Below, in pieces: positions 1-64,000 of a stretch of DNA of 64,000 nucleotides. The DNA comes from Pedobacter cryoconitis (lineage in GTDB: Bacteria; Bacteroidota; Bacteroidia; Sphingobacteriales; Sphingobacteriaceae): the NCBI RefSeq assembly GCF_014200605.1, contig NZ_JACHCE010000001.1, positions 1 to 64,000 on the forward strand, given 5' to 3'. Positions within the stretch are counted from its first letter, which is position 1. The number at the start of each line of letters is the position of its first letter. Position numbers and translations under genes: made by a program. The notes beneath the pieces were generated by a model. That model saw only the letters and a program-made list of their open reading frames with translations, was not told the origin of the DNA and did no database searches.

Positions 1-2160
1 AGTATTATTACCAGCAGTTGGATCATTTTCATTTCCTGTGATCGTCGCTGTATTGGCATAAGGGCCGGTAGCATTAACGGTAGCGGTAATAGCTAAGGCA
101 GAACTTAATCCACTTCCCAAAGTACCTATGTTCCATACACCTGTGCCAGGAACATAAGTTGTACCCAAAGCAGGAAGTGAGCTTACATAAGTATAGCCTG
201 CCGGAAGTAAATCATTAACAGTAATACCTGTGCCTGTACTAGGTCCGTTGTTTGTCGCTACAATATTAAATATAACATTGCTGCCTACTAAAGGAGCAGG
301 GTTACTAACTGTTTTCACCACAGACCTGTCACTGGTTGCAACTGGCACCGGTGTTATTGAAGAAGTATTATTTCCAGGTACAGGATCAATTTCAAGACCT
401 GTAATTACTGCTGTATTTATGTAAGGACCTACCGGATTTACCGTTGCGGTAATGGTCATGGTAGAAGAAGCTCCGTTTGCTAAAGGCCCTATAGTCCATG
501 TTCCGGTTAAAGGGATATACGATGTTCCTGCCGCAGGGGTAGAACTCACATAGGTATAGCCTATTGGAAGTAAATCAGTAACTACAGTTGCATTACTGGT
601 ACTTGGACCATTGTTCGTAGCCACCAGTGTAAAGACAACATTACTTCCTACTGCCGGAGTCAGATTATTAACTGTTTTTACAATTGATTTATCTGAAGCC
701 GGAACTGGTACTGGTAAAATTGTAGAGGTATTATTCGCGGCAACCGGATCGGTTTCATTTCCTGTAATGGTCGCTGTATTTGAGTAAGATCCCGTTGCAT
801 TTACTTTAGCGGTAATGGTCAGGGTAGAGGTTGCCCCATTTGCTAAAGCCCCTATAGTCCATAATCCGGTAGCGGGAACATAAGTTGTACCTGCTGGTGG
901 CGTAGAACTTACATAGGTATATCCTGCCGGAAGCAGATCAGTAACTGTAATTCCAGTACCATGACTTAGTCCGTTATTTGCTGCAACCAGGGTAAATACA
1001 ACATTGCTGCCAATCTGAGGTGTTAAATTATCGACAGTTTTTACGATTGCCCTATCTGTAACTGCTACCGGTACTGGTGTAACAGTTGCAGTATTATTAC
1101 CAGCAGTTGGATCATTTTCATTTCCTGTGATCGTCGCTGTATTGGCATAAGGGCCGGTAGCATTTACCGTAGCAGTAATGGTCAATACTGCACTTGTGCC
1201 ATTTGCTAGGGTACCGATAGTCCATATACCTGTGCCAGGAACATAAGTTGTACCCAGAGAAGGAAGTGAGCTTACATAAGTATAACCTGCCGGAAGTAAA
1301 TCCGTAACTGAGGTCCCTGTACTTGCGCTTGGCCCGTTATTGGTAGCAGTTAATGTAAATATGACATTGGTACCTATAAGCGGGGTTGGGTTACTGACCG
1401 TTTTTGAGATAGTACGGTCGGCAGCTGAGGCGGGGACTGGTGTGACAGAAGAGGTGTTATTAGCAACCACAGGATCATTTTCGATCCCTGTAATCGCAGC
1501 TGTATTTATATAAGGCCCGGTCGGATTGACAGTAGCTGTAATAGTCATCGTTGCACCAGCTGTACTCGCCAGGTTTCCAATAGCCCATAAACCAGTCAGG
1601 TTAACATAGGTACCTGCAGTAGGCGGAGTATTACTGACATAGGTATAACCAGCGGGAAGAAGGTCTGTTACATTAACTCCTGTGGCCGGACTTGGTCCGT
1701 TGTTCACTGCATTTAAGGTAAAAATAACATTGCTGCCTACTATTGGAGTTGGATTATTTACAGTTTTGGTGATTTGACGGTCTGTCGTTAAAACCGGTAC
1801 AGGTACTATCGTTGAGGTATTATTTGCAGTCACAGGGTCACTCTGATTTCCTGTGATCGTTGCAGTATTGGCATAAGGCCCGGTTAAGTTAACAGTTGCC
1901 ACCATGGATAATGTAGCAGTACCGGTATTTGCTGCCAGGTTGCCTATAGTCCATACACCGGTTCCGGAATTATAAGTTCCAGCCGAAGGTATTGCGCTGA
2001 CAAATGTATATCCAGCCGGAAGCAGGTCATTTACTGTAACCCCGGTTGCATTGTTATTTCCCAGGTTATTTGCCGTTAAGGTAAAAGTGACGTTGCTACC
2101 AATTGAAGGTGTTAGACTGCTTGCTGTTTTGGTAATAGATAAATCTACAGGGGAATCCAG
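1..2160 (-). repeat. In-frame tandem DUF11 repeats, about 363 bp each
   Basis: The segment encoding NTSTVTPVPV recurs near bases 340, 705, 1070, 1433, 1797 and 2157, giving a period close to 363 bp (121 codons). Nucleotide identity between some units is high: the first bases of the window recur almost exactly from 1091, three units away. That suggests recent unit duplication or gene conversion. Confidence 0.85.
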
Positions 2161-3066
2161 AGATACACCAATTACAACAACATCACCAGAACTTGAATTT
2201 GCTGCTGACCATGCCGTTCCGGTTGCAGCCGCTGACCGCATATATACCCTTAGTGTTATTGTTGTAAGGTTCTGTCCGCTAAAAAGCACACTTCCGCATG
2301 CCCCGCCAGCTCCGCAGGTTGCGTCAGGGGTAGCGGCATTATTAGTAATCGAAGTACCTGAAACTGTTAATTCTGAAGTTCCAGAAAGTTTAGATAGAGT
2401 TATTCCTGTGGTAAGCAATGTATATTCCTGAGCTAATTTAATGGAGGATGATGCACCCATCCCACCGAAATGTATGACAGGATTATTAACAGGCCTGCTG
2501 AAAGTTATAGTTAAGTCTGCCATTTGAACTCTACCTCCAACTGGCACATTTGCGTTTCTAAGTACTGTTGCAGATGTAAGGAGAGAGATGCCATAATTTG
2601 TAGCCGCACTTATACCATTACCAGGACCGCCGCTATTTAAAGGGCTGGAAGTAAATGATGCATCAACTCCTCCTCCGACTCCACCCTGGGTAATAAAGGA
2701 TGACCCGGCTATATACTGATCTGTACCTGTTCCAAGTCCTCCTCCAAAGAAAACACCTGGGTTAACAGGTAAAGCAGTTAATGGCCAGCTGGCTGTACTA
2801 TATTGCTGATTACTCAGGCTATAGGTGACCGTGACAGGTGAACCGCCTGCATTATAAGTTGCTGAAGTTGTTCCAGTTGGATTGTTCGTGTTTTCTAATA
2901 AGGTCACCGTCTGTGGAAGAACAGTAGGCCCATTGGCAGCAGTACTGCCTGAGCCAGCAAATAACTCAAGAGTCTTCGGATTCTGGGCTAAGCTCAAAAA
3001 AGGGAAGAAGAAAAGAGAGAGCGCAAATATTTTTGCAGAGAGAGGTAAAGTAAATAGTCTTTTCAT
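1..3066 (-). CDS. Large secreted DUF11-repeat surface protein (3' end outside window)
   Basis: 1022 codons are open on the minus strand and run off the left edge, so the C-terminus is missing. The start at 3066 begins MKRLFTLPL followed by a hydrophobic stretch ending SLAQ, a typical signal peptide. Residues of about 30-300 are a non-repeated N-terminal region rich in Gly, Ser and Thr. From about base 2150 to the edge come about six copies of a 121-residue DUF11 repeat, each with motifs such as [30 protein letters not shown] and TGNENDP. The family makes long stalk-like Ig-fold surface proteins, often sorted by type IX secretion through a C-terminal domain that would lie outside the window. 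Function is not known; adhesion is an inference. Confidence 0.85.
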
Positions 3067-3545
3067 CGCAGAAGGGCTTAATACTTTTATGGTGGTATTA
3101 CCATATAGTAATAGCTACGCTGGATTTCATGCCGTGCCTCTGATTTTTTAAGAAAAAATCTCCCTTCCCGTAAAATTTTTAACGTAGCTTTTTATATTTA
3201 AAAGAGAATAATTGTTTGTTCTGATCTTAAAACAGAATTAAGTAACCTGAAAAAAATAGAAACCTAGCTTTAGGTCACTTTTAAAAAAGAGAGTAGCATT
3301 TTTCATAAATTTAGATTTACGTTAATAGATTAAAATTTTCTAATTAAACTTTATATATAGGTGTATAATGTTAATTTCTATTCAGTAAATCTAAAATTAG
3401 AAATAAATAATAGATTGATTATCTGATATTTCTGTTCAGTTTGTTCATTTTCTTTAGGGTAAAACCTCTGGGAATAAAATCACAAAAAAAATGGGTGTGT
3501 CTTAATTATTTAAGACACACCCATTTTTTTTGAAAGATTTTAAAA
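3067..3545. other. Gene-free stretch upstream of the DUF11-repeat gene
   Basis: These 479 bases are very AT-rich and hold no convincing gene. They should contain the promoter of the minus-strand gene starting at 3066, but I find no clear TAnnTTTG box. A small inverted repeat (GATTTTTT / AAAAAATC) lies at 3142-3160. The 3484-3531 hairpin closes the region on the right. Confidence 0.6.
3484..3531. terminator. Bidirectional rho-independent terminator
   Basis: A perfect 22-bp stem, 3484-3505 against 3510-3531, has a four-base loop. The stem carries GGGTGTGTC flanked by eight A on one side and eight T on the other. It lies just after the stop of the minus-strand DUF2911 gene. Confidence 0.93.
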
Positions 3546-4397
3546 CTATTTCTTCGCGTCAGCCAATAATGCTGTATTTAAACGAATATATTCAGGATTC
3601 TTAATTTCTGTAGCTATTTTAATACCAGCTGCTGCACTTTCTGCTGCACCTTTTTTGTCGCCCATTTTAAGCTGAACGCGGCCTTTCCATAATTTGATCC
3701 ATGGACCTTTACCACCATCTGCAGCATCTGCTGCATTCATCCATTCCATTGCTTTATTCAGGTCTTTTCCATTTTCCAGATAATAAATAGCTGACTGGAA
3801 ATATGGTTTTTTATCACCTTTCATAGCCTCATCAATACTAGCCATTACTTTTGCATCAATATCTGTAGTCAGATTTACTGATACTAAAGTATTATCCCAG
3901 GTTAATTGCATTACCGCTTTTGTTGGCAACACATTCGTAAATCCGATAGTAAAAGTTTCTACGTTATCTTTTACAATAGCTGGCTTAACTTTGAACCTTA
4001 AAAAATCCTCAGATTCTTTGTAGTCATAAGCACCCCATTGTTTAGTGTTCTTGTTTAGAATTATTGTCCATTCAGTTTTGCCTGGAATAGTAAATAATGC
4101 ATAATCACCTGCAGGAACCGGCTGGCCTTCTAAAGTGACATTGTCCGTGAAAGTAATTGTTGTTGCACTATTTGCACCTGTGCGCCATACTGATCCGTAA
4201 GGCTCCAGTTCACCAAATACTTTACGTCCTTTAGTATTTGGACGAGCGTATTTAACAGTAATTTTTCCAAGACCAAAGTCCTGTATTAAAGTTTGGCCAG
4301 AACTTGGCTGAGGGATATTTATACCCTGTGCTTTAAGATCTGCATTCAGGCTTACCGCCAGAATAAGCAGAAGTGCTGTTTTGAGTAATGTGTTCAT
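3546..4397 (-). CDS. Exported DUF2911 domain protein
   Basis: 283 residues. Residues 1-23 form a signal peptide (MNTLLKTALLLILAVSLNA, ending LKAQ), so the protein is periplasmic or outer-membrane associated. The DUF2911 domain covers about 25-175, with the typical blocks IQDFGLGKITVKY, GSVWRTGANSAT and PAGDYALFTIPG. The C-terminal 100 residues are helical and resemble tetratricopeptide-type repeats (AMEWMNAADAADG, KLWKGRVQLKMGD). DUF2911 has no assigned biochemical role. A perfect -7 box for this gene is at 4418-4425, and its leader mirrors that of the divergent DUF4142 gene. Confidence 0.85.
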   Translation of the reverse strand: MNTLLKTALLLILAVSLNADLKAQGINIPQPSSGQTLIQDFGLGKITVKYARPNTKGRKVFGELEPYGSVWRTGANSATTITFTDNVTLEGQPVPAGDYALFTIPGKTEWTIILNKNTKQWGAYDYKESEDFLRFKVKPAIVKDNVETFTIGFTNVLPTKAVMQLTWDNTLVSVNLTTDIDAKVMASIDEAMKGDKKPYFQSAIYYLENGKDLNKAMEWMNAADAADGGKGPWIKLWKGRVQLKMGDKKGAAESAAAGIKIATEIKNPEYIRLNTALLADAKK

Positions 4398-4494
4398 TAG
4401 AATAAGTTTTGTTTAGACAAAACTACTGTTATGTTTTATAATACAAACCTTTTCTATCTATAAGTGTTAATGCCTAAACAAAACTTACTCTAAT
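4396..4494. promoter_or_regulatory. Divergent promoter with mirrored 21-bp leaders
   Basis: The bases next to the two start codons are inverted copies of each other: CTAAACAAAACTTA reads toward the DUF4142 gene at 4474-4487 and toward the DUF2911 gene at 4416-4403. The match extends to 21 bp (4396-4416 against 4474-4494) with one mismatch. Inside the left copy AGTTTTGT-TTAG-ACAAAACT (4405-4424) is itself a perfect palindrome. TAGTTTTG on the minus strand (4425-4418) is a perfect -7 box for the DUF2911 gene, preceded 18 bp upstream by TTTG. Confidence 0.7.
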
Positions 4495-4498
4495 TAAT

Positions 4499-5119
4499 AT
4501 GATTATGAAACAATTAAGTTTATTTGGCTTGTTAGTTATCGGAGCCTGTTCTATCCAGGCATGTACAAGTCCAGAAAACCATGGCGTAAAAGGTGATTCT
4601 ACAGCTATGGATTCAAGTAAATCAGACAGTTCTAAAATGAGTTCAAAGATGAGCGGTACAACTCCTGCTGATCCTACTAATCAATCAAAAGTTGACGGAG
4701 ACGAAGCAACCTTTATGAAGTCGGCAGCTTTGGGCGGAATGATGGAAGTAGATCTGGGGCAGATTGCTCAAAAATCAACTAATCCTGATGTGAAAGCTTT
4801 TGCAGCAGAAATGGTAAAAGATCATTCTAAGGCTAATGCAGAACTTAAAGCATTAGCTGAAAAAGACAAAATTATTTTGCCAACTGAGTTTCCTGCGGAA
4901 GATAAAGCGCATATGGATATGATGAAAAGCATGACGGGCACTGCTTTTGACAAGCACTATATCGATATGATGGTTACTGACCATGATAAAACTATAGCCT
5001 TGTTTAAATCTGCCGCGGCTTCTCAAACAAAAGAAGTAAGCGAGTTTGCTAAAAAGATGCTTCCAATTATTACGGGGCACTATGAAAAAGCAAAAGCTAT
5101 TCAGTCAAAATTGAAATAA
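4499..5119 (+). CDS. DUF4142 lipoprotein
   Basis: 206 residues. The N-terminus MKQLSLFGLLVIGACSIQAC is a lipoprotein signal with candidate lipid-modified Cys at either GAC or QAC, followed by a Ser/Lys/Asp-rich linker (about 25-65). The DUF4142 domain fills about 68-205: a helical, ferritin-like fold with blocks EVDLGQIAQ, FAAEMVKDHSKAN and HYIDMMVTDHDKT. His residues are spaced as in the family, whose function is unknown, though it is often stress-induced. The start could be 4499 or 4505, two codons later; the second gives the more usual lipoprotein start MKQL. Its leader mirrors that of the divergent DUF2911 gene. Confidence 0.87.
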   Translation: MIMKQLSLFGLLVIGACSIQACTSPENHGVKGDSTAMDSSKSDSSKMSSKMSGTTPADPTNQSKVDGDEATFMKSAALGGMMEVDLGQIAQKSTNPDVKAFAAEMVKDHSKANAELKALAEKDKIILPTEFPAEDKAHMDMMKSMTGTAFDKHYIDMMVTDHDKTIALFKSAAASQTKEVSEFAKKMLPIITGHYEKAKAIQSKLK

Positions 5120-5147
5120 TCTTAAGGAAAAATAGTTTTAAATGAAG

Positions 5148-5186
5148 AAGGGCATTTTGTAATTAAACAAAATGCCCTTTTCTTAT
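5148..5186. terminator. Bidirectional terminator between convergent genes
   Basis: A 13-bp perfect stem (AAGGGCATTTTGT at 5148-5160 against 5167-5179) has the loop AATTAA and a T-rich tail on the plus strand. It serves the DUF4142 gene. On the minus strand it overlaps the tail of the 602-residue gene, whose stop is at 5183. Confidence 0.88.
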
Positions 5187-6991
5187 CCCTGAACTCTAAC
5201 AGGGTCAAGAACCTGAGTGATCAGTTTTAATTTCTCTTCAGCTTTCTGTAACTGATGATGTAATTCCTGGGCAGCCATATCTGTCTGTAGTTTTAATTCA
5301 GGAATCAGTTCTCTGTAATAGTTAATTCCTTTAAATAGCTCCTCTCTGAATTTTTCAAAGTATTTAGTCTTCTTCGCATTTAAATCATGCAATTGCGCAC
5401 TCAGGTCTTTTTTCAGGTAGTCAACATATAAATGCAGCTCATTTATAAATAAATTTGGGCGATTGAATTTGAAAGTGATTGTTTCCCTTCCATAAATATG
5501 ATTGATCATTTCTTTCAGTGTATACTGTCTGGAGAAATAAGCCAGATTTGGACCAGGACAAATACTTACTGCTTTATTCTCTCTGGGTTTTAGCATATCA
5601 TTCTTTAGATAAGCTGACGCACAAAGCCCTTCACACAGACAAATTTTCTCAGTAATCGCTTCAAACTTCCTGGCAAAGAGTACAGGATCTTGCTCAGTCG
5701 CTTCCAGTTGTTTAATTTTTAAATGCTGGTATTCTCTGGACGCTGTACAAATTGGCAATGCAGTAAATTCAGTATTTGTAGACAAAAACTTTTTCGTACA
5801 GGGGCTGCCTGGTCTTCCTTTTTCTATCCTTTGTAAACGTTGTTCTTCTATGGTGCTATTTCTGAAATTATTAAACAATACCCCTAAAGGCGACGAATCG
5901 CTTACATAAAAATCATCCTGTTTCGCTTTTGTCAGTGCCTCTAATGTTTGCGTATCCACGTTAGTCGCTTCAGGAACTAATAGAAAGGGGCTTCCCCATC
6001 CGGTAGCATCCAATTGATAATAGTTAAGCAGAAAAGCATTTTCTCCTGCAGTACCAATTCCGCCCTGAGCTGTAAACTTGAGTATAGGGTCCTGAAGTAT
6101 AGAAATGCCTTTATTTAATAACGCATTTTGATAGATCGCTGATAATTCTTCACGCAGTTCATTTCTCTTTTGCTTAAATTCTTCTAAAATCGGGCCTAGC
6201 AGTAAACCTTCTGTTGCAAAAGCATGGCCTCCGCAATTCAGACCTGATTCTACCCTGAATTCAGCTACCCAAAGCCCCTTTTTAGCAAGCATTTTTGCCT
6301 GTATTAAAGCTGATCTGAAATCACTGACTTTCAAAATGATTTTCTTTTTAATCTGCCCGTTTAAATCAGGATAGAAATCAAGACAATTTTCCATATACGT
6401 ATAGAGTCTTGGATTCAAACCAGCAGATATAACAACTGATGAAGCTAATTTACTGTTCCCAAAACCTCTCATCGCGGCAAGCGCATCTGTATAATCGTTT
6501 CCTAAGTTTTCCAGATCAGCTGTGTAATTCGCCTTATCCACTTTAGACATGATATTCACATCAATATTTCCTGCTTTCATTTGCAAACGTAATTCCTGTT
6601 GCAGACTTTCTTTTGCTGTTCCTTCAGGTAATTGAAGCATCTGAAGATACTGGGCTTTCAGTATAGATTTTTCAGGAAGCAGTTCAAAATAAGTATGGAT
6701 ATCTGCCCCTGTTACAAATGGTTCATTTTTTAGTGCGTTAAACTGCCGGTCAACCAGTTGACTGATTAAATCAAGATAAGCGGTTATCCTTTTTGCACGG
6801 CCATCATTATCTTCTTTTTTAATCAGTGTATAATCAAGATTATTTGCTGCAGAATGGAACTTCCTCATTCGCTCTGTCAGTTCATCATCAACGATAGAAA
6901 GGACAGAAGAAATACCATATCTGGCCACTTTTAAAGGAGTGTCAATGGAGTAGCCTAATCCCAAAACGGGTATGTGAAAAGTGTGGGTCAT
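5183..6991 (-). CDS. Uncharacterised 602-residue protein, possible flavin TIM barrel with Cys-rich C-terminal half
   Basis: I recognise no named enzyme. Residues of about 8-340 have features reminiscent of FMN-binding TIM barrels of the nitronate-monooxygenase/glutamate-synthase type: GLGYSIDTPLKVARYGI at 11-27, a conserved-looking ESGLNCGGH at 248-256, AQGGIGTAGEN at 308-318, and ATGWGSPFLLVPEA at 329-342. The second half contains C398, C415, a C451-x-C453-x3-C457 group and C478 in CPGP, spacing that could hold an iron-sulfur cluster. Residues 510-600 are helical and probably coiled coil. No signal peptide or membrane segment is visible, so it is cytoplasmic. An FNR-type box at 7049-7062, with a near -7 box (TATTTTG, 7025-7019) 33-34 bp further on, places it in the low-oxygen regulon. 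The flavin and Fe-S assignments are inferences. Confidence 0.75.
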   Translation of the reverse strand: MTHTFHIPVLGLGYSIDTPLKVARYGISSVLSIVDDELTERMRKFHSAANNLDYTLIKKEDNDGRAKRITAYLDLISQLVDRQFNALKNEPFVTGADIHTYFELLPEKSILKAQYLQMLQLPEGTAKESLQQELRLQMKAGNIDVNIMSKVDKANYTADLENLGNDYTDALAAMRGFGNSKLASSVVISAGLNPRLYTYMENCLDFYPDLNGQIKKKIILKVSDFRSALIQAKMLAKKGLWVAEFRVESGLNCGGHAFATEGLLLGPILEEFKQKRNELREELSAIYQNALLNKGISILQDPILKFTAQGGIGTAGENAFLLNYYQLDATGWGSPFLLVPEATNVDTQTLEALTKAKQDDFYVSDSSPLGVLFNNFRNSTIEEQRLQRIEKGRPGSPCTKKFLSTNTEFTALPICTASREYQHLKIKQLEATEQDPVLFARKFEAITEKICLCEGLCASAYLKNDMLKPRENKAVSICPGPNLAYFSRQYTLKEMINHIYGRETITFKFNRPNLFINELHLYVDYLKKDLSAQLHDLNAKKTKYFEKFREELFKGINYYRELIPELKLQTDMAAQELHHQLQKAEEKLKLITQVLDPVRVQG

Positions 6992-7048
6992 GCAATTATA
7001 TGATTAGCTGTAGGCCGGCAAAATAGGGGAGAAAATTGGGGATAAAAT

Positions 7049-7062
7049 ATGACATGGATCAT
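7049..7062. promoter_or_regulatory. FNR-type operator, class II position for the 602-residue gene
   Basis: ATGAC-ATGG-ATCAT is a dyad with the half-site geometry of CRP/FNR proteins (TGA-N6-TCA). Its centre at 7055.5 lies 33.5 bp from the centre of TATTTTG on the minus strand (7025-7019), a -7 box lacking one spacer base. That puts the operator near -41.5. Confidence 0.7.
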
Positions 7063-7092
7063 TATTTTTTATGATTTATATGGGCATCATGG

Positions 7093-7106
7093 ATGACTTA
7101 TATCAT
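7093..7106. promoter_or_regulatory. FNR-type operator, class II position for the 108-residue membrane gene
   Basis: ATGAC-TTAT-ATCAT has the same half-sites as the box 44 bp to its left. Its centre (7099.5) is 33 bp from the centre of GATATTTG at 7129-7136, a 7-of-8 match to TAnnTTTG. The two boxes therefore serve the two divergent genes separately. Confidence 0.7.
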
Positions 7107-7156
7107 GGATAGGGCCAGAAGATGAGCGGATATTTGTGTTATAAAAACAACATATT

Positions 7157-7483
7157 ATGGCAACTTTAACATTAAACACCGCCCCATCCCTTAGTCTATG
7201 GTCTAAATACTTAAACTTTGCGGATAGTCAGAAGCCAAATCACTTAGGCTGGTTTTTAGTTTCTATTGTTTTACACGCTACCATACTGGTTCCATTAACT
7301 TTTGTTGTGGTGTATTCATTAGGTGGTCATGTGATTCCATGTCTGGCAGCCAGTATGCTGATCTTCTTCGCTAATATTGTGGCAAATATGAGCAGTGCAA
7401 GTACCAGGGTAACCATAGGCGTATTTTATTTAAGCTTATTAATTCATGCAGTTATACTTGCAGTTACCGTTGCAGGTATCTAA
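7157..7483 (+). CDS. Small integral membrane protein, unknown
   Basis: 108 residues that I cannot assign to a family. The first 30 residues are polar (a short cytoplasmic or periplasmic tail). Three hydrophobic segments follow at about 30-53 ([20 protein letters not shown]), 60-80 and 85-107. A His sits in the first and third segments (H40, H97). It starts 50 bp after an FNR-type box and lies directly ahead of the oxygen-sensing kinase gene, which has its own -7 box at 7501-7508. The context suggests a role in low-oxygen respiration, but nothing in the sequence shows what it does. Confidence 0.75.
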
Positions 7484-7500
7484 ACTCTTAATGCATTTTC

Positions 7501-7508
7501 TATATTTG
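7501..7508 (+). promoter_or_regulatory. -7 box for the haem-PAS kinase
   Basis: TATATTTG is a perfect match to the Bacteroidota TAnnTTTG box, 12 bases before the start codon at 7521. I see no -33 TTTG at the usual 19-21 bp. No FNR-type dyad is visible here, so the sensor is probably expressed without feedback from its own regulon. Confidence 0.6.
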
Positions 7509-7520
7509 TAAAAATCGATT

Positions 7521-8720
7521 ATGGAAAAAGCAAGGTTATTAGAGGCAATTATTGAAACAGCCATTGATGGAATTATCACTATTGATCAAAGAGGAAAAAT
7601 AGAAAGCCTTAACCCTGCGGCACTTCAACTTTTTGGATATACAATAGAAGAGGTTATCGGGCAAAATATAGCTAAGCTTATGCCCGAACCTGACAAGGGA
7701 AGACATGACGGCTATCTTTCCAAATACCACGATACCGGTGAAAAACATATCATTGGTAAAGGGCGTGAAGTCAAAGGACTTCGGAAAGATGGCTCTACAT
7801 TTCCTTTCAGATTGGCTGTAAGTGAGGTGCAATATGAAAACCGGAAAATATATACTGGTTTTATCCATGATCTGTCTAAAGAAAAAGAAGCAGAAGAACG
7901 TTTGCAGGAATATGCTGCAGAACTGGAAAGCCTGGTTGAGGAACGGACTAAATCATTAAAAAAGACTGTCACTGCTTTAAGAGAAGCAAAAGAAGAGGTT
8001 AGTTTATCACTTGAAAAAGAAAAAGAGCTGAACCAGATGAAAAGCAGGTTTGTCTCTATGGCATCCCACGAATTTCGTACCCCACTGAGTTCGGTACAGC
8101 TTTCTGCTTCTCTTATTGAAAAATATGCGCAGCCTTTTCAAAACTCAAATATTGAGAAGCATGTACATAAAATAAAAAATGCTGTAGGTAACCTGACTAC
8201 CATCCTTAACGATTTTCTATCTCTTGAAAGACTGGAAGCCGGAAGGGTAGAACCTGCATTTCAACCTTTTGATCTGGTTAAATTAGCAGAAGAAATTACG
8301 GAAGAGATGCAGATGATTGCCAAGCAGGATCAAAACATTATCTATCAGCATACAGGACTGGAAAGTATGGTCTCACTGGATCAGAACCTGTTAAAAAATT
8401 GCATGATCAACCTGATCAATAATGCAATCAAATACTCCGGAGAAAATACTTTTATTGAGTTTAATACTGAAATTAATGAACAGCAGTATCTGATTACGAT
8501 CAAAGATAACGGGATCGGGATACCTGATACTGATCAGAGACATTTATTCCAGCCATTTTTCAGGGCACATAATACCGGAAATATCCCCGGCACAGGTTTA
8601 GGTTTAAATATCGTACTCCGGTATGTAGGCCTGATGAATGGCGAAGTGCAATTTGAAAGCGAAATCAATAAAGGCACTAAATTTACCCTATCTTTCAATA
8701 AAAAGGGAGCAATTCAATAA
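7521..8720 (+). CDS. FixL-like haem-PAS sensor histidine kinase
   Basis: 399 residues, soluble. The PAS domain (about 5-120) carries the FixL haem-pocket signature: the proximal haem ligand His of FixL corresponds to H62 (GRHDGYL), the distal His to H76 (EKHIIG), and the oxygen-stabilising Arg to R82 (KGREV), all at FixL spacing. FixL R206 is replaced by K68. A coiled coil (about 122-170) leads to the HisKA domain with phosphoacceptor H183 in MASHEFRTPL. The ATPase domain has N300 in the N box, DNGIGIP at 329-335 and GTGLGL at 357-362. By homology it autophosphorylates when haem loses oxygen. The partner is almost certainly the regulator encoded 24 bp downstream. Oxygen sensing is inferred from the pocket residues. 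Confidence 0.9.
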   Translation: MEKARLLEAIIETAIDGIITIDQRGKIESLNPAALQLFGYTIEEVIGQNIAKLMPEPDKGRHDGYLSKYHDTGEKHIIGKGREVKGLRKDGSTFPFRLAVSEVQYENRKIYTGFIHDLSKEKEAEERLQEYAAELESLVEERTKSLKKTVTALREAKEEVSLSLEKEKELNQMKSRFVSMASHEFRTPLSSVQLSASLIEKYAQPFQNSNIEKHVHKIKNAVGNLTTILNDFLSLERLEAGRVEPAFQPFDLVKLAEEITEEMQMIAKQDQNIIYQHTGLESMVSLDQNLLKNCMINLINNAIKYSGENTFIEFNTEINEQQYLITIKDNGIGIPDTDQRHLFQPFFRAHNTGNIPGTGLGLNIVLRYVGLMNGEVQFESEINKGTKFTLSFNKKGAIQ

Positions 8721-8744
8721 TCAGAATAGAATTCAATACATAGC

Positions 8745-9809
8745 ATGGAACACAGGAAACAAAGGATATTGATTATTGAAGACAATGACGATATCAGAGA
8801 AAGCACAGCGGAAATACTTGAACTTGCCGATTATGAGGTTTTCCAGGCTGACAATGGAAAGGCAGGAGTAGAAATGGCACATAGCCATCTGCCAGATCTG
8901 ATTTTATGTGATATTATGATGCCGGAACTTGATGGCTACGGTGTACTTTATTTACTGAATAAAAACCCGGAAACAGCGGCAACCCCTTTTATTTTCTTAA
9001 CTGCAAAAGCCGAGAGAATGGATATGCGTAAAGGGATGGAAATGGGTGCTGACGATTACCTGGTTAAACCTTTTGACGATGTCGAACTGCTAAATGCTAT
9101 AGAAAGCCGTTTTAGCAAAAGAGAAAAGCAAGAGATCTTTTATAGTAAGTCAATTGATAAATTAAACAACCTGGTTTCCTCCAACCAGGGTATCAAAGAG
9201 CTGGATAAACTCATGCTCGATCGTAAAGTCCGTACCATTAAAAAGAAGCAGATCATCTATTATGAAGGGGATACTGTTTCGGGAATTTATCTCGTACTCA
9301 GTGGAAAGGTAAAAACCATTAAACTTTCCGAAGATGGGCGAGAGCTTTTAACAGGGATGTATGGGGCCGAAGAATATTTTGGAATCCCGGCCCTTTTATT
9401 AAATGAACCTTATGCTGAAACTGCTGAAGCATTGGAAGATACAACTGTATGTCAGCTCCCTAAAGAGACGCTTGATGAATTGCTTAACCGCTATCCGGAT
9501 GTGGCCCGTCAGTTTATTCAAATTCTTTCTAATAATCTGCTCGACAAAGAAGAACAATTATTGCAATTAGCTTATCATTCTGTCCGTAAAAGGATGGCAG
9601 AAGTGCTGATACGCCTATGTAAACTGGAGAAACAAGATGGGCAGATTATCCTGCGTATTTCCAGAGATAATCTTGCTGCAATGGCAGGAATGGCTACAGA
9701 AACAGTGAGCCGGATTCTAAGTGATTTCAAAGATGAGGGCATTATTGAGCGAAAAGGAAGTCAGATCGGGATCATTGATCAGACGAAGCTTCAGCAAATG
9801 AAAAACTGA
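8745..9809 (+). CDS. Response regulator fused to a CRP/FNR-type DNA-binding module
   Basis: 354 residues in three parts. The receiver (6-122) has acidic pocket E12/D13, phosphoacceptor D56 (CDIMMP), T86 and K108 (LVKPF). The cyclic-nucleotide-binding-type jelly roll is at about 150-260. The Crp helix-turn-helix (about 275-350) has recognition helix TETVSRILSDF, in which E319, S322 and R323 occupy the positions FNR uses to read TTGAT half-sites. The four-Cys Fe-S cluster of FNR is absent (only C55, C236 and C292 are present), so oxygen input must come from the kinase. Its likely targets are the six TGA-N6-TCA dyads in this window. The arrangement is a FixJ receiver joined to a FixK-like effector. 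Confidence 0.9.
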   Translation: MEHRKQRILIIEDNDDIRESTAEILELADYEVFQADNGKAGVEMAHSHLPDLILCDIMMPELDGYGVLYLLNKNPETAATPFIFLTAKAERMDMRKGMEMGADDYLVKPFDDVELLNAIESRFSKREKQEIFYSKSIDKLNNLVSSNQGIKELDKLMLDRKVRTIKKKQIIYYEGDTVSGIYLVLSGKVKTIKLSEDGRELLTGMYGAEEYFGIPALLLNEPYAETAEALEDTTVCQLPKETLDELLNRYPDVARQFIQILSNNLLDKEEQLLQLAYHSVRKRMAEVLIRLCKLEKQDGQIILRISRDNLAAMAGMATETVSRILSDFKDEGIIERKGSQIGIIDQTKLQQMKN

Positions 9810-9819
9810 TCCAGATCAT
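9806..9819. promoter_or_regulatory. FNR-type operator (distal) upstream of the ldh-like/hemN pair
   Basis: CTGAT-CCAG-ATCAT is the closest match in the window to the classical FNR box (TTGAT-N4-ATCAA). It overlaps the stop codon of the regulator gene. It lies 22 bp upstream of a second dyad, so the promoter may bind two dimers. Confidence 0.6.
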
Positions 9820-9827
9820 ATTTATGG

Positions 9828-9841
9828 CTGACTAACCTCAT
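9828..9841. promoter_or_regulatory. FNR-type operator (proximal), class II position
   Basis: CTGAC-TAAC-CTCAT keeps the TGA-N6-TCA core. Its centre (9834.5) is exactly 33 bp from the centre of the perfect -7 box TAATTTTG at 9864-9871, the same spacing as at the divergent promoter near 7.1 kb. Confidence 0.65.
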
Positions 9842-9863
9842 TCTCTCCAACCTGTTTTCGGGT

Positions 9864-9871
9864 TAATTTTG
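9864..9871 (+). promoter_or_regulatory. -7 box of the ldh-like/hemN operon
   Basis: TAATTTTG is a perfect TAnnTTTG box, 21 bases before the start codon at 9893, with an FNR-type dyad 33 bp upstream centre to centre. Confidence 0.65.
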
Positions 9872-9892
9872 CTCATTAACAAATCGATCCGA

Positions 9893-10351
9893 ATGAGAGT
9901 AGTAGCCTATAGTATAAAATCTTTTGAAAAAGAGCCACTGGCAATAGCCAACCATAAAAAACATGATATTACGTTAATATCCAATTCGCTGAGTCCTGAT
10001 ACCGTGAGTTATGCGGCAGGAAAAGAGGCTGTTATCGTCTTTACAGAGGATGTAGTCTCGGCAGCTGTAATTAATAGCCTGGCCGATCTGGGAGTGAAAT
10101 ATATCGCTACCAGATCTACGTCAACCGTGCATATTAACCAGCAGGCAGCAGCCAGCCGTAATATTAAAATCGCTAATGTTCCTGCAATTTCGCTAATGGC
10201 GGATACTGCCGATGAACTATCCCTCGCACTTGCCAGAGAAACGATCTTAAACCTTGATAAATGGCAGCAAAACCGCTGTTTGGGTTCTGCCTGTGTTTGT
10301 TCGAAAGCCTGTGATCAGGTTCATCCTAAAAGCCCTGATCATGAGCATTAA
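9893..10351 (+). CDS. Truncated D-lactate-dehydrogenase-like domain with Cys-rich tail
   Basis: 152 residues from MRVVAYSIKSF; an upstream in-frame start at 9869 would add eight residues, but it lies on or before the predicted transcript start. The sequence follows the N-terminal catalytic domain of fermentative D-lactate dehydrogenases (AYSIKSFEKEPL, the LADLGVKYIATRS block with the substrate-type Arg, NVPAISLMADTADE). It stops before the Rossmann NAD-binding domain, which is about half the normal 330 residues. It ends instead in a tail with four Cys (CLGSACVCSKAC) and several His. Without the cofactor domain it cannot be a dehydrogenase; metal or haem-related binding is a guess. Its last bases overlap the start of hemN. 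Confidence 0.8.
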   Translation: MRVVAYSIKSFEKEPLAIANHKKHDITLISNSLSPDTVSYAAGKEAVIVFTEDVVSAAVINSLADLGVKYIATRSTSTVHINQQAAASRNIKIANVPAISLMADTADELSLALARETILNLDKWQQNRCLGSACVCSKACDQVHPKSPDHEH

Positions 10352-11705
10352 ACAATTGATAGCGAAATACCATGTTGCTGCCCCGCGTTATACAAGTTAT
10401 CCTACAGTTCCTTACTGGAATGCAGAAGGATTTGATCAGGAGAAATGGGCACAGGCAGTAAGTGAATCTTTTACACACAGCAATCATCAGGACGGGATCA
10501 GTTTATATATACATCTGCCTTTTTGTGAAAGTCTATGTACCTATTGTGGATGTAATACACGGATTACGCGTAACCACAAAGTAGAAAATCCTTATATTGA
10601 GGCAGTATTGAAAGAGTGGTCCTTATACCAAAAACTTTTTGACGATAAACCTATCATCCGTGAACTGCATTTAGGTGGGGGTACACCTACCTTTTTCAGC
10701 CCTGAAAATCTTGAACTGCTGATCAGTGGGATTCTTAAGCCAGCTACTGTCCATACCGACGCAGAATTTAGCTTTGAAGCGCATCCTTCCAATACAACAC
10801 AGGCTCATTTAGATACTTTATATCAATTGGGGTTTAAGCGTTTGAGTCTTGGTATTCAGGATTTTGATCCTAAAGTACAACTGGCAATTAATAGGATTCA
10901 AAGTGTCGAAGAGGTATTACTGGTTACTGAACAGGCAAGAACTATAGGTTATCATTCTGTCAATTATGATCTGATTTATGGTCTTCCCCTACAAAATATA
11001 GAAGGGTTATCGGATACTATAGCATCAGTACTGGCTTTAAGACCAGACAGGATTGCTTTTTACAGTTATGCACATGTACCATGGGTAAGACCGGGACAGC
11101 GCAGATATACCGAAATGGACCTTCCTTCTGCTGCAGAAAAGCAGGAATTATACGAGCTTGGACGTGAAATGTTAAAAGCAGGGGGGTATATAGAAATAGG
11201 AATGGATCATTTTACACTAGCTACCGATAGCTTATATACCGCGGAAAAAGAAGGCAGGTTACACCGTAACTTTATGGGATATACCCATCAGTACAGCAAG
11301 CTGATGATCGGTTTAGGCGTTTCGTCGATTAGTGACAGCTGGACAGCTTTTGCACAGAATGTAAAAAAGGTAGAGGATTATATCAGTTTGGTTAATGCAG
11401 GTGAAATTCCTGTTTTTAAAGGGCATATACTTGATCAGGAAGACCTGGTAATCAGAAGGCATATCTTAAACCTGATGTGTAAAGGAGAAACATCCTGGGC
11501 TCAGCCAGAGGAGCAGAGTATTGGTTTTATGAAAGGATTGGAACGAATGACCTTAATTGCTGATGATGGATTAGTAATGATCAAAGGCACAGAGTTAAAA
11601 GTAACCTTATTGGGAAAACGATTTTTAAGAAATATCTGTATGGCACTCGATTCAAGACTTTACGTTAATCAGCCGCAAACACAACTATTCAGTATGGCAG
11701 GCTAA
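10341..11705 (+). CDS. hemN: Oxygen-independent coproporphyrinogen III oxidase
   Basis: 454 residues, the usual HemN length. It decarboxylates coproporphyrinogen III to protoporphyrinogen IX with S-adenosylmethionine, replacing the oxygen-requiring HemF when oxygen is low. The radical-SAM cluster motif C-x3-C-x2-C is at about 60-70 (FCESLCTYCGCN), followed by the LHLGGGTPTFF glycine-rich SAM site. The C-terminal HemN domain (about 350-450) is present. The start at 10341 (MSIKQLIAKYHVAAPRYTSYP) matches the conserved HemN N-terminus and overlaps the preceding stop in ATGAGCATTAA. It is co-transcribed with the ldh-like gene from a promoter with two FNR-type boxes, and it supplies haem for the adjacent cbb3 oxidase. 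Confidence 0.95.
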   Translation: MSIKQLIAKYHVAAPRYTSYPTVPYWNAEGFDQEKWAQAVSESFTHSNHQDGISLYIHLPFCESLCTYCGCNTRITRNHKVENPYIEAVLKEWSLYQKLFDDKPIIRELHLGGGTPTFFSPENLELLISGILKPATVHTDAEFSFEAHPSNTTQAHLDTLYQLGFKRLSLGIQDFDPKVQLAINRIQSVEEVLLVTEQARTIGYHSVNYDLIYGLPLQNIEGLSDTIASVLALRPDRIAFYSYAHVPWVRPGQRRYTEMDLPSAAEKQELYELGREMLKAGGYIEIGMDHFTLATDSLYTAEKEGRLHRNFMGYTHQYSKLMIGLGVSSISDSWTAFAQNVKKVEDYISLVNAGEIPVFKGHILDQEDLVIRRHILNLMCKGETSWAQPEEQSIGFMKGLERMTLIADDGLVMIKGTELKVTLLGKRFLRNICMALDSRLYVNQPQTQLFSMAG

Positions 11706-11738
11706 TATGAATGCCGGTGAAAACAACAATTATTCAGA

Positions 11739-12416
11739 TCAGACACATATTGCAGTTCCGGCTTTGGCCGGGCTTAAATATGGAATATTAAGTTCCAGCC
11801 CACGCAGGATAAACCAGATACCCAGTATGACCATCATGTAAGGAATCACTTTATTGATTCTCCTTCTAAAAATTGCAGTAGTGAAACCTGCACTTATGCC
11901 GGCAATAAACATTAAAGGCACAGTACCCATTCCATACCAGAACATATATTCAACTGCTGTATGCACAGACCCGGTATTCAATGCGCCAGCTAGTGCCAGG
12001 TAGACCAAACCACAAGGCAGAAAGCCGTTTACAATTCCAATGATCAAATGATTTGCTTTATGTTTTAATGCATATCCAAACAACTTGTTAAAAGGCTGCA
12101 GCAGTTTAGCGTTAGCTCTGCCAGCTGAGAAATTAAAGAGCTTTGAAGCTGCGGCTGTAAGAATGAGTAAGCCACTTAGTATACTTAAATATTGTTGTAC
12201 ACCTGCAAGCCATATTTGCTGTCCGATGAAGCCTATAAGAGTACCCAGAATACAGTATGAAATGATTCTGCCCCCCTGATAACTTAATTTATCCAGCACC
12301 AGAAATCCCCAGCCCTTTTTTAAGGCAGGGACGGCAAAGGCTAAAGGACCGCACATCCCTAAACAATGTACACTGCCCATTAATCCGATCAGAAATGCCA
12401 GATATTGATCACTCAT
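11739..12416 (-). CDS. DsbD_2/TauE-type membrane protein of the cbb3 cluster
   Basis: 225 residues with about six membrane segments. The N-terminal motif GLMGSVHCLGMCGPLAFA (about 11-28) with paired Cys is typical of the DsbD_2 (UreH-like) family, often labelled sulfite exporter TauE/SafE. A second conserved block is GIVNGFLPCGLVYLAL. Members are regularly found at the end of cco clusters and are thought to help copper or redox handling during oxidase maturation, though the substrate is unproven. Its start overlaps the ccoH stop by four bases (12413-12416), so the two are translationally coupled. Confidence 0.8.
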   Translation of the reverse strand: MSDQYLAFLIGLMGSVHCLGMCGPLAFAVPALKKGWGFLVLDKLSYQGGRIISYCILGTLIGFIGQQIWLAGVQQYLSILSGLLILTAAASKLFNFSAGRANAKLLQPFNKLFGYALKHKANHLIIGIVNGFLPCGLVYLALAGALNTGSVHTAVEYMFWYGMGTVPLMFIAGISAGFTTAIFRRRINKVIPYMMVILGIWFILRGLELNIPYLSPAKAGTAICV

Positions 12417-12838
12417 CTGATATTTATTTCCTGTTCACAGAGATATTTTTTAGACAGGCTTTCCCATTCGATAATTAATCGCCATGATCCTTTTGGCAGG
12501 TTCATCACAGGTACCAGTACCTGTTTCTCCGGGTTGGTTTCAAAAGGCATTGCCCTGTCCATACGTTTATCCGAAGTACGCATCAGTCTTAAATTTCCTT
12601 TAGCCTGTTCCGTAAAAACCAGTTCAAGGTTTTCCTTACCTGCTGTTATCTTCGGTTTTGCATGGTCAAGATTAACCTGTTCCTTCAGGTTATAAACCTG
12701 ATCATAGTTGATCCCCTTTTCATAGTAATCGTTATCTACCAGTGCATCAGTTTTGCTGTTAAACATGATCACCACCAATACGATAATGAAACTCATAAAG
12801 GTTCCCATGCCTATTAATATTTTTACTCCCCAGTTCAT
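12413..12838 (-). CDS. ccoH: CcoH/FixH cbb3 oxidase assembly protein
   Basis: 141 residues. One N-terminal membrane helix (about 5-26, WGVKILIGMGTFMSFIIVLVV) is followed by the family motif DYYEKGINYDQ (about 38-48), then an exported Ig-like beta domain. FixH helps assemble the cbb3 oxidase and binds subunits during maturation. It sits four bases after ccoG and overlaps the next gene by four bases. FixH is a poorly conserved family; the motif and position make the call secure. Confidence 0.88.
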   Translation of the reverse strand: MNWGVKILIGMGTFMSFIIVLVVIMFNSKTDALVDNDYYEKGINYDQVYNLKEQVNLDHAKPKITAGKENLELVFTEQAKGNLRLMRTSDKRMDRAMPFETNPEKQVLVPVMNLPKGSWRLIIEWESLSKKYLCEQEINIR

Positions 12839-12841
12839 CTC

Positions 12842-14239
12842 TTATTCATTAGAAGGTGCAATAAATGTAGTCTTAAACTGTCCGGCAACCTTATGCTCAG
12901 ACATCAGTTTAAAACCAATAGCTGTTTTATATTTCTGAATAGATTTTTGTGGTAAAATCACAAAAAAAGTAAGCTTTACTGTTTCTCCGGGCTTCACGAT
13001 ATTCTCCTGCTGGATATACTGTATTTTAGCCTCTTTATTATCCGGTACAATTTCAAATCTGATGGGGTGAGTAGTCTTATTGACCAGTTCTGAGTTATAG
13101 AGATTACTGACAGTTTTATCTTTATCCCTAAGCTGGTACAAGGTGCCGCTTGCTCTTAAAATAGTTGTTTCTACATCACTGCGGCTAATGAGCAAATAAC
13201 CCAGTACTGTCATCAGCATCAGCAAAACCCCGGCATAACCATAAATCCGTTTATTTAAATGGAAAGGTTTTTTAGTAGCGATTTCATCCTCAGATTTAAA
13301 TCCGATCAGCCGGAGCGGACGGTCAATTTTCTCCATCACCATATCACAGGCATCAATACAGGCGGTACAGTTAACACATTCCATTTGCGTACCGTTCCTG
13401 ATATCTATCCCGGTAGGACAAACCTGAACGCATAACTTACAATCAATACAGTCTCCTTCTGTTTGTTCTATTTCTTTAACTCTCTTTCCGCGAGGTTCAC
13501 CACGCTGATAATCATAGGCAACGATAATACTCTGATTGTCTAATAATACCCCTTGTAAACGGCCATAAGGACAGGCTACCGTACAAACCAGTTCTCTCAT
13601 CCTTGAAAACACAAGATAGAATGCCAGCGTAAACAGGCAGATTGCAATAAATCCGGTAATATGCATAGCGATTGGTTCTGTCATTATTTTCCACAATACC
13701 TCCGTACTGATTAAATAAGAAAGAAAAATATTGGCAATCAGAAAAGATATAGTCAGGAATAGTACATGTTTAATGGTCTTCTTCCTGACCTTTTCAGCGT
13801 TGAGAGGTCCATCATCAAGTTTCTTTTGTTTCACATGGTCACCTTCTATCCAGTTCTCAATTTTCCGGAAAACCATTTCCATAAAGATAGTTTGAGGGCA
13901 GGCCCACCCGCAGAAGACCCTCCCAAAAACTACCGTGAACAACACTACACCAATGATGAAAATTAATAATGCCAGCACAAAAAGATAGAAATCCTGTGGC
14001 CAGAAAATTATCCCAAAGAAGACAAACTTCCTTTCCAGCACATTCAGCAGGATCAGCTGTTCTCCATTCAGTTTAAGAAATGGAGCAGAAAACAGGATAG
14101 CCAGAAAAAAATAGCTTACCGCAGCACGGTACTGGTAAACCTTTCCTTTAATAATCTTAGGGTAGATCCACTTTCTTTTTTTTCCGTCATCGGTAATCGT
14201 ACCAGGCTGATCTCTAAAATGTGCAGGACTTTGTGACAT
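12842..14239 (-). CDS. ccoG: CcoG/FixG/RdxA ferredoxin-type copper-handling protein
   Basis: 465 residues. Membrane helices include segments at about 35-55, 80-105, 160-180 and 190-215. Conserved motifs are GWACPQTIFMEMVFRK, CTVACPYGRLQG, and two 4Fe-4S ferredoxin sets (CIDCKLCVQVCP and CVNCTACIDACD). The FixG C-terminal Ig-like domain follows a further helix near 340. CcoG reduces or handles copper for the cbb3 oxidase active site. It lies three bases downstream of ccoP in the operon. Length and motif order match the family. Confidence 0.95.
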   Translation of the reverse strand: MSQSPAHFRDQPGTITDDGKKRKWIYPKIIKGKVYQYRAAVSYFFLAILFSAPFLKLNGEQLILLNVLERKFVFFGIIFWPQDFYLFVLALLIFIIGVVLFTVVFGRVFCGWACPQTIFMEMVFRKIENWIEGDHVKQKKLDDGPLNAEKVRKKTIKHVLFLTISFLIANIFLSYLISTEVLWKIMTEPIAMHITGFIAICLFTLAFYLVFSRMRELVCTVACPYGRLQGVLLDNQSIIVAYDYQRGEPRGKRVKEIEQTEGDCIDCKLCVQVCPTGIDIRNGTQMECVNCTACIDACDMVMEKIDRPLRLIGFKSEDEIATKKPFHLNKRIYGYAGVLLMLMTVLGYLLISRSDVETTILRASGTLYQLRDKDKTVSNLYNSELVNKTTHPIRFEIVPDNKEAKIQYIQQENIVKPGETVKLTFFVILPQKSIQKYKTAIGFKLMSEHKVAGQFKTTFIAPSNE

Positions 14240-14241
14240 AA

Positions 14242-15078
14242 TTATTCCTTGTTACCCTGTGGTGCTTTTGCACCTGCAGGTTTTGTTCCTTGTAATGACA
14301 AAACATAGTTTGTTAAGTCTGATATCTGCTGTGCGCTGAGCGATTTTTCCCAGGCAATCATCCCTTTTTCAGGGACACCATACTTAATCGTTTTGAAGAC
14401 GTCTTTGGCTTTTCCGCCATGCAGCCAGTATTCGTCAGTCAGGTTTGGCCCTACAATACCTTCCCCATGTTCTCCATGACAAGGTGTACAGCGATTGGCA
14501 AATAAGGAAGCTCCATTTTTGATCACCGCTTCATCTTTACTTTGCTCCATATTGTTTTCATTCACCGCATTGGCTGCATTCGCAGGATTTGACAGGAAAG
14601 CAACCCTGGCCTCTGCTGCCTGTTCTATTTCTGCTATATATTCCTCTTCCTGCGATTTACCAAAACCAAGCACATCGTAAGTCAGCAAATAGCCGATGGC
14701 AAAAATGATTGTACCATAGAACAGAATCATAAACCAGGCAGGAGTAGGGTTATTCAATTCTGCAATGCCATCGAATTTATGTTCCATGACCAGGTTTTTC
14801 TCCTCTTCCATAGGTTTCAGCTGCATCAGCTTAGTCCATATCGAAGGTTTTTTGGCTTTGATCACCTGTAGTGCTTCCTGTTCCAGTCTTCTTTTTTCCT
14901 TTTCTTCTGCAGTGGCGAAAGGAACCGGATTAATGGATTCCCGGACATAAAACTTAATCACCTTCAGCATTAATATCGCCACACAAAGGATCATAACTGC
15001 AGTAATAAGCATTAAACCGATTACAATATCTGCCGATGTACTTCCTGTAGACCAGCTGCTGTTAATTACCTCTTTCAT
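14242..15078 (-). CDS. ccoP: CcoP, cbb3 oxidase subunit III with one visible haem site
   Basis: 278 residues. A first helix (about 18-40) is followed by a charged linker and the FixP N-terminal anchor around NNPTPAWFMILFYGT (109-123). A cytochrome c domain has one C-x2-C-H motif (CTPCH at 197-201) and an axial Met in KGMIAW. Proteobacterial CcoP usually has two c-type haems; only one site is seen here. CcoP passes electrons from soluble or membrane c cytochromes to CcoO. The start at 15078 overlaps the tail of the ccoQ-like gene by 17 bases. Confidence 0.93.
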   Translation of the reverse strand: MKEVINSSWSTGSTSADIVIGLMLITAVMILCVAILMLKVIKFYVRESINPVPFATAEEKEKRRLEQEALQVIKAKKPSIWTKLMQLKPMEEEKNLVMEHKFDGIAELNNPTPAWFMILFYGTIIFAIGYLLTYDVLGFGKSQEEEYIAEIEQAAEARVAFLSNPANAANAVNENNMEQSKDEAVIKNGASLFANRCTPCHGEHGEGIVGPNLTDEYWLHGGKAKDVFKTIKYGVPEKGMIAWEKSLSAQQISDLTNYVLSLQGTKPAGAKAPQGNKE

Positions 15079-15241
15079 CCTGATCGTCTTTTATTGGGAG
15101 TTCGCTCATATATTTTATTTCGTCCTTTTTCATGGTCAGCAGTAATATGCCGACCAGTAAGAAAAATAGCATGAAGATGCCGAGTGAGCTGAGCAGATAC
15201 CCTTGGTTTCCATCAACCTTATCTAAAAATTGCTTAAACAT
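15062..15241 (-). CDS. ccoQ: CcoQ-like small membrane protein
   Basis: 59 residues, reading MFKQFLDKVDG, then one hydrophobic helix (about 16-36, LLSSLGIFMLFFLLVGILLL) and a charged tail that reads into ccoP. It lies between ccoNO and ccoP, where ccoQ is found, eight bases after ccoNO and overlapping the first 17 bases of ccoP. CcoQ stabilises the assembled cbb3 complex. Sequence conservation in this family is low, so the name rests on size, topology and position. Confidence 0.8.
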   Translation of the reverse strand: MFKQFLDKVDGNQGYLLSSLGIFMLFFLLVGILLLTMKKDEIKYMSELPIKDDQDERGN

Positions 15242-15249
15242 GTTTTACG

Positions 15250-17361
15250 TTATTTGGCTTTAATATCAGTACCCAGGCGTTGCAGATAAGCGATGATCGC
15301 GATGATCTCCTTATCACTTTTTACCTTAATATTGTTTTGTTGTAAATCTGCGGCAATCGCTTTTGCCTGCTGATCAAGATCGGCGTTCGCTTGATGCTCA
15401 TAACCCAGTTCATATGGAACACCCAATGTGCGCATTGCATTGATTTTTACACGCGTTGTTGTGGTATCCAGTTTTTGTTCAGCAAGCCATTCATATGGAG
15501 GCATAATACTGCCTGGTGACATCGTTTGCGGATCATATAAGTGATTGTAATGCCAGGCATTTCCATATTTACCGCCTTCACGCTGTAAATCCGGTCCGGT
15601 ACGTTTTGATCCCCATAAAAATGGGTGGTCATAAACAAACTCTCCGGCTTTACTATATTCTCCATAACGCTCAGTTTCGGAACGGAATGGGCGGATCATC
15701 TGAGAGTGACAGTTGACACAACCTTCTCTGATATAAACATCCCTGCCCTGTAATTCTAATGGCGTATATGGTTTTACACTTGATATCGTCGGGATATTAG
15801 ATTTAATAGTGAATGTGGGCATCATTTCAATCATCCCCCCAATCAGAATTACAATCAGTGAAAGCACCATGAAAATCATTGGTTTACGTTCCAGCATACG
15901 GTGTAATTTCTTATCGTCGCCCTGAGCCACATAAACCTGAGGTAAAGGCTGTGCTTCTGCAGCTTCATTGGCTACAAGTTTACCAGCTTTCATGGTTTTG
16001 ATCAGGTTATAAGTCATTACAATTACTCCTGTCAGATATAATGCACCACCAATGGCTCTCATTACATACATCGGGATAATCTGCATCACAGTTTCCAGGA
16101 AATTTGGATATTTTAATACACCTTCGGGGGTGAACTCTTTCCACATTAAGCCCTGTGTAAATCCAGAGAAATAAAGTGGGACAGCATAAAATATAATTCC
16201 CAGTGTACCTATCCAGAAATGGAAAGAGGCTAGTTTTACAGAGTATAATGTAGTATTGTATATTCTTGGGATCAGCCAGTATAAAATAGCGAAAGTTAAG
16301 AATCCGTTCCAGCCTAAAGCACCTACATGGACGTGTGCAACTATCCAGTCTGTATAATGTGCAATGGCATTAATCTGTTTAAATGCTAATAACGGACCTT
16401 CAAAAGTGGCCATACCATAGGCTGTTAAACCTACAACCATAAATTTAAGTTTAGGATCTTCTCTTACTTTATCCCAGGCACCACGTAAAGTAAGCAGCCC
16501 GTTAATCATACCACCCCAGCTTGGGGCAATCAGCATTACTGAGAAAGCTACGCCTAAAGATTGTGCCCATGAAGGCAATGAAGTATATAACAAGTGGTGT
16601 GGGCCTGCCCAGATATAAATAAAAATAAGTGACCAGAAATGCAGGATACTCAGCTTGTAGGAGTATACCGGGCGATTAGCCATTTTTGGTAAAAAGTAAT
16701 ACATCATACCCAGGTAAGGCGTGGTCAGGAAGAATGCTACTGCATTATGTCCATACCACCATTGTACCAGGGCATCCTGCACACCTGCATAGATATAATA
16801 ACTTTTAAACGCTGAAACAGGTAATTGAGCAGAGTTGACAATATGAAGTACAGCTACCGTAACAAAAGTTGCAATGTAAAACCAGATGGCCACATACATA
16901 TGTTTTTCCCGTCTTTTAATAATTGTACCAAACATATTGTAACCAAAGACCACCCAGATTACTGTAATTGCGATATCTATCGGCCATTCCATTTCCGCAT
17001 ATTCATGCGAGCTGGTCAGTCCCAGCGGAAGCGTGATCACTGTTGCGATGATAATTAATTGCCAGCCCCAGAAATGTATTTTACTTAACACATCACTGTA
17101 CATCCTTGCTTTAAGGAGCCGCTGTAAAGAATAATAAACGCCCATAAAAATGGCATTACCTACAAATGCAAAAATTACCGCATTGGTATGTAATGGCCTG
17201 ATACGGCCGAAAGTTGTGTATTGGGAGCCCATATTCAGTGCAGGTTTGAAGAGCTGCATAGCAATCAGGAGTCCAACCGTCATTCCTACAATACCCCAGA
17301 TGATGGTGGCTAATGCGAAGTTTCTGACGATTTTGTTGTCGTAATGGAATTTTTCAGTCAT
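15250..17361 (-). CDS. ccoNO: CcoN-CcoO fusion, cbb3 cytochrome c oxidase subunits I/II
   Basis: 703 residues. The first 470 or so are CcoN, the twelve-helix haem-copper catalytic subunit, with conserved His blocks such as RPLHTNAVIFAF, WWYGHNAVAFFLT, GPHHLLYTSLP and DWIVAHVHVGALGWNG. A linker and one helix (about 500-518) join it to CcoO, a membrane-anchored cytochrome c with CVNCH at about 547-551 and the conserved SQMIRPFRSE. In many bacteria these are two genes; the fusion is common in Bacteroidota. The enzyme reduces oxygen with high affinity and pumps protons. A possible class I FNR-type box lies inside ccoS at 17439-17456. Confidence 0.95.
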   Translation of the reverse strand: MTEKFHYDNKIVRNFALATIIWGIVGMTVGLLIAMQLFKPALNMGSQYTTFGRIRPLHTNAVIFAFVGNAIFMGVYYSLQRLLKARMYSDVLSKIHFWGWQLIIIATVITLPLGLTSSHEYAEMEWPIDIAITVIWVVFGYNMFGTIIKRREKHMYVAIWFYIATFVTVAVLHIVNSAQLPVSAFKSYYIYAGVQDALVQWWYGHNAVAFFLTTPYLGMMYYFLPKMANRPVYSYKLSILHFWSLIFIYIWAGPHHLLYTSLPSWAQSLGVAFSVMLIAPSWGGMINGLLTLRGAWDKVREDPKLKFMVVGLTAYGMATFEGPLLAFKQINAIAHYTDWIVAHVHVGALGWNGFLTFAILYWLIPRIYNTTLYSVKLASFHFWIGTLGIIFYAVPLYFSGFTQGLMWKEFTPEGVLKYPNFLETVMQIIPMYVMRAIGGALYLTGVIVMTYNLIKTMKAGKLVANEAAEAQPLPQVYVAQGDDKKLHRMLERKPMIFMVLSLIVILIGGMIEMMPTFTIKSNIPTISSVKPYTPLELQGRDVYIREGCVNCHSQMIRPFRSETERYGEYSKAGEFVYDHPFLWGSKRTGPDLQREGGKYGNAWHYNHLYDPQTMSPGSIMPPYEWLAEQKLDTTTTRVKINAMRTLGVPYELGYEHQANADLDQQAKAIAADLQQNNIKVKSDKEIIAIIAYLQRLGTDIKAK

Positions 17362-17388
17362 GAGAAAAACTGGTTTGGTTTATGGGGG

Positions 17389-17396
17389 TAAAATTA
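17389..17396 (-). promoter_or_regulatory. Possible -7 box for ccoNO
   Basis: TAATTTTA on the minus strand matches TAnnTTTG at seven of eight positions. It lies 55 bp from the centre of the FNR-type dyad at 17439-17456, which would put that dyad near -61.5 (class I). Confidence 0.4.
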
Positions 17397-17428
17397 GCTT
17401 GTGGTGGTATTCCGGGGTGTGACAGGAG

Positions 17429-17623
17429 TTATCTCCCTAAGTGATCTTCATCACTTTTTTCTTCATTACTGGTTTCCTGATGGTCTTCTTCTTCAAAAAG
17501 TATCCTTATGCCAGGGGTAAAGAGATCATCATGCTGACCAGATTTACTAGCCCAGAAAAAGGCCAGCAGAAAGAGCAGTGCTAATAAAATACTGAAGCCT
17601 ATCAGCATGTAGATCATGTTCAT
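17429..17623 (-). CDS. ccoS: CcoS, cbb3 oxidase maturation protein
   Basis: 64 residues: one N-terminal helix (about 4-26, IYMLIGFSILLALLFLLAFFWA) followed by the family block SGQHDDLFTPGIRILFEEE and an acidic tail. CcoS is needed for insertion of redox cofactors into the cbb3 oxidase. Its ATG overlaps the ccoI stop (17620-17623). Its last codons contain a perfect FNR-type palindrome, so the 3' end doubles as the control region of ccoNO. Confidence 0.92.
   Translation of the reverse strand: MNMIYMLIGFSILLALLFLLAFFWASKSGQHDDLFTPGIRILFEEEDHQETSNEEKSDEDHLGR
17439..17456. promoter_or_regulatory. FNR-type operator inside the end of ccoS
   Basis: AAGTGAT-CTTC-ATCACTT is a perfect 7-4-7 dyad with TGAT/ATCA half-sites. 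It is 86 bp upstream of the ccoNO start, and the gap between ccoS and ccoNO (67 bp) is large for this otherwise tight operon, consistent with an internal promoter. Confidence 0.7.
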
Positions 17624-20010
17624 AATAAATGGTTTTTACGGGCGTAAAACCGGGCGGTTAAACTGGTAAATAGTATAATCGTGATGGTACTCAAAGGCAT
17701 TAGTATTGCCGCCATCAGCGGAGAAAGTAAACCTTGTACGGCAAAGAATAATCCAGCTGCATTGTAAAGCAAAGAGATAACAAAACTCATATGGATTACT
17801 TTTACTGCATCTTTGGCCTGCTTAATAAGTTGCGGTATCTTTTTAAAAGCGGCCCCGTCCAGTATGGCATCACAGCCGGGAGAGAAATTATTAATATCGT
17901 CTGTGACTGCTATACCCAGATTACTTTGTTTTAATGCCCCGGCATCATTCAAACCATCACCAAGCATCATTACTTTGGCTCCGGTTTGCTGTAGCTGAAG
18001 GATATAATCCAGTTTCTGCTGCGGACTTTGCTGAAAATGTAACTGCTGTGTCCTTGGGAAAAATGGGGTGAGGAGTTTTCGGTCATGGTCCTGATCTCCA
18101 GATAACAGATGCAAATCAGATTGCTGACCTAGTTTTAAAGCGAGTTGTTTAAACCCTTCTCTCCAGCGTTGCGAAGAGCGGAAATAGCCGCAATAGTGGT
18201 GTTCAATCAGGATATGAACTACACTGCCCTGATCTTGTGTATTTAATCCCAAATGGGCAGCGCTTCCTAATTTTACTTCATGGCCATCCACGCAGCCACT
18301 AATTCCGCGGCCCACTTTTTCTTTATATTGTTCTACCAGGAACTGAGGTCTGAGGTTAAGCCATTTAACCAGTTCCCTGCTTAGCGGATGTCCTGAGTTT
18401 CTTGCCAGATCGCAGACCAGTTGTCTTTCATATTTGTCCATCTTACCACTAAAATCAAAGCCAGCAGCATCTGGATTAGTAATTGTTCCTGTTTTATCAA
18501 AAACAATAGTATCAATCCTGGCTAGTTCTTCTATAACTGCCGTGTTTTTTAAATAGAATTTATTCTTGTCAAATATGCTGAGTACAGCGGCTAAAGTGAA
18601 AGGAGAGCTCAAAGCGAGAGCACAGGGGCAGGCAATAATTAATACAGCGGTAAATGAAGCTACAGCCTTGTTGATATCGGTACTGATCCAGTACAGGCCT
18701 GCTGCAAGGGCTATAGCGACCAGAACAATACTAAAATAACGGCTTGCAGTATCGCTAAAGGTCTTAATCGGATCTCTTTGTCCGCAGAAAGCTTCATTGT
18801 TCCATAATTTAGTGAGATAGCTCTGAGAAACGGGTTTGACTACTTCAAGTTCAATAGCACCGTTCAGCTGTCTCCCGCCCGCATAAACGATCTCACCCAA
18901 TACTTTTTCTACAGGCAGAGATTCTCCTGTAACAAAGCTGAAGTCAAGTTTGGCCTCTCCTTTTAATAATATAGCGTCTGCAGGGATAATTTCATTGCTG
19001 CGGATCAGAATACGGTTACCTGTTTTTAGCTCATTCAGCGGAAGTGGCTTTTCTTTGCCATCTTTTAACTGCGTTACTGCCACCGGAAAGTAAGAGCGGA
19101 AATCACGCTCAAATGAGAGATAATGGTATGTGCGTTTTTGCATCCATTTACCAATCAGAAGAAAGAATACAAGTGAACACAGGGTATCGACAAAACCGGC
19201 ACCAGTCTGGGTAATAATTTCGTAAGCAGAGCGAAGAAACATAACAGCAATACCCAGCGCAAGTGGAAAATCCAGGTTTAATACTCCATTTTTAAGATTT
19301 GTCCATGCAGAGATAAAATAGTCCCTGGCACTATAAAGCAATACCGGAATCGCAAAAGCCAGGTTAATCCATCCAAAGAAGTTTTTGAAATCCTGCTCGA
19401 AGCTGTTCAGGCCAAAGTAATCGGGGAAACTTAGCAGCATTACATTTCCAAAACAGAAACCTGCAACTGCAATTTTGGTAAAAAGATTACGTTCAGAATG
19501 ATCAGTCCTTTGCTTTTTGATCATATCCTGTAAACTGATTAAGGGCTCATAACCAATTGCACTCAATGTTTCTACGACCTGACGCAAAGAAATTTCCTGA
19601 TTTTTAAAGGTAATGCTAACCTGTTTTTTCAAAAAATCTACACGTGACTGTGAAATAGCAGGATTGATCTTATACAAATGTTCCAGTAACCAGATACAGG
19701 AACTGCAATGGATAACAGGAATAAAAAGTGTAATAACAGTGACTTTAGGATCTGTATAATCAACTAGTTCGGCTGCTATGCCTGGCTCGTCAAGATAGTT
19801 GAAATGCTGTGCTTTTTTTTGCTGTGAGCTTCCTGGTACATCGTTATACAGATAATAACTGGATAGGTGATGATCAGATAGAATCTGATAAACACCTTTA
19901 CAGCCAAGACAGCAAAATTGTTTGTCTTCAGCGAAATATGCGGTCTCAGGGAGATTGTCGCCGCAGTGAAAACAATGTGTTTCTACTTTTAAGCTGTTTG
20001 TTTCTTTCAT
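17620..20010 (-). CDS. ccoI: CcoI/FixI copper-exporting P1B-type ATPase
   Basis: 796 residues from the start at 20010, which has a good GGAGG Shine-Dalgarno just upstream. Longer in-frame starts reach 20049 but lose it. The N-terminus has a Cys/His-rich zinc-ribbon-like patch (HCFHCG, FCCLGCKG) and a heavy-metal-associated domain with CSSC. Eight membrane helices surround the CPC ion motif (IIACPCALALS). The P-type motifs are the phosphorylation loop DKTGTIT, the actuator TGES, HPLS and GDGLNDAGAL. FixI-type ATPases deliver copper for the cbb3 binuclear centre. It overlaps ccoS by four bases. Confidence 0.95.
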   Translation of the reverse strand: MKETNSLKVETHCFHCGDNLPETAYFAEDKQFCCLGCKGVYQILSDHHLSSYYLYNDVPGSSQQKKAQHFNYLDEPGIAAELVDYTDPKVTVITLFIPVIHCSSCIWLLEHLYKINPAISQSRVDFLKKQVSITFKNQEISLRQVVETLSAIGYEPLISLQDMIKKQRTDHSERNLFTKIAVAGFCFGNVMLLSFPDYFGLNSFEQDFKNFFGWINLAFAIPVLLYSARDYFISAWTNLKNGVLNLDFPLALGIAVMFLRSAYEIITQTGAGFVDTLCSLVFFLLIGKWMQKRTYHYLSFERDFRSYFPVAVTQLKDGKEKPLPLNELKTGNRILIRSNEIIPADAILLKGEAKLDFSFVTGESLPVEKVLGEIVYAGGRQLNGAIELEVVKPVSQSYLTKLWNNEAFCGQRDPIKTFSDTASRYFSIVLVAIALAAGLYWISTDINKAVASFTAVLIIACPCALALSSPFTLAAVLSIFDKNKFYLKNTAVIEELARIDTIVFDKTGTITNPDAAGFDFSGKMDKYERQLVCDLARNSGHPLSRELVKWLNLRPQFLVEQYKEKVGRGISGCVDGHEVKLGSAAHLGLNTQDQGSVVHILIEHHYCGYFRSSQRWREGFKQLALKLGQQSDLHLLSGDQDHDRKLLTPFFPRTQQLHFQQSPQQKLDYILQLQQTGAKVMMLGDGLNDAGALKQSNLGIAVTDDINNFSPGCDAILDGAAFKKIPQLIKQAKDAVKVIHMSFVISLLYNAAGLFFAVQGLLSPLMAAILMPLSTITIILFTSLTARFYARKNHLL

Positions 20011-20046
20011 AAGAAATTCTTTCCTCCAAAAGTGAGGGCATAATCT

Positions 20047-20054
20047 CAATCTTA
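20047..20054 (-). promoter_or_regulatory. Possible -7 box for ccoI
   Basis: TAAGATTG on the minus strand is a seven-of-eight match to TAnnTTTG. Its centre is 35 bp from that of the FNR-type palindrome at 20075-20096. Confidence 0.4.
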
Positions 20055-20074
20055 AAATGATACCTGAAACCTTA

Positions 20075-20096
20075 AAAAGTGACGCAAGTCACTTTT
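20075..20096. promoter_or_regulatory. FNR-type operator upstream of ccoI
   Basis: AAAAGTGAC-GCAA-GTCACTTTT is a perfect 9-4-9 palindrome containing TGAC-N4-GTCA, the strongest dyad of the set. Its centre is 75.5 bp upstream of the ccoI start. It is the only obvious control element for the head of the eight-gene cco operon. It could also influence the divergent kinase gene starting at 20220. Confidence 0.75.
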
Positions 20097-20219
20097 ATTT
20101 CCATAACTTTATATTTTATTTCGTACAATTAAAAACTATTGCCCTTTACGGCCGCTGATCAGAAGATGGAACTATCATGTGCAGTTGAATCGTACGAAAT
20201 GAATAAAATTATTAAGTAA

Positions 20220-21575
20220 ATGAGCGCTTCATTACCATTGAAAAACAATTATATTCCAATGAAAAAAGATATAATGCAGTTCTGGACAAAACTTATGGGG
20301 AGCCCGCAGACTCATACACTAGAAGCAATTATATTTCATACAGCCTGCATTTTTACTGGTTTACTTTTTATCTGCAGTATATTTTTTAATTACCTGATTG
20401 GATTATACACGCTGTCTATATTGCTTGTTCCGGCTGTATTTTCTGTTAGCCTTGTATATTATCTGTCGAAATTCAAATACAAACTTAATCTTGCGATTAC
20501 TATTTTCTGTGTAATAGGTAATTTGTTATTTATTGCCTTTTTTCTGAATAATTCTGGTATTAATGGTCCTGGTCTGGTCATATATCTGCTCTTTTTCTTT
20601 TTAGTAATTAGTATTGTTCCTAAGAGTCAGCGTTTTGGATGGATGGGAGTGAATATTATTGTGGCCATCAGCCTGATCCTTTTTCAATATTATAATCCTG
20701 AAGCTGTCCCTTTTAATTATAAAAATGATTTTAGCAGACATCTTGATCTGAGCTATGTCTATTTCTTTACGCTGATTATTATTTATTTTATTTTAACCAG
20801 TATTATATCGAGCTATAACAGGGAAAGATTGCTTGCCGAAAAGCGGGCAGAACAATTGGAAATTGCCAATCAGTCAAAAAATAAGTTGTTTTCTATCCTG
20901 GCACATGATCTCAGGTCTCCTTTAAATTCTATCCAGAGTTTTCTGGAGATTTCCATGGAAATGGAAATCGAGGAAGACGAGAAAAGAACTATAAATTCCA
21001 GCTTGCTTAAGGAGACTAAATATACCGGGCAAATGTTAATTAATTTACTTTCCTGGAGTAAAACTCAAATGGAAGGAGTTAATGTCAGACTCATCAGAAT
21101 CGAGCTGGCAAAAGTACTGGAGACTACTTTGCTTTTACAGACTAGCCTGGCAGAAGAGAAAGGCCTGACTTTAAATAACAGGATTCAGCAGCATGTTCAT
21201 GTGATTGCAGACCGCGATATGATGGAACTGATTATACGTAATCTGATTAATAATGCCATTAAATTTACACCTGCCGGTGGTGAAATTACTATTTCTTCTG
21301 AGCTCCATGGAGCTGAATGCTGGATTAAAATACAGGATACAGGAGTTGGAATTGCCAGACATGATTATGATAATATCTTTTCTCTGCATTCTGAGAGCAC
21401 CTATGGAACAAATCAGGAAAAAGGTGTTGGGCTGGGTTTAGTTTTGTGTAAGGAATTTATTGCCATGCAAAATGGTAGAATCTGGGTGGAAAGTACGGTG
21501 AATGTTGGCACAGCATTTTTTGTGAGTATAAATCTTGCTTCACAAGCCGATTTATTCCCTTTGCATTTGAATTGA
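20220..21575 (+). CDS. Membrane-bound sensor histidine kinase (orphan)
   Basis: 451 residues. The first 210 hold about six hydrophobic helices with short loops, so sensing is probably within or near the membrane; no PAS or periplasmic domain is seen. A coiled coil (about 195-220) leads to HisKA with the phosphoacceptor in LAHDLRSPLNS and an ATPase domain with NLINNAIKFTP, DTGVGI and GVGLGL. No response regulator gene is adjacent, so the partner is elsewhere. The start at 20220 is one option; a second ATG at 20256 (MKKDIMQFW) would remove twelve residues. It diverges from ccoI across 209 bp containing the FNR-type palindrome, so a link to respiration is possible but unproven. Confidence 0.85.
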   Translation: MSASLPLKNNYIPMKKDIMQFWTKLMGSPQTHTLEAIIFHTACIFTGLLFICSIFFNYLIGLYTLSILLVPAVFSVSLVYYLSKFKYKLNLAITIFCVIGNLLFIAFFLNNSGINGPGLVIYLLFFFLVISIVPKSQRFGWMGVNIIVAISLILFQYYNPEAVPFNYKNDFSRHLDLSYVYFFTLIIIYFILTSIISSYNRERLLAEKRAEQLEIANQSKNKLFSILAHDLRSPLNSIQSFLEISMEMEIEEDEKRTINSSLLKETKYTGQMLINLLSWSKTQMEGVNVRLIRIELAKVLETTLLLQTSLAEEKGLTLNNRIQQHVHVIADRDMMELIIRNLINNAIKFTPAGGEITISSELHGAECWIKIQDTGVGIARHDYDNIFSLHSESTYGTNQEKGVGLGLVLCKEFIAMQNGRIWVESTVNVGTAFFVSINLASQADLFPLHLN

Positions 21576-21621
21576 AAGTTTAATTAATCACCTTTACACG
21601 GTCAAAAAAAACTAAATATAT

Positions 21622-22272
21622 ATGGAAGATCATTATGAACTGTCCCGTTTCGGAAAGGATTTTAAGGAAAGAGTTGAAAACGCGCTTGACTGCCTGAGAA
21701 GGGGTAAAGGGGTATTGGTCGTTGATGACGAAAGCAGAGAAAATGAAGGTGACCTGATCTTCCCTGCCGAAACTATGTCAGTACCTGATATGGCTTTAAT
21801 GATCAGAGAATGCAGTGGTATTATCTGTTTGTGTTTAAAACCGGATAAGGTTGATGCTTTGAAGCTGCAGCCAATGGTGCAGGTAAATACGAGTAAATAT
21901 CATACGCCGTTTACGATATCTATAGAGGCTAAAGAAGGAGTGACTACCGGGGTTTCTGCTGCTGATCGTTTACAGACAATCAGAACGGCAATTTCAGATC
22001 AGGCGAAGCCTGAGAATCTTTCAAGACCTGGGCATGTATTTCCACTGAGGGCTAATGAGGATGGGGTTTTTGGAAGACGTGGTCATACCGAGGGTAGTAT
22101 AGATTTAGTGGTTCTTGCAGGTTTCAGACCGGTTGCAGTTCTTTGTGAACTGACTAATGAGGATGGGACTATGGCAAGACTGGCAGAGATTTCTGTTTTT
22201 GCCGAGAAGTATGGGTCAACGGTTGTTTCAATCGAGGATATATTTCAGTATCGGTTGTCTTTAATAAAGTAA
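21622..22272 (+). CDS. ribB: 3,4-dihydroxy-2-butanone 4-phosphate synthase
   Basis: 216 residues, the length of a monofunctional RibB rather than the 400-residue RibBA fusion common in Bacteroidota. It converts ribulose 5-phosphate to the four-carbon unit of riboflavin plus formate. The conserved acidic loop [10 protein letters not shown] is at about 36-45, [11 protein letters not shown] at about 109-119, and [10 protein letters not shown] with [12 protein letters not shown] at about 134-165. No other rib genes are nearby. It ends just before the structured repeat at 22295. Confidence 0.94.
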
Positions 22273-22294
22273 TTCTCTGCGCGTACTGAGAAAT

Positions 22295-22387
22295 AAAAAA
22301 AACGGGCATGCTATGTTCGGTGGGCATTGCCTTCGCTTGAAGGAGCTTGGAACGCTATACCCTCATATTAGCATACCCGTTTTTTTT
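22295..22387. repeat. Structured hairpin repeat, copy 1 (terminator-like)
   Basis: About 93 bases fold into one long hairpin: eight A plus CGGG and ATGCTA (22295-22313) pair with TAGCAT, CCCG and eight T (22369-22387). Inside is a core at 22325-22355 containing a small hairpin CCTTC-GCTT-GAAGG and the segment GGAACGC. The core is shared, with 28 of 31 positions matching, with 32297-32326. It separates ribB from the convergent LysR gene and should terminate both. Confidence 0.8.
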
Positions 22388-22503
22388 AGCTCCTCCTGTT
22401 GCTGGATTCATAGCCTGGGACGGGGCATAATTTAGATGGAGCATAATTTGAGATGAAGCTTGGCGGGGAGCTTAATTGATTATGGGTGATGGTTATAGCT
22501 TTT

Positions 22504-23376
22504 CTAAACCACCTTCATAAACTCTTCCACAAATAGCATAGCTGCTTTTTTACGGTATACTCCTTTTTGCCAAAGGATGAAAGCTTGTTTGTAGAGCTTT
22601 TTATCAGAAATAGGTACCGCAGCAATGTTTTCCCAGGTACTGATCGCTTTTTCATTGATGATGGTAGCCCAGTTTCCGGATTCGACCATAGACAGCAGGG
22701 AATGGACATCATTCATCTCAATTCTGGTGTTGGCTACAATATTGTTTTTTCTAAAGAGTTCATCGAATAGGTCACGGGAACTAAAGCCCTTGCTTGGAAG
22801 GATCAGGTCCAGTTTTCCGAGTTCTTTCAGGGAGATTTTTGGGAGTTTGGCCAAGGGGTTGTTTTTGGAGACTGCCATAATGATTTTGGAAGAGAATACA
22901 GGCTGCATCTCAAAGCCACTGCTGTCCCGCTGCTCATGGAAAGCCAGGATGATGTCGAGGTCTGCCATTTTTAATTTATTTTCCAGTTCACCGGCTGTCC
23001 CATATTCTATATGGATCATTATGCCGGGGTATTTCTCGGAGAATGGGGTCAGGGCAGGTAAAAGTAAAGAGCTGAAGGCATAGGTTACACCGATTTTCAG
23101 TTCCCCGTTAACCAGGTTGGCCAGCTCAAATATTGCCTGTCTGGATTTTTTGATATCGAGCATGATCTGATAGGCATGTGTCAGGAAGAGGTTACCGGCT
23201 TCTGTAAGTTTTACCTGTTTTCCCATCCGGTCAAACAAGAGCATACCCAGATCTTCTTCCAGTTGTTTGATTTGCTGGGATAAAGTTGATTGCGTGACGA
23301 AGCAAGCGGCAGCCGCCTCTGTAAAATGCAGGAGTTCTGCAGCTTTGATGAAGTAGTTGAGTTGTCTGATTTCCAT
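22504..23376 (-). CDS. LysR-family transcriptional regulator
   Basis: 290 residues. The winged helix-turn-helix is at 1-60 (MEIRQLNYFIKAAELLHFTEAA, then TQSTLSQQIKQLEEDLG); the effector-binding domain covers about 90-290. It diverges from an MFS exporter gene, the classic arrangement for a LysR protein that controls its neighbour. The 157-bp gap contains an inverted repeat with arms AAACTATC / GATAGTTT, suitable as its binding site. The effector cannot be read from the sequence. Confidence 0.92.
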   Translation of the reverse strand: MEIRQLNYFIKAAELLHFTEAAAACFVTQSTLSQQIKQLEEDLGMLLFDRMGKQVKLTEAGNLFLTHAYQIMLDIKKSRQAIFELANLVNGELKIGVTYAFSSLLLPALTPFSEKYPGIMIHIEYGTAGELENKLKMADLDIILAFHEQRDSSGFEMQPVFSSKIIMAVSKNNPLAKLPKISLKELGKLDLILPSKGFSSRDLFDELFRKNNIVANTRIEMNDVHSLLSMVESGNWATIINEKAISTWENIAAVPISDKKLYKQAFILWQKGVYRKKAAMLFVEEFMKVV

Positions 23377-23407
23377 AATCGATCGTTAAAACTAATGAAT
23401 ATCATTA

Positions 23408-23436
23408 AAACTATCAATTTTATAAATAGATAGTTT
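23408..23436. promoter_or_regulatory. Inverted repeat, probable LysR binding site
   Basis: AAACTATC (23408-23415) and GATAGTTT (23429-23436) form perfect 8-bp arms around a 13-bp AT-only spacer. It lies between the divergent LysR and MFS genes, closer to the LysR start, as expected for an autoregulatory recognition site. Confidence 0.6.
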
Positions 23437-23533
23437 ATGCCGAAATTTGCAGGAGTCTGTCAGATGAATACTGCATAAAAGAAAATTAGTTGCAGATGAG
23501 CTGCTCCGGGCCATCAAAATAGTAATTAATATC

Positions 23534-24748
23534 ATGAATGTCTTTCGATCATTAAAATCACGTAATTTCAAACTCTTCTTTTATGGACAATCAATCTCCC
23601 TTGTAGGTACATGGATGCAAAAGACCGCAGTCAGCTGGCTTGTTTATCAGCTAACAGGTTCTGCTGTTCTATTAGGGGTAGTTGGTTTTGTCAGTTTAAT
23701 TCCTTCATTGATTTTATCGCCTTATGCAGGCAGTCTGGTTGACAGGCACAACAGGTACCGTATTTTAGTTATTACACAGGTGGTATCTATGATTCAGGCA
23801 GGTGCGCTGGCAGCTATTATCTATTTTGGATATAATAATATACTTTTTATTATAGGACTTAGTCTTGTTCAGGGGATTGTCAATGCTTTTGACGTAACCT
23901 GCAGACAGTCACTGATGGTAGAGATGGTAAATGATAAAAATGATTTGCCAAATGCTATTGCACTAAACTCTTCTATGGCCAATTTTGCACGTATCGCAGG
24001 TCCTGCAGTTGCAGGGATTATTCTGAGTGCTTTTGGTACTGATATCTGTTTTCTGGGGAACTTTTTGAGCTACATTCCTGTACTGATCTGTTTATTTATG
24101 ATGAAGTTACCAGTTCAGATCATTACCAAATCAACTAAAAGCATTTGGGTAGAGCTGGAAGAAGGATTCAGATATGTAGCAGGTGACAAAGAACTGAGCA
24201 GTATGATTATGATGATCGGGATCAGTAGCTTATTTGTAATCCCTTTTAATACACTAATGCCAATTTTTGCTAAGGATATATTTAATGGGGATGCCAAAAC
24301 TTTTAGCTGGTTCGAAAGTGCAGCTGGACTGGGATCAATTATCAGTGCCATTTATCTGGCTAATCTAAAAGACAGCAGTACCATGATCAAATTGACCACT
24401 ATTGCCGGAGCAGTAATGGGAGGTAGCTTGTTATTTCTTGCTTATGCCCCACAACTACCTATTGCCTTGCTTTTTATGGGTTTATCTGGTGTGGGTATGA
24501 TGGCTCAGTCTTCAGCAATTAACACTTATATACAAACACATGCTATGCCTGAAATGCGCGGACGTGCTATCAGTTACTATGTAATGGCTTACCAGGGGTT
24601 GATTCCTGTTGGTAGTTTGCTGATTGGATGGGTAGCCCACCTGATTGGTCCAAGACCAGCTGTTTTGATTGAAGGTTTAATAGGGATAACTGCTACCGCC
24701 ATCTTTGCCTATTACAAAAGCAGACAGGCAGCAGTTAAAACTATATAG
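23534..24748 (+). CDS. MFS exporter of the MFS_3 (EntS-like) type
   Basis: 404 residues with about twelve membrane helices. The N-terminus FRSLKSRNFKLFFYGQSISLVGTWMQ is characteristic of the MFS_3 family that includes the enterobactin exporter EntS and many drug or metabolite exporters. The A-type loop motif appears as GSLVDRHNRYR. The substrate is unknown and siderophore genes are not adjacent. It is probably controlled by the divergent LysR gene. Confidence 0.9.
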   Translation: MNVFRSLKSRNFKLFFYGQSISLVGTWMQKTAVSWLVYQLTGSAVLLGVVGFVSLIPSLILSPYAGSLVDRHNRYRILVITQVVSMIQAGALAAIIYFGYNNILFIIGLSLVQGIVNAFDVTCRQSLMVEMVNDKNDLPNAIALNSSMANFARIAGPAVAGIILSAFGTDICFLGNFLSYIPVLICLFMMKLPVQIITKSTKSIWVELEEGFRYVAGDKELSSMIMMIGISSLFVIPFNTLMPIFAKDIFNGDAKTFSWFESAAGLGSIISAIYLANLKDSSTMIKLTTIAGAVMGGSLLFLAYAPQLPIALLFMGLSGVGMMAQSSAINTYIQTHAMPEMRGRAISYYVMAYQGLIPVGSLLIGWVAHLIGPRPAVLIEGLIGITATAIFAYYKSRQAAVKTI

Positions 24749-24756
24749 TTTTTTTG

Positions 24757-24830
24757 ATGCGGGTACCAGAATGTCCTGCCTTGTAGTTGCCTGACTTTTT
24801 GGGCCAGGCCAATTCTGATATCCGCATTTT
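24757..24830. terminator. Bidirectional terminator between MFS and DUF1634 genes
   Basis: Arms 24757-24772 and 24812-24827 (ATGCGG...CAGAAT against ATTCTG...CCGCAT) pair with a few G-U contacts, with T-rich flanks on both strands. An inner GCCTG/CAGGC hairpin gives a branched shape, larger than most terminators. Confidence 0.75.
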
Positions 24831-24832
24831 TA

Positions 24833-25231
24833 TTAAATGCTCAATCCCCCGAATGTACTGAACAGGATAATGGAAAGTACAATTAGCGTGATAAACATAT
24901 AAAGTTTATCTCTTTCAAGGCCAAAAGCAACCAGGGAAAATACGATTCTTATAATGGGCGTAGCAATCAGAATGACTACACCTAACTGTATAATTTCCTT
25001 TGCACTTCCATCACCCAGGCCTTTAATAATCCCTGTAAGACTGGTATAGCCTTCGCCTTCCCCATGAAATGTACCGTAATCAGGCAGACCCGAACCTTGC
25101 TGAAACAAGTACCAGATTCCTCCGATGATTGCAATAATACCTGAGATTAACACTCCATATCTTAAAACCTGACCAATCAGCTGCTGCATGTCGTAGTCAG
25201 TTACTCTTTTAGTTTCTTTATTCGTATTCAT
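24833..25231 (-). CDS. DUF1634 small membrane protein
   Basis: 132 residues with three hydrophobic helices (about 27-45, 74-98 and 108-128). The N-terminal block MQQLIGQVLRYGVLISGIIAIIGG is the DUF1634 signature. The family is almost always encoded beside a TauE-type permease, as here, and probably acts as its accessory subunit. It follows the permease gene by five bases. Confidence 0.85.
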   Translation of the reverse strand: MNTNKETKRVTDYDMQQLIGQVLRYGVLISGIIAIIGGIWYLFQQGSGLPDYGTFHGEGEGYTSLTGIIKGLGDGSAKEIIQLGVVILIATPIIRIVFSLVAFGLERDKLYMFITLIVLSIILFSTFGGLSI

Positions 25232-25236
25232 GTTTC

Positions 25237-26070
25237 CTAGAATTTATGATTAAAACCATTGTATATCATATTCAGAGCAATAGCTGTGATTGCAAAACTG
25301 AAAATGATCTTCAACCATTTGACATCGATCTTCATTAACAACTTTGAACCTGTAAAAGCACCGGCCAGTACACCTATAATTACCGGAAAGGCAATTCCAG
25401 GATCGATATAACCTCTTTGTAAATACACAACAGCACTTGCTGCTGCAGTTACACCCACCATGAAATTACTGGTCGTGGTGCTTACTCTGAACGGAACACG
25501 CATAGCACTGTCCATAGCTAAAACTTTCAAAGCGCCAGAGCCTATACCTAATAAGCCGGATAGCATTCCTGCAAGCGTCATAATTGAAAATCCACCACCT
25601 ATGTTTCTGAGTTTATAATCTACTACACCGTCTTTTGTAGGATAACTGCTGTTTAGTTTAAGCAGATAAGAAAGCTTACTACCTTCTGTTAAAGCAGTTT
25701 CATGTTTCTTTCTTAAAGTCATTGCCGCAGAAAAAATCAGGGTCACACCAAATAGAATAGCTACAATGTTAACCGGAGTGTAGATAGCCAGAATAGCACC
25801 GATCACCGCACCGGCTGTTGTCGCGATTTCAAGAAACATACCAAGACGGATATTGGTAATGCCTTCTTTTACATAGGCACTCGCAGAGCCGGATGAAGTC
25901 GCAATCGAAGCAACCAGTGCCGCACCAATTGCATAACGGATATCGACGTGAAAAAATAAGGTCAGTAATGGAATAATTACTACACCGCCACCAAGGCCGG
26001 TTAATGAGCCGGCAAGTCCGGCAAGATAAGCCCCTAATAACAAGATCAGGGTAAAGGTTAAAATAGTCAT
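25237..26070 (-). CDS. TauE/SafE-family permease
   Basis: 277 residues with about eight helices in two homologous halves. The repeat motifs of the family are clear: GSLTGLGGGVVIIPLLTLFF near 21-40 and GMLSGLLGIGSGALKVLAMD near 170-190. The family moves sulfite, sulfoacetate or other small organosulfur or carboxylate anions; the substrate here cannot be told. It lies in an operon with an upstream GntR regulator and a downstream DUF1634 partner. Confidence 0.88.
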   Translation of the reverse strand: MTILTFTLILLLGAYLAGLAGSLTGLGGGVVIIPLLTLFFHVDIRYAIGAALVASIATSSGSASAYVKEGITNIRLGMFLEIATTAGAVIGAILAIYTPVNIVAILFGVTLIFSAAMTLRKKHETALTEGSKLSYLLKLNSSYPTKDGVVDYKLRNIGGGFSIMTLAGMLSGLLGIGSGALKVLAMDSAMRVPFRVSTTTSNFMVGVTAAASAVVYLQRGYIDPGIAFPVIIGVLAGAFTGSKLLMKIDVKWLKIIFSFAITAIALNMIYNGFNHKF

Positions 26071-26081
26071 GAGTTGTATGA

Positions 26082-26732
26082 TTAATAATTGTTATTTAAT
26101 AAGGTTTGTATAAGCTGGTCTGCTGCTTGCTGGTCTCTGTTGACAATAGCGAGCGCAAGCTCCTCATGCCAATGATGACTCCGGCTGAAATAAGCCATGT
26201 TCGTTTCTTTGCGTTTAGTAAAGAAATCCCGGATAACAGCCGTAAAATTCTGATACAGATCGATCAGAACTTTATTTTTTGAAGCTTTCGCTATACTGAC
26301 ATGAAAAGCGATATCAGCATCAGTGCATTTTTGTGTCTGATCTGAATCAATGGCTTTTTTCCGCTGCATTAAATAGTTTTGTATGCTGCTGATGTCTTCA
26401 TCTGTCCTGTTTTGACAGGCAAGTTTTACAATCTCTTTTTCAAGCAGTGAACGTACTGTATTGATTTCTTCAAAGTCAGCACGACGCAAACGCTGAGAAA
26501 GAGGTTCATCTTTTATTTTTGAAGCGACAAATGTACCTGAGCCTTGCTGTACTTTAAGAACACCAGAGATAGCAAGGGTCTTTATAGCTTCTCTGATGGT
26601 AGAACGGCCAACTTCATAACGCTCCATCAGTTCGGGTTCTGATGGGATTTTTGTGCCTTTTTTGAGTTTGCCAGAGGCGATATCGCTCTTTAGAGCAGTA
26701 ATCACTTTGTCCGATAAATTTACTCTTTTCAT
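26082..26732 (-). CDS. FadR-type GntR transcriptional regulator
   Basis: 216 residues from MKRVNLSDKVI. A GntR winged helix (about 5-70, with IPSEPELMERYEVGRSTIREAIKTL and QQGSGTFVA) is followed by a helical FCD effector domain (about 85-215). Metal-type His/Asp positions are present (DADIAFHVSIA). I chose the start at 26732 because a longer reading frame from 26756 would put the start inside an operator and at the predicted transcription start. A perfect -7 box (TACCTTTG, 26761-26754) lies between two operators, so the gene is probably autoregulated together with the permease downstream. Confidence 0.88.
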   Translation of the reverse strand: MKRVNLSDKVITALKSDIASGKLKKGTKIPSEPELMERYEVGRSTIREAIKTLAISGVLKVQQGSGTFVASKIKDEPLSQRLRRADFEEINTVRSLLEKEIVKLACQNRTDEDISSIQNYLMQRKKAIDSDQTQKCTDADIAFHVSIAKASKNKVLIDLYQNFTAVIRDFFTKRKETNMAYFSRSHHWHEELALAIVNRDQQAADQLIQTLLNNNY

Positions 26733-26738
26733 GTTATT

Positions 26739-26753
26739 AAACATCTGATGTTT
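26739..26753. promoter_or_regulatory. GntR operator copy 1
   Basis: AAACATC-T-GATGTTT is a perfect 15-bp palindrome. It begins at the -7 box and covers the expected transcription start of the GntR gene, a repressing position. Confidence 0.75.
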
Positions 26754-26761
26754 CAAAGGTA
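26754..26761 (-). promoter_or_regulatory. -7 box of the GntR operon
   Basis: TACCTTTG on the minus strand is a perfect TAnnTTTG box between the two operator copies. Confidence 0.65.
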
Positions 26762-26773
26762 TATTTTATTCTT

Positions 26774-26788
26774 AAACATCTGATGTTT
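26774..26788. promoter_or_regulatory. GntR operator copy 2
   Basis: This is an identical 15-bp palindrome, 35 bp from copy 1 and placed over the -33 region. Two identical sites around one promoter point to cooperative repression. Confidence 0.75.
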
Positions 26789-26882
26789 GTAATGTAAAAG
26801 TGACATTTTGTAAACATAGTATTTGCAATACAATCTTTAATAAATTTCTTTTCTTCTTAAAAATGTTATAGGTTTACAAAAA

Positions 26883-26953
26883 ACTTTAGGGGTGCCTTGT
26901 GCTGAGATATACCCTTTGAACCTGATGCAGTTAGTACTGCCGAAGGGAAAAGT
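26883..26953 (+). ncRNA. TPP riboswitch (THI element)
   Basis: The conserved thi-box is complete: GGGGTGCC, then CTGAGA, ACCC, TTTGAACCTGATG, AGTTAGTACTGCC and GAAGGGA. The closing P1 helix is ACTTT/AAAGT (26883-26887 with 26949-26953). It precedes thiS by about 60 bases and binds thiamine pyrophosphate to switch off the operon. Confidence 0.97.
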
Positions 26954-26957
26954 AAGG

Positions 26958-26978
26958 CCGGACTATGTCCTGGTTTTT
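26958..26978 (+). terminator. Possible riboswitch expression platform
   Basis: Directly after the aptamer, CCGGAC and GTCC-T-GG form a short hairpin with loop TAT and are followed by five T, which could terminate transcription when TPP is bound. The stem is short, so sequestration of the thiS start is an alternative mechanism. Confidence 0.5.
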
Positions 26979-27015
26979 CATTCCTTATACAGGTCATTCC
27001 TATCGTTGTTAAAAA

Positions 27016-27228
27016 ATGAAAAGAATGGAAATTACTGTAAATCATCAACCTTATTCTATCACCGGTTCCTGTTCTGTAATACAGCTGTTGACTGCTGTTT
27101 TGCAAATTCCGGAAAGCGGTATTGCGGTAGCTGTTAATCAGTCTGTCGTGTCTAAATCTGACTGGTCTGCATACCATCTTCAACCTGGAGATCAGGTCAT
27201 GCTGATCAAAGCAACCCAGGGGGGATAA
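27016..27228 (+). CDS. thiS: ThiS sulfur-carrier protein
   Basis: 70 residues, ubiquitin-like fold, ending in the essential Gly-Gly (ATQGG) that is adenylated and thiocarboxylated to carry sulfur for thiazole formation. The conserved block AVAVNQSVVSKSDW and the QPGDQVMLIKATQGG end are intact. The start may be 27016 (MKRMEITV) or 27025 (MEITV); the second is closer to usual ThiS lengths. It is the first gene after the TPP riboswitch. The activating enzyme ThiF is not encoded in this cluster. Confidence 0.93.
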   Translation: MKRMEITVNHQPYSITGSCSVIQLLTAVLQIPESGIAVAVNQSVVSKSDWSAYHLQPGDQVMLIKATQGG

Positions 27229-27248
27229 TTCTTTATTTCTGTTCGTAA

Positions 27249-29153
<1,905 letters not shown>

Positions 29154-29747
29154 ATGGAACTCATAGCCATCACCCGTCCGGATTATTTTGAAGGAGAAGG
29201 TCAATTGATTAACGCCATGTTTGATGCCGGCCTTCAATTATTGCATCTCCGGAAACCGGAAAATGATGGAATGAAATTTATGAGGCTGATGAGGGAAATA
29301 AATCCTTTTTATTATCCGGCAATTTCCATTCATCAGCACCATGAACTGGCAGATATGTTTTCAGTCAAACGGCTTCATTATCCCGAAAGGCTCTGGAAAA
29401 TGACCAGTGGACAGAAAAAAACAGAGCTTTTTGTCAATGGGTTTCATCTCAGCCGTTCTATACATGAATGGGGGCCTCCTGCTGATACTGCCTTTCTGGA
29501 CTACGTGTTTTTTGGTCCTGTATTTAATAGTATTTCCAAAGCAGGATATCAAAGTATAGTGACTAAGGATTTCTGTCTTTTTGATATTCCTGAAGGATTA
29601 AAGGTCTTTGGCTTAGGAGGGATTACAATAGCACAGTTTGACACTTTAAAACATATGAAATTTGATGGTGCTGCGGTTCTTGGTGCACTATGGAATTATC
29701 CGCTTCATACTTTAACGGAACTTAAAAAAATGCTCAAATCAATATAA
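29154..29747 (+). CDS. ThiE/TenI-like protein, divergent
   Basis: 197 residues with the TIM-barrel outline of thiamine-phosphate synthase: LQLLHLRKPENDG near 28-40, VFFGPVFNSISKAGY near 119-133, and FGLGGIT near 156-162. It is weaker at the phosphate-binding and pyrophosphate motifs than its neighbour, including HQHHELADMF where ThiE has a VND motif. It may be a TenI-type thiazole tautomerase, which converts the ThiG product to its aromatic form, instead of a second synthase. Its ATG directly follows the thiC stop, and thiE follows four bases after its own stop. Confidence 0.8.
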   Translation: MELIAITRPDYFEGEGQLINAMFDAGLQLLHLRKPENDGMKFMRLMREINPFYYPAISIHQHHELADMFSVKRLHYPERLWKMTSGQKKTELFVNGFHLSRSIHEWGPPADTAFLDYVFFGPVFNSISKAGYQSIVTKDFCLFDIPEGLKVFGLGGITIAQFDTLKHMKFDGAAVLGALWNYPLHTLTELKKMLKSI

Positions 29748-29751
29748 AAAT

Positions 29752-30402
29752 ATGTTAATTGATCAGTTACATTATATATCACAACCGCCACAGCAGGGGA
29801 CTCATTTGACAGCTATAGAGAAAGTCTTGCGGGCTGGTGGTAAATGGATACAGCTTCGGGTAAAGGAGCAAACAGAAGAGGTTGTACTTGAACTGGCTGT
29901 TCAAGCCAGTAATTTATGTAAAGCTTACAACGCCAATTTAATTGTAAATGATTTTCCCGGACTGGCTTTAAAAGCTGATGCTTATGGCGTACATCTTGGT
30001 TTAGATGATATGCCGATACCAGAGGCAAGAGCTATTTTGGGGAAAGACAAATGTATCGGAGGTACCGCAAATACTTTTTCCGATATCTGCAGAAGAGTAG
30101 AAGAGGGGGCTGACTATATCGGCCTTGGGCCATTCAGGTTTACCAGCACCAAGAAAAATCTAAGTCCTGTTCTTGGTCTGGAGGGCTATCGGCAATTAAT
30201 GGAACAAGTTCATGCTGCTGGTATAAAACTGCCCATTATTGCAATAGGAGGTATCCTTACCCAGGATATCGGCCCTATAATCGAAACCGGGATCTATGGT
30301 ATTGCTGTTTCCGGCCTGCTGACACAGCAGAATAACCCCGTGGAAAATATCAGCTTGCTTTACCAGGAAATAAACCTTAATTCAAAACAAACGTTATGTT
30401 AA
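29752..30402 (+). CDS. thiE: Thiamine-phosphate synthase
   Basis: 216 residues. It couples HMP-pyrophosphate with thiazole phosphate to give thiamine phosphate. The canonical blocks are IQLRVKEQ (about 34-41), [25 protein letters not shown] (about 63-87), the phosphate loop [14 protein letters not shown], and IAIGGI. It overlaps thiG by seven bases. Compared with the preceding gene it keeps the residues expected of an active ThiE. Confidence 0.94.
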
Positions 30403-31160
30403 CCATTGCAGATAAAGTATTTAGTTCCCGCTTATTTACAGGAACGGGAAAGTTCAGCTCGGCAGAAATTATGGAAAATGCACTGCTGGCATCTGGTTCG
30501 GAATTGGTTACTGTAGCCTTAAAAAGAGTGGATCTTAAAGCTGCAGAAGATGATATACTGAGCCGGTTAAATTATCCTCAGTTCAATCTGCTGCCTAACA
30601 CTTCGGGTGTGAGAAATGCGAAAGAGGCAGTTTTTGCTGCACAGATGGCCAGAGAAGCACTGGAAACTAACTGGGTTAAACTAGAGATCCATCCTGATCC
30701 TAAATATCTGATGCCCGATCCGATTGAAACCTTAAAAGCAACAGAACAACTGGCGAAACTAGGTTTTATCGTATTGCCCTATATTCATGCTGATCCTGTT
30801 CTATGTAAACATTTAGAAGATGCAGGAACAGCAGCAGTAATGCCGCTAGGTTCGCCAATTGGTAGTAATAAAGGTTTAAAGACTATTGATTTTCTGGAAA
30901 TCATTATCAGTCAGAGTAATGTTCCCGTCATAGTAGATGCAGGGATTGGTTCTCCTTCGGATGCTGCAAAAGCTATGGAAATCGGTGCAGATGCTGTATT
31001 GGTGAATACCGCAATTGCTGTTTCCAGAGATCCTGTGAAAATGGCAGAAGCATTTAAAATTGCTGTAATAGCTGGAAGAATGGCTTTTGAAGCTCAACTT
31101 GGATCTATCAATTCATATGCTGTATCAAGCAGCCCTTTAACTTCTTTTCTGGATGACTGA
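30396..31160 (+). CDS. thiG: Thiazole synthase
   Basis: 254 residues, usual length. It condenses deoxyxylulose 5-phosphate, dehydroglycine and ThiS thiocarboxylate into the thiazole ring. The Schiff-base Lys lies in VTVALKRVD; other blocks are [42 protein letters not shown] and [18 protein letters not shown]. It overlaps thiE at the start and thiH at the end, so the three are tightly coupled. Confidence 0.96.
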
Positions 31161-32271
31161 TAATTTCACAACACTTTTTAATACTTATAGCTGGGAGCAG
31201 ACTAAACAGAGTATTTATGAAAAGACAGCTCGGGATGTCGAACATGCCCTGGGAAATAGTGGTAAAAGAACTTTAGAAGATTTTAAAGCACTGATTTCCC
31301 CGGCGGCAGCCCCATATCTGGAAAAGATGGCGCAATTAAGCCGGGCAGCTACCCTAAAGCGTTTTGGTAAGATCATGCAGTTATATGTGCCGCTTTATCT
31401 CTCTAATGAATGTAATAATATTTGCACTTATTGTGGCTTTAGTCTGGATAATAAGGTGAGACGGAAAACGCTGTCTTCCATGGAAATTATGCAGGAAGTT
31501 GCTGTGCTGAAAGAAATGGGTTACGATCATGTGTTACTGGTTACCGGTGAGGCCAATCAAACTGTACATGTGGATTATTTCAAAAAGGTTCTTGAATTAC
31601 TGCGTCCGCATTTTGCACTGATTTCAATGGAGGTTCAGCCGCTGAATACAGAAGATTATGAAGAACTGATCCCTTTAGGGTTAAATACAGTACTGGTTTA
31701 TCAGGAGACTTATCACCGGGATGATTATAAGAAACATCACCCAAAGGGAAAGAAATCTAATTTTGAATACAGGCTGGAAACTCCTGACAGGTTAGGAAAA
31801 GCTGAAGTTCATAAAATGGGACTAGGGGTGTTAATTGGTCTGGAAGACTGGCGTACAGATTCATTCTTTACTGCACTACATCTCAATTATCTGGAAAAAA
31901 AATACTGGAAGACTAAATATAGTTTGTCTTTTCCACGGTTGAGACCGTTTAGTGGTGGACTAGAACCGAAAGTGGAAATGTCTGACAGGGAACTTGTTCA
32001 ACTGATCTGCGCCTATAGGTTATTCAATGAAGAGGTTGAACTTTCTATTTCTACAAGGGAGTCTATTGTTTTTCGTGATCATATTATTGGTTTAGGGATT
32101 ACTTCTATAAGCGCAGGATCAAAGACAAATCCGGGCGGGTATGCAGTAGAACCGGAGTCGCTGGAACAGTTTGAAATCAGCGATGAAAGATCACCGTCAG
32201 AAATTGAGGAAATGTTGAGGGAAAAGGGGTACGAGGCGGTATGGAAAGATTGGGACTGCACTCTCCAATAA
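31153..32271 (+). CDS. thiH: 2-iminoacetate synthase
   Basis: 372 residues. It is a radical-SAM enzyme that cleaves tyrosine to dehydroglycine for ThiG. The cluster motif C-x3-C-x2-C is in [12 protein letters not shown] (about 86-97), preceded by YVPLYLSN. The presence of ThiH and absence of the oxidase ThiO indicates the anaerobic-type route to dehydroglycine. It overlaps thiG by eight bases and ends at the start of the second copy of the structured repeat. Confidence 0.95.
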
Positions 32272-32358
32272 AATAAAAACTGCTATGTGATGGCGACATT
32301 GCCTTCGCTGAAGAAGCTCGGAACGCATGCCATTCACATGAGCAGATTTTTATTTTTT
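32271..32358. repeat. Structured hairpin repeat, copy 2
   Basis: Outer arms CTGCT-ATGTGA-TGGC (32280-32294) pair with GCCA, TCACAT and AGCAG (32329-32345) through single-base bulges, with A-rich and T-rich flanks. The core 32297-32326 repeats that of copy 1 (CATTGCCTTCGCT, GAAG, AGCT, GGAACGC). The outer arms have different sequences in the two copies, yet each is self-complementary. It terminates the thi operon. Confidence 0.8.
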
Positions 32359-32490
32359 CAATATCCCAGCCGGAGTTGGGGGCCTGGAAGGATGGTTAGG
32401 TAGAAGATAATTACGGATAGCGGTTAGAAAGAAACCTTTACAACCATAGCCGGGATTGCCGGGATGATTTTATAATCTTAAATTAGCGGC

Positions 32491-32832
32491 ATGAATTTAA
32501 TTGACTTTACACTGCCTGAGATAGTTTTTTTAGAACCAAGTGAACACCTTGAAAATGAAATGGGTGGCCGGACAGTAATACAACACACGCACTCGCATAC
32601 CATAATGGAAGTTATTGCAGCAGATGAAGTCGAAGGACTTAATTTTAAAGCTGGAACTAAAACATATGAATTTGAATATCTGAACCTTTACGGACTTGTT
32701 GAAAATCATTTATTCGCAGTTCATTTTACTTTAAATGAAGGGGATCTGACTGATGTATTTAAACAATGTGCTGATTGGTACAGAGCTTATCTGAGTTGGG
32801 AAGACAGGAATATACTAGAGGACGAAGCATAA
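32491..32832 (+). CDS. Small acidic protein, unknown
   Basis: 113 residues, no signal peptide or membrane segment, strongly acidic at the C-terminus (SWEDRNILEDEA). I recognise no domain. A His-rich stretch (IQHTHSHTIMEV, about 30-41) could bind metal. The gene is followed after 24 bases by the broken zinc-ribbon gene, so the two may have formed an operon. The coding character (sensible amino-acid mix and no competing frame) supports a real gene. Confidence 0.6.
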   Translation: MNLIDFTLPEIVFLEPSEHLENEMGGRTVIQHTHSHTIMEVIAADEVEGLNFKAGTKTYEFEYLNLYGLVENHLFAVHFTLNEGDLTDVFKQCADWYRAYLSWEDRNILEDEA

Positions 32833-32856
32833 TAACCAGACTGATCATTTGATATT

Positions 32857-33269
32857 ATGGCAAATTTTTTATTCAGAGTTTCCTTAGATTTTGAATGGCC
32901 CATTGGTGAGCTATGGAAAGGCTATAGCTGTACCTATACTTGCAGGAAATGTGAGCATTGTAATTCTGCAACCATTTCTGGTCCCTGTGAATTCTGCAAT
33001 GGGGAAGGTTATATTTGGGAAAGTGATGAAATTAAGAAATTGCACTATGCCTGGAGACCATCCCATCCACCATCTGGTGAAGGTTTCCAGGCCTGGGAAA
33101 TGATCGCGGCGAACGCTATGAAGGTTATCTTGAATCGCCCGTATTCAGCACTTTAAACGAACTTTGTGAATGGTGTTTGGTTAATAAGATTACACATATG
33201 GATGCGTTATTATCTAAAGATCAATGGAGCGGGATATTTTCAGGGAAACCCTTCAATTGTGAATTCTAA
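32857..33269 (+). pseudogene. Frameshifted zinc-ribbon protein
   Basis: The first frame gives MANFLFRVSLDFEWPIGELWKG, then two CxxC pairs (CRKCEHC and CEFCNGEGY) like a DnaJ-type zinc ribbon, and PPSGEGFQAWEM near 33095. That frame then runs into unrelated residues and stops at 33156. In the -1 frame from about 33101 the protein continues sensibly: DRGERYEGYLESPVFSTL, then ELCEWCLVNK, ending NCEF at 33269. PPxGEGxQxWE followed by SPVFxTxxEL is a familiar order in phage-type and actinobacterial zinc-ribbon proteins. One lost base, a programmed -1 shift or a sequencing error would all explain it. Confidence 0.65.
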
Positions 33270-33321
33270 GTCAAGAATATTGGCAATCCCACCCACACTT
33301 ATCATATTAATTTTTAAATTA

Positions 33322-33329
33322 TACTTTTG
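33322..33329 (+). promoter_or_regulatory. -7 box of the six-hairpin glycosidase gene
   Basis: TACTTTTG is a perfect TAnnTTTG box, only eight bases before the start codon at 33338, implying a very short or absent 5' leader. Confidence 0.6.
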
Positions 33330-33337
33330 TGGGACAC

Positions 33338-36016
33338 ATGAATAAACTTTTCGTTACTGCGATTTTTTCGTTCTCTTTTATGGCCGCTATGGCCCAAAAG
33401 CCTATGAACAATATTTATCAGTCTGATGCCTATACCTTATCAAAAGATAAAGTTACACAGGGGACATTTGAAGCGATTGCATTGTCTCCAACAATGCTGC
33501 ATTCTAATTATCAAAGCCCGGTTAATCTGGATATCAGCCCGGATTTGTCATTTAAATTCAGCATTAATGGTAAGGACAATGAAATGGTTTCCGGAAAGAA
33601 CCACGAGCTGAGTATTATTGCGGTAAATGGAAAGTTTGAAACCCCGGTTATCCGCTTTGGACAACAATTTAAGGGGCAAAATCCATTGTCAAAAGGGGTT
33701 TTTCTTAAGCCTGACACTAAATTCACTATCAGACTGGATATGCGTGATGTGCTGGCCGCTTTTGCCTCCAAAGGTTTTTACACTACTTACAACGGAACTA
33801 AGATCTACAAGGCAGATTTTAAAGGTGTCTTTGTAGCAGGCAGTATTAGCCCGTTGATCTGGGATTTTGATAACCTGAGCAATCATAAAGAACTTGAATT
33901 AAAAGATAGTGACGGTGACGGTATTTATACAGTTACCCTGGAGATGAATAAGGCACAGGAGAAAAAGACTACAGCTTCTTCCTGGAAACTGACAAAAGAT
34001 ATCTCTGCTTTCCCCCGGTATAAGTCTGCTGTTCCAATGATGGATGCACTGTATAATCTTGGTCTGGAAGAGATGGAAAATGCAGTAGAACCAGACAGCA
34101 CTTTCAGAACAGGAAAAGAATGGGCCGGAGTATGGACAAGAGATATTAGTTATAGCATTATACTTTCTATGGCTACCCTGCAGCCTAAAGTTGCACAATA
34201 TAGCCTGCTGAGAAAAGTTAAGAATAACCGTGTTATTCAGGATACAGGGACAGGTGGTTCATGGCCGGTTTCCTCCGACAGAATGATCTGGGCTGTTGCA
34301 GCCTGGGAAGTTTATAAAACTACAGGAGATCAGGCATGGCTCGCAAAAGCATATGCGATCATTAAAAATTCTGTAGAGGACGACTTGAAAAATGTATATG
34401 ACCCGCAAACTGGTTTGGTCAGAGGGGAATCTTCATTTTTAGACTGGAGAGATCAGACCTATCCAAAATGGATGCAGTCTGCTGATATCTATGCTTCTGA
34501 AAATCTGGGAACCAATGCAGTTCATTATCAGACCAACAACGTGCTTGCACAAATGGCTGTCTTAATGAAGGATAAGGCCGCAGCGGAAAAATATGCAGGT
34601 ATTGCCCGACAAATAAAAGAAGGGATCAATAAGCATTTATGGATGCCAGAAAAAGGATATTATGGTCAATATCTGTATGGCAGACAATTTAAAGTCTTAT
34701 CTCCCCGCTCCGAAGCACTGGGAGAGGCATTAACCGTATTATTTGATATCGCTGATCTTGAAAAACAACAGTCTGTAGTTGCAAAAACACCGGTTACCAA
34801 TTTTGGTATTCCTTGCATTTATCCGCAGATCCCTAATATTCCACCTTATCATAACAATGCCGTATGGCCTTTTGTACAGGCTTACTGGTCGCTTGCAGCA
34901 GCAAAAACAGGAAATGCAACGGCGCTGGTTCAAAGCATGAGCGCAATCTATCGCCCGGCAGCTTTGTTCCTGACCAATAAAGAGAATTTCGTTTCCACTT
35001 CTGGTGATTTTGCCGGAACGCAAGTCAATTCAAGTAATATGTTATGGAGCCTGGCTGGAAATATCAGTTTAGTCTATAAAGTGTTATTCGGTATGGATAT
35101 GCAGGCTGATGGAATGGTCTTCAAACCGTTTGTTCCAGAAGTTTTAAAAGGTGAGCGTACATTAACGAACTTTAAATACCGCAAAGCTGTATTGGATATC
35201 AGGCTGACCGGATTTGGAAATGTGATTAAATCAATCACCCTTGATGGTAAGCCTTTACCGCAGGCCGCTATTCCTGCAAGCGTAAAAGGAAAACACACAG
35301 TTGATATTGTATTGGCAAACAATAAATCAAAGCAAGGTAAAGTTGGGCAGTCTGCGGATTACTTCTCTATCGTTGCACCTGTATTGAAAAAGGAAAACTC
35401 ATTGATTAGCTGGGAAAAGGTAGAAGGAGCTGAGTCTTATCAGATTGTTCGTAATGGTAAAGAAATTTCGAAAACTCAGGAACTGAATTATAATGCCCGG
35501 CAAAGCGGAGAATATCAGGTGATTGCAATAGACAAAAATGTGGTGCCTTCATTTGCCAGTGAGCCGGTGCTGGTTACAGATGCAAAAGAAATACAAACTA
35601 TAGCTATGGAAACCGTAGCTGCAAAATCGGCACTTCCTTATCAGGGATTTACTGGAAATGGATTTATCGAAATCAGTAAAACGAAGAATAAAAATATAAA
35701 GATTAAAGTTAATATCGCTGAAACAGGTACTTATGCTATCGATTTCAGCTATGCGAATGGAAATGGCCCGACAAATACAGAGAATAAATGTGCAATCAGA
35801 ACATTTACTGTAGATTGCATATTTGCAGGAACATTTGTATTCCCGCAACGCGGAAAAGAAGAATGGTCAGACTGGGGTTTCAGTAATGTAAATTCAGTGA
35901 AACTGGAAAAAGGGGAACATGAATTCAATCTTTCTTTTGAAGACTGGAACGAAAACATGAACGGTGAAATTAACCAGGCTATGCTGGATTATTTAAGATT
36001 GATTAGATTAGACTAA
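33338..36016 (+). CDS. Exported six-hairpin glycoside hydrolase (MGH1-like)
   Basis: 892 residues from the ATG at 33338; a GTG at 33329 lies inside the promoter box, so I reject it. A signal peptide (MNKLFVTAIFSFSFMAAMAQ) sends it to the periplasm or beyond. Residues of about 30-200 form a beta-rich N-terminal domain. About 230-600 is an (alpha/alpha)6 barrel of the trehalase/GH63/MGH1 type, with GVWTRDISYSI, RGESSFLDWRDQTYP and HNNAVWPFVQAYW. The last 250 residues hold fibronectin- and carbohydrate-binding-like beta domains. The substrate is unknown; a mannosyl or glucosyl polymer is plausible. It stands alone, with no SusC/SusD pair nearby. Confidence 0.82.
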   Translation: MNKLFVTAIFSFSFMAAMAQKPMNNIYQSDAYTLSKDKVTQGTFEAIALSPTMLHSNYQSPVNLDISPDLSFKFSINGKDNEMVSGKNHELSIIAVNGKFETPVIRFGQQFKGQNPLSKGVFLKPDTKFTIRLDMRDVLAAFASKGFYTTYNGTKIYKADFKGVFVAGSISPLIWDFDNLSNHKELELKDSDGDGIYTVTLEMNKAQEKKTTASSWKLTKDISAFPRYKSAVPMMDALYNLGLEEMENAVEPDSTFRTGKEWAGVWTRDISYSIILSMATLQPKVAQYSLLRKVKNNRVIQDTGTGGSWPVSSDRMIWAVAAWEVYKTTGDQAWLAKAYAIIKNSVEDDLKNVYDPQTGLVRGESSFLDWRDQTYPKWMQSADIYASENLGTNAVHYQTNNVLAQMAVLMKDKAAAEKYAGIARQIKEGINKHLWMPEKGYYGQYLYGRQFKVLSPRSEALGEALTVLFDIADLEKQQSVVAKTPVTNFGIPCIYPQIPNIPPYHNNAVWPFVQAYWSLAAAKTGNATALVQSMSAIYRPAALFLTNKENFVSTSGDFAGTQVNSSNMLWSLAGNISLVYKVLFGMDMQADGMVFKPFVPEVLKGERTLTNFKYRKAVLDIRLTGFGNVIKSITLDGKPLPQAAIPASVKGKHTVDIVLANNKSKQGKVGQSADYFSIVAPVLKKENSLISWEKVEGAESYQIVRNGKEISKTQELNYNARQSGEYQVIAIDKNVVPSFASEPVLVTDAKEIQTIAMETVAAKSALPYQGFTGNGFIEISKTKNKNIKIKVNIAETGTYAIDFSYANGNGPTNTENKCAIRTFTVDCIFAGTFVFPQRGKEEWSDWGFSNVNSVKLEKGEHEFNLSFEDWNENMNGEINQAMLDYLRLIRLD

Positions 36017-36042
36017 TCTATATCAGCTTTCAGGCTAAATTT

Positions 36043-36083
36043 AAAAAGCCGTTCTGTATTTTTCAATACAGAACGGCTTTTTT
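36043..36083. terminator. Bidirectional terminator
   Basis: An 18-bp stem, AAAAAGCCGTTCTGTATT (36043-36060) against 36065-36082, has the loop TTTC and A/T tails on both sides. It ends the glycosidase gene and the convergent 169-residue gene. Confidence 0.93.
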
Positions 36084-36111
36084 ATATACAAAGATAGCGG
36101 TCTATCACTCA

Positions 36112-36621
36112 CTATTTCGGTTCCTTCAAAGGGCGGCGCAGAAAGAAATATTCATTCTGATGCTCCACATAATCCTTAAAGCTTGCAGAAACATCCATGC
36201 CTTCCGGAATCTTTTTGAAATTTTCGGGGGTGATATATTTCCAGGTTACCCCGTTTGACTCATCTAAAGAAATGACTTCAATTGGGAAGTTCAATACAAA
36301 CTCATTCAGAAATTCCTGCTTATTTGCTGTCCACTCTTTTGTACTGCCCAGGTTACGCGGCCAGACATATAGTTTATGCGCTTCAATTACCTTACCATCA
36401 TCATCAATAAAAGTTGATTGTTTCAAAATCAGATCACTGATTTTTACAGTTGCCACGTCTCCTTTGATTAAACCATCATCTGAAACCATCAAAATTGCCT
36501 TTGCAGTAAGAAAAGGAACTGTTACGCCTTCAGGATGTACCTCTTCCAAATGGTCCGTAAATACATAGCGACCTTTTTGAAACGATAAAATACTTGCTGA
36601 ATTCTGATCTTTGCTGCTCAT
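36112..36621 (-). CDS. Cytoplasmic protein, unknown
   Basis: 169 residues with no signal peptide, membrane segment or recognised domain. The composition is that of a soluble mixed alpha/beta protein. Two Trp-containing segments (LYVWPRNLGSTKEW and GVTWKYITPENF) are its most distinctive blocks. It is a single gene, convergent with the glycosidase and divergent from the NADH dehydrogenase gene. Confidence 0.7.
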   Translation of the reverse strand: MSSKDQNSASILSFQKGRYVFTDHLEEVHPEGVTVPFLTAKAILMVSDDGLIKGDVATVKISDLILKQSTFIDDDGKVIEAHKLYVWPRNLGSTKEWTANKQEFLNEFVLNFPIEVISLDESNGVTWKYITPENFKKIPEGMDVSASFKDYVEHQNEYFFLRRPLKEPK

Positions 36622-36836
36622 TTTGATTTTTTTGTAAACTTAATGAAATTGTCTGCCAATTTAACAAGGGAAAATTTGCCGGTTAGCAATTTATTTCCCT
36701 TTTGTCTCACAAAATATTATTCTGTTTAGTAGCAGATATTTGAGAAAATTCTAAAACATAGCACGTTTATTGATGTTCAAAGCGTAGTAAAAGATAACGC
36801 GTTGAAGTATTGTTTAATTTTTAAAATCTCAATCAT

Positions 36837-38105
36837 ATGCCAAAGAAAATAGTCATTATAGGTGGTGGATTTGCAGGGGTGAACCTTGCCAAAAAATTAG
36901 CTGGTAATGAATCATTTGATATTACTCTTGTAGATAAAAATAATTATAATTTTTTCCCACCGCTGCTCTATCAGGTAGCTACCGGTTACCTGGAAACTTC
37001 CAATATTACCTATCCCTTACGTAAACTTTTTAGAGGTAAAAAGAACTTCATGTTCAGATTAGGGGAATTGCAGGAAGTTTTACCAGCACAAAAGACCGTG
37101 ATTCTTTCAACAGGCCCGATAACATACGATTACCTGGTTTTTGCCACAGGTTGTGAGACCAATTACTTTGGAATGGAAAATGTTGAAAAATATGCCATTC
37201 CAATGAAAACAGTTTCCGATGCACTGCAAATGAGAAATACTTTGTTAGAACGATTAGAAGAAGCTTCGCGTTCCACAGACCCTGCAGAACGTAAAAAACT
37301 CCTTACTGTAGTGGTAGCCGGTGGTGGACCTACAGGTGTTGAGATCTCAGGGATGTTTGCCGAAATGAGAAGAACTATCCTGTCTAAAGACTATCCCGAG
37401 CTTAAAGGCGCAGGTGGTGAGATTTATCTTGTAGACGGACTAAAGTCTGTACTTGCACCTATGAGCGAAAAATCACAGCAGTACACCTATGACACCCTGA
37501 CTAAAATGGGCGTGAAGGTAAAGCTCAATGTCATGGTCAAAGATTTTGTAGATGATACTGTTCATTTTGCCGACGGAACTACCATCGCTGCCAAAAGCAT
37601 GATCTGGGCTGCCGGAGTTACTGCAATTGTTTTTAAGGGAATGCCAAAAGAAGCTTATGGAAAAGGTAAAAGACTGCAGGTCGGTGAATTGAATCAAGTT
37701 CAGGGGTTACAGGATATTTATGCCATAGGGGATACTTGTATCCAGCTAACTGACCCTGGTTTTCCGCAGGGACATCCACAATTGGCACAGGTAGCACTTC
37801 AGCAAGGAGATAATCTGGGTAAAAACTTAATCAGGATAGCCAGAAATGAAAGTCCAAAACCCTTTAACTACGTAGATAAGGGAACAATGGCTATTATTGG
37901 AAGAAATAAGGCTGTTACCGAACTGCCAAAACCCAAACTGTTTTTCCACGGATTTATCGCCTGGATAATGTGGTTATTTATCCATTTAATCTCTCTGATT
38001 AACTCAGGAAACAGGATTAAAACATTATATAACTGGATGATTGCCTACTTTACAAAAGATCAATCTTTACGAATGATCGTCAGACCTGCAAGTAAGAATT
38101 TATAA
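36837..38105 (+). CDS. ndh: Type II NADH:quinone oxidoreductase
   Basis: 422 residues. It oxidises NADH and reduces quinone without proton pumping. The FAD dinucleotide fold is at 5-20 (IVIIGGGFAGVNLAKKLA), the second, NADH-binding fold at about 160-175 (VVAGGGPTGVEISG), and AIGDT near 300. The C-terminal 60 residues have an amphipathic/hydrophobic segment (FFHGFIAWIMWLFIHLISLI) that anchors it to the membrane. It is followed 80 bp later by cydAB, so the two may form a complete non-pumping dehydrogenase-to-bd-oxidase branch. Confidence 0.93.
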   Translation: MPKKIVIIGGGFAGVNLAKKLAGNESFDITLVDKNNYNFFPPLLYQVATGYLETSNITYPLRKLFRGKKNFMFRLGELQEVLPAQKTVILSTGPITYDYLVFATGCETNYFGMENVEKYAIPMKTVSDALQMRNTLLERLEEASRSTDPAERKKLLTVVVAGGGPTGVEISGMFAEMRRTILSKDYPELKGAGGEIYLVDGLKSVLAPMSEKSQQYTYDTLTKMGVKVKLNVMVKDFVDDTVHFADGTTIAAKSMIWAAGVTAIVFKGMPKEAYGKGKRLQVGELNQVQGLQDIYAIGDTCIQLTDPGFPQGHPQLAQVALQQGDNLGKNLIRIARNESPKPFNYVDKGTMAIIGRNKAVTELPKPKLFFHGFIAWIMWLFIHLISLINSGNRIKTLYNWMIAYFTKDQSLRMIVRPASKNL

Positions 38106-38145
38106 ACAGGTTAATATTACAATTATAAGGCAATTTAGACCTCTT

Positions 38146-38172
38146 GATTTATGGCTTCATAAGCCATAAATC
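38146..38172. promoter_or_regulatory. Perfect inverted repeat upstream of cydA
   Basis: GATTTATGGCTT and AAGCCATAAATC are perfect 12-bp arms around CAT. The palindrome ends one base before the -7 box of cydA, so it would act as a repressor site or, in readthrough RNA, as a hairpin. It is unlike the FNR-type dyads of the cco island. Confidence 0.6.
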
Positions 38173-38173
38173 T

Positions 38174-38181
38174 TACATTTG
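38174..38181 (+). promoter_or_regulatory. -7 box of cydA
   Basis: TACATTTG is a perfect TAnnTTTG box, four bases before the cydA start codon. A transcript from here would be almost leaderless. Confidence 0.55.
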
Positions 38182-38185
38182 CTTC

Positions 38186-39514
38186 ATGGATGATTTCTTA
38201 GCCGCACGACTCCAAATGGCCTTTTCATTAGGCTTTCACATCGTTTTCTCCTGTATCGGAATGGTCATGCCATTCTTCATGTGTACCGCCCATTATCTTT
38301 GGTTAAAAAGAAAAAAAGCAGTGTACCTCGATGTCACTAAGGCATGGAGTAAAGGAGTAGCAATTTTCTTCGCCACCGGTGCCGTTTCAGGTACTGTATT
38401 GTCCTTTGAACTCGGGCTGCTCTGGCCTAAATTTATGGAACACGCAGGCCCTATTTTCGGGATGCCTTTTTCATTAGAAGGAACAGCATTCTTTATCGAA
38501 GCCATAGCCCTCGGTTTTTACCTGTATGGATGGAATCGTTTTCATCCCTGGTTCCACTGGTTTACAGGCGTAATTGTAGGGATAAGTGGATTATTATCCG
38601 GTATCCTTGTTGTTGCAGCCAATGCCTGGATGAACAGTCCTGCAGGCTTTGATTTCATCAACGGGCAATATCTCAATATAGACCCGATGAAAGCAATGTT
38701 CAATGAAGCATGGTTTTCACAGGCTTTACATATGTGTGTTGCTGCCTTTGTCTCCACCGGTTTTGCTGTTGCAGGGGTGCATGCCATGATGATTTTAAAG
38801 GGTAAAAATGTAAACTTTCACCGCAAAGCTTTTCAGATTGCAGCCATTTTTGGCACCATAGCTGCTTGTCTTCAACCTATTAGCGGTGATATTTCTGCGA
38901 AAGATGTTGCGAAGCGTCAACCCGCAAAACTTGCCGCAATGGAAGCTCATTTTCACACTGAAAAGGGAGTGCCTTTAATTATAGGAGGAATTCCGGATAC
39001 GGCTACTCAAACTGTTAAATACGCAGTAAAAATCCCTAAAGCGCTGAGTTTTATGGCTACAGGTGATTTTAACGCAGAAGTTAAAGGATTAGACCAGATC
39101 CCTAAAAAAGATCAGCCACCAGTTGCAGTTGTTCATTATGCTTTCCAGATCATGGTGGGGCTTGGAATGGCTATGTTAGGCCTGGCAGTAGTTTATTTCA
39201 TCGCCCTGCTGAAAAAGAAAAACTGGGCCGGGAGTAAATGGATGCTTAAACTCTTCGTTATAGCAACCCCTATGGGCTTTCTCGCGCTCGAAGCAGGCTG
39301 GACAGTAACTGAAGTAGGCCGTCAGCCATGGATCATTTATGGCGTTATGCGCACAGCGGATGCAGTCACACCAATGCCTGGAATTGCCTATTCATTCTAT
39401 CTCTTTACAGCCGTTTATATTTCGCTGGCCATTATTGTAAGTCTGCTGTTATTCCGTCAGATCACAATGGTCGATAAACTTTATGATTCTTCATCCGATA
39501 AAAAAATAAAATAG
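38186..39514 (+). CDS. cydA: Cytochrome bd ubiquinol oxidase subunit I
   Basis: 442 residues from the ATG at 38186; an in-frame TTG at 38144 would put the leader palindrome inside the gene, so I reject it. It has nine membrane helices. The N-terminal haem-ligand block is ARLQMAFSLGFHIVFSC. The periplasmic quinol (Q) loop is short, as in the CioA/QS type, and GRQPWIIYGVMRTADAVTP is intact. The enzyme reduces oxygen to water with high affinity and is resistant to many respiratory poisons. cydB follows by three bases. No cydX-like small gene is seen after cydB. Confidence 0.95.
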   Translation: MDDFLAARLQMAFSLGFHIVFSCIGMVMPFFMCTAHYLWLKRKKAVYLDVTKAWSKGVAIFFATGAVSGTVLSFELGLLWPKFMEHAGPIFGMPFSLEGTAFFIEAIALGFYLYGWNRFHPWFHWFTGVIVGISGLLSGILVVAANAWMNSPAGFDFINGQYLNIDPMKAMFNEAWFSQALHMCVAAFVSTGFAVAGVHAMMILKGKNVNFHRKAFQIAAIFGTIAACLQPISGDISAKDVAKRQPAKLAAMEAHFHTEKGVPLIIGGIPDTATQTVKYAVKIPKALSFMATGDFNAEVKGLDQIPKKDQPPVAVVHYAFQIMVGLGMAMLGLAVVYFIALLKKKNWAGSKWMLKLFVIATPMGFLALEAGWTVTEVGRQPWIIYGVMRTADAVTPMPGIAYSFYLFTAVYISLAIIVSLLLFRQITMVDKLYDSSSDKKIK

Positions 39515-39517
39515 CAT

Positions 39518-40537
39518 ATGGTATACGTCGTAATAATTTTCCTGTGGACTGCCATTCTGTTGTATATTCTATTGGGAGGAGCTGATTTTGGTGCCGGAAT
39601 TATAGAACTGTTTACCTCCAGGGCGAACAGGCCAAGGATGCGGAAAAAAATGTATGAAGCCATTGGCCCTATCTGGGAAGCCAATCACATGTGGCTGATT
39701 ATCGTGATCGTTATTCTTTTTGTCGGTTTTCCTAAAATATATACTACTGTTTCCATTTATCTGCATATTCCACTGGTCTGCATGCTGATGGGAATTATTG
39801 CAAGGGGTACAGCTTTTGTTTTCAGAAATTACGATGCCGTCAAGGACGATATGCAAAAAGTATATACCCCGATATTTGTTATTTCGAGTGTGATTACTCC
39901 TTTCTTTTTGGGGATTATTGCCGCAAGTGCTGTTTCAGGGCAAATAGATTTACAGGCACAGGATTTTGTTTCTGCCTATATCCTGAGCTGGTTAAGCTGG
40001 TTTTCTTTAAGTGTTGGTCTGTTTACCGTCACGATTTGTGCTTATCTGGCTACCGTATTCATTATTGGAGAAGCGGAAAATGAGCAGGACGGGCAGCTTT
40101 TTACCCGTAAAGCAAGAAGGACTATTTTTATTGTTATGGCTGCGGGCGGACTCGTATTCTTAGCTGCACATTCAGAAGGGATTCCCTTACTCAACTGGAT
40201 TTTTAGTGACGTTCCAGGAATTATTGCACTGATTATGGCAACTATTTCACTGGTTATTACGTTTGTCTTATTAAACAGAAATAAACCAATTATGCTCCGT
40301 TTACTGGCCGGTTTTCAAGTGACAATGATTCTTTTTGCAGCCACATACAGCCATTTTCCGGATATTATACTCCTGAAAGGCGGGGACAACCTTTCTTTAT
40401 TAAGACATCAGGGAGAATTGAAGACAATGGAAGCTTTGGGTTATGCCCTGCTGATAGGCAGTATTTTCATTATCCCTGCACTGGTTTATCTGATATATAG
40501 TTTTCAGCAAAAAAAAGGAACTAAAGGAGCACATTAA
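39518..40537 (+). CDS. cydB: Cytochrome bd ubiquinol oxidase subunit II
   Basis: 339 residues with eight to nine helices. Family blocks are LLGGADFGAGIIELF (about 19-33), IGPIWEANHMWLII (about 49-62) and RGTAFVFRNY. It is the structural partner of CydA. The next gene begins 33 bp later, so readthrough into the HAD gene is likely. Confidence 0.94.
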   Translation: MVYVVIIFLWTAILLYILLGGADFGAGIIELFTSRANRPRMRKKMYEAIGPIWEANHMWLIIVIVILFVGFPKIYTTVSIYLHIPLVCMLMGIIARGTAFVFRNYDAVKDDMQKVYTPIFVISSVITPFFLGIIAASAVSGQIDLQAQDFVSAYILSWLSWFSLSVGLFTVTICAYLATVFIIGEAENEQDGQLFTRKARRTIFIVMAAGGLVFLAAHSEGIPLLNWIFSDVPGIIALIMATISLVITFVLLNRNKPIMLRLLAGFQVTMILFAATYSHFPDIILLKGGDNLSLLRHQGELKTMEALGYALLIGSIFIIPALVYLIYSFQQKKGTKGAH

Positions 40538-40570
40538 CTGCCTGTTCAAACAGGCGCTAACTATTATTTT

Positions 40571-41185
40571 ATGGAAGAGAATAATTTTGCAAGACTAAGC
40601 AAATTAACTGAGGGAGATTACGAAGCATTTTTATACGATTGTGATGGTACACTGGCAGATAATATGCCTGCACATACAGAAACCTATGTTGAAATAGCCA
40701 AACAGTACAATGTGGATATGGACCCTGCAATTATAGATGAGCTGGCAGGATGGCCTATTTTCAATGTAGTCGAAGAATTAAATCTGCGCTATAAGTCCAA
40801 TATGGACCCCGCAGAGTTTACTGCCAGAAAAGCAAAGCTTTATTTTGAAGAATATATCGGTAAAGCAGTACCCATTACCTATGTCACTGAACATTTGAAA
40901 GCCAATGCAGGGCGGGTACGCATTGCTGTAGTTTCTGGTGGAGACCGCAGAGCTGTACAACATACGTTAGAAGTTATTGGTGTAAGTGATTATGTAGAAG
41001 TACTGGTTTGCGCGGGCGAAACACCAAAAGGAAAACCATTTGCAGACCCTTTTCTAAAAGCAGCAGAACTATTGGGGGCAGATCCTAAGAAATGTCTTGT
41101 TTTTGAAGATGGAAATCCTGGAACACAAGCTGCCGAAGCTGCCGGAATGCACTGGGTAAGAATTGATCAGTTTAAGTTTGGATAA
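40571..41185 (+). CDS. HAD-superfamily phosphatase (beta-phosphoglucomutase-like)
   Basis: 204 residues. The HAD motifs are in order: YDCDGTLADN (nucleophile Asp near 19, motif I), VVSGGDRRAV (motif II), a Lys in ETPKGKPF (motif III) and VFEDGNPGTQAA (motif IV). A helical cap at about 30-90 gives the beta-phosphoglucomutase / sugar-phosphatase subtype. The substrate is unknown. It lies seven bases before the DUF763 gene and probably shares its transcript. Confidence 0.88.
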   Translation: MEENNFARLSKLTEGDYEAFLYDCDGTLADNMPAHTETYVEIAKQYNVDMDPAIIDELAGWPIFNVVEELNLRYKSNMDPAEFTARKAKLYFEEYIGKAVPITYVTEHLKANAGRVRIAVVSGGDRRAVQHTLEVIGVSDYVEVLVCAGETPKGKPFADPFLKAAELLGADPKKCLVFEDGNPGTQAAEAAGMHWVRIDQFKFG

Positions 41186-41192
41186 TTAACAG

Positions 41193-42395
41193 ATGAAAAG
41201 GTCAGGTACAGCAGATTTGCCGCTACACTATGGCCATATTCCAAAATGGCTTGCTGAAAGAATGTCCACTCTGGGACTGGCAATCACAGAAGCTATAATT
41301 ACCGAATATGGTACCGGTGAAGTATTGCGCAGGCTCAGCGATCCCTTTTGGTTTCAAAGTCTGGGTGCGGTAATGGGAATGGACTGGCATTCTTCGGGCA
41401 TCACAACTTCTGTAATGGGTGCTTTGAAAGGGGCTATCAATCCACTTTCCAAAGAACTGGGTATCTATATTTGCGGAGGAAAAGGGAAGCTGTCCCGTCA
41501 AACCCCGCAGGAACTGCTTTATTACAGTGACCGTAACGGGTTAAACGGAACAGAACTGGTCAGATGCAGTAAGCTGAGTGCAAAAGTTGATAACACTGCT
41601 GTACAGGATGGTTTTCAATTGTATATGCATAGTTTCATTGTCAGTAAAGAAGGTCTTTGGACAGTCGTACAGCAGGGCATGCAGGATGGAAGTTCTACGG
41701 CCCGCCGTTATCACTGGCATTCAGCAGAGATGCAATCTTTCGTTGACGACCCTCATACTGGTATTTGCGGGGTTAATCAGGGGGAAATTCTCAATATGGT
41801 AAACAAAGGAGCCCTTCCTGCCCGTCAATCTGTTTTATCAATGACCAAAGAACATCCTTCGCGGATGCTCGCTGAAATCCAGCAGCTGATTTTGCCTAAA
41901 CACCATGACGTTAAAGCTAAAGACGTAGATCTGAAACGTCTTGGAGCCATGTTATGGCTTACACATGAAAAACAGCCTGCAGATTTTGAAGACTTATTAT
42001 TGCTTCAGGGCATGGGTCCAAGAACTTTACAGTCCATGGCATTGGTTAGTGAAGTGATTTATGGCACACCATCCCGGTTCAAAGACCCTGCACGTTTCTC
42101 TTTTGCGCATGGCGGTAAAGATGGACATCCTTTTCCTGTTCCGCTGAAAATTTATGATGAAACGATTAGTATTTTAACCAGTGCAATCCATAAAGCGAAG
42201 ATCGGACAGTCAGATAAATTGCATGCTATCCAAAAACTTGGAGAATTATCCCGGCAGGCTGAAAAAGATTTTGTTCCAAATAATAATTTTGATGAACTTA
42301 TTGAAAAAGAAAGGAATAACTCATGGAAATATGGGGGGAGAACCATTTTTGGTGATGCAAAACCGCCAAAAGGAGGCCAGTTAGACCTTTTTTAG
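41193..42395 (+). CDS. DUF763 domain protein
   Basis: 400 residues. The N-terminus KRSGTADLPLHYGHIPKWLAERM is the hallmark of DUF763, a family of archaea and bacteria with no firm function. Some members look like DNA-binding or glycosylase-type proteins; a helix-hairpin-helix-like segment (LLLQGMGPRTLQSMALV, about 269-285) is visible here. The C-terminus PKGGQLDLF resembles a short clamp- or partner-binding tail. It is cytoplasmic. A DNA repair role is a guess from the hairpin motif. Confidence 0.87.
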   Translation: MKRSGTADLPLHYGHIPKWLAERMSTLGLAITEAIITEYGTGEVLRRLSDPFWFQSLGAVMGMDWHSSGITTSVMGALKGAINPLSKELGIYICGGKGKLSRQTPQELLYYSDRNGLNGTELVRCSKLSAKVDNTAVQDGFQLYMHSFIVSKEGLWTVVQQGMQDGSSTARRYHWHSAEMQSFVDDPHTGICGVNQGEILNMVNKGALPARQSVLSMTKEHPSRMLAEIQQLILPKHHDVKAKDVDLKRLGAMLWLTHEKQPADFEDLLLLQGMGPRTLQSMALVSEVIYGTPSRFKDPARFSFAHGGKDGHPFPVPLKIYDETISILTSAIHKAKIGQSDKLHAIQKLGELSRQAEKDFVPNNNFDELIEKERNNSWKYGGRTIFGDAKPPKGGQLDLF

Positions 42396-42515
42396 GCTTT
42401 ATTTTTTTATCTTTAAGCGAGTCGTGTTTAATTTAAAATGACCATTAAACTTTAAGGTACGATTGTTGTCAAAAACATGTCCTGTATACCTGAATTATAA
42501 TATTTTGAAGCTCTG

Positions 42516-43277
42516 ATGAATTATTGGCAACGAGGTTTATGCCTTATCTTTATTTTTCTTTTTTCTGGTTGCGGAATCCTGATGAAAACCAGGACAACAA
42601 ATCATCATGGCGTGGAGACTGATGATTTTAATTTGCCTGTAATTAATTATCCAAGTGCTGTTCCTTCCTCAAAAAGATTACTGATTTTGTTATCTGGTGA
42701 CGGGGGCTGGCTTGACTTTGAAGATCAGCTATCTACTGGTTTTGCAGAAAAAGGATTTCATACGATTGGTTTTAATTCCAGAAGCTATTTTTGGAATGGT
42801 AAAACCCCACAGCAAACAGCAGACGATATCGCCCTGCTGATCTATAAATACTCAACACTTTATAAAACCAGGGTGATTTACCTGGTAGGTTATTCTTTTG
42901 GGGCAGATGTCGTTCCTTTTATTTATAACCGTTTGCCCGAGGCCATGAAAAGTAAAGTTGTGGCACTGGAACTGATGTCTCCTTATTCTACCTCTGATTT
43001 TAAGGTACATACCTCCGATTTGCTGAACATAGCAGGAGACGACAGGCAGTATAAAGTACAACCTGAAATTGAGGCGGTAACTGTTCCTGTTTTTTGTTTT
43101 TATGGAGAAAAAGAAGATCCCAGGCCAATGGAAAAATTGGAGAAGAAAAATTTCACCATGAAGATTTTGCCGGGCGATCATCATTATGATGTATCTTCTC
43201 ATCAGGAAATCTTTAAAGCACTGCGCGGATTAAGAAGAAATCAATTTTTTAGAGAACACGGATTATGGATGCTATAG
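42516..43277 (+). CDS. VirJ/AcvB-like lipoprotein hydrolase
   Basis: 253 residues. A lipoprotein signal ends in FSGC (Cys20), so it is anchored in the envelope. The alpha/beta hydrolase shows LLSGDGGW near the oxyanion region, nucleophile Ser in VGYSFGADV (about 122-130), Asp in GEKEDPRP and His in PGDHHYD. This matches the VirJ family, whose Agrobacterium member AcvB hydrolyses lysyl-phosphatidylglycerol in the periplasm. Whether this organism makes that lipid is not visible here. It overlaps the next gene by 13 bases. Confidence 0.82.
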   Translation: MNYWQRGLCLIFIFLFSGCGILMKTRTTNHHGVETDDFNLPVINYPSAVPSSKRLLILLSGDGGWLDFEDQLSTGFAEKGFHTIGFNSRSYFWNGKTPQQTADDIALLIYKYSTLYKTRVIYLVGYSFGADVVPFIYNRLPEAMKSKVVALELMSPYSTSDFKVHTSDLLNIAGDDRQYKVQPEIEAVTVPVFCFYGEKEDPRPMEKLEKKNFTMKILPGDHHYDVSSHQEIFKALRGLRRNQFFREHGLWML

Positions 43278-44239
43278 TAATTACCAAAAAAGGTGGGCCT
43301 GAAGTTCTTAAATTAGAGCAAGTGGCCAAACCTGTACCTCAGGGAAACGAAATACTGATCAAAGTACATGCTGCGGGTATAAACAGGAGTGATGTGATGT
43401 CCCGGCAAAGTAATGTCTATGGCGCAGGCACAAAAACAGAGATTCCCGGACTGGAGATTTCAGGCATCGTTGAAGCTGCCGGACCTGATGCTAAACGCTG
43501 GAAGGCTGGTGATCGGGTATGTGCATTGATTGCCGGTGGAGGATATGCTGAATACAGGGCTGTAGATGAAAGATTATGTCTTCCAATACCTGAAGGATTG
43601 TCTTTCGAAGAAGCTGCATCTTTACCTGAAACCATTTTTACAATCTGGTCTAACGTGTTTAAAGACGCTGATTTCAAAGCAGGTGAAAACTTCTTAATTC
43701 ACGGCGGAACAAGCGGAATAGGGGTAACTGCAATACAAATGGTTGTCGCTATGGGCGGCATAGCCTATGCAACTGCAGGAACACAAGAGAAATGCCGCTT
43801 TTGTGAAGAACTTGGTGCTGTAAAAGCTGTAAATTATAAAACAGAAGATTTTGTTGCGATCCTTAAACCTATTGGTATCGATGTGATTTTAGATATGACG
43901 GGAGGGGAGAATACCTTGAAAAATATGGATATTCTGAATCCTGATGGACGGATTACTTTCATCAATGCGATGAATGGATCTAAATCAGAAATTGACATAT
44001 TGCAAATGATGAATAAAAGGCTTGTGATCACAGGAAGTATGCTTAAACCCAGAACGGATGATTTTAAAGCTATACTGTCCAAAGAGATTGAGCAGGCAAT
44101 ATGGCCGCTTATAACCGCAGGAAAAATTAAACCTGTTATTTACAAAGTATTCCCATTAGTACAGGCCGCTGATGCACAGCGATTAATGGAAAGCAGTACA
44201 CATATTGGTAAAATTATCCTGAAAGTAGGATCATACTGA
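43265..44239 (+). CDS. NADPH:quinone reductase-like medium-chain reductase
   Basis: 324 residues. It is a zinc-free medium-chain dehydrogenase of the quinone oxidoreductase / PIG3 type: AAGINRSDVMSR, GLEISGIVEAAG, the nucleotide-binding fold ENFLIHGGTSGIGVTAIQM (about 140-158) and ALIAGGGYAEY. Catalytic-zinc Cys/His ligands are missing, as expected for the group. It probably reduces quinones or enones with NADPH. It begins within the VirJ-like gene, so translation is coupled. Confidence 0.9.
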   Translation: MDAIVITKKGGPEVLKLEQVAKPVPQGNEILIKVHAAGINRSDVMSRQSNVYGAGTKTEIPGLEISGIVEAAGPDAKRWKAGDRVCALIAGGGYAEYRAVDERLCLPIPEGLSFEEAASLPETIFTIWSNVFKDADFKAGENFLIHGGTSGIGVTAIQMVVAMGGIAYATAGTQEKCRFCEELGAVKAVNYKTEDFVAILKPIGIDVILDMTGGENTLKNMDILNPDGRITFINAMNGSKSEIDILQMMNKRLVITGSMLKPRTDDFKAILSKEIEQAIWPLITAGKIKPVIYKVFPLVQAADAQRLMESSTHIGKIILKVGSY

Positions 44240-44248
44240 TAATCAGTG

Positions 44249-44279
44249 TTAATTCCCTCGCGGGTGATTAATATTTTTT
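44249..44279 (+). terminator. Rho-independent terminator of the quinone-reductase gene
   Basis: TTAAT-CCC and GGG-ATTAA form a stem with TCGC loop and small internal mismatches, followed by TATTTTTTG on the plus strand. Confidence 0.75.
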
Positions 44280-44367
44280 GTAAATGTTTAAAAAAATAGA
44301 GAAAACAGAGAAGAAAAAACCAATTCATTAAGATACATTTGTCTATTGATTTTAACATAACAAAACA

Positions 44368-45144
44368 ATGAATCAGCATATCGTAAGGATACAAAAGGTA
44401 ATCGAACCACTAAGACAGGAAATTATCAATCACAAGGTTTATTCAGTCATTAACAGCCTGGATGATCTTAAGGTCTTTATGCAATATCATGTTTATGCCG
44501 TTTGGGATTTCATGTCTCTGCTTAAATCATTACAAATCGGGTTAACCTGTACCACTACCCCATGGTTTCCGGTAGGAAACGCTAATACAAGATATCTGAT
44601 CAACGAAATCGTTGCTGGTGAAGAATCTGATGCAGATGGCGCGGGCATCCGTAAAAGTCATTATGAAATGTATCTGGAGGCTATGGCTCAATGTGGAGCT
44701 GACACTACTGCTATCCATAAATTTATTGATACGTTAAAAAAAACCGGTTCTCTTGCTACTGCATACGAAACAGCAGGTGTGCCGCAGGAAGCACGTGAGT
44801 TTGTAGACTTTACTTTCGAAGTGATTGATGGTAAACAATCTCATTTACAGTCGGCAGCCTTTACTTTTGGCAGAGAGGATCTTATTCCTAATATGTTCAT
44901 CTCTATTGTAGGTGACCTGAATAAAAAATTCCCTGATCAGTTATCCCTGATTAAATATTATCTGGACAGACATATCGAAGTAGACGGAGATCATCACAGC
45001 CATCTTGCACTGGAAATGACGGCCGAACTTTGCGGGGATGATGAAGCTGCCTGGAAAGCTGCCGAAGAAGTAACAGTTGCTTCATTGCAACAAAGAATCA
45101 GTCTTTGGAATGGTGTTTATAAAGAGATTACCGGAACTGAATAA
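44368..45144 (+). CDS. DUF3050 (haem-oxygenase-like fold) protein
   Basis: 258 residues, all helical in appearance. The block KVFMQYHVYAVWDFMSLLKSLQ (about 34-55) with its His and the late VDGDHHSHLALEM are the conserved parts of DUF3050, a family with a predicted haem-oxygenase/TENA-like fold. Acid and His residues in these blocks could bind two metals, as in related oxidases. Function is unknown. It is monocistronic, with a very strong terminator after it. Confidence 0.87.
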   Translation: MNQHIVRIQKVIEPLRQEIINHKVYSVINSLDDLKVFMQYHVYAVWDFMSLLKSLQIGLTCTTTPWFPVGNANTRYLINEIVAGEESDADGAGIRKSHYEMYLEAMAQCGADTTAIHKFIDTLKKTGSLATAYETAGVPQEAREFVDFTFEVIDGKQSHLQSAAFTFGREDLIPNMFISIVGDLNKKFPDQLSLIKYYLDRHIEVDGDHHSHLALEMTAELCGDDEAAWKAAEEVTVASLQQRISLWNGVYKEITGTE

Positions 45145-45174
45145 TCTTTATTGTTTTTACTTCAATTAAAAATC

Positions 45175-45230
45175 TAAAATTCAAAAGGACTTATCTGTTT
45201 AATCAAACAGATAAGTCCTTTTGAATTTTA
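45175..45230. terminator. 26-bp perfect-stem bidirectional terminator
   Basis: Arms 45175-45200 and 45205-45230 are perfectly complementary over 26 bp with the loop AATC. It ends the DUF3050 gene. The right arm is also the last codons of the minus-strand gene, whose stop codon falls in the loop region. Confidence 0.9.
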
Positions 45231-45789
45231 AATCTGATAGCTTTACATAACCAAAAAGATGTTTTCCTTCGGACATAAAGGTAGCAAAGCCCCAGTTACC
45301 TTCAAGAAGCTCTTCAATATTTAATACTTCCGGCGTATAAGCAAAACCTTTCTTTCTTGATTTTTCATCAGGTTTACTGTAGAAATAACAGATATCAGCC
45401 GAAACAATATATTCACCAGTTACATTATCATCAATTTTAGTATAAATACCTGAGAAATTTGCAGGAAGCTGGTCATTTTCACAGTCCTGGAAATCGGCAC
45501 TCAGAGAATCCTTTAAGAAAGTCAGGATTACTTTGCAGGGCTGAGATTTTTTTTCTGTCCTGATGGTGGCTTTATTATCAGTTATTGTTCCCTTTCCTGT
45601 AAACTGACCATAGGTTCTGGCCTTATTGTTCCAGTTTGCAATTACATTGACTTCTACCTGATCATCTGTTCTTCTGATAGAAATGTTACTTGAAGTGCCA
45701 TCCTGCTTATTTGTTAATTTATAAGTAGCTGACTGAGAGAACGTTTTTTCTGAACAGAATAAAAAGAATAGGATAAAGAGATACTTCAT
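45199..45789 (-). CDS. Exported protein, unknown
   Basis: 196 residues with a clear signal peptide (MKYLFILFFLFCSEKTFSQ). The rest is a mixed beta protein in two parts: about 25-115 resembles a lipocalin- or stress-type beta sheet (YKLTNKQDGTSSNISI, FTGKGTITDNKATI), and about 125-195 looks SH3-like (YIVSADICYFYSKPDEKSRKKGFAYTPE). I do not recognise a named family. Its C-terminal residues KFKRTYLFD are encoded by one arm of the terminator hairpin. Confidence 0.75.
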   Translation of the reverse strand: MKYLFILFFLFCSEKTFSQSATYKLTNKQDGTSSNISIRRTDDQVEVNVIANWNNKARTYGQFTGKGTITDNKATIRTEKKSQPCKVILTFLKDSLSADFQDCENDQLPANFSGIYTKIDDNVTGEYIVSADICYFYSKPDEKSRKKGFAYTPEVLNIEELLEGNWGFATFMSEGKHLFGYVKLSDLKFKRTYLFD

Positions 45790-45882
45790 TAATTATTATG
45801 CTAATAAACTATAACAAGAGCTGATTGCTATTGTTTTAAAGAATGATTTTATTTTTTTAATCTTTTTGCTAGATTGGGTTCC

Positions 45883-46371
45883 ATGAGTATAACAATAAGA
45901 GAAATCCAGCCTCATGATAACGCTGCAATGGCTGTAATCATAAAAACAAGTTTAGAAGAATTTGGCTTGAATATTCCCGGTACCGCTTATTTTGATGAAA
46001 GTACGAATCACCTTTACGATGCATTCCAGATAAAAGGCAGTAAATATTATGTTGCCATAGAGAATAACGAAGTCATTGGAGGGGTAGGGATTTATCCTTC
46101 AAACGGACTTCCGGCGGATACTGTTGAACTTGTTAAAATGTACCTGGCCCCTGCTTCCAGAGGTAAAGGTCTGGGCAAAACATTAATGCAAAAATGTATC
46201 ACTCTGGCCGGAGAATTAGGCTATCATCATATTTATCTGGAGAGCATGCCAGAGCTTGCCGCCGCAGTTACTGCTTATGAGAAACTAGGCTTTAAATTAT
46301 TGGATAAGCCCGTTGGCGATACCGGCCATTATTCCTGTTCCATCTGGATGTTGTATCAGATTAAACCTTAG
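45883..46371 (+). CDS. GNAT-family N-acetyltransferase
   Basis: 162 residues from ATG 45883; an in-frame TTG nine bases upstream sits in a promoter-like TAGATTGG and is unlikely. The acetyl-CoA loop is ASRGKGLGKTLMQKC (about 94-108), preceded by the VELVKMYLAP strand. The acceptor is unknown. It stands alone, followed by 350 bases without genes. Confidence 0.9.
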   Translation: MSITIREIQPHDNAAMAVIIKTSLEEFGLNIPGTAYFDESTNHLYDAFQIKGSKYYVAIENNEVIGGVGIYPSNGLPADTVELVKMYLAPASRGKGLGKTLMQKCITLAGELGYHHIYLESMPELAAAVTAYEKLGFKLLDKPVGDTGHYSCSIWMLYQIKP

Positions 46372-46720
46372 AAAACAGATTAGCCAAACGGCTAAAAACA
46401 TTAAACAAAAATGGATAATTTGAAATTATTGTCTGACCAGATTTCCTGAGTTTATTCTCTTTATAAAGACATGTTCTGTATTAAATGATTGATAATCAGT
46501 AATGAATAAAGTGAATAATCAAGTCATATAGTTTACCAATAAGAGAAATAATTGCATTTAATCTAGTCTGGAGGCCTATTTTAGAAAAGTTTAATGCTAC
46601 TTTTTATGATCTCCTTATCTGTAGGGATATAATTGGCAAATACTGTGGCACACTTGTGGATGTTTAAGTAATAGTTTAAAAAACTACGCATTTATTTAAA
46701 TATATATTTATCCATATGCT
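46372..46720. other. Gene-free stretch
   Basis: 349 AT-rich bases separate the GNAT and ECF sigma genes. A small hairpin TTAGCC-AAAC-GGCTAA at 46380-46395 has no T tail and is a weak terminator at best. I see no conserved promoter box, tRNA or reading frame worth calling. Confidence 0.6.
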
Positions 46721-47335
46721 ATGCTTCTACCGATAGTTATCTATGATGCAAAAACAGAATCCCTGCCTAAGATTAGTATTGCAGGTGATAAAGAAAAGGA
46801 ACTTATCCGTGACTTAAAACGTATGGATATGAAAGCATTCTCTTTCTTGTACCGGCAGTATGCTCCTGCGCTTTTATCCATAATTCTAAAAGTCGTTAAA
46901 TCAAGGGAAACTGCCGAAGATGTACTACAAGAAGCCTTTGCGAAAATATCGTCAAGAATTTGTTTGTACGACGAAGATAAGGGCAGGCTGTTTACATGGA
47001 TGTCCAAAATCGCGAAGAATAAAGCCCTGGATCAAATGAAAACGCGTGGGGCTTTCAATAGTACTAAGAATATAGAATTAGAAGGAATAATGAAACTGGT
47101 AGAAATGAATAATTTCTGCCATTATAATCCTGATATTATTGGAATCGGGCAGTTAACCAGAACATTAAATCCACTCCAGAAAGATGTACTGGATCTGGTT
47201 TATTTTCAGGGCTATTCTCATTCCGAAGCGGCTAAAATTCTAAATATCCCAATTGGTACTGTTAAAACAAGAATCAGGATTTCAATATTGATCCTGAGAA
47301 AGTATTTTACTGTTCCCTTAGTCTTTGATTTATAA
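46721..47335 (+). CDS. ECF-type RNA polymerase sigma factor
   Basis: 204 residues. The region 2 domain (about 40-105) has FSFLYRQYAPALLSI, AEDVLQEAFAKI and GRLFTWMSKIAKNKALDQ. Region 4 (about 145-200) has LNPLQKDVLDLVYFQGYSHSEAAKILNIPIGTVKTRI. No anti-sigma gene is adjacent, which is unusual for an ECF factor with this domain layout. The downstream YXWGXW-repeat gene is a candidate target because it is the only gene between here and the catalase region on this strand. Confidence 0.9.
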   Translation: MLLPIVIYDAKTESLPKISIAGDKEKELIRDLKRMDMKAFSFLYRQYAPALLSIILKVVKSRETAEDVLQEAFAKISSRICLYDEDKGRLFTWMSKIAKNKALDQMKTRGAFNSTKNIELEGIMKLVEMNNFCHYNPDIIGIGQLTRTLNPLQKDVLDLVYFQGYSHSEAAKILNIPIGTVKTRIRISILILRKYFTVPLVFDL

Positions 47336-47472
47336 CCTTTAATTTTGTGGCGTAACCCATTATTAATTCGTTGCGGCCATTAAAATTCATTAAGCAATTT
47401 CTAATGAAATTCTAATTTAAACTATATCGTACAATTCTGCTCTTATAGATATGAAATTTAAAACTCATACTT

Positions 47473-48564
47473 ATGAAAAAGATTGCGAAAATTAGTTTTT
47501 TGCTTTTAGCAATGACTTTTGCCAGAACTGCTGCCTTTGCGCAGATCAGTGTAGGCATTAATATATCTGCAAGGATTGCTCCGCCAGCACTTCCGGTATA
47601 TGCACAACCAGCCTGTCCTGCTGATGGATATTTATGGACTCCCGGTTACTGGGCTTATGATGATGCTGATGGTTATTACTGGGTTCCCGGAGTATGGGTA
47701 CATCCTCCGCGTGTTGGCGTGTTATGGACTCCTGCTTACTGGGGCTTTGTTGGTGGGGTATATAGCTTCCACTCAGGTTACTGGGGACCTCATATTGGCT
47801 TCTATGGCGGTATTAATTACGGTTATGGTTATGGAGGTTCAGGTTTTTATGGCGGACGCTGGGAGGGAGGCTCATACAGATATAATACAGCAATTACGAA
47901 CGTAAATACTACTGTTGTTCATAATACCTATATCAACAAAACAGTTATTAATAACAATACTGTTAATAATAACCACACAAGTTTTAATGGCCAGGGAGGT
48001 GTAAATGCACAGCCGCGTGAAGAAGAGCGCAGAGCAATGAACGAGCAGCATATACAACCTACTGCATCTCAGTTGTCTCATCAGCAATCTGCTGGTCAGA
48101 ATCGTAGTCAGTTTGCTAATGTAAATCATGGTAATCCGTCCAATGCCGCAATGGACAGAGTAAATAACCACAAATTTAATCAGCAAAATCCCAATGCAAA
48201 TGGTGGTCAGACAGACAAGATGAATGGTAGACAGGCAAATAGGATGAATGGTGGTCAGGCAGACAAAATGAACGGCGGCCAGGTAAACAGGATGAACGAC
48301 GGACAAGCAGATAAGATGAATAACGGACAAGCAGACAGGATGAATGCAAATTCAGATAGAATTCAAGAAAATGGAGGGAACAACCGTCAGGCTAACGGAA
48401 ATAATGCTATGAGAAATGACAGGCAGGCTAATGGGGCAAGGGGAGGTCAACCATGGCATCCAGGTATCAACAGACAGCCTCATGGCCCACAGCAAAATCA
48501 TAATCAACCACATCCTCATGGTAATCCTCATCCTCACAGAGCAGAGAATGAGCGCAGATCATAA
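47473..48564 (+). CDS. Exported YXWGXW-repeat protein with Asn/Gln/Met tandem repeats
   Basis: 363 residues. A signal peptide (MKKIAKISFLLLAMTFARTAAFAQ) is followed by about 100 residues rich in aromatic repeats of the YXWGXW family (YLWTPGYWAYD, YYWVPGVW, LWTPAYWGF) and a Gly/Tyr region. The second half is low complexity: Asn-rich, then six 8-residue repeats like GGQADKMN, then a His/Pro-rich tail. Such proteins are surface or envelope proteins of unknown role. Expression may depend on the ECF sigma gene upstream. Confidence 0.85.
   Translation: MKKIAKISFLLLAMTFARTAAFAQISVGINISARIAPPALPVYAQPACPADGYLWTPGYWAYDDADGYYWVPGVWVHPPRVGVLWTPAYWGFVGGVYSFHSGYWGPHIGFYGGINYGYGYGGSGFYGGRWEGGSYRYNTAITNVNTTVVHNTYINKTVINNNTVNNNHTSFNGQGGVNAQPREEERRAMNEQHIQPTASQLSHQQSAGQNRSQFANVNHGNPSNAAMDRVNNHKFNQQNPNANGGQTDKMNGRQANRMNGGQADKMNGGQVNRMNDGQADKMNNGQADRMNANSDRIQENGGNNRQANGNNAMRNDRQANGARGGQPWHPGINRQPHGPQQNHNQPHPHGNPHPHRAENERRS
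48202..48345 (+). repeat. Six in-frame 24-bp tandem repeats
   Basis: Six 24-base units encode variants of G-G-Q-A-D-K-M-N alternating K/R in the sixth or seventh position (DKMN, NRMN). The units differ mainly at synonymous or conservative sites, so the array is old enough to have diverged but keeps its reading frame. Confidence 0.9.
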
Positions 48565-48578
48565 ATTATCTGTTTAAG

Positions 48579-48627
48579 AATAGCATTGCTTTCTATCCAT
48601 GAAAATAAAGAGCAATGCTATTTTTTT
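48579..48627. terminator. Bidirectional terminator
   Basis: AATAGCATTGCT (48579-48590) pairs with AGCAATGCTATT (48611-48622) around a 20-base loop, with seven T on the plus strand. The right arm contains the stop codon of the minus-strand ankyrin gene. Confidence 0.85.
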
Positions 48628-49136
48628 AGTAAGTCTATCATGGGCTGATACTCCTGATTAATCGCATAATCGAGTGCAGATTTGTCCCGGTTATCCCTGA
48701 TATTGCGATCAGCCCCTTTCTCTAAAAGGTAAGCTGCAATTTTCAACTGCCCAAAAGTAGCTGCAAATATAAGGGCGGAGGCATGATTCAGGTTTAAAGT
48801 ATTGATAATAGCATGATATTGGTACAATAGCTCAACCATATTCAAATAGCCTTTGAAACAGGCACCCATCATCGCAGTATTGCCCGATTTATCTTTTGCA
48901 TCAGTTAAAGCTCCATTGTCAAGTAAAAACTTTACAGCCTCTTCATTTTCGTTATAAACCGCAATGATCAATGGCGTAGAACCCCGCTGGTCTGCGGTAT
49001 CAATTTTAGTTCCTGCTTTTAGAAATTTAGCCAGGCTTGCTGTATCATTATGACGGGCAGCTTCAAAAATATCCTGTGAAAAACCTGAGCAGGTAACGGA
49101 GAGTAAAAGCGCAACTAAAGATATTGTTTTTTTCAT
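48618..49136 (-). CDS. Exported ankyrin-repeat protein beside catalase
   Basis: 172 residues from MKKTISLVALLLSVTCSGFSQ, a signal peptide; a longer frame from 49169 would spoil it. Four or so ankyrin repeats fill the rest (AARHNDTASLAKFLKAG, RGSTPLIIAVYNENEEAVKFLLDNGA, SGNTAMMGACFKGYLNMVELL, DKSALDYAI). In Pseudomonas and others an ankyrin protein (AnkB) is encoded with catalase and is needed for full catalase activity. The gene follows the catalase gene by 86 bases on the same strand, so the same partnership is likely. Both have signal peptides, so the pair would act outside the cytoplasm. Confidence 0.87.
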   Translation of the reverse strand: MKKTISLVALLLSVTCSGFSQDIFEAARHNDTASLAKFLKAGTKIDTADQRGSTPLIIAVYNENEEAVKFLLDNGALTDAKDKSGNTAMMGACFKGYLNMVELLYQYHAIINTLNLNHASALIFAATFGQLKIAAYLLEKGADRNIRDNRDKSALDYAINQEYQPMIDLLKK

Positions 49137-49222
49137 TGCAGAATAATTGTTTTTCAATCTTTGATTCATGGAAATCGTAAAAGCAAAAGGAGGGCTAAAC
49201 CCCTCCCTTTATTTCCGAATAT

Positions 49223-50752
49223 TTATTTCGAGCGGAAACCAGCTTCAGCTTCCTCTCTGCTTACTTTAAGCGCGGCGGCTAATCTTTTACCAAAGTCTGC
49301 ATCTGCCATATAAAAATTACTAACCATTTTGACAATGATATCACGTCTGGTTACCTGTACTAAATCATCACTAAGATTTTTTACCAGATTTACTTTCTGC
49401 AGTTCAGACAGGGAGCGGTAAAACTCACCAGCCTGTTTAAAATCATTAGGTTTATCTATTTTGTGCTGTACAGTTATACCAGATTTATAAGTACTGGATG
49501 AATATTTATAGGCATTATCATCTTTATAACCCTTTTCAATTGTACTTGGCTGATAATTCACATCAGTTGCCTTTTGTCTGTTGCTGAATGCACCATCCTG
49601 GTTGTGAGAGTTTACTTTTACTTTAGGTGCATTAACCGGAAGAGACTGGAAGTTAGCCCCTATACGGTAACGTTGTGTGTCAAAGTAAGAAAAAAGTCTT
49701 CCCTGCAATAGTTTATCTTCCGAAGGTTCAATTCCAGGAACAAGTGTAGCCGGAGAAAATGCAGATTCTTCTACCTCTTCAAAAAAGTTATCCGGCCATT
49801 TATTTAAAGTCATTTTACCTGCCAGGACTAGTTTTGCATCTTTTTCTGGCCAAACCTTTGTCGGGTCCAGCGGATTATAATCAAGTTTATCAAAGTCCTG
49901 TGGTTTCAGCATTTGTACATATAATTCCCATGAAGGAAAATTGCCTTTGGCAATGTTATCATACAAATCGTGGGTTGCACTCTGAAAATCGTTTGCCTGT
50001 ATGGCGCTTGCTTCTTCAGCAGTTAACCCCTTAACACCCTGCATTGTTTTCCAGGTATATTTTACATAAGTGACTTCTCCTTTAGCATTTACCCATTTAA
50101 AGGCATGAACACCTGATCCGTCCATTTGACGATAATTAGCTGGGATACCAAGCTCAGTATACAGGCGGGTCAGCATGTGTGTAGATTCCGGAACCTGAGA
50201 GAAGAAATCAAAATAACGGGTTGGATCTTGTCTGTTAGTGATTGGTGAAGGTTTCAAAGCATGAACCATATCAGGGAACTTCATGGCATCACGAATAAAA
50301 AAGACAGGAAGGTCATTGCCTACGATATCATAATTTCCATTATCAGTATAAAACTTAACGGCAAATCCGCGTGGATCTCTTAATGTTTCTGGTGAACCTT
50401 TACTGTTAATCACCGTAGAGAACCTGGTAAATACGGGGGTTATTTTGCCTTTCTCCACAAAAAGAGTAGCCTGAGTATAAGCAGAGAAGTCTCCCGCGCT
50501 TACAAATTCTCCAAAAGCACCTGCGCCTCTTGGATGTACCACGCGCTCAGGAATCCGTTCTCTGTCAAAAGCGGCAAGTTTTTCTATTAAGTGAATGTCT
50601 TCCAATAAAACCGGGCCGTTATTGCCAATAGTTTTAGAGTTTTGGTTGTCTCCAACAGGAGCTCCTGTGTTTGTTGTTAATGGTTTTACCTGCGCAAAAG
50701 AAGTTGCGGTAAGTAAGGAAAGAAATAGGGCTGATGAGTAATTTATCCGCAT
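49223..50752 (-). CDS. katA: Exported haem catalase
   Basis: 509 residues. A signal peptide (MRINYSSALFLSLLTATSFAQ) is unusual for catalase and suggests a periplasmic enzyme. The catalytic His is in RVVHPRGAGAFG, the Asn in NDLPVFFIRDAMKFPD, and the proximal haem ligand Tyr is in RLFSYFDTQRYRIG. The length is that of small-subunit (clade 3) catalases. It decomposes hydrogen peroxide. A full Bacteroidota promoter (TTTG-N20-TATCTTTG) lies 19-50 bp upstream of the start. No OxyR or PerR binding site could be recognised by eye. Confidence 0.93.
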   Translation of the reverse strand: MRINYSSALFLSLLTATSFAQVKPLTTNTGAPVGDNQNSKTIGNNGPVLLEDIHLIEKLAAFDRERIPERVVHPRGAGAFGEFVSAGDFSAYTQATLFVEKGKITPVFTRFSTVINSKGSPETLRDPRGFAVKFYTDNGNYDIVGNDLPVFFIRDAMKFPDMVHALKPSPITNRQDPTRYFDFFSQVPESTHMLTRLYTELGIPANYRQMDGSGVHAFKWVNAKGEVTYVKYTWKTMQGVKGLTAEEASAIQANDFQSATHDLYDNIAKGNFPSWELYVQMLKPQDFDKLDYNPLDPTKVWPEKDAKLVLAGKMTLNKWPDNFFEEVEESAFSPATLVPGIEPSEDKLLQGRLFSYFDTQRYRIGANFQSLPVNAPKVKVNSHNQDGAFSNRQKATDVNYQPSTIEKGYKDDNAYKYSSSTYKSGITVQHKIDKPNDFKQAGEFYRSLSELQKVNLVKNLSDDLVQVTRRDIIVKMVSNFYMADADFGKRLAAALKVSREEAEAGFRSK

Positions 50753-50770
50753 ATGTTTTTTTTATACGGC

Positions 50771-50802
50771 CAAAGATATTTGTAGCCGACAGCTCAAACA
50801 AA
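50771..50802 (-). promoter_or_regulatory. Promoter of the catalase gene
   Basis: On the minus strand TTTG (50802-50799) is followed after exactly 20 bases by TATCTTTG (50778-50771), matching the Bacteroidota -33/-7 consensus. It is the most canonical promoter found in the window. Confidence 0.8.
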
Positions 50803-50986
50803 TCATTAGTTTTGATACTGATATAGAAAAAAAGGATATTGTTTTTGTGCAAATAAGCTTACAGGCTATTGCTTTATTTTCTGAAAATAAAGCTGATAGG
50901 GGCAGTTATTACAGCTAATTTTTCTCTAACGAAATAAAAAGAGAAAGGCTATGGATTCATAGCTGGTGGTGGGGCATGAAAATTAT

Positions 50987-51026
50987 CCGGTGTCAGTCCA
51001 TTCCTGGTCTGAAAGACTAACACCGG
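50987..51026 (-). terminator. Hairpin terminator of the cvfB gene
   Basis: CCGGTGT-C-AGTC (50987-50998) pairs with GACT-A-ACACCGG (51015-51026) with one mismatch. On the minus strand the stem is followed only by ATAATTTTC, so termination may be modest. Confidence 0.55.
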
Positions 51027-51034
51027 AGATCCGG

Positions 51035-51868
51035 TTACTCAGATAATAACTTGATTTCATGATCACCGATAGTGATCAGGCGTTCTTTATAAAGTGCGCC
51101 AGTAGTTTTTTTGAAAGCTTTCTTACTAATTTTCAATAACTCATAAACTTCTTCTGGTGAGCTTTTATCACCCAAGGCAATAGTACCTCTGTTTTCTTCA
51201 AGCATTTTGATCAGCACTTCTTTCATATCCAGAATATGACCATAACCCATCGGTTGTAAACTCAGGTCAATCTTTCCTTCAACTCTTACCTTTTTGATCC
51301 ATCCTTTTCTTACTTCACCAGGATTAAGCTGATCAAATAATTCATTCTGATATAATAAACCTATGTATTTGTTATCAATGATGGCATTGTAACCCAGGTC
51401 ACTGCGGTCAGCTATTAATAAACTTACTTCATCGCCCTCTTCAAAATTGATTTCTTCTTCTTCCACATAGTTGGTTAATCTTGATGAAGCCACCATACGG
51501 TCATTGCTATCGTCAAGGAAAACATAAACTACATGTTTGTCGCCTTTAAACATCGGGCGTTTCTGTTCTTTTTCAGGAACATATACATCCTTATCAATAC
51601 CAATGTCCATGAAAACGCCATTTTCACCATCTTCCACAACTGTCAGGTAAGCAAAATCGCCTACACAAGCCAGTGGTTTCTGTGTAGTAGCATGTAGTTT
51701 TCCATCTTTATGCATGTAAACAAAAACGTTGATATTATCTCCAATTTCAGCGTCCTTTGGGACATGGTTATAGGGCAATAGCGCTTCCTTATCGCCATCA
51801 GACAGTATTAGTCCTGATTCTGTCTTGTTTATAATTCTTAACTCGTTGTATTGTCCTATCTGTATCAT
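51035..51868 (-). CDS. cvfB: CvfB-type S1 RNA-binding protein
   Basis: 277 residues. Three S1-like domains (about 1-65, 65-140 and 145-210, with GVFMDIGIDKDVYVPE in the second) are followed by a C-terminal winged helix (YELLKISKKAFKKTTGALYKERLITI). This is the layout of the YitL/CvfB family, which binds RNA and influences virulence and surface properties in staphylococci. Its role in Bacteroidota is unknown. It is monocistronic. Confidence 0.9.
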   Translation of the reverse strand: MIQIGQYNELRIINKTESGLILSDGDKEALLPYNHVPKDAEIGDNINVFVYMHKDGKLHATTQKPLACVGDFAYLTVVEDGENGVFMDIGIDKDVYVPEKEQKRPMFKGDKHVVYVFLDDSNDRMVASSRLTNYVEEEEINFEEGDEVSLLIADRSDLGYNAIIDNKYIGLLYQNELFDQLNPGEVRKGWIKKVRVEGKIDLSLQPMGYGHILDMKEVLIKMLEENRGTIALGDKSSPEEVYELLKISKKAFKKTTGALYKERLITIGDHEIKLLSE

Positions 51869-51976
51869 TGGTATTTCTTAATATTCAATCTGCAAAGGTA
51901 GCAATATCGGTAAGAATATGAGTACATCTTTTTGGCCGGTTACAGTGCTGGGCGTTATTTGGAGAAACTCTTTTGA

Positions 51977-51984
51977 TATCTTTG
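51977..51984 (+). promoter_or_regulatory. -7 box of the glycosylase gene
   Basis: TATCTTTG is a perfect TAnnTTTG box, 44 bases before the start at 52029. An AAGGAG Shine-Dalgarno-like motif lies between them. Confidence 0.55.
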
Positions 51985-52028
51985 TGTTGTATATTCTATT
52001 GTAAAAAAGGAGAATCAATTTATAAAGA

Positions 52029-52541
52029 ATGGATAAACTAATTATTTCCCCTGTAAAGACAGCTTTTCCTCCAATTGCTGATCAGAATTGCAGAATTCTT
52101 TTGCTGGGTACTATGCCAGGTGACCGGTCTTTGAGCCTGCAGCAGTACTATGGACATTCGGGTAATCATTTCTGGAAATTGATCTATACACTGTTCGGGC
52201 AGCCACTTGATCCCGATTATGAAGCCCGTAAAAAATTCCTGCTGTATCATGGAATTGCATTATGGGACGTATTGGAATCCTGTACCTGTGAAGGCAGTCT
52301 GGATAGCAATATCAAAAACGAAGTAGTAAATGACTTTGCTGCTTTTTACAGACAATATCCCACGATTACAGAAATATTTTTTGATAGTAAAAAAGCTGAA
52401 CAGCTTTACCTCAGGCATGTTAAGAAAAGTAAAGATAAAAGCTATCATTTATTACCTTCCCCGAGTGGTGCAAATGCCACAAAAACATTCCAGCAAAAAC
52501 TGGAGTTATGGAAGGAAATTCTGCCTTATGTCAAAACTTAA
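52029..52541 (+). CDS. Uracil-DNA-glycosylase superfamily protein (deoxyinosine/MUG type)
   Basis: 170 residues. Blocks LLLGTMPGDRSLSLQQYYGHSGNHFWKL (about 26-53), GIALWDVLESCTCEGSLDSNIKNEV and the late LPSPSGANA match bacterial proteins annotated as DNA-deoxyinosine glycosylase in the UDG superfamily. It would remove deaminated bases from DNA. The family is much less studied than UDG or MUG, so exact base specificity is uncertain. Confidence 0.88.
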   Translation: MDKLIISPVKTAFPPIADQNCRILLLGTMPGDRSLSLQQYYGHSGNHFWKLIYTLFGQPLDPDYEARKKFLLYHGIALWDVLESCTCEGSLDSNIKNEVVNDFAAFYRQYPTITEIFFDSKKAEQLYLRHVKKSKDKSYHLLPSPSGANATKTFQQKLELWKEILPYVKT

Positions 52542-52638
52542 TGATGCGGGATAAACATTTACAATCAAACCTGATAAGAAACAATAATTTAACGATTTAG
52601 AAATAAGCAATTTTACCCTCTAAATCTAAACTGCTTCT

Positions 52639-52646
52639 TATATTTG
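52639..52646 (+). promoter_or_regulatory. -7 box of the 52655 MFS gene
   Basis: TATATTTG ends eight bases before the ATG at 52655, implying a leader of only a few bases. Confidence 0.55.
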
Positions 52647-52654
52647 TAAGGTAA

Positions 52655-53824
52655 ATGAAGGATACAATCACCAAAAACAAACACAGAATATTTCTTAGTA
52701 CTTTTTTCTTTATGTCTGGTTTCAGCTTTGCGACCTGGGCATCAAGGATACCAACCATAAAAATGGCCTTTGGCTTTAATGAGGCCGAGTTGGGGACAGT
52801 TTTACTGGCTATGCCTATTGGCTCCTTAATAGGTTTGCCTATATCGGGATGGCTTGTTTCCAAATATAACAGCCGTGTCCCTCTGGCTGTAGGTTATGGC
52901 CTGAACGCTGTTGCATTAGCTATGATTGGGTTTACACAGAATACCTTTAGCCTTGTTGCTGCAGTAGTCCTGTTTGCTTTTACCACCCGTATCTTTAATA
53001 TTTCAGTAAATACGCAGGCGATCACCCTGCAAAAGCAGTTTACTCAGAAAATCATTGGTTCTTTCCATGGTTTCTGGAGTACAGGTGGTATTGCCGGTGT
53101 TGCATTTTCTACCCTGCTCTTAACCTACAATGTCTCTTTGCACATGCATTTACTTATTGTAGCTATCATGAGTTTGCTGATTACCTGTTATTCCTATCAG
53201 TTTCTATTAAAAGGTGACCGGTCTGAAAGCGGGAATAAAATTATTGTAGGTAAACCCGATCCCTATATATTATATCTTGGCGTTGTTGTTTTCTTTGCTG
53301 CCATTTGCGAAGGTGGGATGTTTGACTGGAGTGGTATCTATTTTCAGGAAGTCCTGCATGTAAAGATATTTACCTACGGTTATCTGATTTTTATGACCTT
53401 CATGGCTGCATCAAGATTCCTGTCTGACCTGATTATCTCAAAAATAGGAATGCCTGCTACTTATTTAATGAGTGCATTTTTTATAGTTTCCGGAATTTCT
53501 CTGGCTATTTTATTTCCTCAGTTCTGGACTGCAATGATTGGTTTTTCACTGGTTGGGTTTGGTACAGCAGCAGTAGTACCTATGTCTTATGCTTTAGCCG
53601 GGGCTTCCAGTAAATATTCACCAGGAATGGCCATCTCTATTATTGCCACTTATTCCATTACCGGAATGCTGCTCGGCCCGCCAATTATAGGTTATCTTGC
53701 TCATGCTTTTGGTTTGAGGATCGCATTTATTATTTTCGGTATCTCCGGATTAATGCTGATTCCCATCTCTCAACTATTTTTCAGGCATCAGCGGTCTCTT
53801 GCAGGTGCAGCTGAAAATAATTAG
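52655..53824 (+). CDS. MFS transporter (YbjJ/FucP-like)
   Basis: 389 residues with about twelve helices. The N-terminal FATWASRIPTIKMAFGFNEAELGTVLLAMPIGSLIGLPISG is typical of the YbjJ-like branch of the major facilitator superfamily. The central loop is short. The substrate is unknown. It is monocistronic, with a probable near-leaderless transcript. Confidence 0.9.
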   Translation: MKDTITKNKHRIFLSTFFFMSGFSFATWASRIPTIKMAFGFNEAELGTVLLAMPIGSLIGLPISGWLVSKYNSRVPLAVGYGLNAVALAMIGFTQNTFSLVAAVVLFAFTTRIFNISVNTQAITLQKQFTQKIIGSFHGFWSTGGIAGVAFSTLLLTYNVSLHMHLLIVAIMSLLITCYSYQFLLKGDRSESGNKIIVGKPDPYILYLGVVVFFAAICEGGMFDWSGIYFQEVLHVKIFTYGYLIFMTFMAASRFLSDLIISKIGMPATYLMSAFFIVSGISLAILFPQFWTAMIGFSLVGFGTAAVVPMSYALAGASSKYSPGMAISIIATYSITGMLLGPPIIGYLAHAFGLRIAFIIFGISGLMLIPISQLFFRHQRSLAGAAENN

Positions 53825-53952
53825 TACTGATGCTTCTTTCAGGTTTTTTCCATTCCATGAATGACTGCATTTAGGAGATATCATCGCACAGAAAAGAATA
53901 ATTAAAAAAATATTTAGTACCGGATATAATAATATCAAATTATTAGCGTCTA

Positions 53953-53960
53953 TATATTTG
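53953..53960 (+). promoter_or_regulatory. -7 box of the trxA leader
   Basis: TATATTTG is a perfect box. Transcription should start near 53965, giving a leader of about 70 bases before trxA. Confidence 0.6.
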
Positions 53961-53975
53961 AGAGCGTTAATTTAG

Positions 53976-54071
53976 ATGGCGGGGATACTGCGAGAGTGGG
54001 ATCCCCGCTTCTTTTTATATAAATACTTAAGCGGGTATGGCAAATTTTGCGGAACTTATTCAATCAGATAA
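53976..54071 (+). other. Possible 31-codon leader ORF overlapping trxA
   Basis: An ATG just after the predicted transcript start opens a frame of 31 codons (MAGILREWDPRFFLYKYL, then [13 protein letters not shown]) that crosses the hairpin and ends 35 bases inside trxA. It could be a leader peptide whose translation melts the terminator hairpin, or it could be chance. Confidence 0.3.
53979..54016 (+). promoter_or_regulatory. Attenuator-like hairpin in the trxA leader
   Basis: GCGGGGAT (53979-53986) pairs with ATCCCCGC (54001-54008) and is followed by TTCTTTTT, the form of an intrinsic terminator, yet it lies between the promoter and trxA. CCCGCTT (54004-54010) can instead pair with AAGCGGG (54029-54035), which abuts the start codon. 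The two structures exclude each other. Confidence 0.65.
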
Positions 54072-54336
54072 ACCAGTATTGGTAGATTTCTCTGCTGAAT
54101 GGTGCGGGCCTTGTAAAATGATGGCTCCAATTCTACAACAGTTAAAAGGCATGCTTGGTGAAAGCGCGACGATTTTAAAGGTTGACGTAGATAAAAACCC
54201 CGCAGTTTCCAGTAAATATCAAATCCAGGGTGTACCCACATTAATCCTTTTCAAAAACGGGGAGATCAAATGGAGACAGTCTGGTGTAATTCCTGCAAAC
54301 CAGTTACAGGGAATTATTGAAAGACATCTGGGGTAG
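54037..54336 (+). CDS. trxA: Thioredoxin
   Basis: 99 residues, slightly short for thioredoxin. The active-site WCGPC is at about 22-26 ([13 protein letters not shown]); the conserved DVDKNP, cis-Pro in GVPT and the late PANQLQGII are present. It has no signal peptide, so it is a cytoplasmic disulfide reductase for ribonucleotide reductase and peroxidases. Its 70-base leader contains two mutually exclusive hairpins. Confidence 0.95.
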
Positions 54337-54412
54337 TCATCTGATAAGACTTTTGCGCCAGCCATTTAGAAATATATTCCTGATCATGTTTCCCTGAATA
54401 TTCAGGAACTGC

Positions 54413-55258
54413 TTACTTCAGTACATTTACTTTATACTTTTGGAAGTCTATGTCTGTAACGTAAAAGTATCCCTGTGCGTTTCCTGATACATTTCCATCT
54501 ACATTTACCGGTACACTTGAAAAAAGACCATTCCAGTCCGTTTCCAGAAAAACCCCATAAAGGTATTTTGCATATTGTTTAGAAAGCGAGAACTTATAGA
54601 TTGTAATTACATCTTCGCCCTTTAAAGAAAAAGTACGTTTAAGATTGTTCAGCGGATATAAAGAGTTCGGTGAACCTAAGAAATGAGTATAGCTGAAATA
54701 AAGTGATTCTGTACCGTCAAATTTTGAAGGGTTCCACGCTGGAATACCAGTATAACTTATCCACCATTTATTAGGATTAAGATAACCAAAAGTATGTTTA
54801 GGTATGGTACCATCATAATTTCCGTTCTCATTTTTCTTAATTTTAAAGGGTAAGAAGTCATCCGTAATATTCACTACCTGTCTTAATGTATCTACTGCTG
54901 TATAGGTCTTATTATTATAACGGATAGTCAGTGTATATGCCATGTTATAATTAGGAATATTAGGGGTATTTGCAGCAGAATATACGCCCGGGGTAGCTGA
55001 CTCTTTAAAAATTATATCTTTTTTACCATCATTAACAATCACAGTGGCTTTTGAAATCGCCAAAGGTTTGGCATCAAGCGTCAGAGAAGGTTTGGTCAGT
55101 TTTATAAACTGCGATTGTGTTAGTGTGTTTATTCCCCCTTCAACTGCAAGATCATATTCCCGTTTAGGTTTATCAAATGAAATTTTGTCCGCGTCTTTTT
55201 TACAAGAGCTGATTAAGCCGGTTAATAAAATAATAAGCAGAATATATTTCGTATTCAT
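54413..55258 (-). CDS. DUF4249 lipoprotein, partner of the TonB receptor
   Basis: 281 residues. A lipoprotein signal ends LISSC (about 14-19). The remainder is beta-rich and matches DUF4249 (LAVEGGINTLTQSQFIKLTK; VNDGKKDIIFKES). The family is encoded directly after TonB-dependent receptors in Bacteroidota and is thought to be a surface-exposed accessory, by analogy with SusD. It follows the receptor by one base. Confidence 0.88.
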   Translation of the reverse strand: MNTKYILLIILLTGLISSCKKDADKISFDKPKREYDLAVEGGINTLTQSQFIKLTKPSLTLDAKPLAISKATVIVNDGKKDIIFKESATPGVYSAANTPNIPNYNMAYTLTIRYNNKTYTAVDTLRQVVNITDDFLPFKIKKNENGNYDGTIPKHTFGYLNPNKWWISYTGIPAWNPSKFDGTESLYFSYTHFLGSPNSLYPLNNLKRTFSLKGEDVITIYKFSLSKQYAKYLYGVFLETDWNGLFSSVPVNVDGNVSGNAQGYFYVTDIDFQKYKVNVLK

Positions 55259-55259
55259 A

Positions 55260-57797
55260 TCAGAGTCTAAAACTATAAGCTATCCAGGGAAAAAAGCCAA
55301 ATGCATATTCTAAAGAGCCTTTCTGATCAATTGAAGCATCTGTTGTCAAATGATAATATAAAGGGTTTTTTCTATTATATAAGTTATATATTCCCACTGA
55401 TATTGTACTTGATAATGACCTTTTCCTGGACAAAGGGGTTTCCAGATGATATTGTCCCGAAATATCCAGTCTGCTGTAGTCTGGAAACCTGGAAGTATTC
55501 CTGCCTTCAAATATAGGTACATTTATCCCATCATGGAGATAATAACCAACTGGAAGGGTTAACGGTCTGCCAGAAGAGTAGGTGAAAAAAGTCTGCACTG
55601 AAAATTGCTTATTGAAAATATAAGAAGCACTGAATTTCAGCTCATGTGGGATATCGTAATTTGCAGCAAAGCGATTGCCGTCGTTTATTCCCTGAATTGT
55701 ACGGAATGCCCTTGAATAAGTATAAGCCAGACTACCTGTAAACTTGCCCTCTGTTTTAGTAATTTCGGCCTCAAAACCATAAACATCAGACTTACCAGCT
55801 TTAAGTTGATTTCTGATATCCGGATTCTGAATAATTTGTGCATGTCCGGTTAAGTCCAGCTGGTTACTTAACTTTTTGTAATAGGCATTTGCTGAGAAGG
55901 TGTAATTTCCAGGTGAATAACGGTAACCTGCAGAAAACAGATCAGCATGCTGAGGCGCAATTTGTGCAGAAGCAGGAATCCAGGGTTCTAAGGAAGAAAA
56001 GGCCAGTGTACTGTTCTGCACTAATTGTAAATATTGATAATTACGGTTATAAGTTACGAAAAGACGCTTTTTATCATTTAGTAAATAGCTGATATTTATC
56101 CTTGGCTCGGGGTTGATAAATGTCTTATAGTCATTCTGTTTGACCCTGTTTCCCTGCGAATCGAAAACATCAAGACGTTCCTGTGCATTCTGGAACATCC
56201 CCAGACGTAGTCCGAAATTCAATTCAAACGAGTTACTAAATGAAATTTCCTGGTTATAGTAAACAGCAGATTCTACAGATTTATCTTTTGCAATATTAAA
56301 TTCATTGCTCTCTTTATTTTTTGTCTGTCCCGGGGTAAACTGATGATAAGTACTTGAAAGCCCAAATTTGATCAGGTTTACAGGGCTGCTGTAAAAAGTG
56401 TAATCAGCTTTAACTGTGATATCCCTGACTCCGGTACTCCATTGACTTTTTTGAGAAAGTGTATCTGCATTTAAATCCAGCAGATTGCTGTAATTGCTAT
56501 AGATAGCAGAAGTGTTCAAAAATAACCTGGAATTAAAAATATGATTCCAGCGCAGGGTAGAAGTCAGGTTTCCCCAATCGTTGCGAAACGAATTTTCTGA
56601 TAATAGCCTGTCCTGACCAGCATACAAAGAATAATAAACACTATTATTCTTATTTATCCTGTAATTGGCTTTTGCATTAATATCATAATAAATAGAGTTC
56701 GGATTGAATAGTTTAAATTTATTCCTGAAAACATCCAGTAAACTTCTTCTGAACGCGATGATAAAAGAACCTTTATCTTTTACAATCGGGCCTTCTGCCG
56801 AAATCCTGGCAGACATCAAACTAACTCCGCCACTAAGATGATATTCTTTATTATTCCCTTCTGCCATCCGGTTAACGATTACCGATGAAAGCCTGCCACC
56901 AAAATTAGCAGGAATATAATCTTTATAGACCTGCAGGTTATTGATCGCATCCGGATTGAAAACAGAAACCAGTCCATATAAATGGGAAGGATTATAAACT
57001 ACTGCTTCATCCAGTAAAATAAGGTTCTGATCAGAATTCCCTCCTCTGATAAATAGGCCAGAACTTCCTTCCGAAATTGCTTTAATCCCATTCTGCATTT
57101 GTAAAGCCTTTACAATATCTGTTTCACCAGCGTAATAAGCTTTCATATCCAGTGTTTTAGAACTGTAATTCTGCTCATTCTGCAATAATGGATTAGGGGT
57201 GATGACCTGTTTAATTTTTATTTCGGGTAATAGCTTTGTTTGTGGGATCAGCTCCGTGTCCATTTCAATATTCTGATTGAAATAGATATTTTTTTGCTGG
57301 GTTTTATAGCCCAGATTTGAAATCAGTACATCATAGGTTCCTTCCGGAACGCTGAGCGAATAGAAACCATACTGATTGGTAACCACACCTGCCTTAAGTT
57401 CGGGGATATAAACTGTAGCACCAACCAGATCTTCACCATCATCATCATTAAACACATGACCATGAATAGTCCATACTGCCGGTTTTGCTCTGGTAATGAC
57501 AATATTATTTCCGATCACATTAAAAACTAAAGGTGTTCCCTTAAAGATCTTTTTTAGCGCCGCAGTCAAAGGGGTGCTGACAAAATGAAAAGCAGGTGTT
57601 TGATAATTTCTTAGTAAATCGGGATCAAAAGAAAAAGTTATCTGATTCTTGTTCTGCAATTTGGAGAGGACCCTGATCAAAGAGTCTGCCTTTAAATTCA
57701 TAGTGATCTGTTGCTCCAGAATGGTGTTCTTCTGGGCATAAAGTTTACCCGTTTGCAATAAACACACAAAAAGGAACAGGACAAAAACTTTATTCAC
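55260..57797 (-). CDS. TonB-dependent receptor with STN and carboxypeptidase-like domains
   Basis: 845 residues with a signal peptide. Domains in order are a secretin/TonB STN domain (about 28-80, MNLKADSLIRVLSKLQNKNQITFSFDP), which signals to FecR; a carboxypeptidase regulatory-like beta domain (about 112-195, GHVFNDDDGEDLVGATVYIPE); the plug (about 210-320, ESGNSDQNLILLDEAVVYNPSHLYG region); and a 22-strand barrel ending FPWIAYSFRL with a terminal aromatic. The STN domain and the FecR/FecI genes upstream show that it controls its own expression on ligand binding. The ligand cannot be read from sequence. Confidence 0.93.
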   Translation of the reverse strand: MNKVFVLFLFVCLLQTGKLYAQKNTILEQQITMNLKADSLIRVLSKLQNKNQITFSFDPDLLRNYQTPAFHFVSTPLTAALKKIFKGTPLVFNVIGNNIVITRAKPAVWTIHGHVFNDDDGEDLVGATVYIPELKAGVVTNQYGFYSLSVPEGTYDVLISNLGYKTQQKNIYFNQNIEMDTELIPQTKLLPEIKIKQVITPNPLLQNEQNYSSKTLDMKAYYAGETDIVKALQMQNGIKAISEGSSGLFIRGGNSDQNLILLDEAVVYNPSHLYGLVSVFNPDAINNLQVYKDYIPANFGGRLSSVIVNRMAEGNNKEYHLSGGVSLMSARISAEGPIVKDKGSFIIAFRRSLLDVFRNKFKLFNPNSIYYDINAKANYRINKNNSVYYSLYAGQDRLLSENSFRNDWGNLTSTLRWNHIFNSRLFLNTSAIYSNYSNLLDLNADTLSQKSQWSTGVRDITVKADYTFYSSPVNLIKFGLSSTYHQFTPGQTKNKESNEFNIAKDKSVESAVYYNQEISFSNSFELNFGLRLGMFQNAQERLDVFDSQGNRVKQNDYKTFINPEPRINISYLLNDKKRLFVTYNRNYQYLQLVQNSTLAFSSLEPWIPASAQIAPQHADLFSAGYRYSPGNYTFSANAYYKKLSNQLDLTGHAQIIQNPDIRNQLKAGKSDVYGFEAEITKTEGKFTGSLAYTYSRAFRTIQGINDGNRFAANYDIPHELKFSASYIFNKQFSVQTFFTYSSGRPLTLPVGYYLHDGINVPIFEGRNTSRFPDYSRLDISGQYHLETPLSRKRSLSSTISVGIYNLYNRKNPLYYHLTTDASIDQKGSLEYAFGFFPWIAYSFRL

Positions 57798-58793
57798 TTA
57801 TTTTTCAGCTAAGATATAATTTCCTTCCTTCTGGGTTACTTTGCACTGCAATGTTGCTGTAATAACTTTTAAAGCACTGTCTGGTGTCTGATAATGCAAA
57901 TGTGCCGTTAGTTTTCGTGTTTCTAATTGACCTCCATTAATGGTGATTGAAGTTTTATAGACACTGTTTAATTGTTTCACCACTTCTGATAATGGGGTTT
58001 CTGTAAATACAAAGTCTTTATCTATCCAGGATTTATAATTGAGATCAGTATTCTTTTCGGCTACAAGTTTCCCTGTGGCAGAAAAATAGCGGCCTGTATT
58101 GCCTGCGGTTAACCGGATTGATCTGGAAGCCAAATGCTGCTGTAAGGCAACTTCACCTTCTGCAACAGTTAATGTGATGTCCCGGTTATGTTTAATAATA
58201 TTGAAGCTTGTACCCAGGTCCAATGCGTGTATATCACCCAGATCTACCAAAAAAGGATATTTATCCTGATGTACAACTTTAACAAAAACTTCTCCGTTAA
58301 GCAATTGAAGTTTTCTGTTTGTGCTGAAGCTACGGGTAGCATATTTTACAGAAGCTCCGCCGTTTAACTGTACCTGCGTACCATCCGGGAGTGTAATATT
58401 TTTTATAGCGGCATTCTGCTCATTGCTAACCACTGTATAAGAAGTCCTGTTGATAAAATAATAACCTAAAGAAAGAACCAGCAGAACCGAAGCCGCAATA
58501 CTGTACCAGATTTTTGTATGACTGTCTTTTTCTTTCTGGAGCCATTTATCTTCAATCTGATCAATTTTCTGATCCAGCGCTGCCCACGAAGATTGAGCTG
58601 TATAAGGCTGGTCATTGTATAATTGACTAATATTTTGTTCAACCTGAACAAATTCCTGGTACGTTTTTTCATTCTGTTCACTTGCCGCTCTCCAGTTCTC
58701 CAGCAGAACTTTATGTGCAGGACTGATCGTATCGTCGAGATCATCAATAATTAGTGAATAGATAAACTGTTCGTTAGTTTCAAATGCTTTCAT
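57798..58793 (-). CDS. FecR-type anti-sigma regulator
   Basis: 331 residues. An N-terminal cytoplasmic segment (about 1-90) is followed by a membrane helix (about 96-112, WYSIAASVLLVLSLGYYF), then the FecR domain (about 118-215, with TLPDGTQVQLNGGASVKY and GEVFVKVVHQDKYPFLVD) and a C-terminal STN-like part (about 240-331). It holds the sigma factor inactive until the receptor signals. It abuts the receptor gene by one base. Confidence 0.93.
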   Translation of the reverse strand: MKAFETNEQFIYSLIIDDLDDTISPAHKVLLENWRAASEQNEKTYQEFVQVEQNISQLYNDQPYTAQSSWAALDQKIDQIEDKWLQKEKDSHTKIWYSIAASVLLVLSLGYYFINRTSYTVVSNEQNAAIKNITLPDGTQVQLNGGASVKYATRSFSTNRKLQLLNGEVFVKVVHQDKYPFLVDLGDIHALDLGTSFNIIKHNRDITLTVAEGEVALQQHLASRSIRLTAGNTGRYFSATGKLVAEKNTDLNYKSWIDKDFVFTETPLSEVVKQLNSVYKTSITINGGQLETRKLTAHLHYQTPDSALKVITATLQCKVTQKEGNYILAEK

Positions 58794-58803
58794 GGTATGC
58801 GTT

Positions 58804-59418
58804 TTATTGGCCCCAATATTTATATAGTATCAGTAGCAGCAATAATAAATTTTGCTGCTGTTTTTCCAATTGTTCTCTCAATTTCTGGAAGCCGTAAGTC
58901 AGATGATTTTTAACTGTTTTAATAGATATATTCATCTGTGTTGCGATTTCCTGTTGTTTCAATTTTCCAAAACGACTTAAATACATCACTTCCCTGCATT
59001 TTGGTGGCAAAATAGCCAGTGCTTTTTCCAGACTGTTCAGCAAAGATTCTTTTCTTTGTTTTTGCTCATTTTCAGTCTCATCCTCACTTACGACAACCAT
59101 GTAGGCATTTTGCTTTCCATGTTCAATCTTTTCTTTTTTAATGAAATTGAGTGAAGAGTTGATCACCGCTCTGGACAGGTAACTTTTTACCGAAGACTGA
59201 ACGTTAAGCTGTTCAGCCATTTTCCAGATGGTTAGAAACACATCATGCACAATTTCTTCGGCAACCGGTGCCTGGCCAGCATAGCGATAAGCCAAAGCAA
59301 ACAATTGCCTGTAATATTGTTTATACAGTCTTTCAAAAGCTTTTCGGTCATGTCTTTTTACCGCAGCTATGAGTTCCTGTTCTTCATCAGGAAGAGCGTA
59401 TTTTTGTTCTTTGCTCAT
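58804..59418 (-). CDS. FecI-type ECF sigma factor
   Basis: 204 residues. Region 2 (about 20-90: AFERLYKQYYRQLFALAYRY and AEEIVHDVFLTIWK) and region 4 (about 130-190: LPPKCREVMYLSRFGKLKQQEIATQMNISIKTVKNHL) are complete. The tail LLLLLLILYKYWG is hydrophobic. It directs transcription of the receptor block when released by FecR. It lies ten bases before the FecR gene and seven after the CHRD gene. Confidence 0.93.
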   Translation of the reverse strand: MSKEQKYALPDEEQELIAAVKRHDRKAFERLYKQYYRQLFALAYRYAGQAPVAEEIVHDVFLTIWKMAEQLNVQSSVKSYLSRAVINSSLNFIKKEKIEHGKQNAYMVVVSEDETENEQKQRKESLLNSLEKALAILPPKCREVMYLSRFGKLKQQEIATQMNISIKTVKNHLTYGFQKLREQLEKQQQNLLLLLLILYKYWGQ

Positions 59419-59425
59419 CCGGTTA

Positions 59426-59908
59426 CTATTTTTGTTTTAAGGTCAGTACACCAGAAATCTCTGGAGAAGAAGAGACCGTATTCATGGCCACAAACCATAA
59501 CCCTTTCAGTAAATTACGTTCCTGTAAAGGTGTCAGCGTGAATCCTCCGCTAATTTCCAGTACTGAAATCTCTCCGTTGCTTTTATAAATCTCTTTGACC
59601 AGTTCTCCGACTGAGCCTTTAATACCGCTTCTGATGGTAATCAATGAAGGTGCAATGTTTTTAAAACTAAGTACATAAGCTAATTTTTTAGAGCCTTCAT
59701 CATACGAACCATTTAAAATACCTGTACCTTCAGAATTTGTATTTGTTCCCTTTTTATCTATTCTGGCAGTAATTACATAAGCTCTTACTGGTGGGTTAAT
59801 CCTGGTTTCTTCTGATGATGAATTCTTTTTACAGGACAAAAACACAAAAATAACTAAAAATAAAACCTTCCCTAAAGCCGTGTATAAGCTTGATTCTCTA
59901 ACCTTCAT
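59426..59908 (-). CDS. CHRD-domain lipoprotein
   Basis: 160 residues. The N-terminus has a hydrophobic segment ending FLSC, a lipobox. A CHRD domain (about 45-158) follows, with GTGILNGSYDEGSKKLAYVLSF and GLWFVAMNT near the end. CHRD domains occur in extracellular proteins and in BMP inhibitors of animals; the bacterial role is unknown. It is seven bases upstream of the sigma gene and probably in the same transcript, an unusual companion for a FecI/FecR block. Confidence 0.85.
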   Translation of the reverse strand: MKVRESSLYTALGKVLFLVIFVFLSCKKNSSSEETRINPPVRAYVITARIDKKGTNTNSEGTGILNGSYDEGSKKLAYVLSFKNIAPSLITIRSGIKGSVGELVKEIYKSNGEISVLEISGGFTLTPLQERNLLKGLWFVAMNTVSSSPEISGVLTLKQK

Positions 59909-59945
59909 GTGATCTGATACAGAAGGCTAAAATACTAAATCTCCC

Positions 59946-60974
59946 TTAATTAAGTCTAAAAGTTTTCATACTTAGAAAACCATATTCCATAGAACGTTTA
60001 GTGTAAAAATTTTTATAATATCCCATTAAAAAGAAAAGAATAGCTCTGCCGATTACTTTATTAATTCCACTGTTATTTTCTGATAATTCATGAGAAGCTA
60101 TTTCGGCATTTACCGCATATATTTCTGCTTCTGCTATGGAAAGCGCTTTGGTATAAGGCTTATAAATCTGCTTGATTACTTTGCGGTTCAAATGATAAAC
60201 AGGGGCAGACAAACGGTAAGTATTTCCCTTGATATACTGGAAATCATGGAAGTGATAAAATACAAGATCAAAAGAATTCTCTGCCGCTGTCTCTTTACCC
60301 TGAATTGTGTGACCATTATTTGCAAAGGTGTATTGCTGTACATTCCATGGGGCTACCCCACCACCATGATTTTTTAAGACATGGACAGTATCAAAACGTG
60401 TAGTCCAGTCATCAAGATATTTCTGATCTCCGAATTTATTATCTTCAAAGCGGTTAAAACACCAGGTTATACAAGCATCTACCCACCAGTTCAGCACTTC
60501 CATTCCTTCAACCGTATTTTTGAAAGTCATAAACTGTACACAGTAAATACCACTGGTTAGTGACTGGTCATATTTAGGTGTATATCTGTGTTCAGTAATC
60601 AATACTGATTTCTGCCCCATTTCTGCCAGTAAACATGCCGGATCACTGAAAAATAAAAGGTCAGCATCAATATAAGTGCAATGATCCAGACTGTATTTTT
60701 CCAGGCAGTACTTAATTGTTGAAGAAGCACAGGTCCAGCAATACTCTCCGGCTGTACGGCCGCCTTTTATGGCCATAAGCCTGTCGTTTTCAAATGTATT
60801 CAGGCTGATAATACTAGCATGCTTCAATGCCATTTTGGTTAATATATCAAAGCAGTGGTCGTCAAAAGCAAAAATATACAAATGGAAATTTTCACTATGC
60901 TGTTCTAGTGAATTGTACATTGCCAGTCCGCGGGAAAGGTAAGTTGTATTGAATAGTGTGCAGAATTTAAGCAT
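59946..60974 (-). CDS. Glycosyltransferase, GT8-like
   Basis: 342 residues, cytoplasmic. The fold is GT-A: CTLFNTTYLSRGLAMYNSL at the start and the metal-binding DxD in YIDADLLFFSDP (D103, D105). HGGGVAPWN and VFYHFHDFQYI (about 208-250) resemble the nucleotide-sugar and acceptor regions of GT8 or hexosyltransferases of surface polysaccharide loci. Donor and acceptor are unknown. It overlaps the TIGR04325 methyltransferase gene by eight bases, so the two act in one pathway. Confidence 0.8.
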   Translation of the reverse strand: MLKFCTLFNTTYLSRGLAMYNSLEQHSENFHLYIFAFDDHCFDILTKMALKHASIISLNTFENDRLMAIKGGRTAGEYCWTCASSTIKYCLEKYSLDHCTYIDADLLFFSDPACLLAEMGQKSVLITEHRYTPKYDQSLTSGIYCVQFMTFKNTVEGMEVLNWWVDACITWCFNRFEDNKFGDQKYLDDWTTRFDTVHVLKNHGGGVAPWNVQQYTFANNGHTIQGKETAAENSFDLVFYHFHDFQYIKGNTYRLSAPVYHLNRKVIKQIYKPYTKALSIAEAEIYAVNAEIASHELSENNSGINKVIGRAILFFLMGYYKNFYTKRSMEYGFLSMKTFRLN

Positions 60975-61770
60975 ATCTTGATTTTTGAACTAAATAAAAT
61001 CCTTTGTCATAGCCAACTGGCTGATGATCAATGTCCATCAGTGATTCTCCTGCTACATAAGAAGTGAAGTCGCACATGATGGTGTAATCAGAAATAAAAT
61101 GATTTAGAAAAGATTCTTCATGGAAGAACCAGGCAGGGTAAGCGGCTTTATAAATTTCAGGTGGTACGATCTGAAGCGTTAAACGGTCTTGTTTACCCTG
61201 ATGAAAAGCAGTGCGGTCAAAAACAATAAAGTCAAAGTTATAACCAGCTAATTTTTCCAGAAAGAGATGAGGTTCAGGTAAATATTGTACAGATCCTGAG
61301 AGCAGGATCAAATCTATTTTCTGAACCTGCAGACAGGCCTCAATAGAAGAGAAGAATTTTAAATGGTCATCTTCAAAATGTTCTTTGCCTGCAGCGACAT
61401 AATGTTCCTGCTCCACAATATTCCAGCTGGCACAAATGTCGTTTCCAAGAAGGTGTTTAGTTTGAAAATAAGTACTTCCCAGTGATCCTCCAAAATCGAT
61501 GATATGGAGCGGTCTTTTGAGCGTTGCAGCACTTTTAAACAGACAGGTTAACAGCGGAAAAGGATGTATTATTTGATCAAATAATACAGAATCGCGTTCG
61601 TAAACAGCGGTGCCTTCCTTAACTTGTAATAAGGCGTCTTTGGTTTTATTCAGTATATTGACTGAACTGTAACCATCGACAGAGTTCATTAAGTCATCCC
61701 AGTTGGAATAGTTTCCAAACCAGCCATATGGGGACTTTTTAGATTTTGATGAAGAAAATAATTTGAACAT
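60967..61770 (-). CDS. TIGR04325-family methyltransferase
   Basis: 267 residues. The N-terminal PYGWFGNYSNWDDLM block and the SAM-binding IIDFGGSLGSTYFQ (D92-G98) identify TIGR04325, a family found in polysaccharide and surface-glycan loci. Acidic and Asn residues of the second half (DLILLSGSVQYLPEP) are typical of class I methyltransferases. A nested palindrome lies 11 bases upstream of the start. Confidence 0.87.
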   Translation of the reverse strand: MFKLFSSSKSKKSPYGWFGNYSNWDDLMNSVDGYSSVNILNKTKDALLQVKEGTAVYERDSVLFDQIIHPFPLLTCLFKSAATLKRPLHIIDFGGSLGSTYFQTKHLLGNDICASWNIVEQEHYVAAGKEHFEDDHLKFFSSIEACLQVQKIDLILLSGSVQYLPEPHLFLEKLAGYNFDFIVFDRTAFHQGKQDRLTLQIVPPEIYKAAYPAWFFHEESFLNHFISDYTIMCDFTSYVAGESLMDIDHQPVGYDKGFYLVQKSRYA

Positions 61771-61780
61771 TATAAGCTCT

Positions 61781-61819
61781 GAATAATCGATTTTTCATGT
61801 ACATGACAATCGATTATTC
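61781..61819. promoter_or_regulatory. Nested palindromes upstream of the methyltransferase
   Basis: GAATAATCGATT (61781-61792) and AATCGATTATTC (61808-61819) are perfect 12-bp arms. Their 15-base spacer contains a second palindrome CATGTACATG (61796-61805). No T tail follows on either strand, so it is not a terminator. It sits where ribosomes would bind. Confidence 0.6.
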
Positions 61820-61877
61820 AAAAGGTCCTATATGTTATATTATAAAATTGTTAGATGCATCAGGATCTGTGAGCATA

Positions 61878-63092
61878 TTAAAGTACCGTTAAATGGCAAC
61901 TATTACTATATTCTCTGTTTCCAAGGGCTGTAAATGTACCAGTGTTTTTATTCACTCTGTGGAGAGAGTAATTTTGCAGGATATAAACGGAGTTATCAAA
62001 AAATGCAACACCTTTATTATTTGTATTAGGCCAATCTCTTCCACCTAAAAGCTGAATGGTTCCGGTTTCTGCATCAACCTTATGGAGATAACCATTCTGT
62101 ACAATGTATATCCAGCCGTCTGCTCCGCTTGCCATGCCCTCAGTTCCTTTCCAGTCGGCATCATTTAATTGTATGTATGTTCCTGTATTTTCATTTACTT
62201 TATATAAATACCCATTTTCTGCTAAAAATAAATATCCATTATAAGCAACTATTGCATCAGTATTGGCCCATTCCGGATTTCCAATTATACTAAACTCTCC
62301 CGTTGTTGGGTTAACTTTATGAATACGTGAATTTTGGACTATATAAAGATAGCCGTTCGTTGAAGAGGCTATTCCTTCTGTTCCCTTCCAAATACCTAGT
62401 TCTCCGAGTAGGATGAAATTTCCATCCTTATCTACCTTGTGGAGGTTATCGGCTTGCACGACATATAAGTAATCATTTAACGAAGTCATCCCCTGGATGT
62501 TTCCCCAAACCTGTTCCGCAAAGTTCCTTTGTCCACCAGTAACATAATCTGCCTTTCTCATATTATAGCCACTTGGATTCGCCATAAATAAACGGGCATT
62601 TTGTAAGTTAAAACCCGAGCTGGGAGGAGGGGTTGGAGTTATGGAAGCATTGTAAGAACTATTTGATTCTCCTATACTTCTTACGTTACTTATAGGAACA
62701 CCGGTAGTATTATAGAAAATATATGAATACTTCAGGATTATTTTACCACCTGATTTTCCAGCCGGTAATGTTGCATTGGTAGTGAAATCCATAAATCCAC
62801 CTGAGAAATCACTTCCATTAATGACTTTTGGGGTAGATAGCACCAAATCCGGTTCGCCGCTTTTTTGAAAAACAACAGTTAATATCCAATCAATATTTTC
62901 GTAACCATAAATTTTCATGTCTCTGGCGATCGTTATATTTACTGCGAATGGTGTTGTTCCATTTGTGTTGACATTCAGACTGTTGGCATTGCTTAGATAT
63001 TGAGATTGGATTGCAAATTTAGTTAGGTAAGCGGCCTTTGCATTTGTTAAAAAAAAGAAAGGGATGAGTAATAAAAAATAATAATTCTTCAT
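61878..63092 (-). CDS. Exported beta-propeller-like repeat protein
   Basis: 404 residues from MKNYYFLLLIPFFFLTNAKA, a signal peptide; a longer frame from 63122 adds ten residues and lacks a reason to be used. After a beta domain (about 25-160) come about five repeats of about 46 residues, each with YIVQNGYLHKVDxxTGT and a WxGTEG or WPNT turn, the pattern of tectonin or six-bladed propeller proteins. Such domains often bind glycans. It starts one base after the stop of the lipoprotein gene. Confidence 0.82.
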   Translation of the reverse strand: MKNYYFLLLIPFFFLTNAKAAYLTKFAIQSQYLSNANSLNVNTNGTTPFAVNITIARDMKIYGYENIDWILTVVFQKSGEPDLVLSTPKVINGSDFSGGFMDFTTNATLPAGKSGGKIILKYSYIFYNTTGVPISNVRSIGESNSSYNASITPTPPPSSGFNLQNARLFMANPSGYNMRKADYVTGGQRNFAEQVWGNIQGMTSLNDYLYVVQADNLHKVDKDGNFILLGELGIWKGTEGIASSTNGYLYIVQNSRIHKVNPTTGEFSIIGNPEWANTDAIVAYNGYLFLAENGYLYKVNENTGTYIQLNDADWKGTEGMASGADGWIYIVQNGYLHKVDAETGTIQLLGGRDWPNTNNKGVAFFDNSVYILQNYSLHRVNKNTGTFTALGNREYSNSCHLTVL

Positions 63093-63093
63093 G

Positions 63094-63396
63094 TTAATCC
63101 GGATTATTAAGTTTATACTCATTTGCTTCCTCGTACCTGTATTTTATGGTATCATAACTCTCTGAAAAGACCGTATTAGGGATGTAGAAGTTCTTCTTTT
63201 CTTTGTCATAAAGAATTACGTCCTGAGGAACGTTTAATATGACTGATAAAAACTTTTTTAAAGCTGCTGGCTCGCCGGCTACTGATTTGGTATCTACACT
63301 GTTTTTAGAATCTTGTTTTAATTCTTCTTTACTACAAGCTGTCAAAACCAGACAGAGTGCGACTGAAATTGTCAGCGACAATTTTTTTAAATGCAT
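63094..63396 (-). CDS. Small lipoprotein, unknown
   Basis: 100 residues. The signal LTISVALCLVLTAC ends at a lipid-modifiable Cys21, followed by SKEELKQDSKNSVDTK. Residues of about 45-100 contain a short conserved-looking stretch, VILNVPQDVILYDKEKKNFYIPN. It is co-transcribed with the propeller gene, whose start follows its stop by one base. I do not recognise the family. Confidence 0.75.
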   Translation of the reverse strand: MHLKKLSLTISVALCLVLTACSKEELKQDSKNSVDTKSVAGEPAALKKFLSVILNVPQDVILYDKEKKNFYIPNTVFSESYDTIKYRYEEANEYKLNNPD

Positions 63397-63423
63397 TGTT
63401 TTTAATATTTATTGTTATCCTAC

Positions 63424-63482
63424 TCTTATAAAGATTTTCGGTTCCTCTTATAAACTCTTCTTAAAGCTATTGATCTTATAAA
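63424..63482. repeat. Three direct repeats TCTTATAAA
   Basis: Identical 9-base repeats start at 63424, 63446 and 63474, spaced 22 and 28 bases. Two copies at 22-bp spacing put the sites on one face of the helix, as for direct-repeat-binding regulators such as LytTR proteins. AT-rich sequence makes chance matches possible. Confidence 0.4.
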
Positions 63483-63766
63483 TGATGTTTTTATTTTCGT
63501 TGTTTTATTTAACTGACAATAAAATAATTGAAAAGTCCTATAAGAAAATCATTTAATTTACTCTAATGTTAATTTTTGGAATTTTTAATAGGATTGTTAA
63601 TATTTTTAGTTAAATATATTGATGTATTAATATGCTGGTAATTAGTGAGATGCTGTTGAGATAATTAGCTAATATTAAATATTAGCTAGAGAAGATAACG
63701 GAAGTGTTAAACTGGTTTGATAATAGCTGAACAGGTACTATCGAGTGGTATATTGCTTAGTATTGG

Positions 63767-63812
63767 AAAGATGATATGGTTTTATGAGATCATATCATCT
63801 TTATTTTTTTAA
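63767..63812 (+). terminator. Plus-strand terminator without an upstream gene
   Basis: AAAGATGATATG (63767-63778) pairs with CATATCATCTTT (63791-63802), followed by ATTTTTTT on the plus strand. On the minus strand the stem is followed only by CCAA, so it works best for rightward transcription. No gene precedes it on that strand. Confidence 0.7.
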
Positions 63813-63833
63813 GAAAACCGAAGAAGAGAATTG

Positions 63834-64000
63834 TTAATGCATGGTTTGAAACAGCGTGATTTCGAAACTTGTACCAATCCCTAATCTGGAGTAGATATTG
63901 AAGCTGCCATGTAAGCTATTGACCAGATGTTTGACCAGGGAAAGACCAAAACCATATCCTTTTTCGCCAACGGTACCTTTTGTTGAAGAGGTTTTCCCTT
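63834..64000 (-). CDS. C-terminal end of a sensor histidine kinase (partial)
   Basis: The last 54 or so codons of a minus-strand gene whose start is beyond the window. The residues contain the ATPase G2 box GEKGYGFGLSLVKHLV and end IGTSFEITLFQTMH, the usual end of a HATPase_c domain. Nothing upstream is visible, so its sensor domain and partner are unknown. Confidence 0.85.
   Translation of the reverse strand, partial: GKTSSTKGTVGEKGYGFGLSLVKHLVNSLHGSFNIYSRLGIGTSFEITLFQTMH

Follow-up and report, generated by a model that had tools for sequence, protein, structure and literature searches.

A gene for a 602-residue protein lies in the same region as a probable oxygen sensor, a hemN-like gene and cbb3 oxidase genes in the window, a stretch of 64,000 nucleotides of Pedobacter cryoconitis DNA, and raises the question of which reaction such a protein would contribute when oxygen is scarce. 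The original prediction had named no function for it; a relationship with the enzyme FabX supplies a concrete one. The 602-codon reading frame is located on the minus strand (5183..6991), a detail absent from that prediction, with its ATG at 6991 and its stop at 5185-5183, and its product comprises an FMN-type TIM barrel, a cysteine-rich putative Fe-S module and a helical tail. It is a genuine conserved gene, since relatives with 48-88% identity, found at 32 genome loci, are widespread and have the length and the start (MxHTFHIPV) in common. Of 101 genomes from the family Sphingobacteriaceae, 60 contained the gene, as did 111 of the 296 Bacteroidota genomes sampled at E<1e-100 (114 at E<0.001), and as a rule there is one copy per genome. 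Rare relatives (L022, L025, L029 and L031), all from MAGs, carry the labels Elusimicrobia, Melioribacteraceae and Proteobacteria. The copy in L031 (9872-11772) is split by a frameshift, and genome G193 carries a second, decayed copy. In two unrelated records the gene is adjoined by what appears, by eye, to be a tryptophanase/tyrosine-phenol-lyase-like gene (L020, 2930-4336; L023, 6217-7590).

Sequence searches gave little indication of a function. The protein scored above no Pfam or NCBIfam cut-off, its tail giving coiled-coil-like noise (CDH, 16 bits), and at E values up to 1 it matched neither PF03060 (nitronate monooxygenase, Pfam) nor TIGR02814 (PfaD, NCBIfam). A sequence search of the PDB returned apolipoprotein and other helical proteins, which were discarded as tail noise, and FabX (7e1q) was matched there by neither phmmer nor a profile search. 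No published description of the family was found in literature searches.

An AlphaFold model, built from an alignment of 22 sequences, had a pTM of 0.80 and a mean pLDDT of 77, with a good barrel at about residues 1-368 (5888..6991, minus strand). The FMN-type TIM barrel that had been proposed for the first half of the protein was thus predicted by AlphaFold and matched by Foldseek and VIA-align to the nitronate monooxygenase (NMO) superfamily; the motifs listed for it, GLGYSIDTP, CGGH (253-256), GGIGTAG and ATGWGSPF, are all present. With Foldseek, PfaD (4e-8) and FabX (8e-8) ranked highest, followed by trans-AT enoyl reductases and then NMO. With VIA-align the best match was FabX of Helicobacter pylori, 7e1q (Z 23.8 over 328 residues, rmsd 3.4), at 17% identity in the structural alignment, with FabK and NMO (Z about 21) and PfaD (20.7) as runners-up. 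Layouts like those of glutamate synthase and dienoyl reductase were also weighed; dienoyl-CoA reductase appeared solely at E 0.1, and glutamate synthase was absent among the Foldseek matches shown, though a remote relation may still exist. Assignment of the predicted fold and of the cofactor class to the FMN-binding NMO superfamily is well supported, and family and residues together suggest that the barrel holds a flavin.

A larger profile comparison was made with 71 homologues. Against a profile of two Bacteroidota FabX orthologues and a family of 419-426 aa Bacteroidales proteins (the 420-aa family, found among NMO-type matches in Bacteroidota and related to FabX by phmmer at 3.5e-27), the 71-member profile aligned with E 3e-8 and a probability of 95, the best local alignment spanning the barrel alone, to about residue 380. 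Decoys, being two NMO sets, a PKS enoyl reductase and IMPDH, gave E 0.03-0.36. When the 420-aa family was compared alone by hhalign, 272 columns aligned with E 9e-5, four cysteines included, against E 0.04 and 0.17 for the NMO sets of the same phylum. Because these two lines agree, fold and profile, the 602-aa protein is judged from model and sequence to be a distant relative of FabX. The family is a divergent FabX-like branch and was filed apart from FabX itself, because tests of the cysteine pattern and of direct similarity failed and an FMN-contact glutamine is missing. The 420-aa proteins (L120-L125, L127, L133-L162), which likewise have no NCBIfam model above cut-off, are candidate unsaturated-fatty-acid enzymes of anaerobes.

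In FabX, FMN is contacted by N99, E175, Q240, T243 and the glycines 180, 220 and 221, the catalytic His182 is held by S273, and C300, C304, C308 and C320 ligate the cluster (PMC8626469). Most of the barrel residues were recovered in the 602-aa protein: N99 corresponds to N146, E175 to E248, G180 to G254, H182 to H256, G220/G221 to G310/G311 and S273 to S367, in an S-P-L-G motif, while T243 falls on position 334, Ser or Thr in the family and S334 here. Q240 is not kept, its place being taken by Gly331. Across the 22-sequence alignment N146, E248, G254, H256, G310/G311 and S367 never vary, nor do N146, E248, H256 and S367 across the 71 sequences, and the CGGH, GGxGT and GWG[ST]PF cores are invariant or nearly so among the homologues. 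The helix aligned with the ACP-binding alpha7 region of FabX retains R226, K233, K237 and K238, by which the 602-aa protein may bind ACP.

The putative Fe-S module comprises residues 398-488 (5528..5800, minus strand). Conservation of the cysteines in homologues had been proposed as a check in the original prediction, and C398, C415, C451, C453 and C478 in this C-terminal part, together with C253, are invariant in 71 of 71. The set of cysteines proposed there therefore stands for C451-L-C453 with C398, C415 and C478, but not for C457, the third of the C-x-C-x3-C group; it is Cys in 22 of the 71 homologues and was ruled out as a cluster ligand. Four of the five are in register with the FabX-related 420-aa proteins by hhalign (C398/C319, C415/C332, C451/C358 and C453/C360). 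Since five invariant cysteines thus occur in one module, four of them in register with those proteins, this module likely binds an Fe-S cluster. The model is poor in the cysteine region (392-418 and 449-454), with a pLDDT of 40-60 for the module. Beyond the FabX-like part, the tail occupies residues 514-602 (5186..5452, minus strand) and gave weak coiled-coil-like matches only. Its helical nature, also foreseen, agrees with the helix that AlphaFold predicts with good confidence at 514-591.

Boxes of the FNR/Crp type were located with the consensus TGAYN4RTCA, of which the window contains 10 against 4.5 expected. The box that had been claimed for the 602-aa gene was found 59-70 bp before its ATG (TGACATGGATCA, equal to TGATCCATGTCA; 7050..7061), at a position kept in Pedobacter relatives of the gene. 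A second one (7094..7105) lies between the same two divergent genes, some 51 bp ahead of the ATG at 7157. Further boxes were found at 9807..9818 (TGATCCAGATCA), before a 152-aa gene and hemN, at 17442-17453, 81 bp before the start of the CcoN-CcoO fusion, and at 20080..20091 (TGACGCAAGTCA), before a CcoI/FixI-like Cu-ATPase (17620-20049). Within 200 bp upstream, 32 of 61 family loci have a box, compared to 64 of 747 other genes of the same loci (P 2.5e-16), and outside close Pedobacter 14 of 43 compared to 28 of 428 (P 3e-6), P values which are optimistic as related loci are counted as independent. Among the loci scanned, the box was missing upstream of many distant relatives.

A PAS histidine kinase with a FixL-like haem-PAS domain, a probable oxygen sensor, is encoded at 7521..8720 (plus strand), followed by a response regulator fused to a Crp/FNR effector, the probable activator of the regulon (8745..9809, plus strand). 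The PAS domain matched FixL 1dp6 at 1.5e-33, H62 and R82 aligning with chain positions 61 and 81, which we take to be His200 and Arg220. The REC-Crp/FNR protein has an E-T-V-S-R recognition helix, and on inspection of its sequence an N-terminal Cys cluster was not found, which speaks against an Fe-S FNR as the regulator. This suggests oxygen control through a FixL-type cascade and not through an Fe-S FNR. The FixL-J-K cascade is apparently collapsed into two proteins here (7521-9809), next to hemN and cco genes. The hemN-like radical SAM gene, for oxygen-independent haem synthesis, is located at 10344..11705 (plus strand) in an operon that is preceded by a box, and the CcoN-CcoO fusion at 15250..17361 (minus strand), where these subunits of the cbb3 oxidase are joined in a single 703-aa protein. 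The low-oxygen regulon supposed in the original prediction is backed by the conserved boxes and the adjacent FixL/REC-Crp pair, and low oxygen probably induces the 602-aa enzyme.

Two small genes of this region were also observed. Divergent from the 602-aa gene and with its own FNR-type box, a gene at 7157-7483 encodes a 108-aa membrane protein, kept in 11 loci, with no Pfam or NCBIfam match. The 152-aa protein (9893-10351) corresponds to the catalytic half of a D-2-hydroxyacid dehydrogenase on its own, the NAD-binding half being missing, and has a tail rich in Cys (CLGSACVCSKACD); the gene is conserved before hemN in 17 loci.

Read from the gene, family, fold, conserved residues and boxes established by computation, the 602-aa protein is proposed to be a FabX-like FMN/Fe-S enzyme of oxygen-sparing unsaturated-fatty-acid synthesis, with a probability of about 0.5. 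Its substrate would most likely be a saturated acyl chain attached to ACP or CoA. The alpha proton would be taken by His256 and a hydride by FMN, after which the product would be isomerised to a cis-3-enoyl thioester and elongated to unsaturated fatty acids; the Fe-S cluster would pass single electrons from FMNH2 to an acceptor. As FabX needs O2 in vitro, an acceptor other than O2 must be assumed for the 602-aa enzyme. Made at low oxygen under the FixL-type kinase and the REC-Crp/FNR regulator, the enzyme would replace oxygen-requiring desaturases as HemN replaces HemF, and would be the lipid counterpart of HemN. With HemN for haem and the 602-aa enzyme for lipids, an economical account is obtained in which oxygen-free steps are swapped in at low oxygen.

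The genome of P. cryoconitis contains oxygen-dependent fatty-acid desaturases; FabA above cut-off, FabX and a 420-aa relative were not found in it. An anaerobic route to unsaturated fatty acids is thus not apparent, and the 602-aa family is a concrete candidate for one. Among the 296 genomes the family never occurs together with FabX/420-aa genes (0 found, about 24 expected if independent), and of the 111 genomes with the gene 82 also have desaturases and 29 have no PF00487 match at E<=1e-15. Mutual exclusion and desaturase pattern, both confounded by clades, are consistent with functional replacement. No fatty-acid gene was found beside the 602-aa gene in any locus examined; as the FabX and 420-aa genes examined have no fab neighbours either, this is uninformative for its substrate. 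The neighbourhood survey gave no conserved neighbour outside Sphingobacteriaceae. In gonococci, a homologue of FabX is reported to be indispensable for making unsaturated fatty acids anaerobically, its acceptor being given as unknown (PMC11300592).

Other functions were weighed against this proposal. A role in nitrosative stress or denitrification, as a flavin/Fe-S oxidoreductase acting at low oxygen on nitro compounds, nitronates or NO-derived products, would suit the NMO-type fold and some neighbours of the gene, all recognised by eye: ScdA/RIC-type di-iron repair genes (L018, L021 and L036), an NsrR-like Rrf2 regulator in 5 of 55 loci, a NorC-like cytochrome c (L020) and, in Pedobacter, truncated globin genes. 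However, no NO-related neighbour is conserved across families, the nearest profile relatives are FabX-type and not plain NMOs, and genes of anaerobic respiration would cluster with the 602-aa gene under the lipid proposal too, so that this function appears unlikely. Slightly less likely still is a part in some other acyl pathway, as a dehydrogenase or enoyl reductase: a trans-acting, PfaD-like one for special lipids or polyketides, or one of anaerobic fatty-acid oxidation, and not one that serves unsaturated membrane lipids. PfaD chains do have the best Foldseek E-value (4e-8), and CGGH recurs in an enoyl-reductase domain of PKS type that the same genome encodes, but TIGR02814 is unmatched, the PKS reductase gave no profile alignment (E 0.03) and the 602-aa gene stands alone, outside any PUFA or PKS cluster.

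The unusual helical tail and the regulation shared with the cbb3 oxidase and the FixL-type sensor would also fit an electron-transfer or redox-sensing flavoprotein of the low-oxygen regulon, without an acyl substrate and with the tail docking a partner. Nearly all catalytic-site residues of the relatives that act on acyl thioesters are invariant in the family, which makes this the least probable of the alternatives, and improbable as such. The FabX-like lipid enzyme is therefore retained as the preferred reading. In a fuller form, an undescribed family in more than one third of the sampled Bacteroidota would make unsaturated fatty acids free of O2 by a FabX-like reaction; this is put forward tentatively, at somewhat less than even odds, as is its extension to a differently wired Fe-S module, a non-O2 acceptor and a FixL-type switch shared with HemN and the cbb3 oxidase. 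If true, Fe-S chemistry in the NMO superfamily would be extended beyond FabX, a common conserved hypothetical gene would be explained and membrane lipid synthesis would be tied to a FixL-type oxygen regulon.

Among known systems, nitronate monooxygenases and FabK (PF03060) have the fold and the catalytic His in common with the 602-aa protein, but lack a sequence-profile match and a cysteine module. PfaD and the trans-acting enoyl reductases (4z9r, 6lkc) share the TIM barrel, a similar length and, in the related PKS domain, a CGGH-like motif, while the NCBIfam PfaD model is unmatched; we know of no comparable cysteine module in them. The 420-aa family shares the C-L-C-x-[GN]-[LM] motif and the four aligned cysteines. 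It is shorter, occurs in two Bacteroidota families of the sample and never in a genome with the 602-aa gene, and its module reads C-x12-C-x25-C-L-C-x7-CxxC, with a CxxC (C368, C371) where the 602-aa protein has the single C478.

The closest functional parallel would be FabX of H. pylori (HP0773, PDB 7e1q), an FMN/[4Fe-4S] acyl-ACP dehydrogenase/isomerase which converts decanoyl-ACP to cis-3-decenoyl-ACP. Both have the NMO-superfamily TIM barrel, the Asn, Glu, GGH and GGI motifs of the FMN site, the catalytic His with its Ser partner (S-P-x-G), a C-terminal Cys module and a basic helix in the ACP region, a likeness detectable by profile or fold alone. FabX is shorter (363 aa against 602 aa), the helical tail being extra in the 602-aa protein, and its cysteines are spaced CX3CX3CX11C, compared to CX16CX35CXCX24C; the Bacteroidota FabX orthologues (L163, L164) have the FabX-like CX3CX3CX7C. 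Homologues of FabX have been counted at >50% identity (PMC8626469), well above the 17% of the structural alignment. NGO1024 (UfaA) of Neisseria gonorrhoeae, a FabX homologue cited in PMC11300592, is reported to serve anaerobic unsaturated fatty acid synthesis in a bacterium that lacks FabA, and this is the role proposed here for the 602-aa protein.
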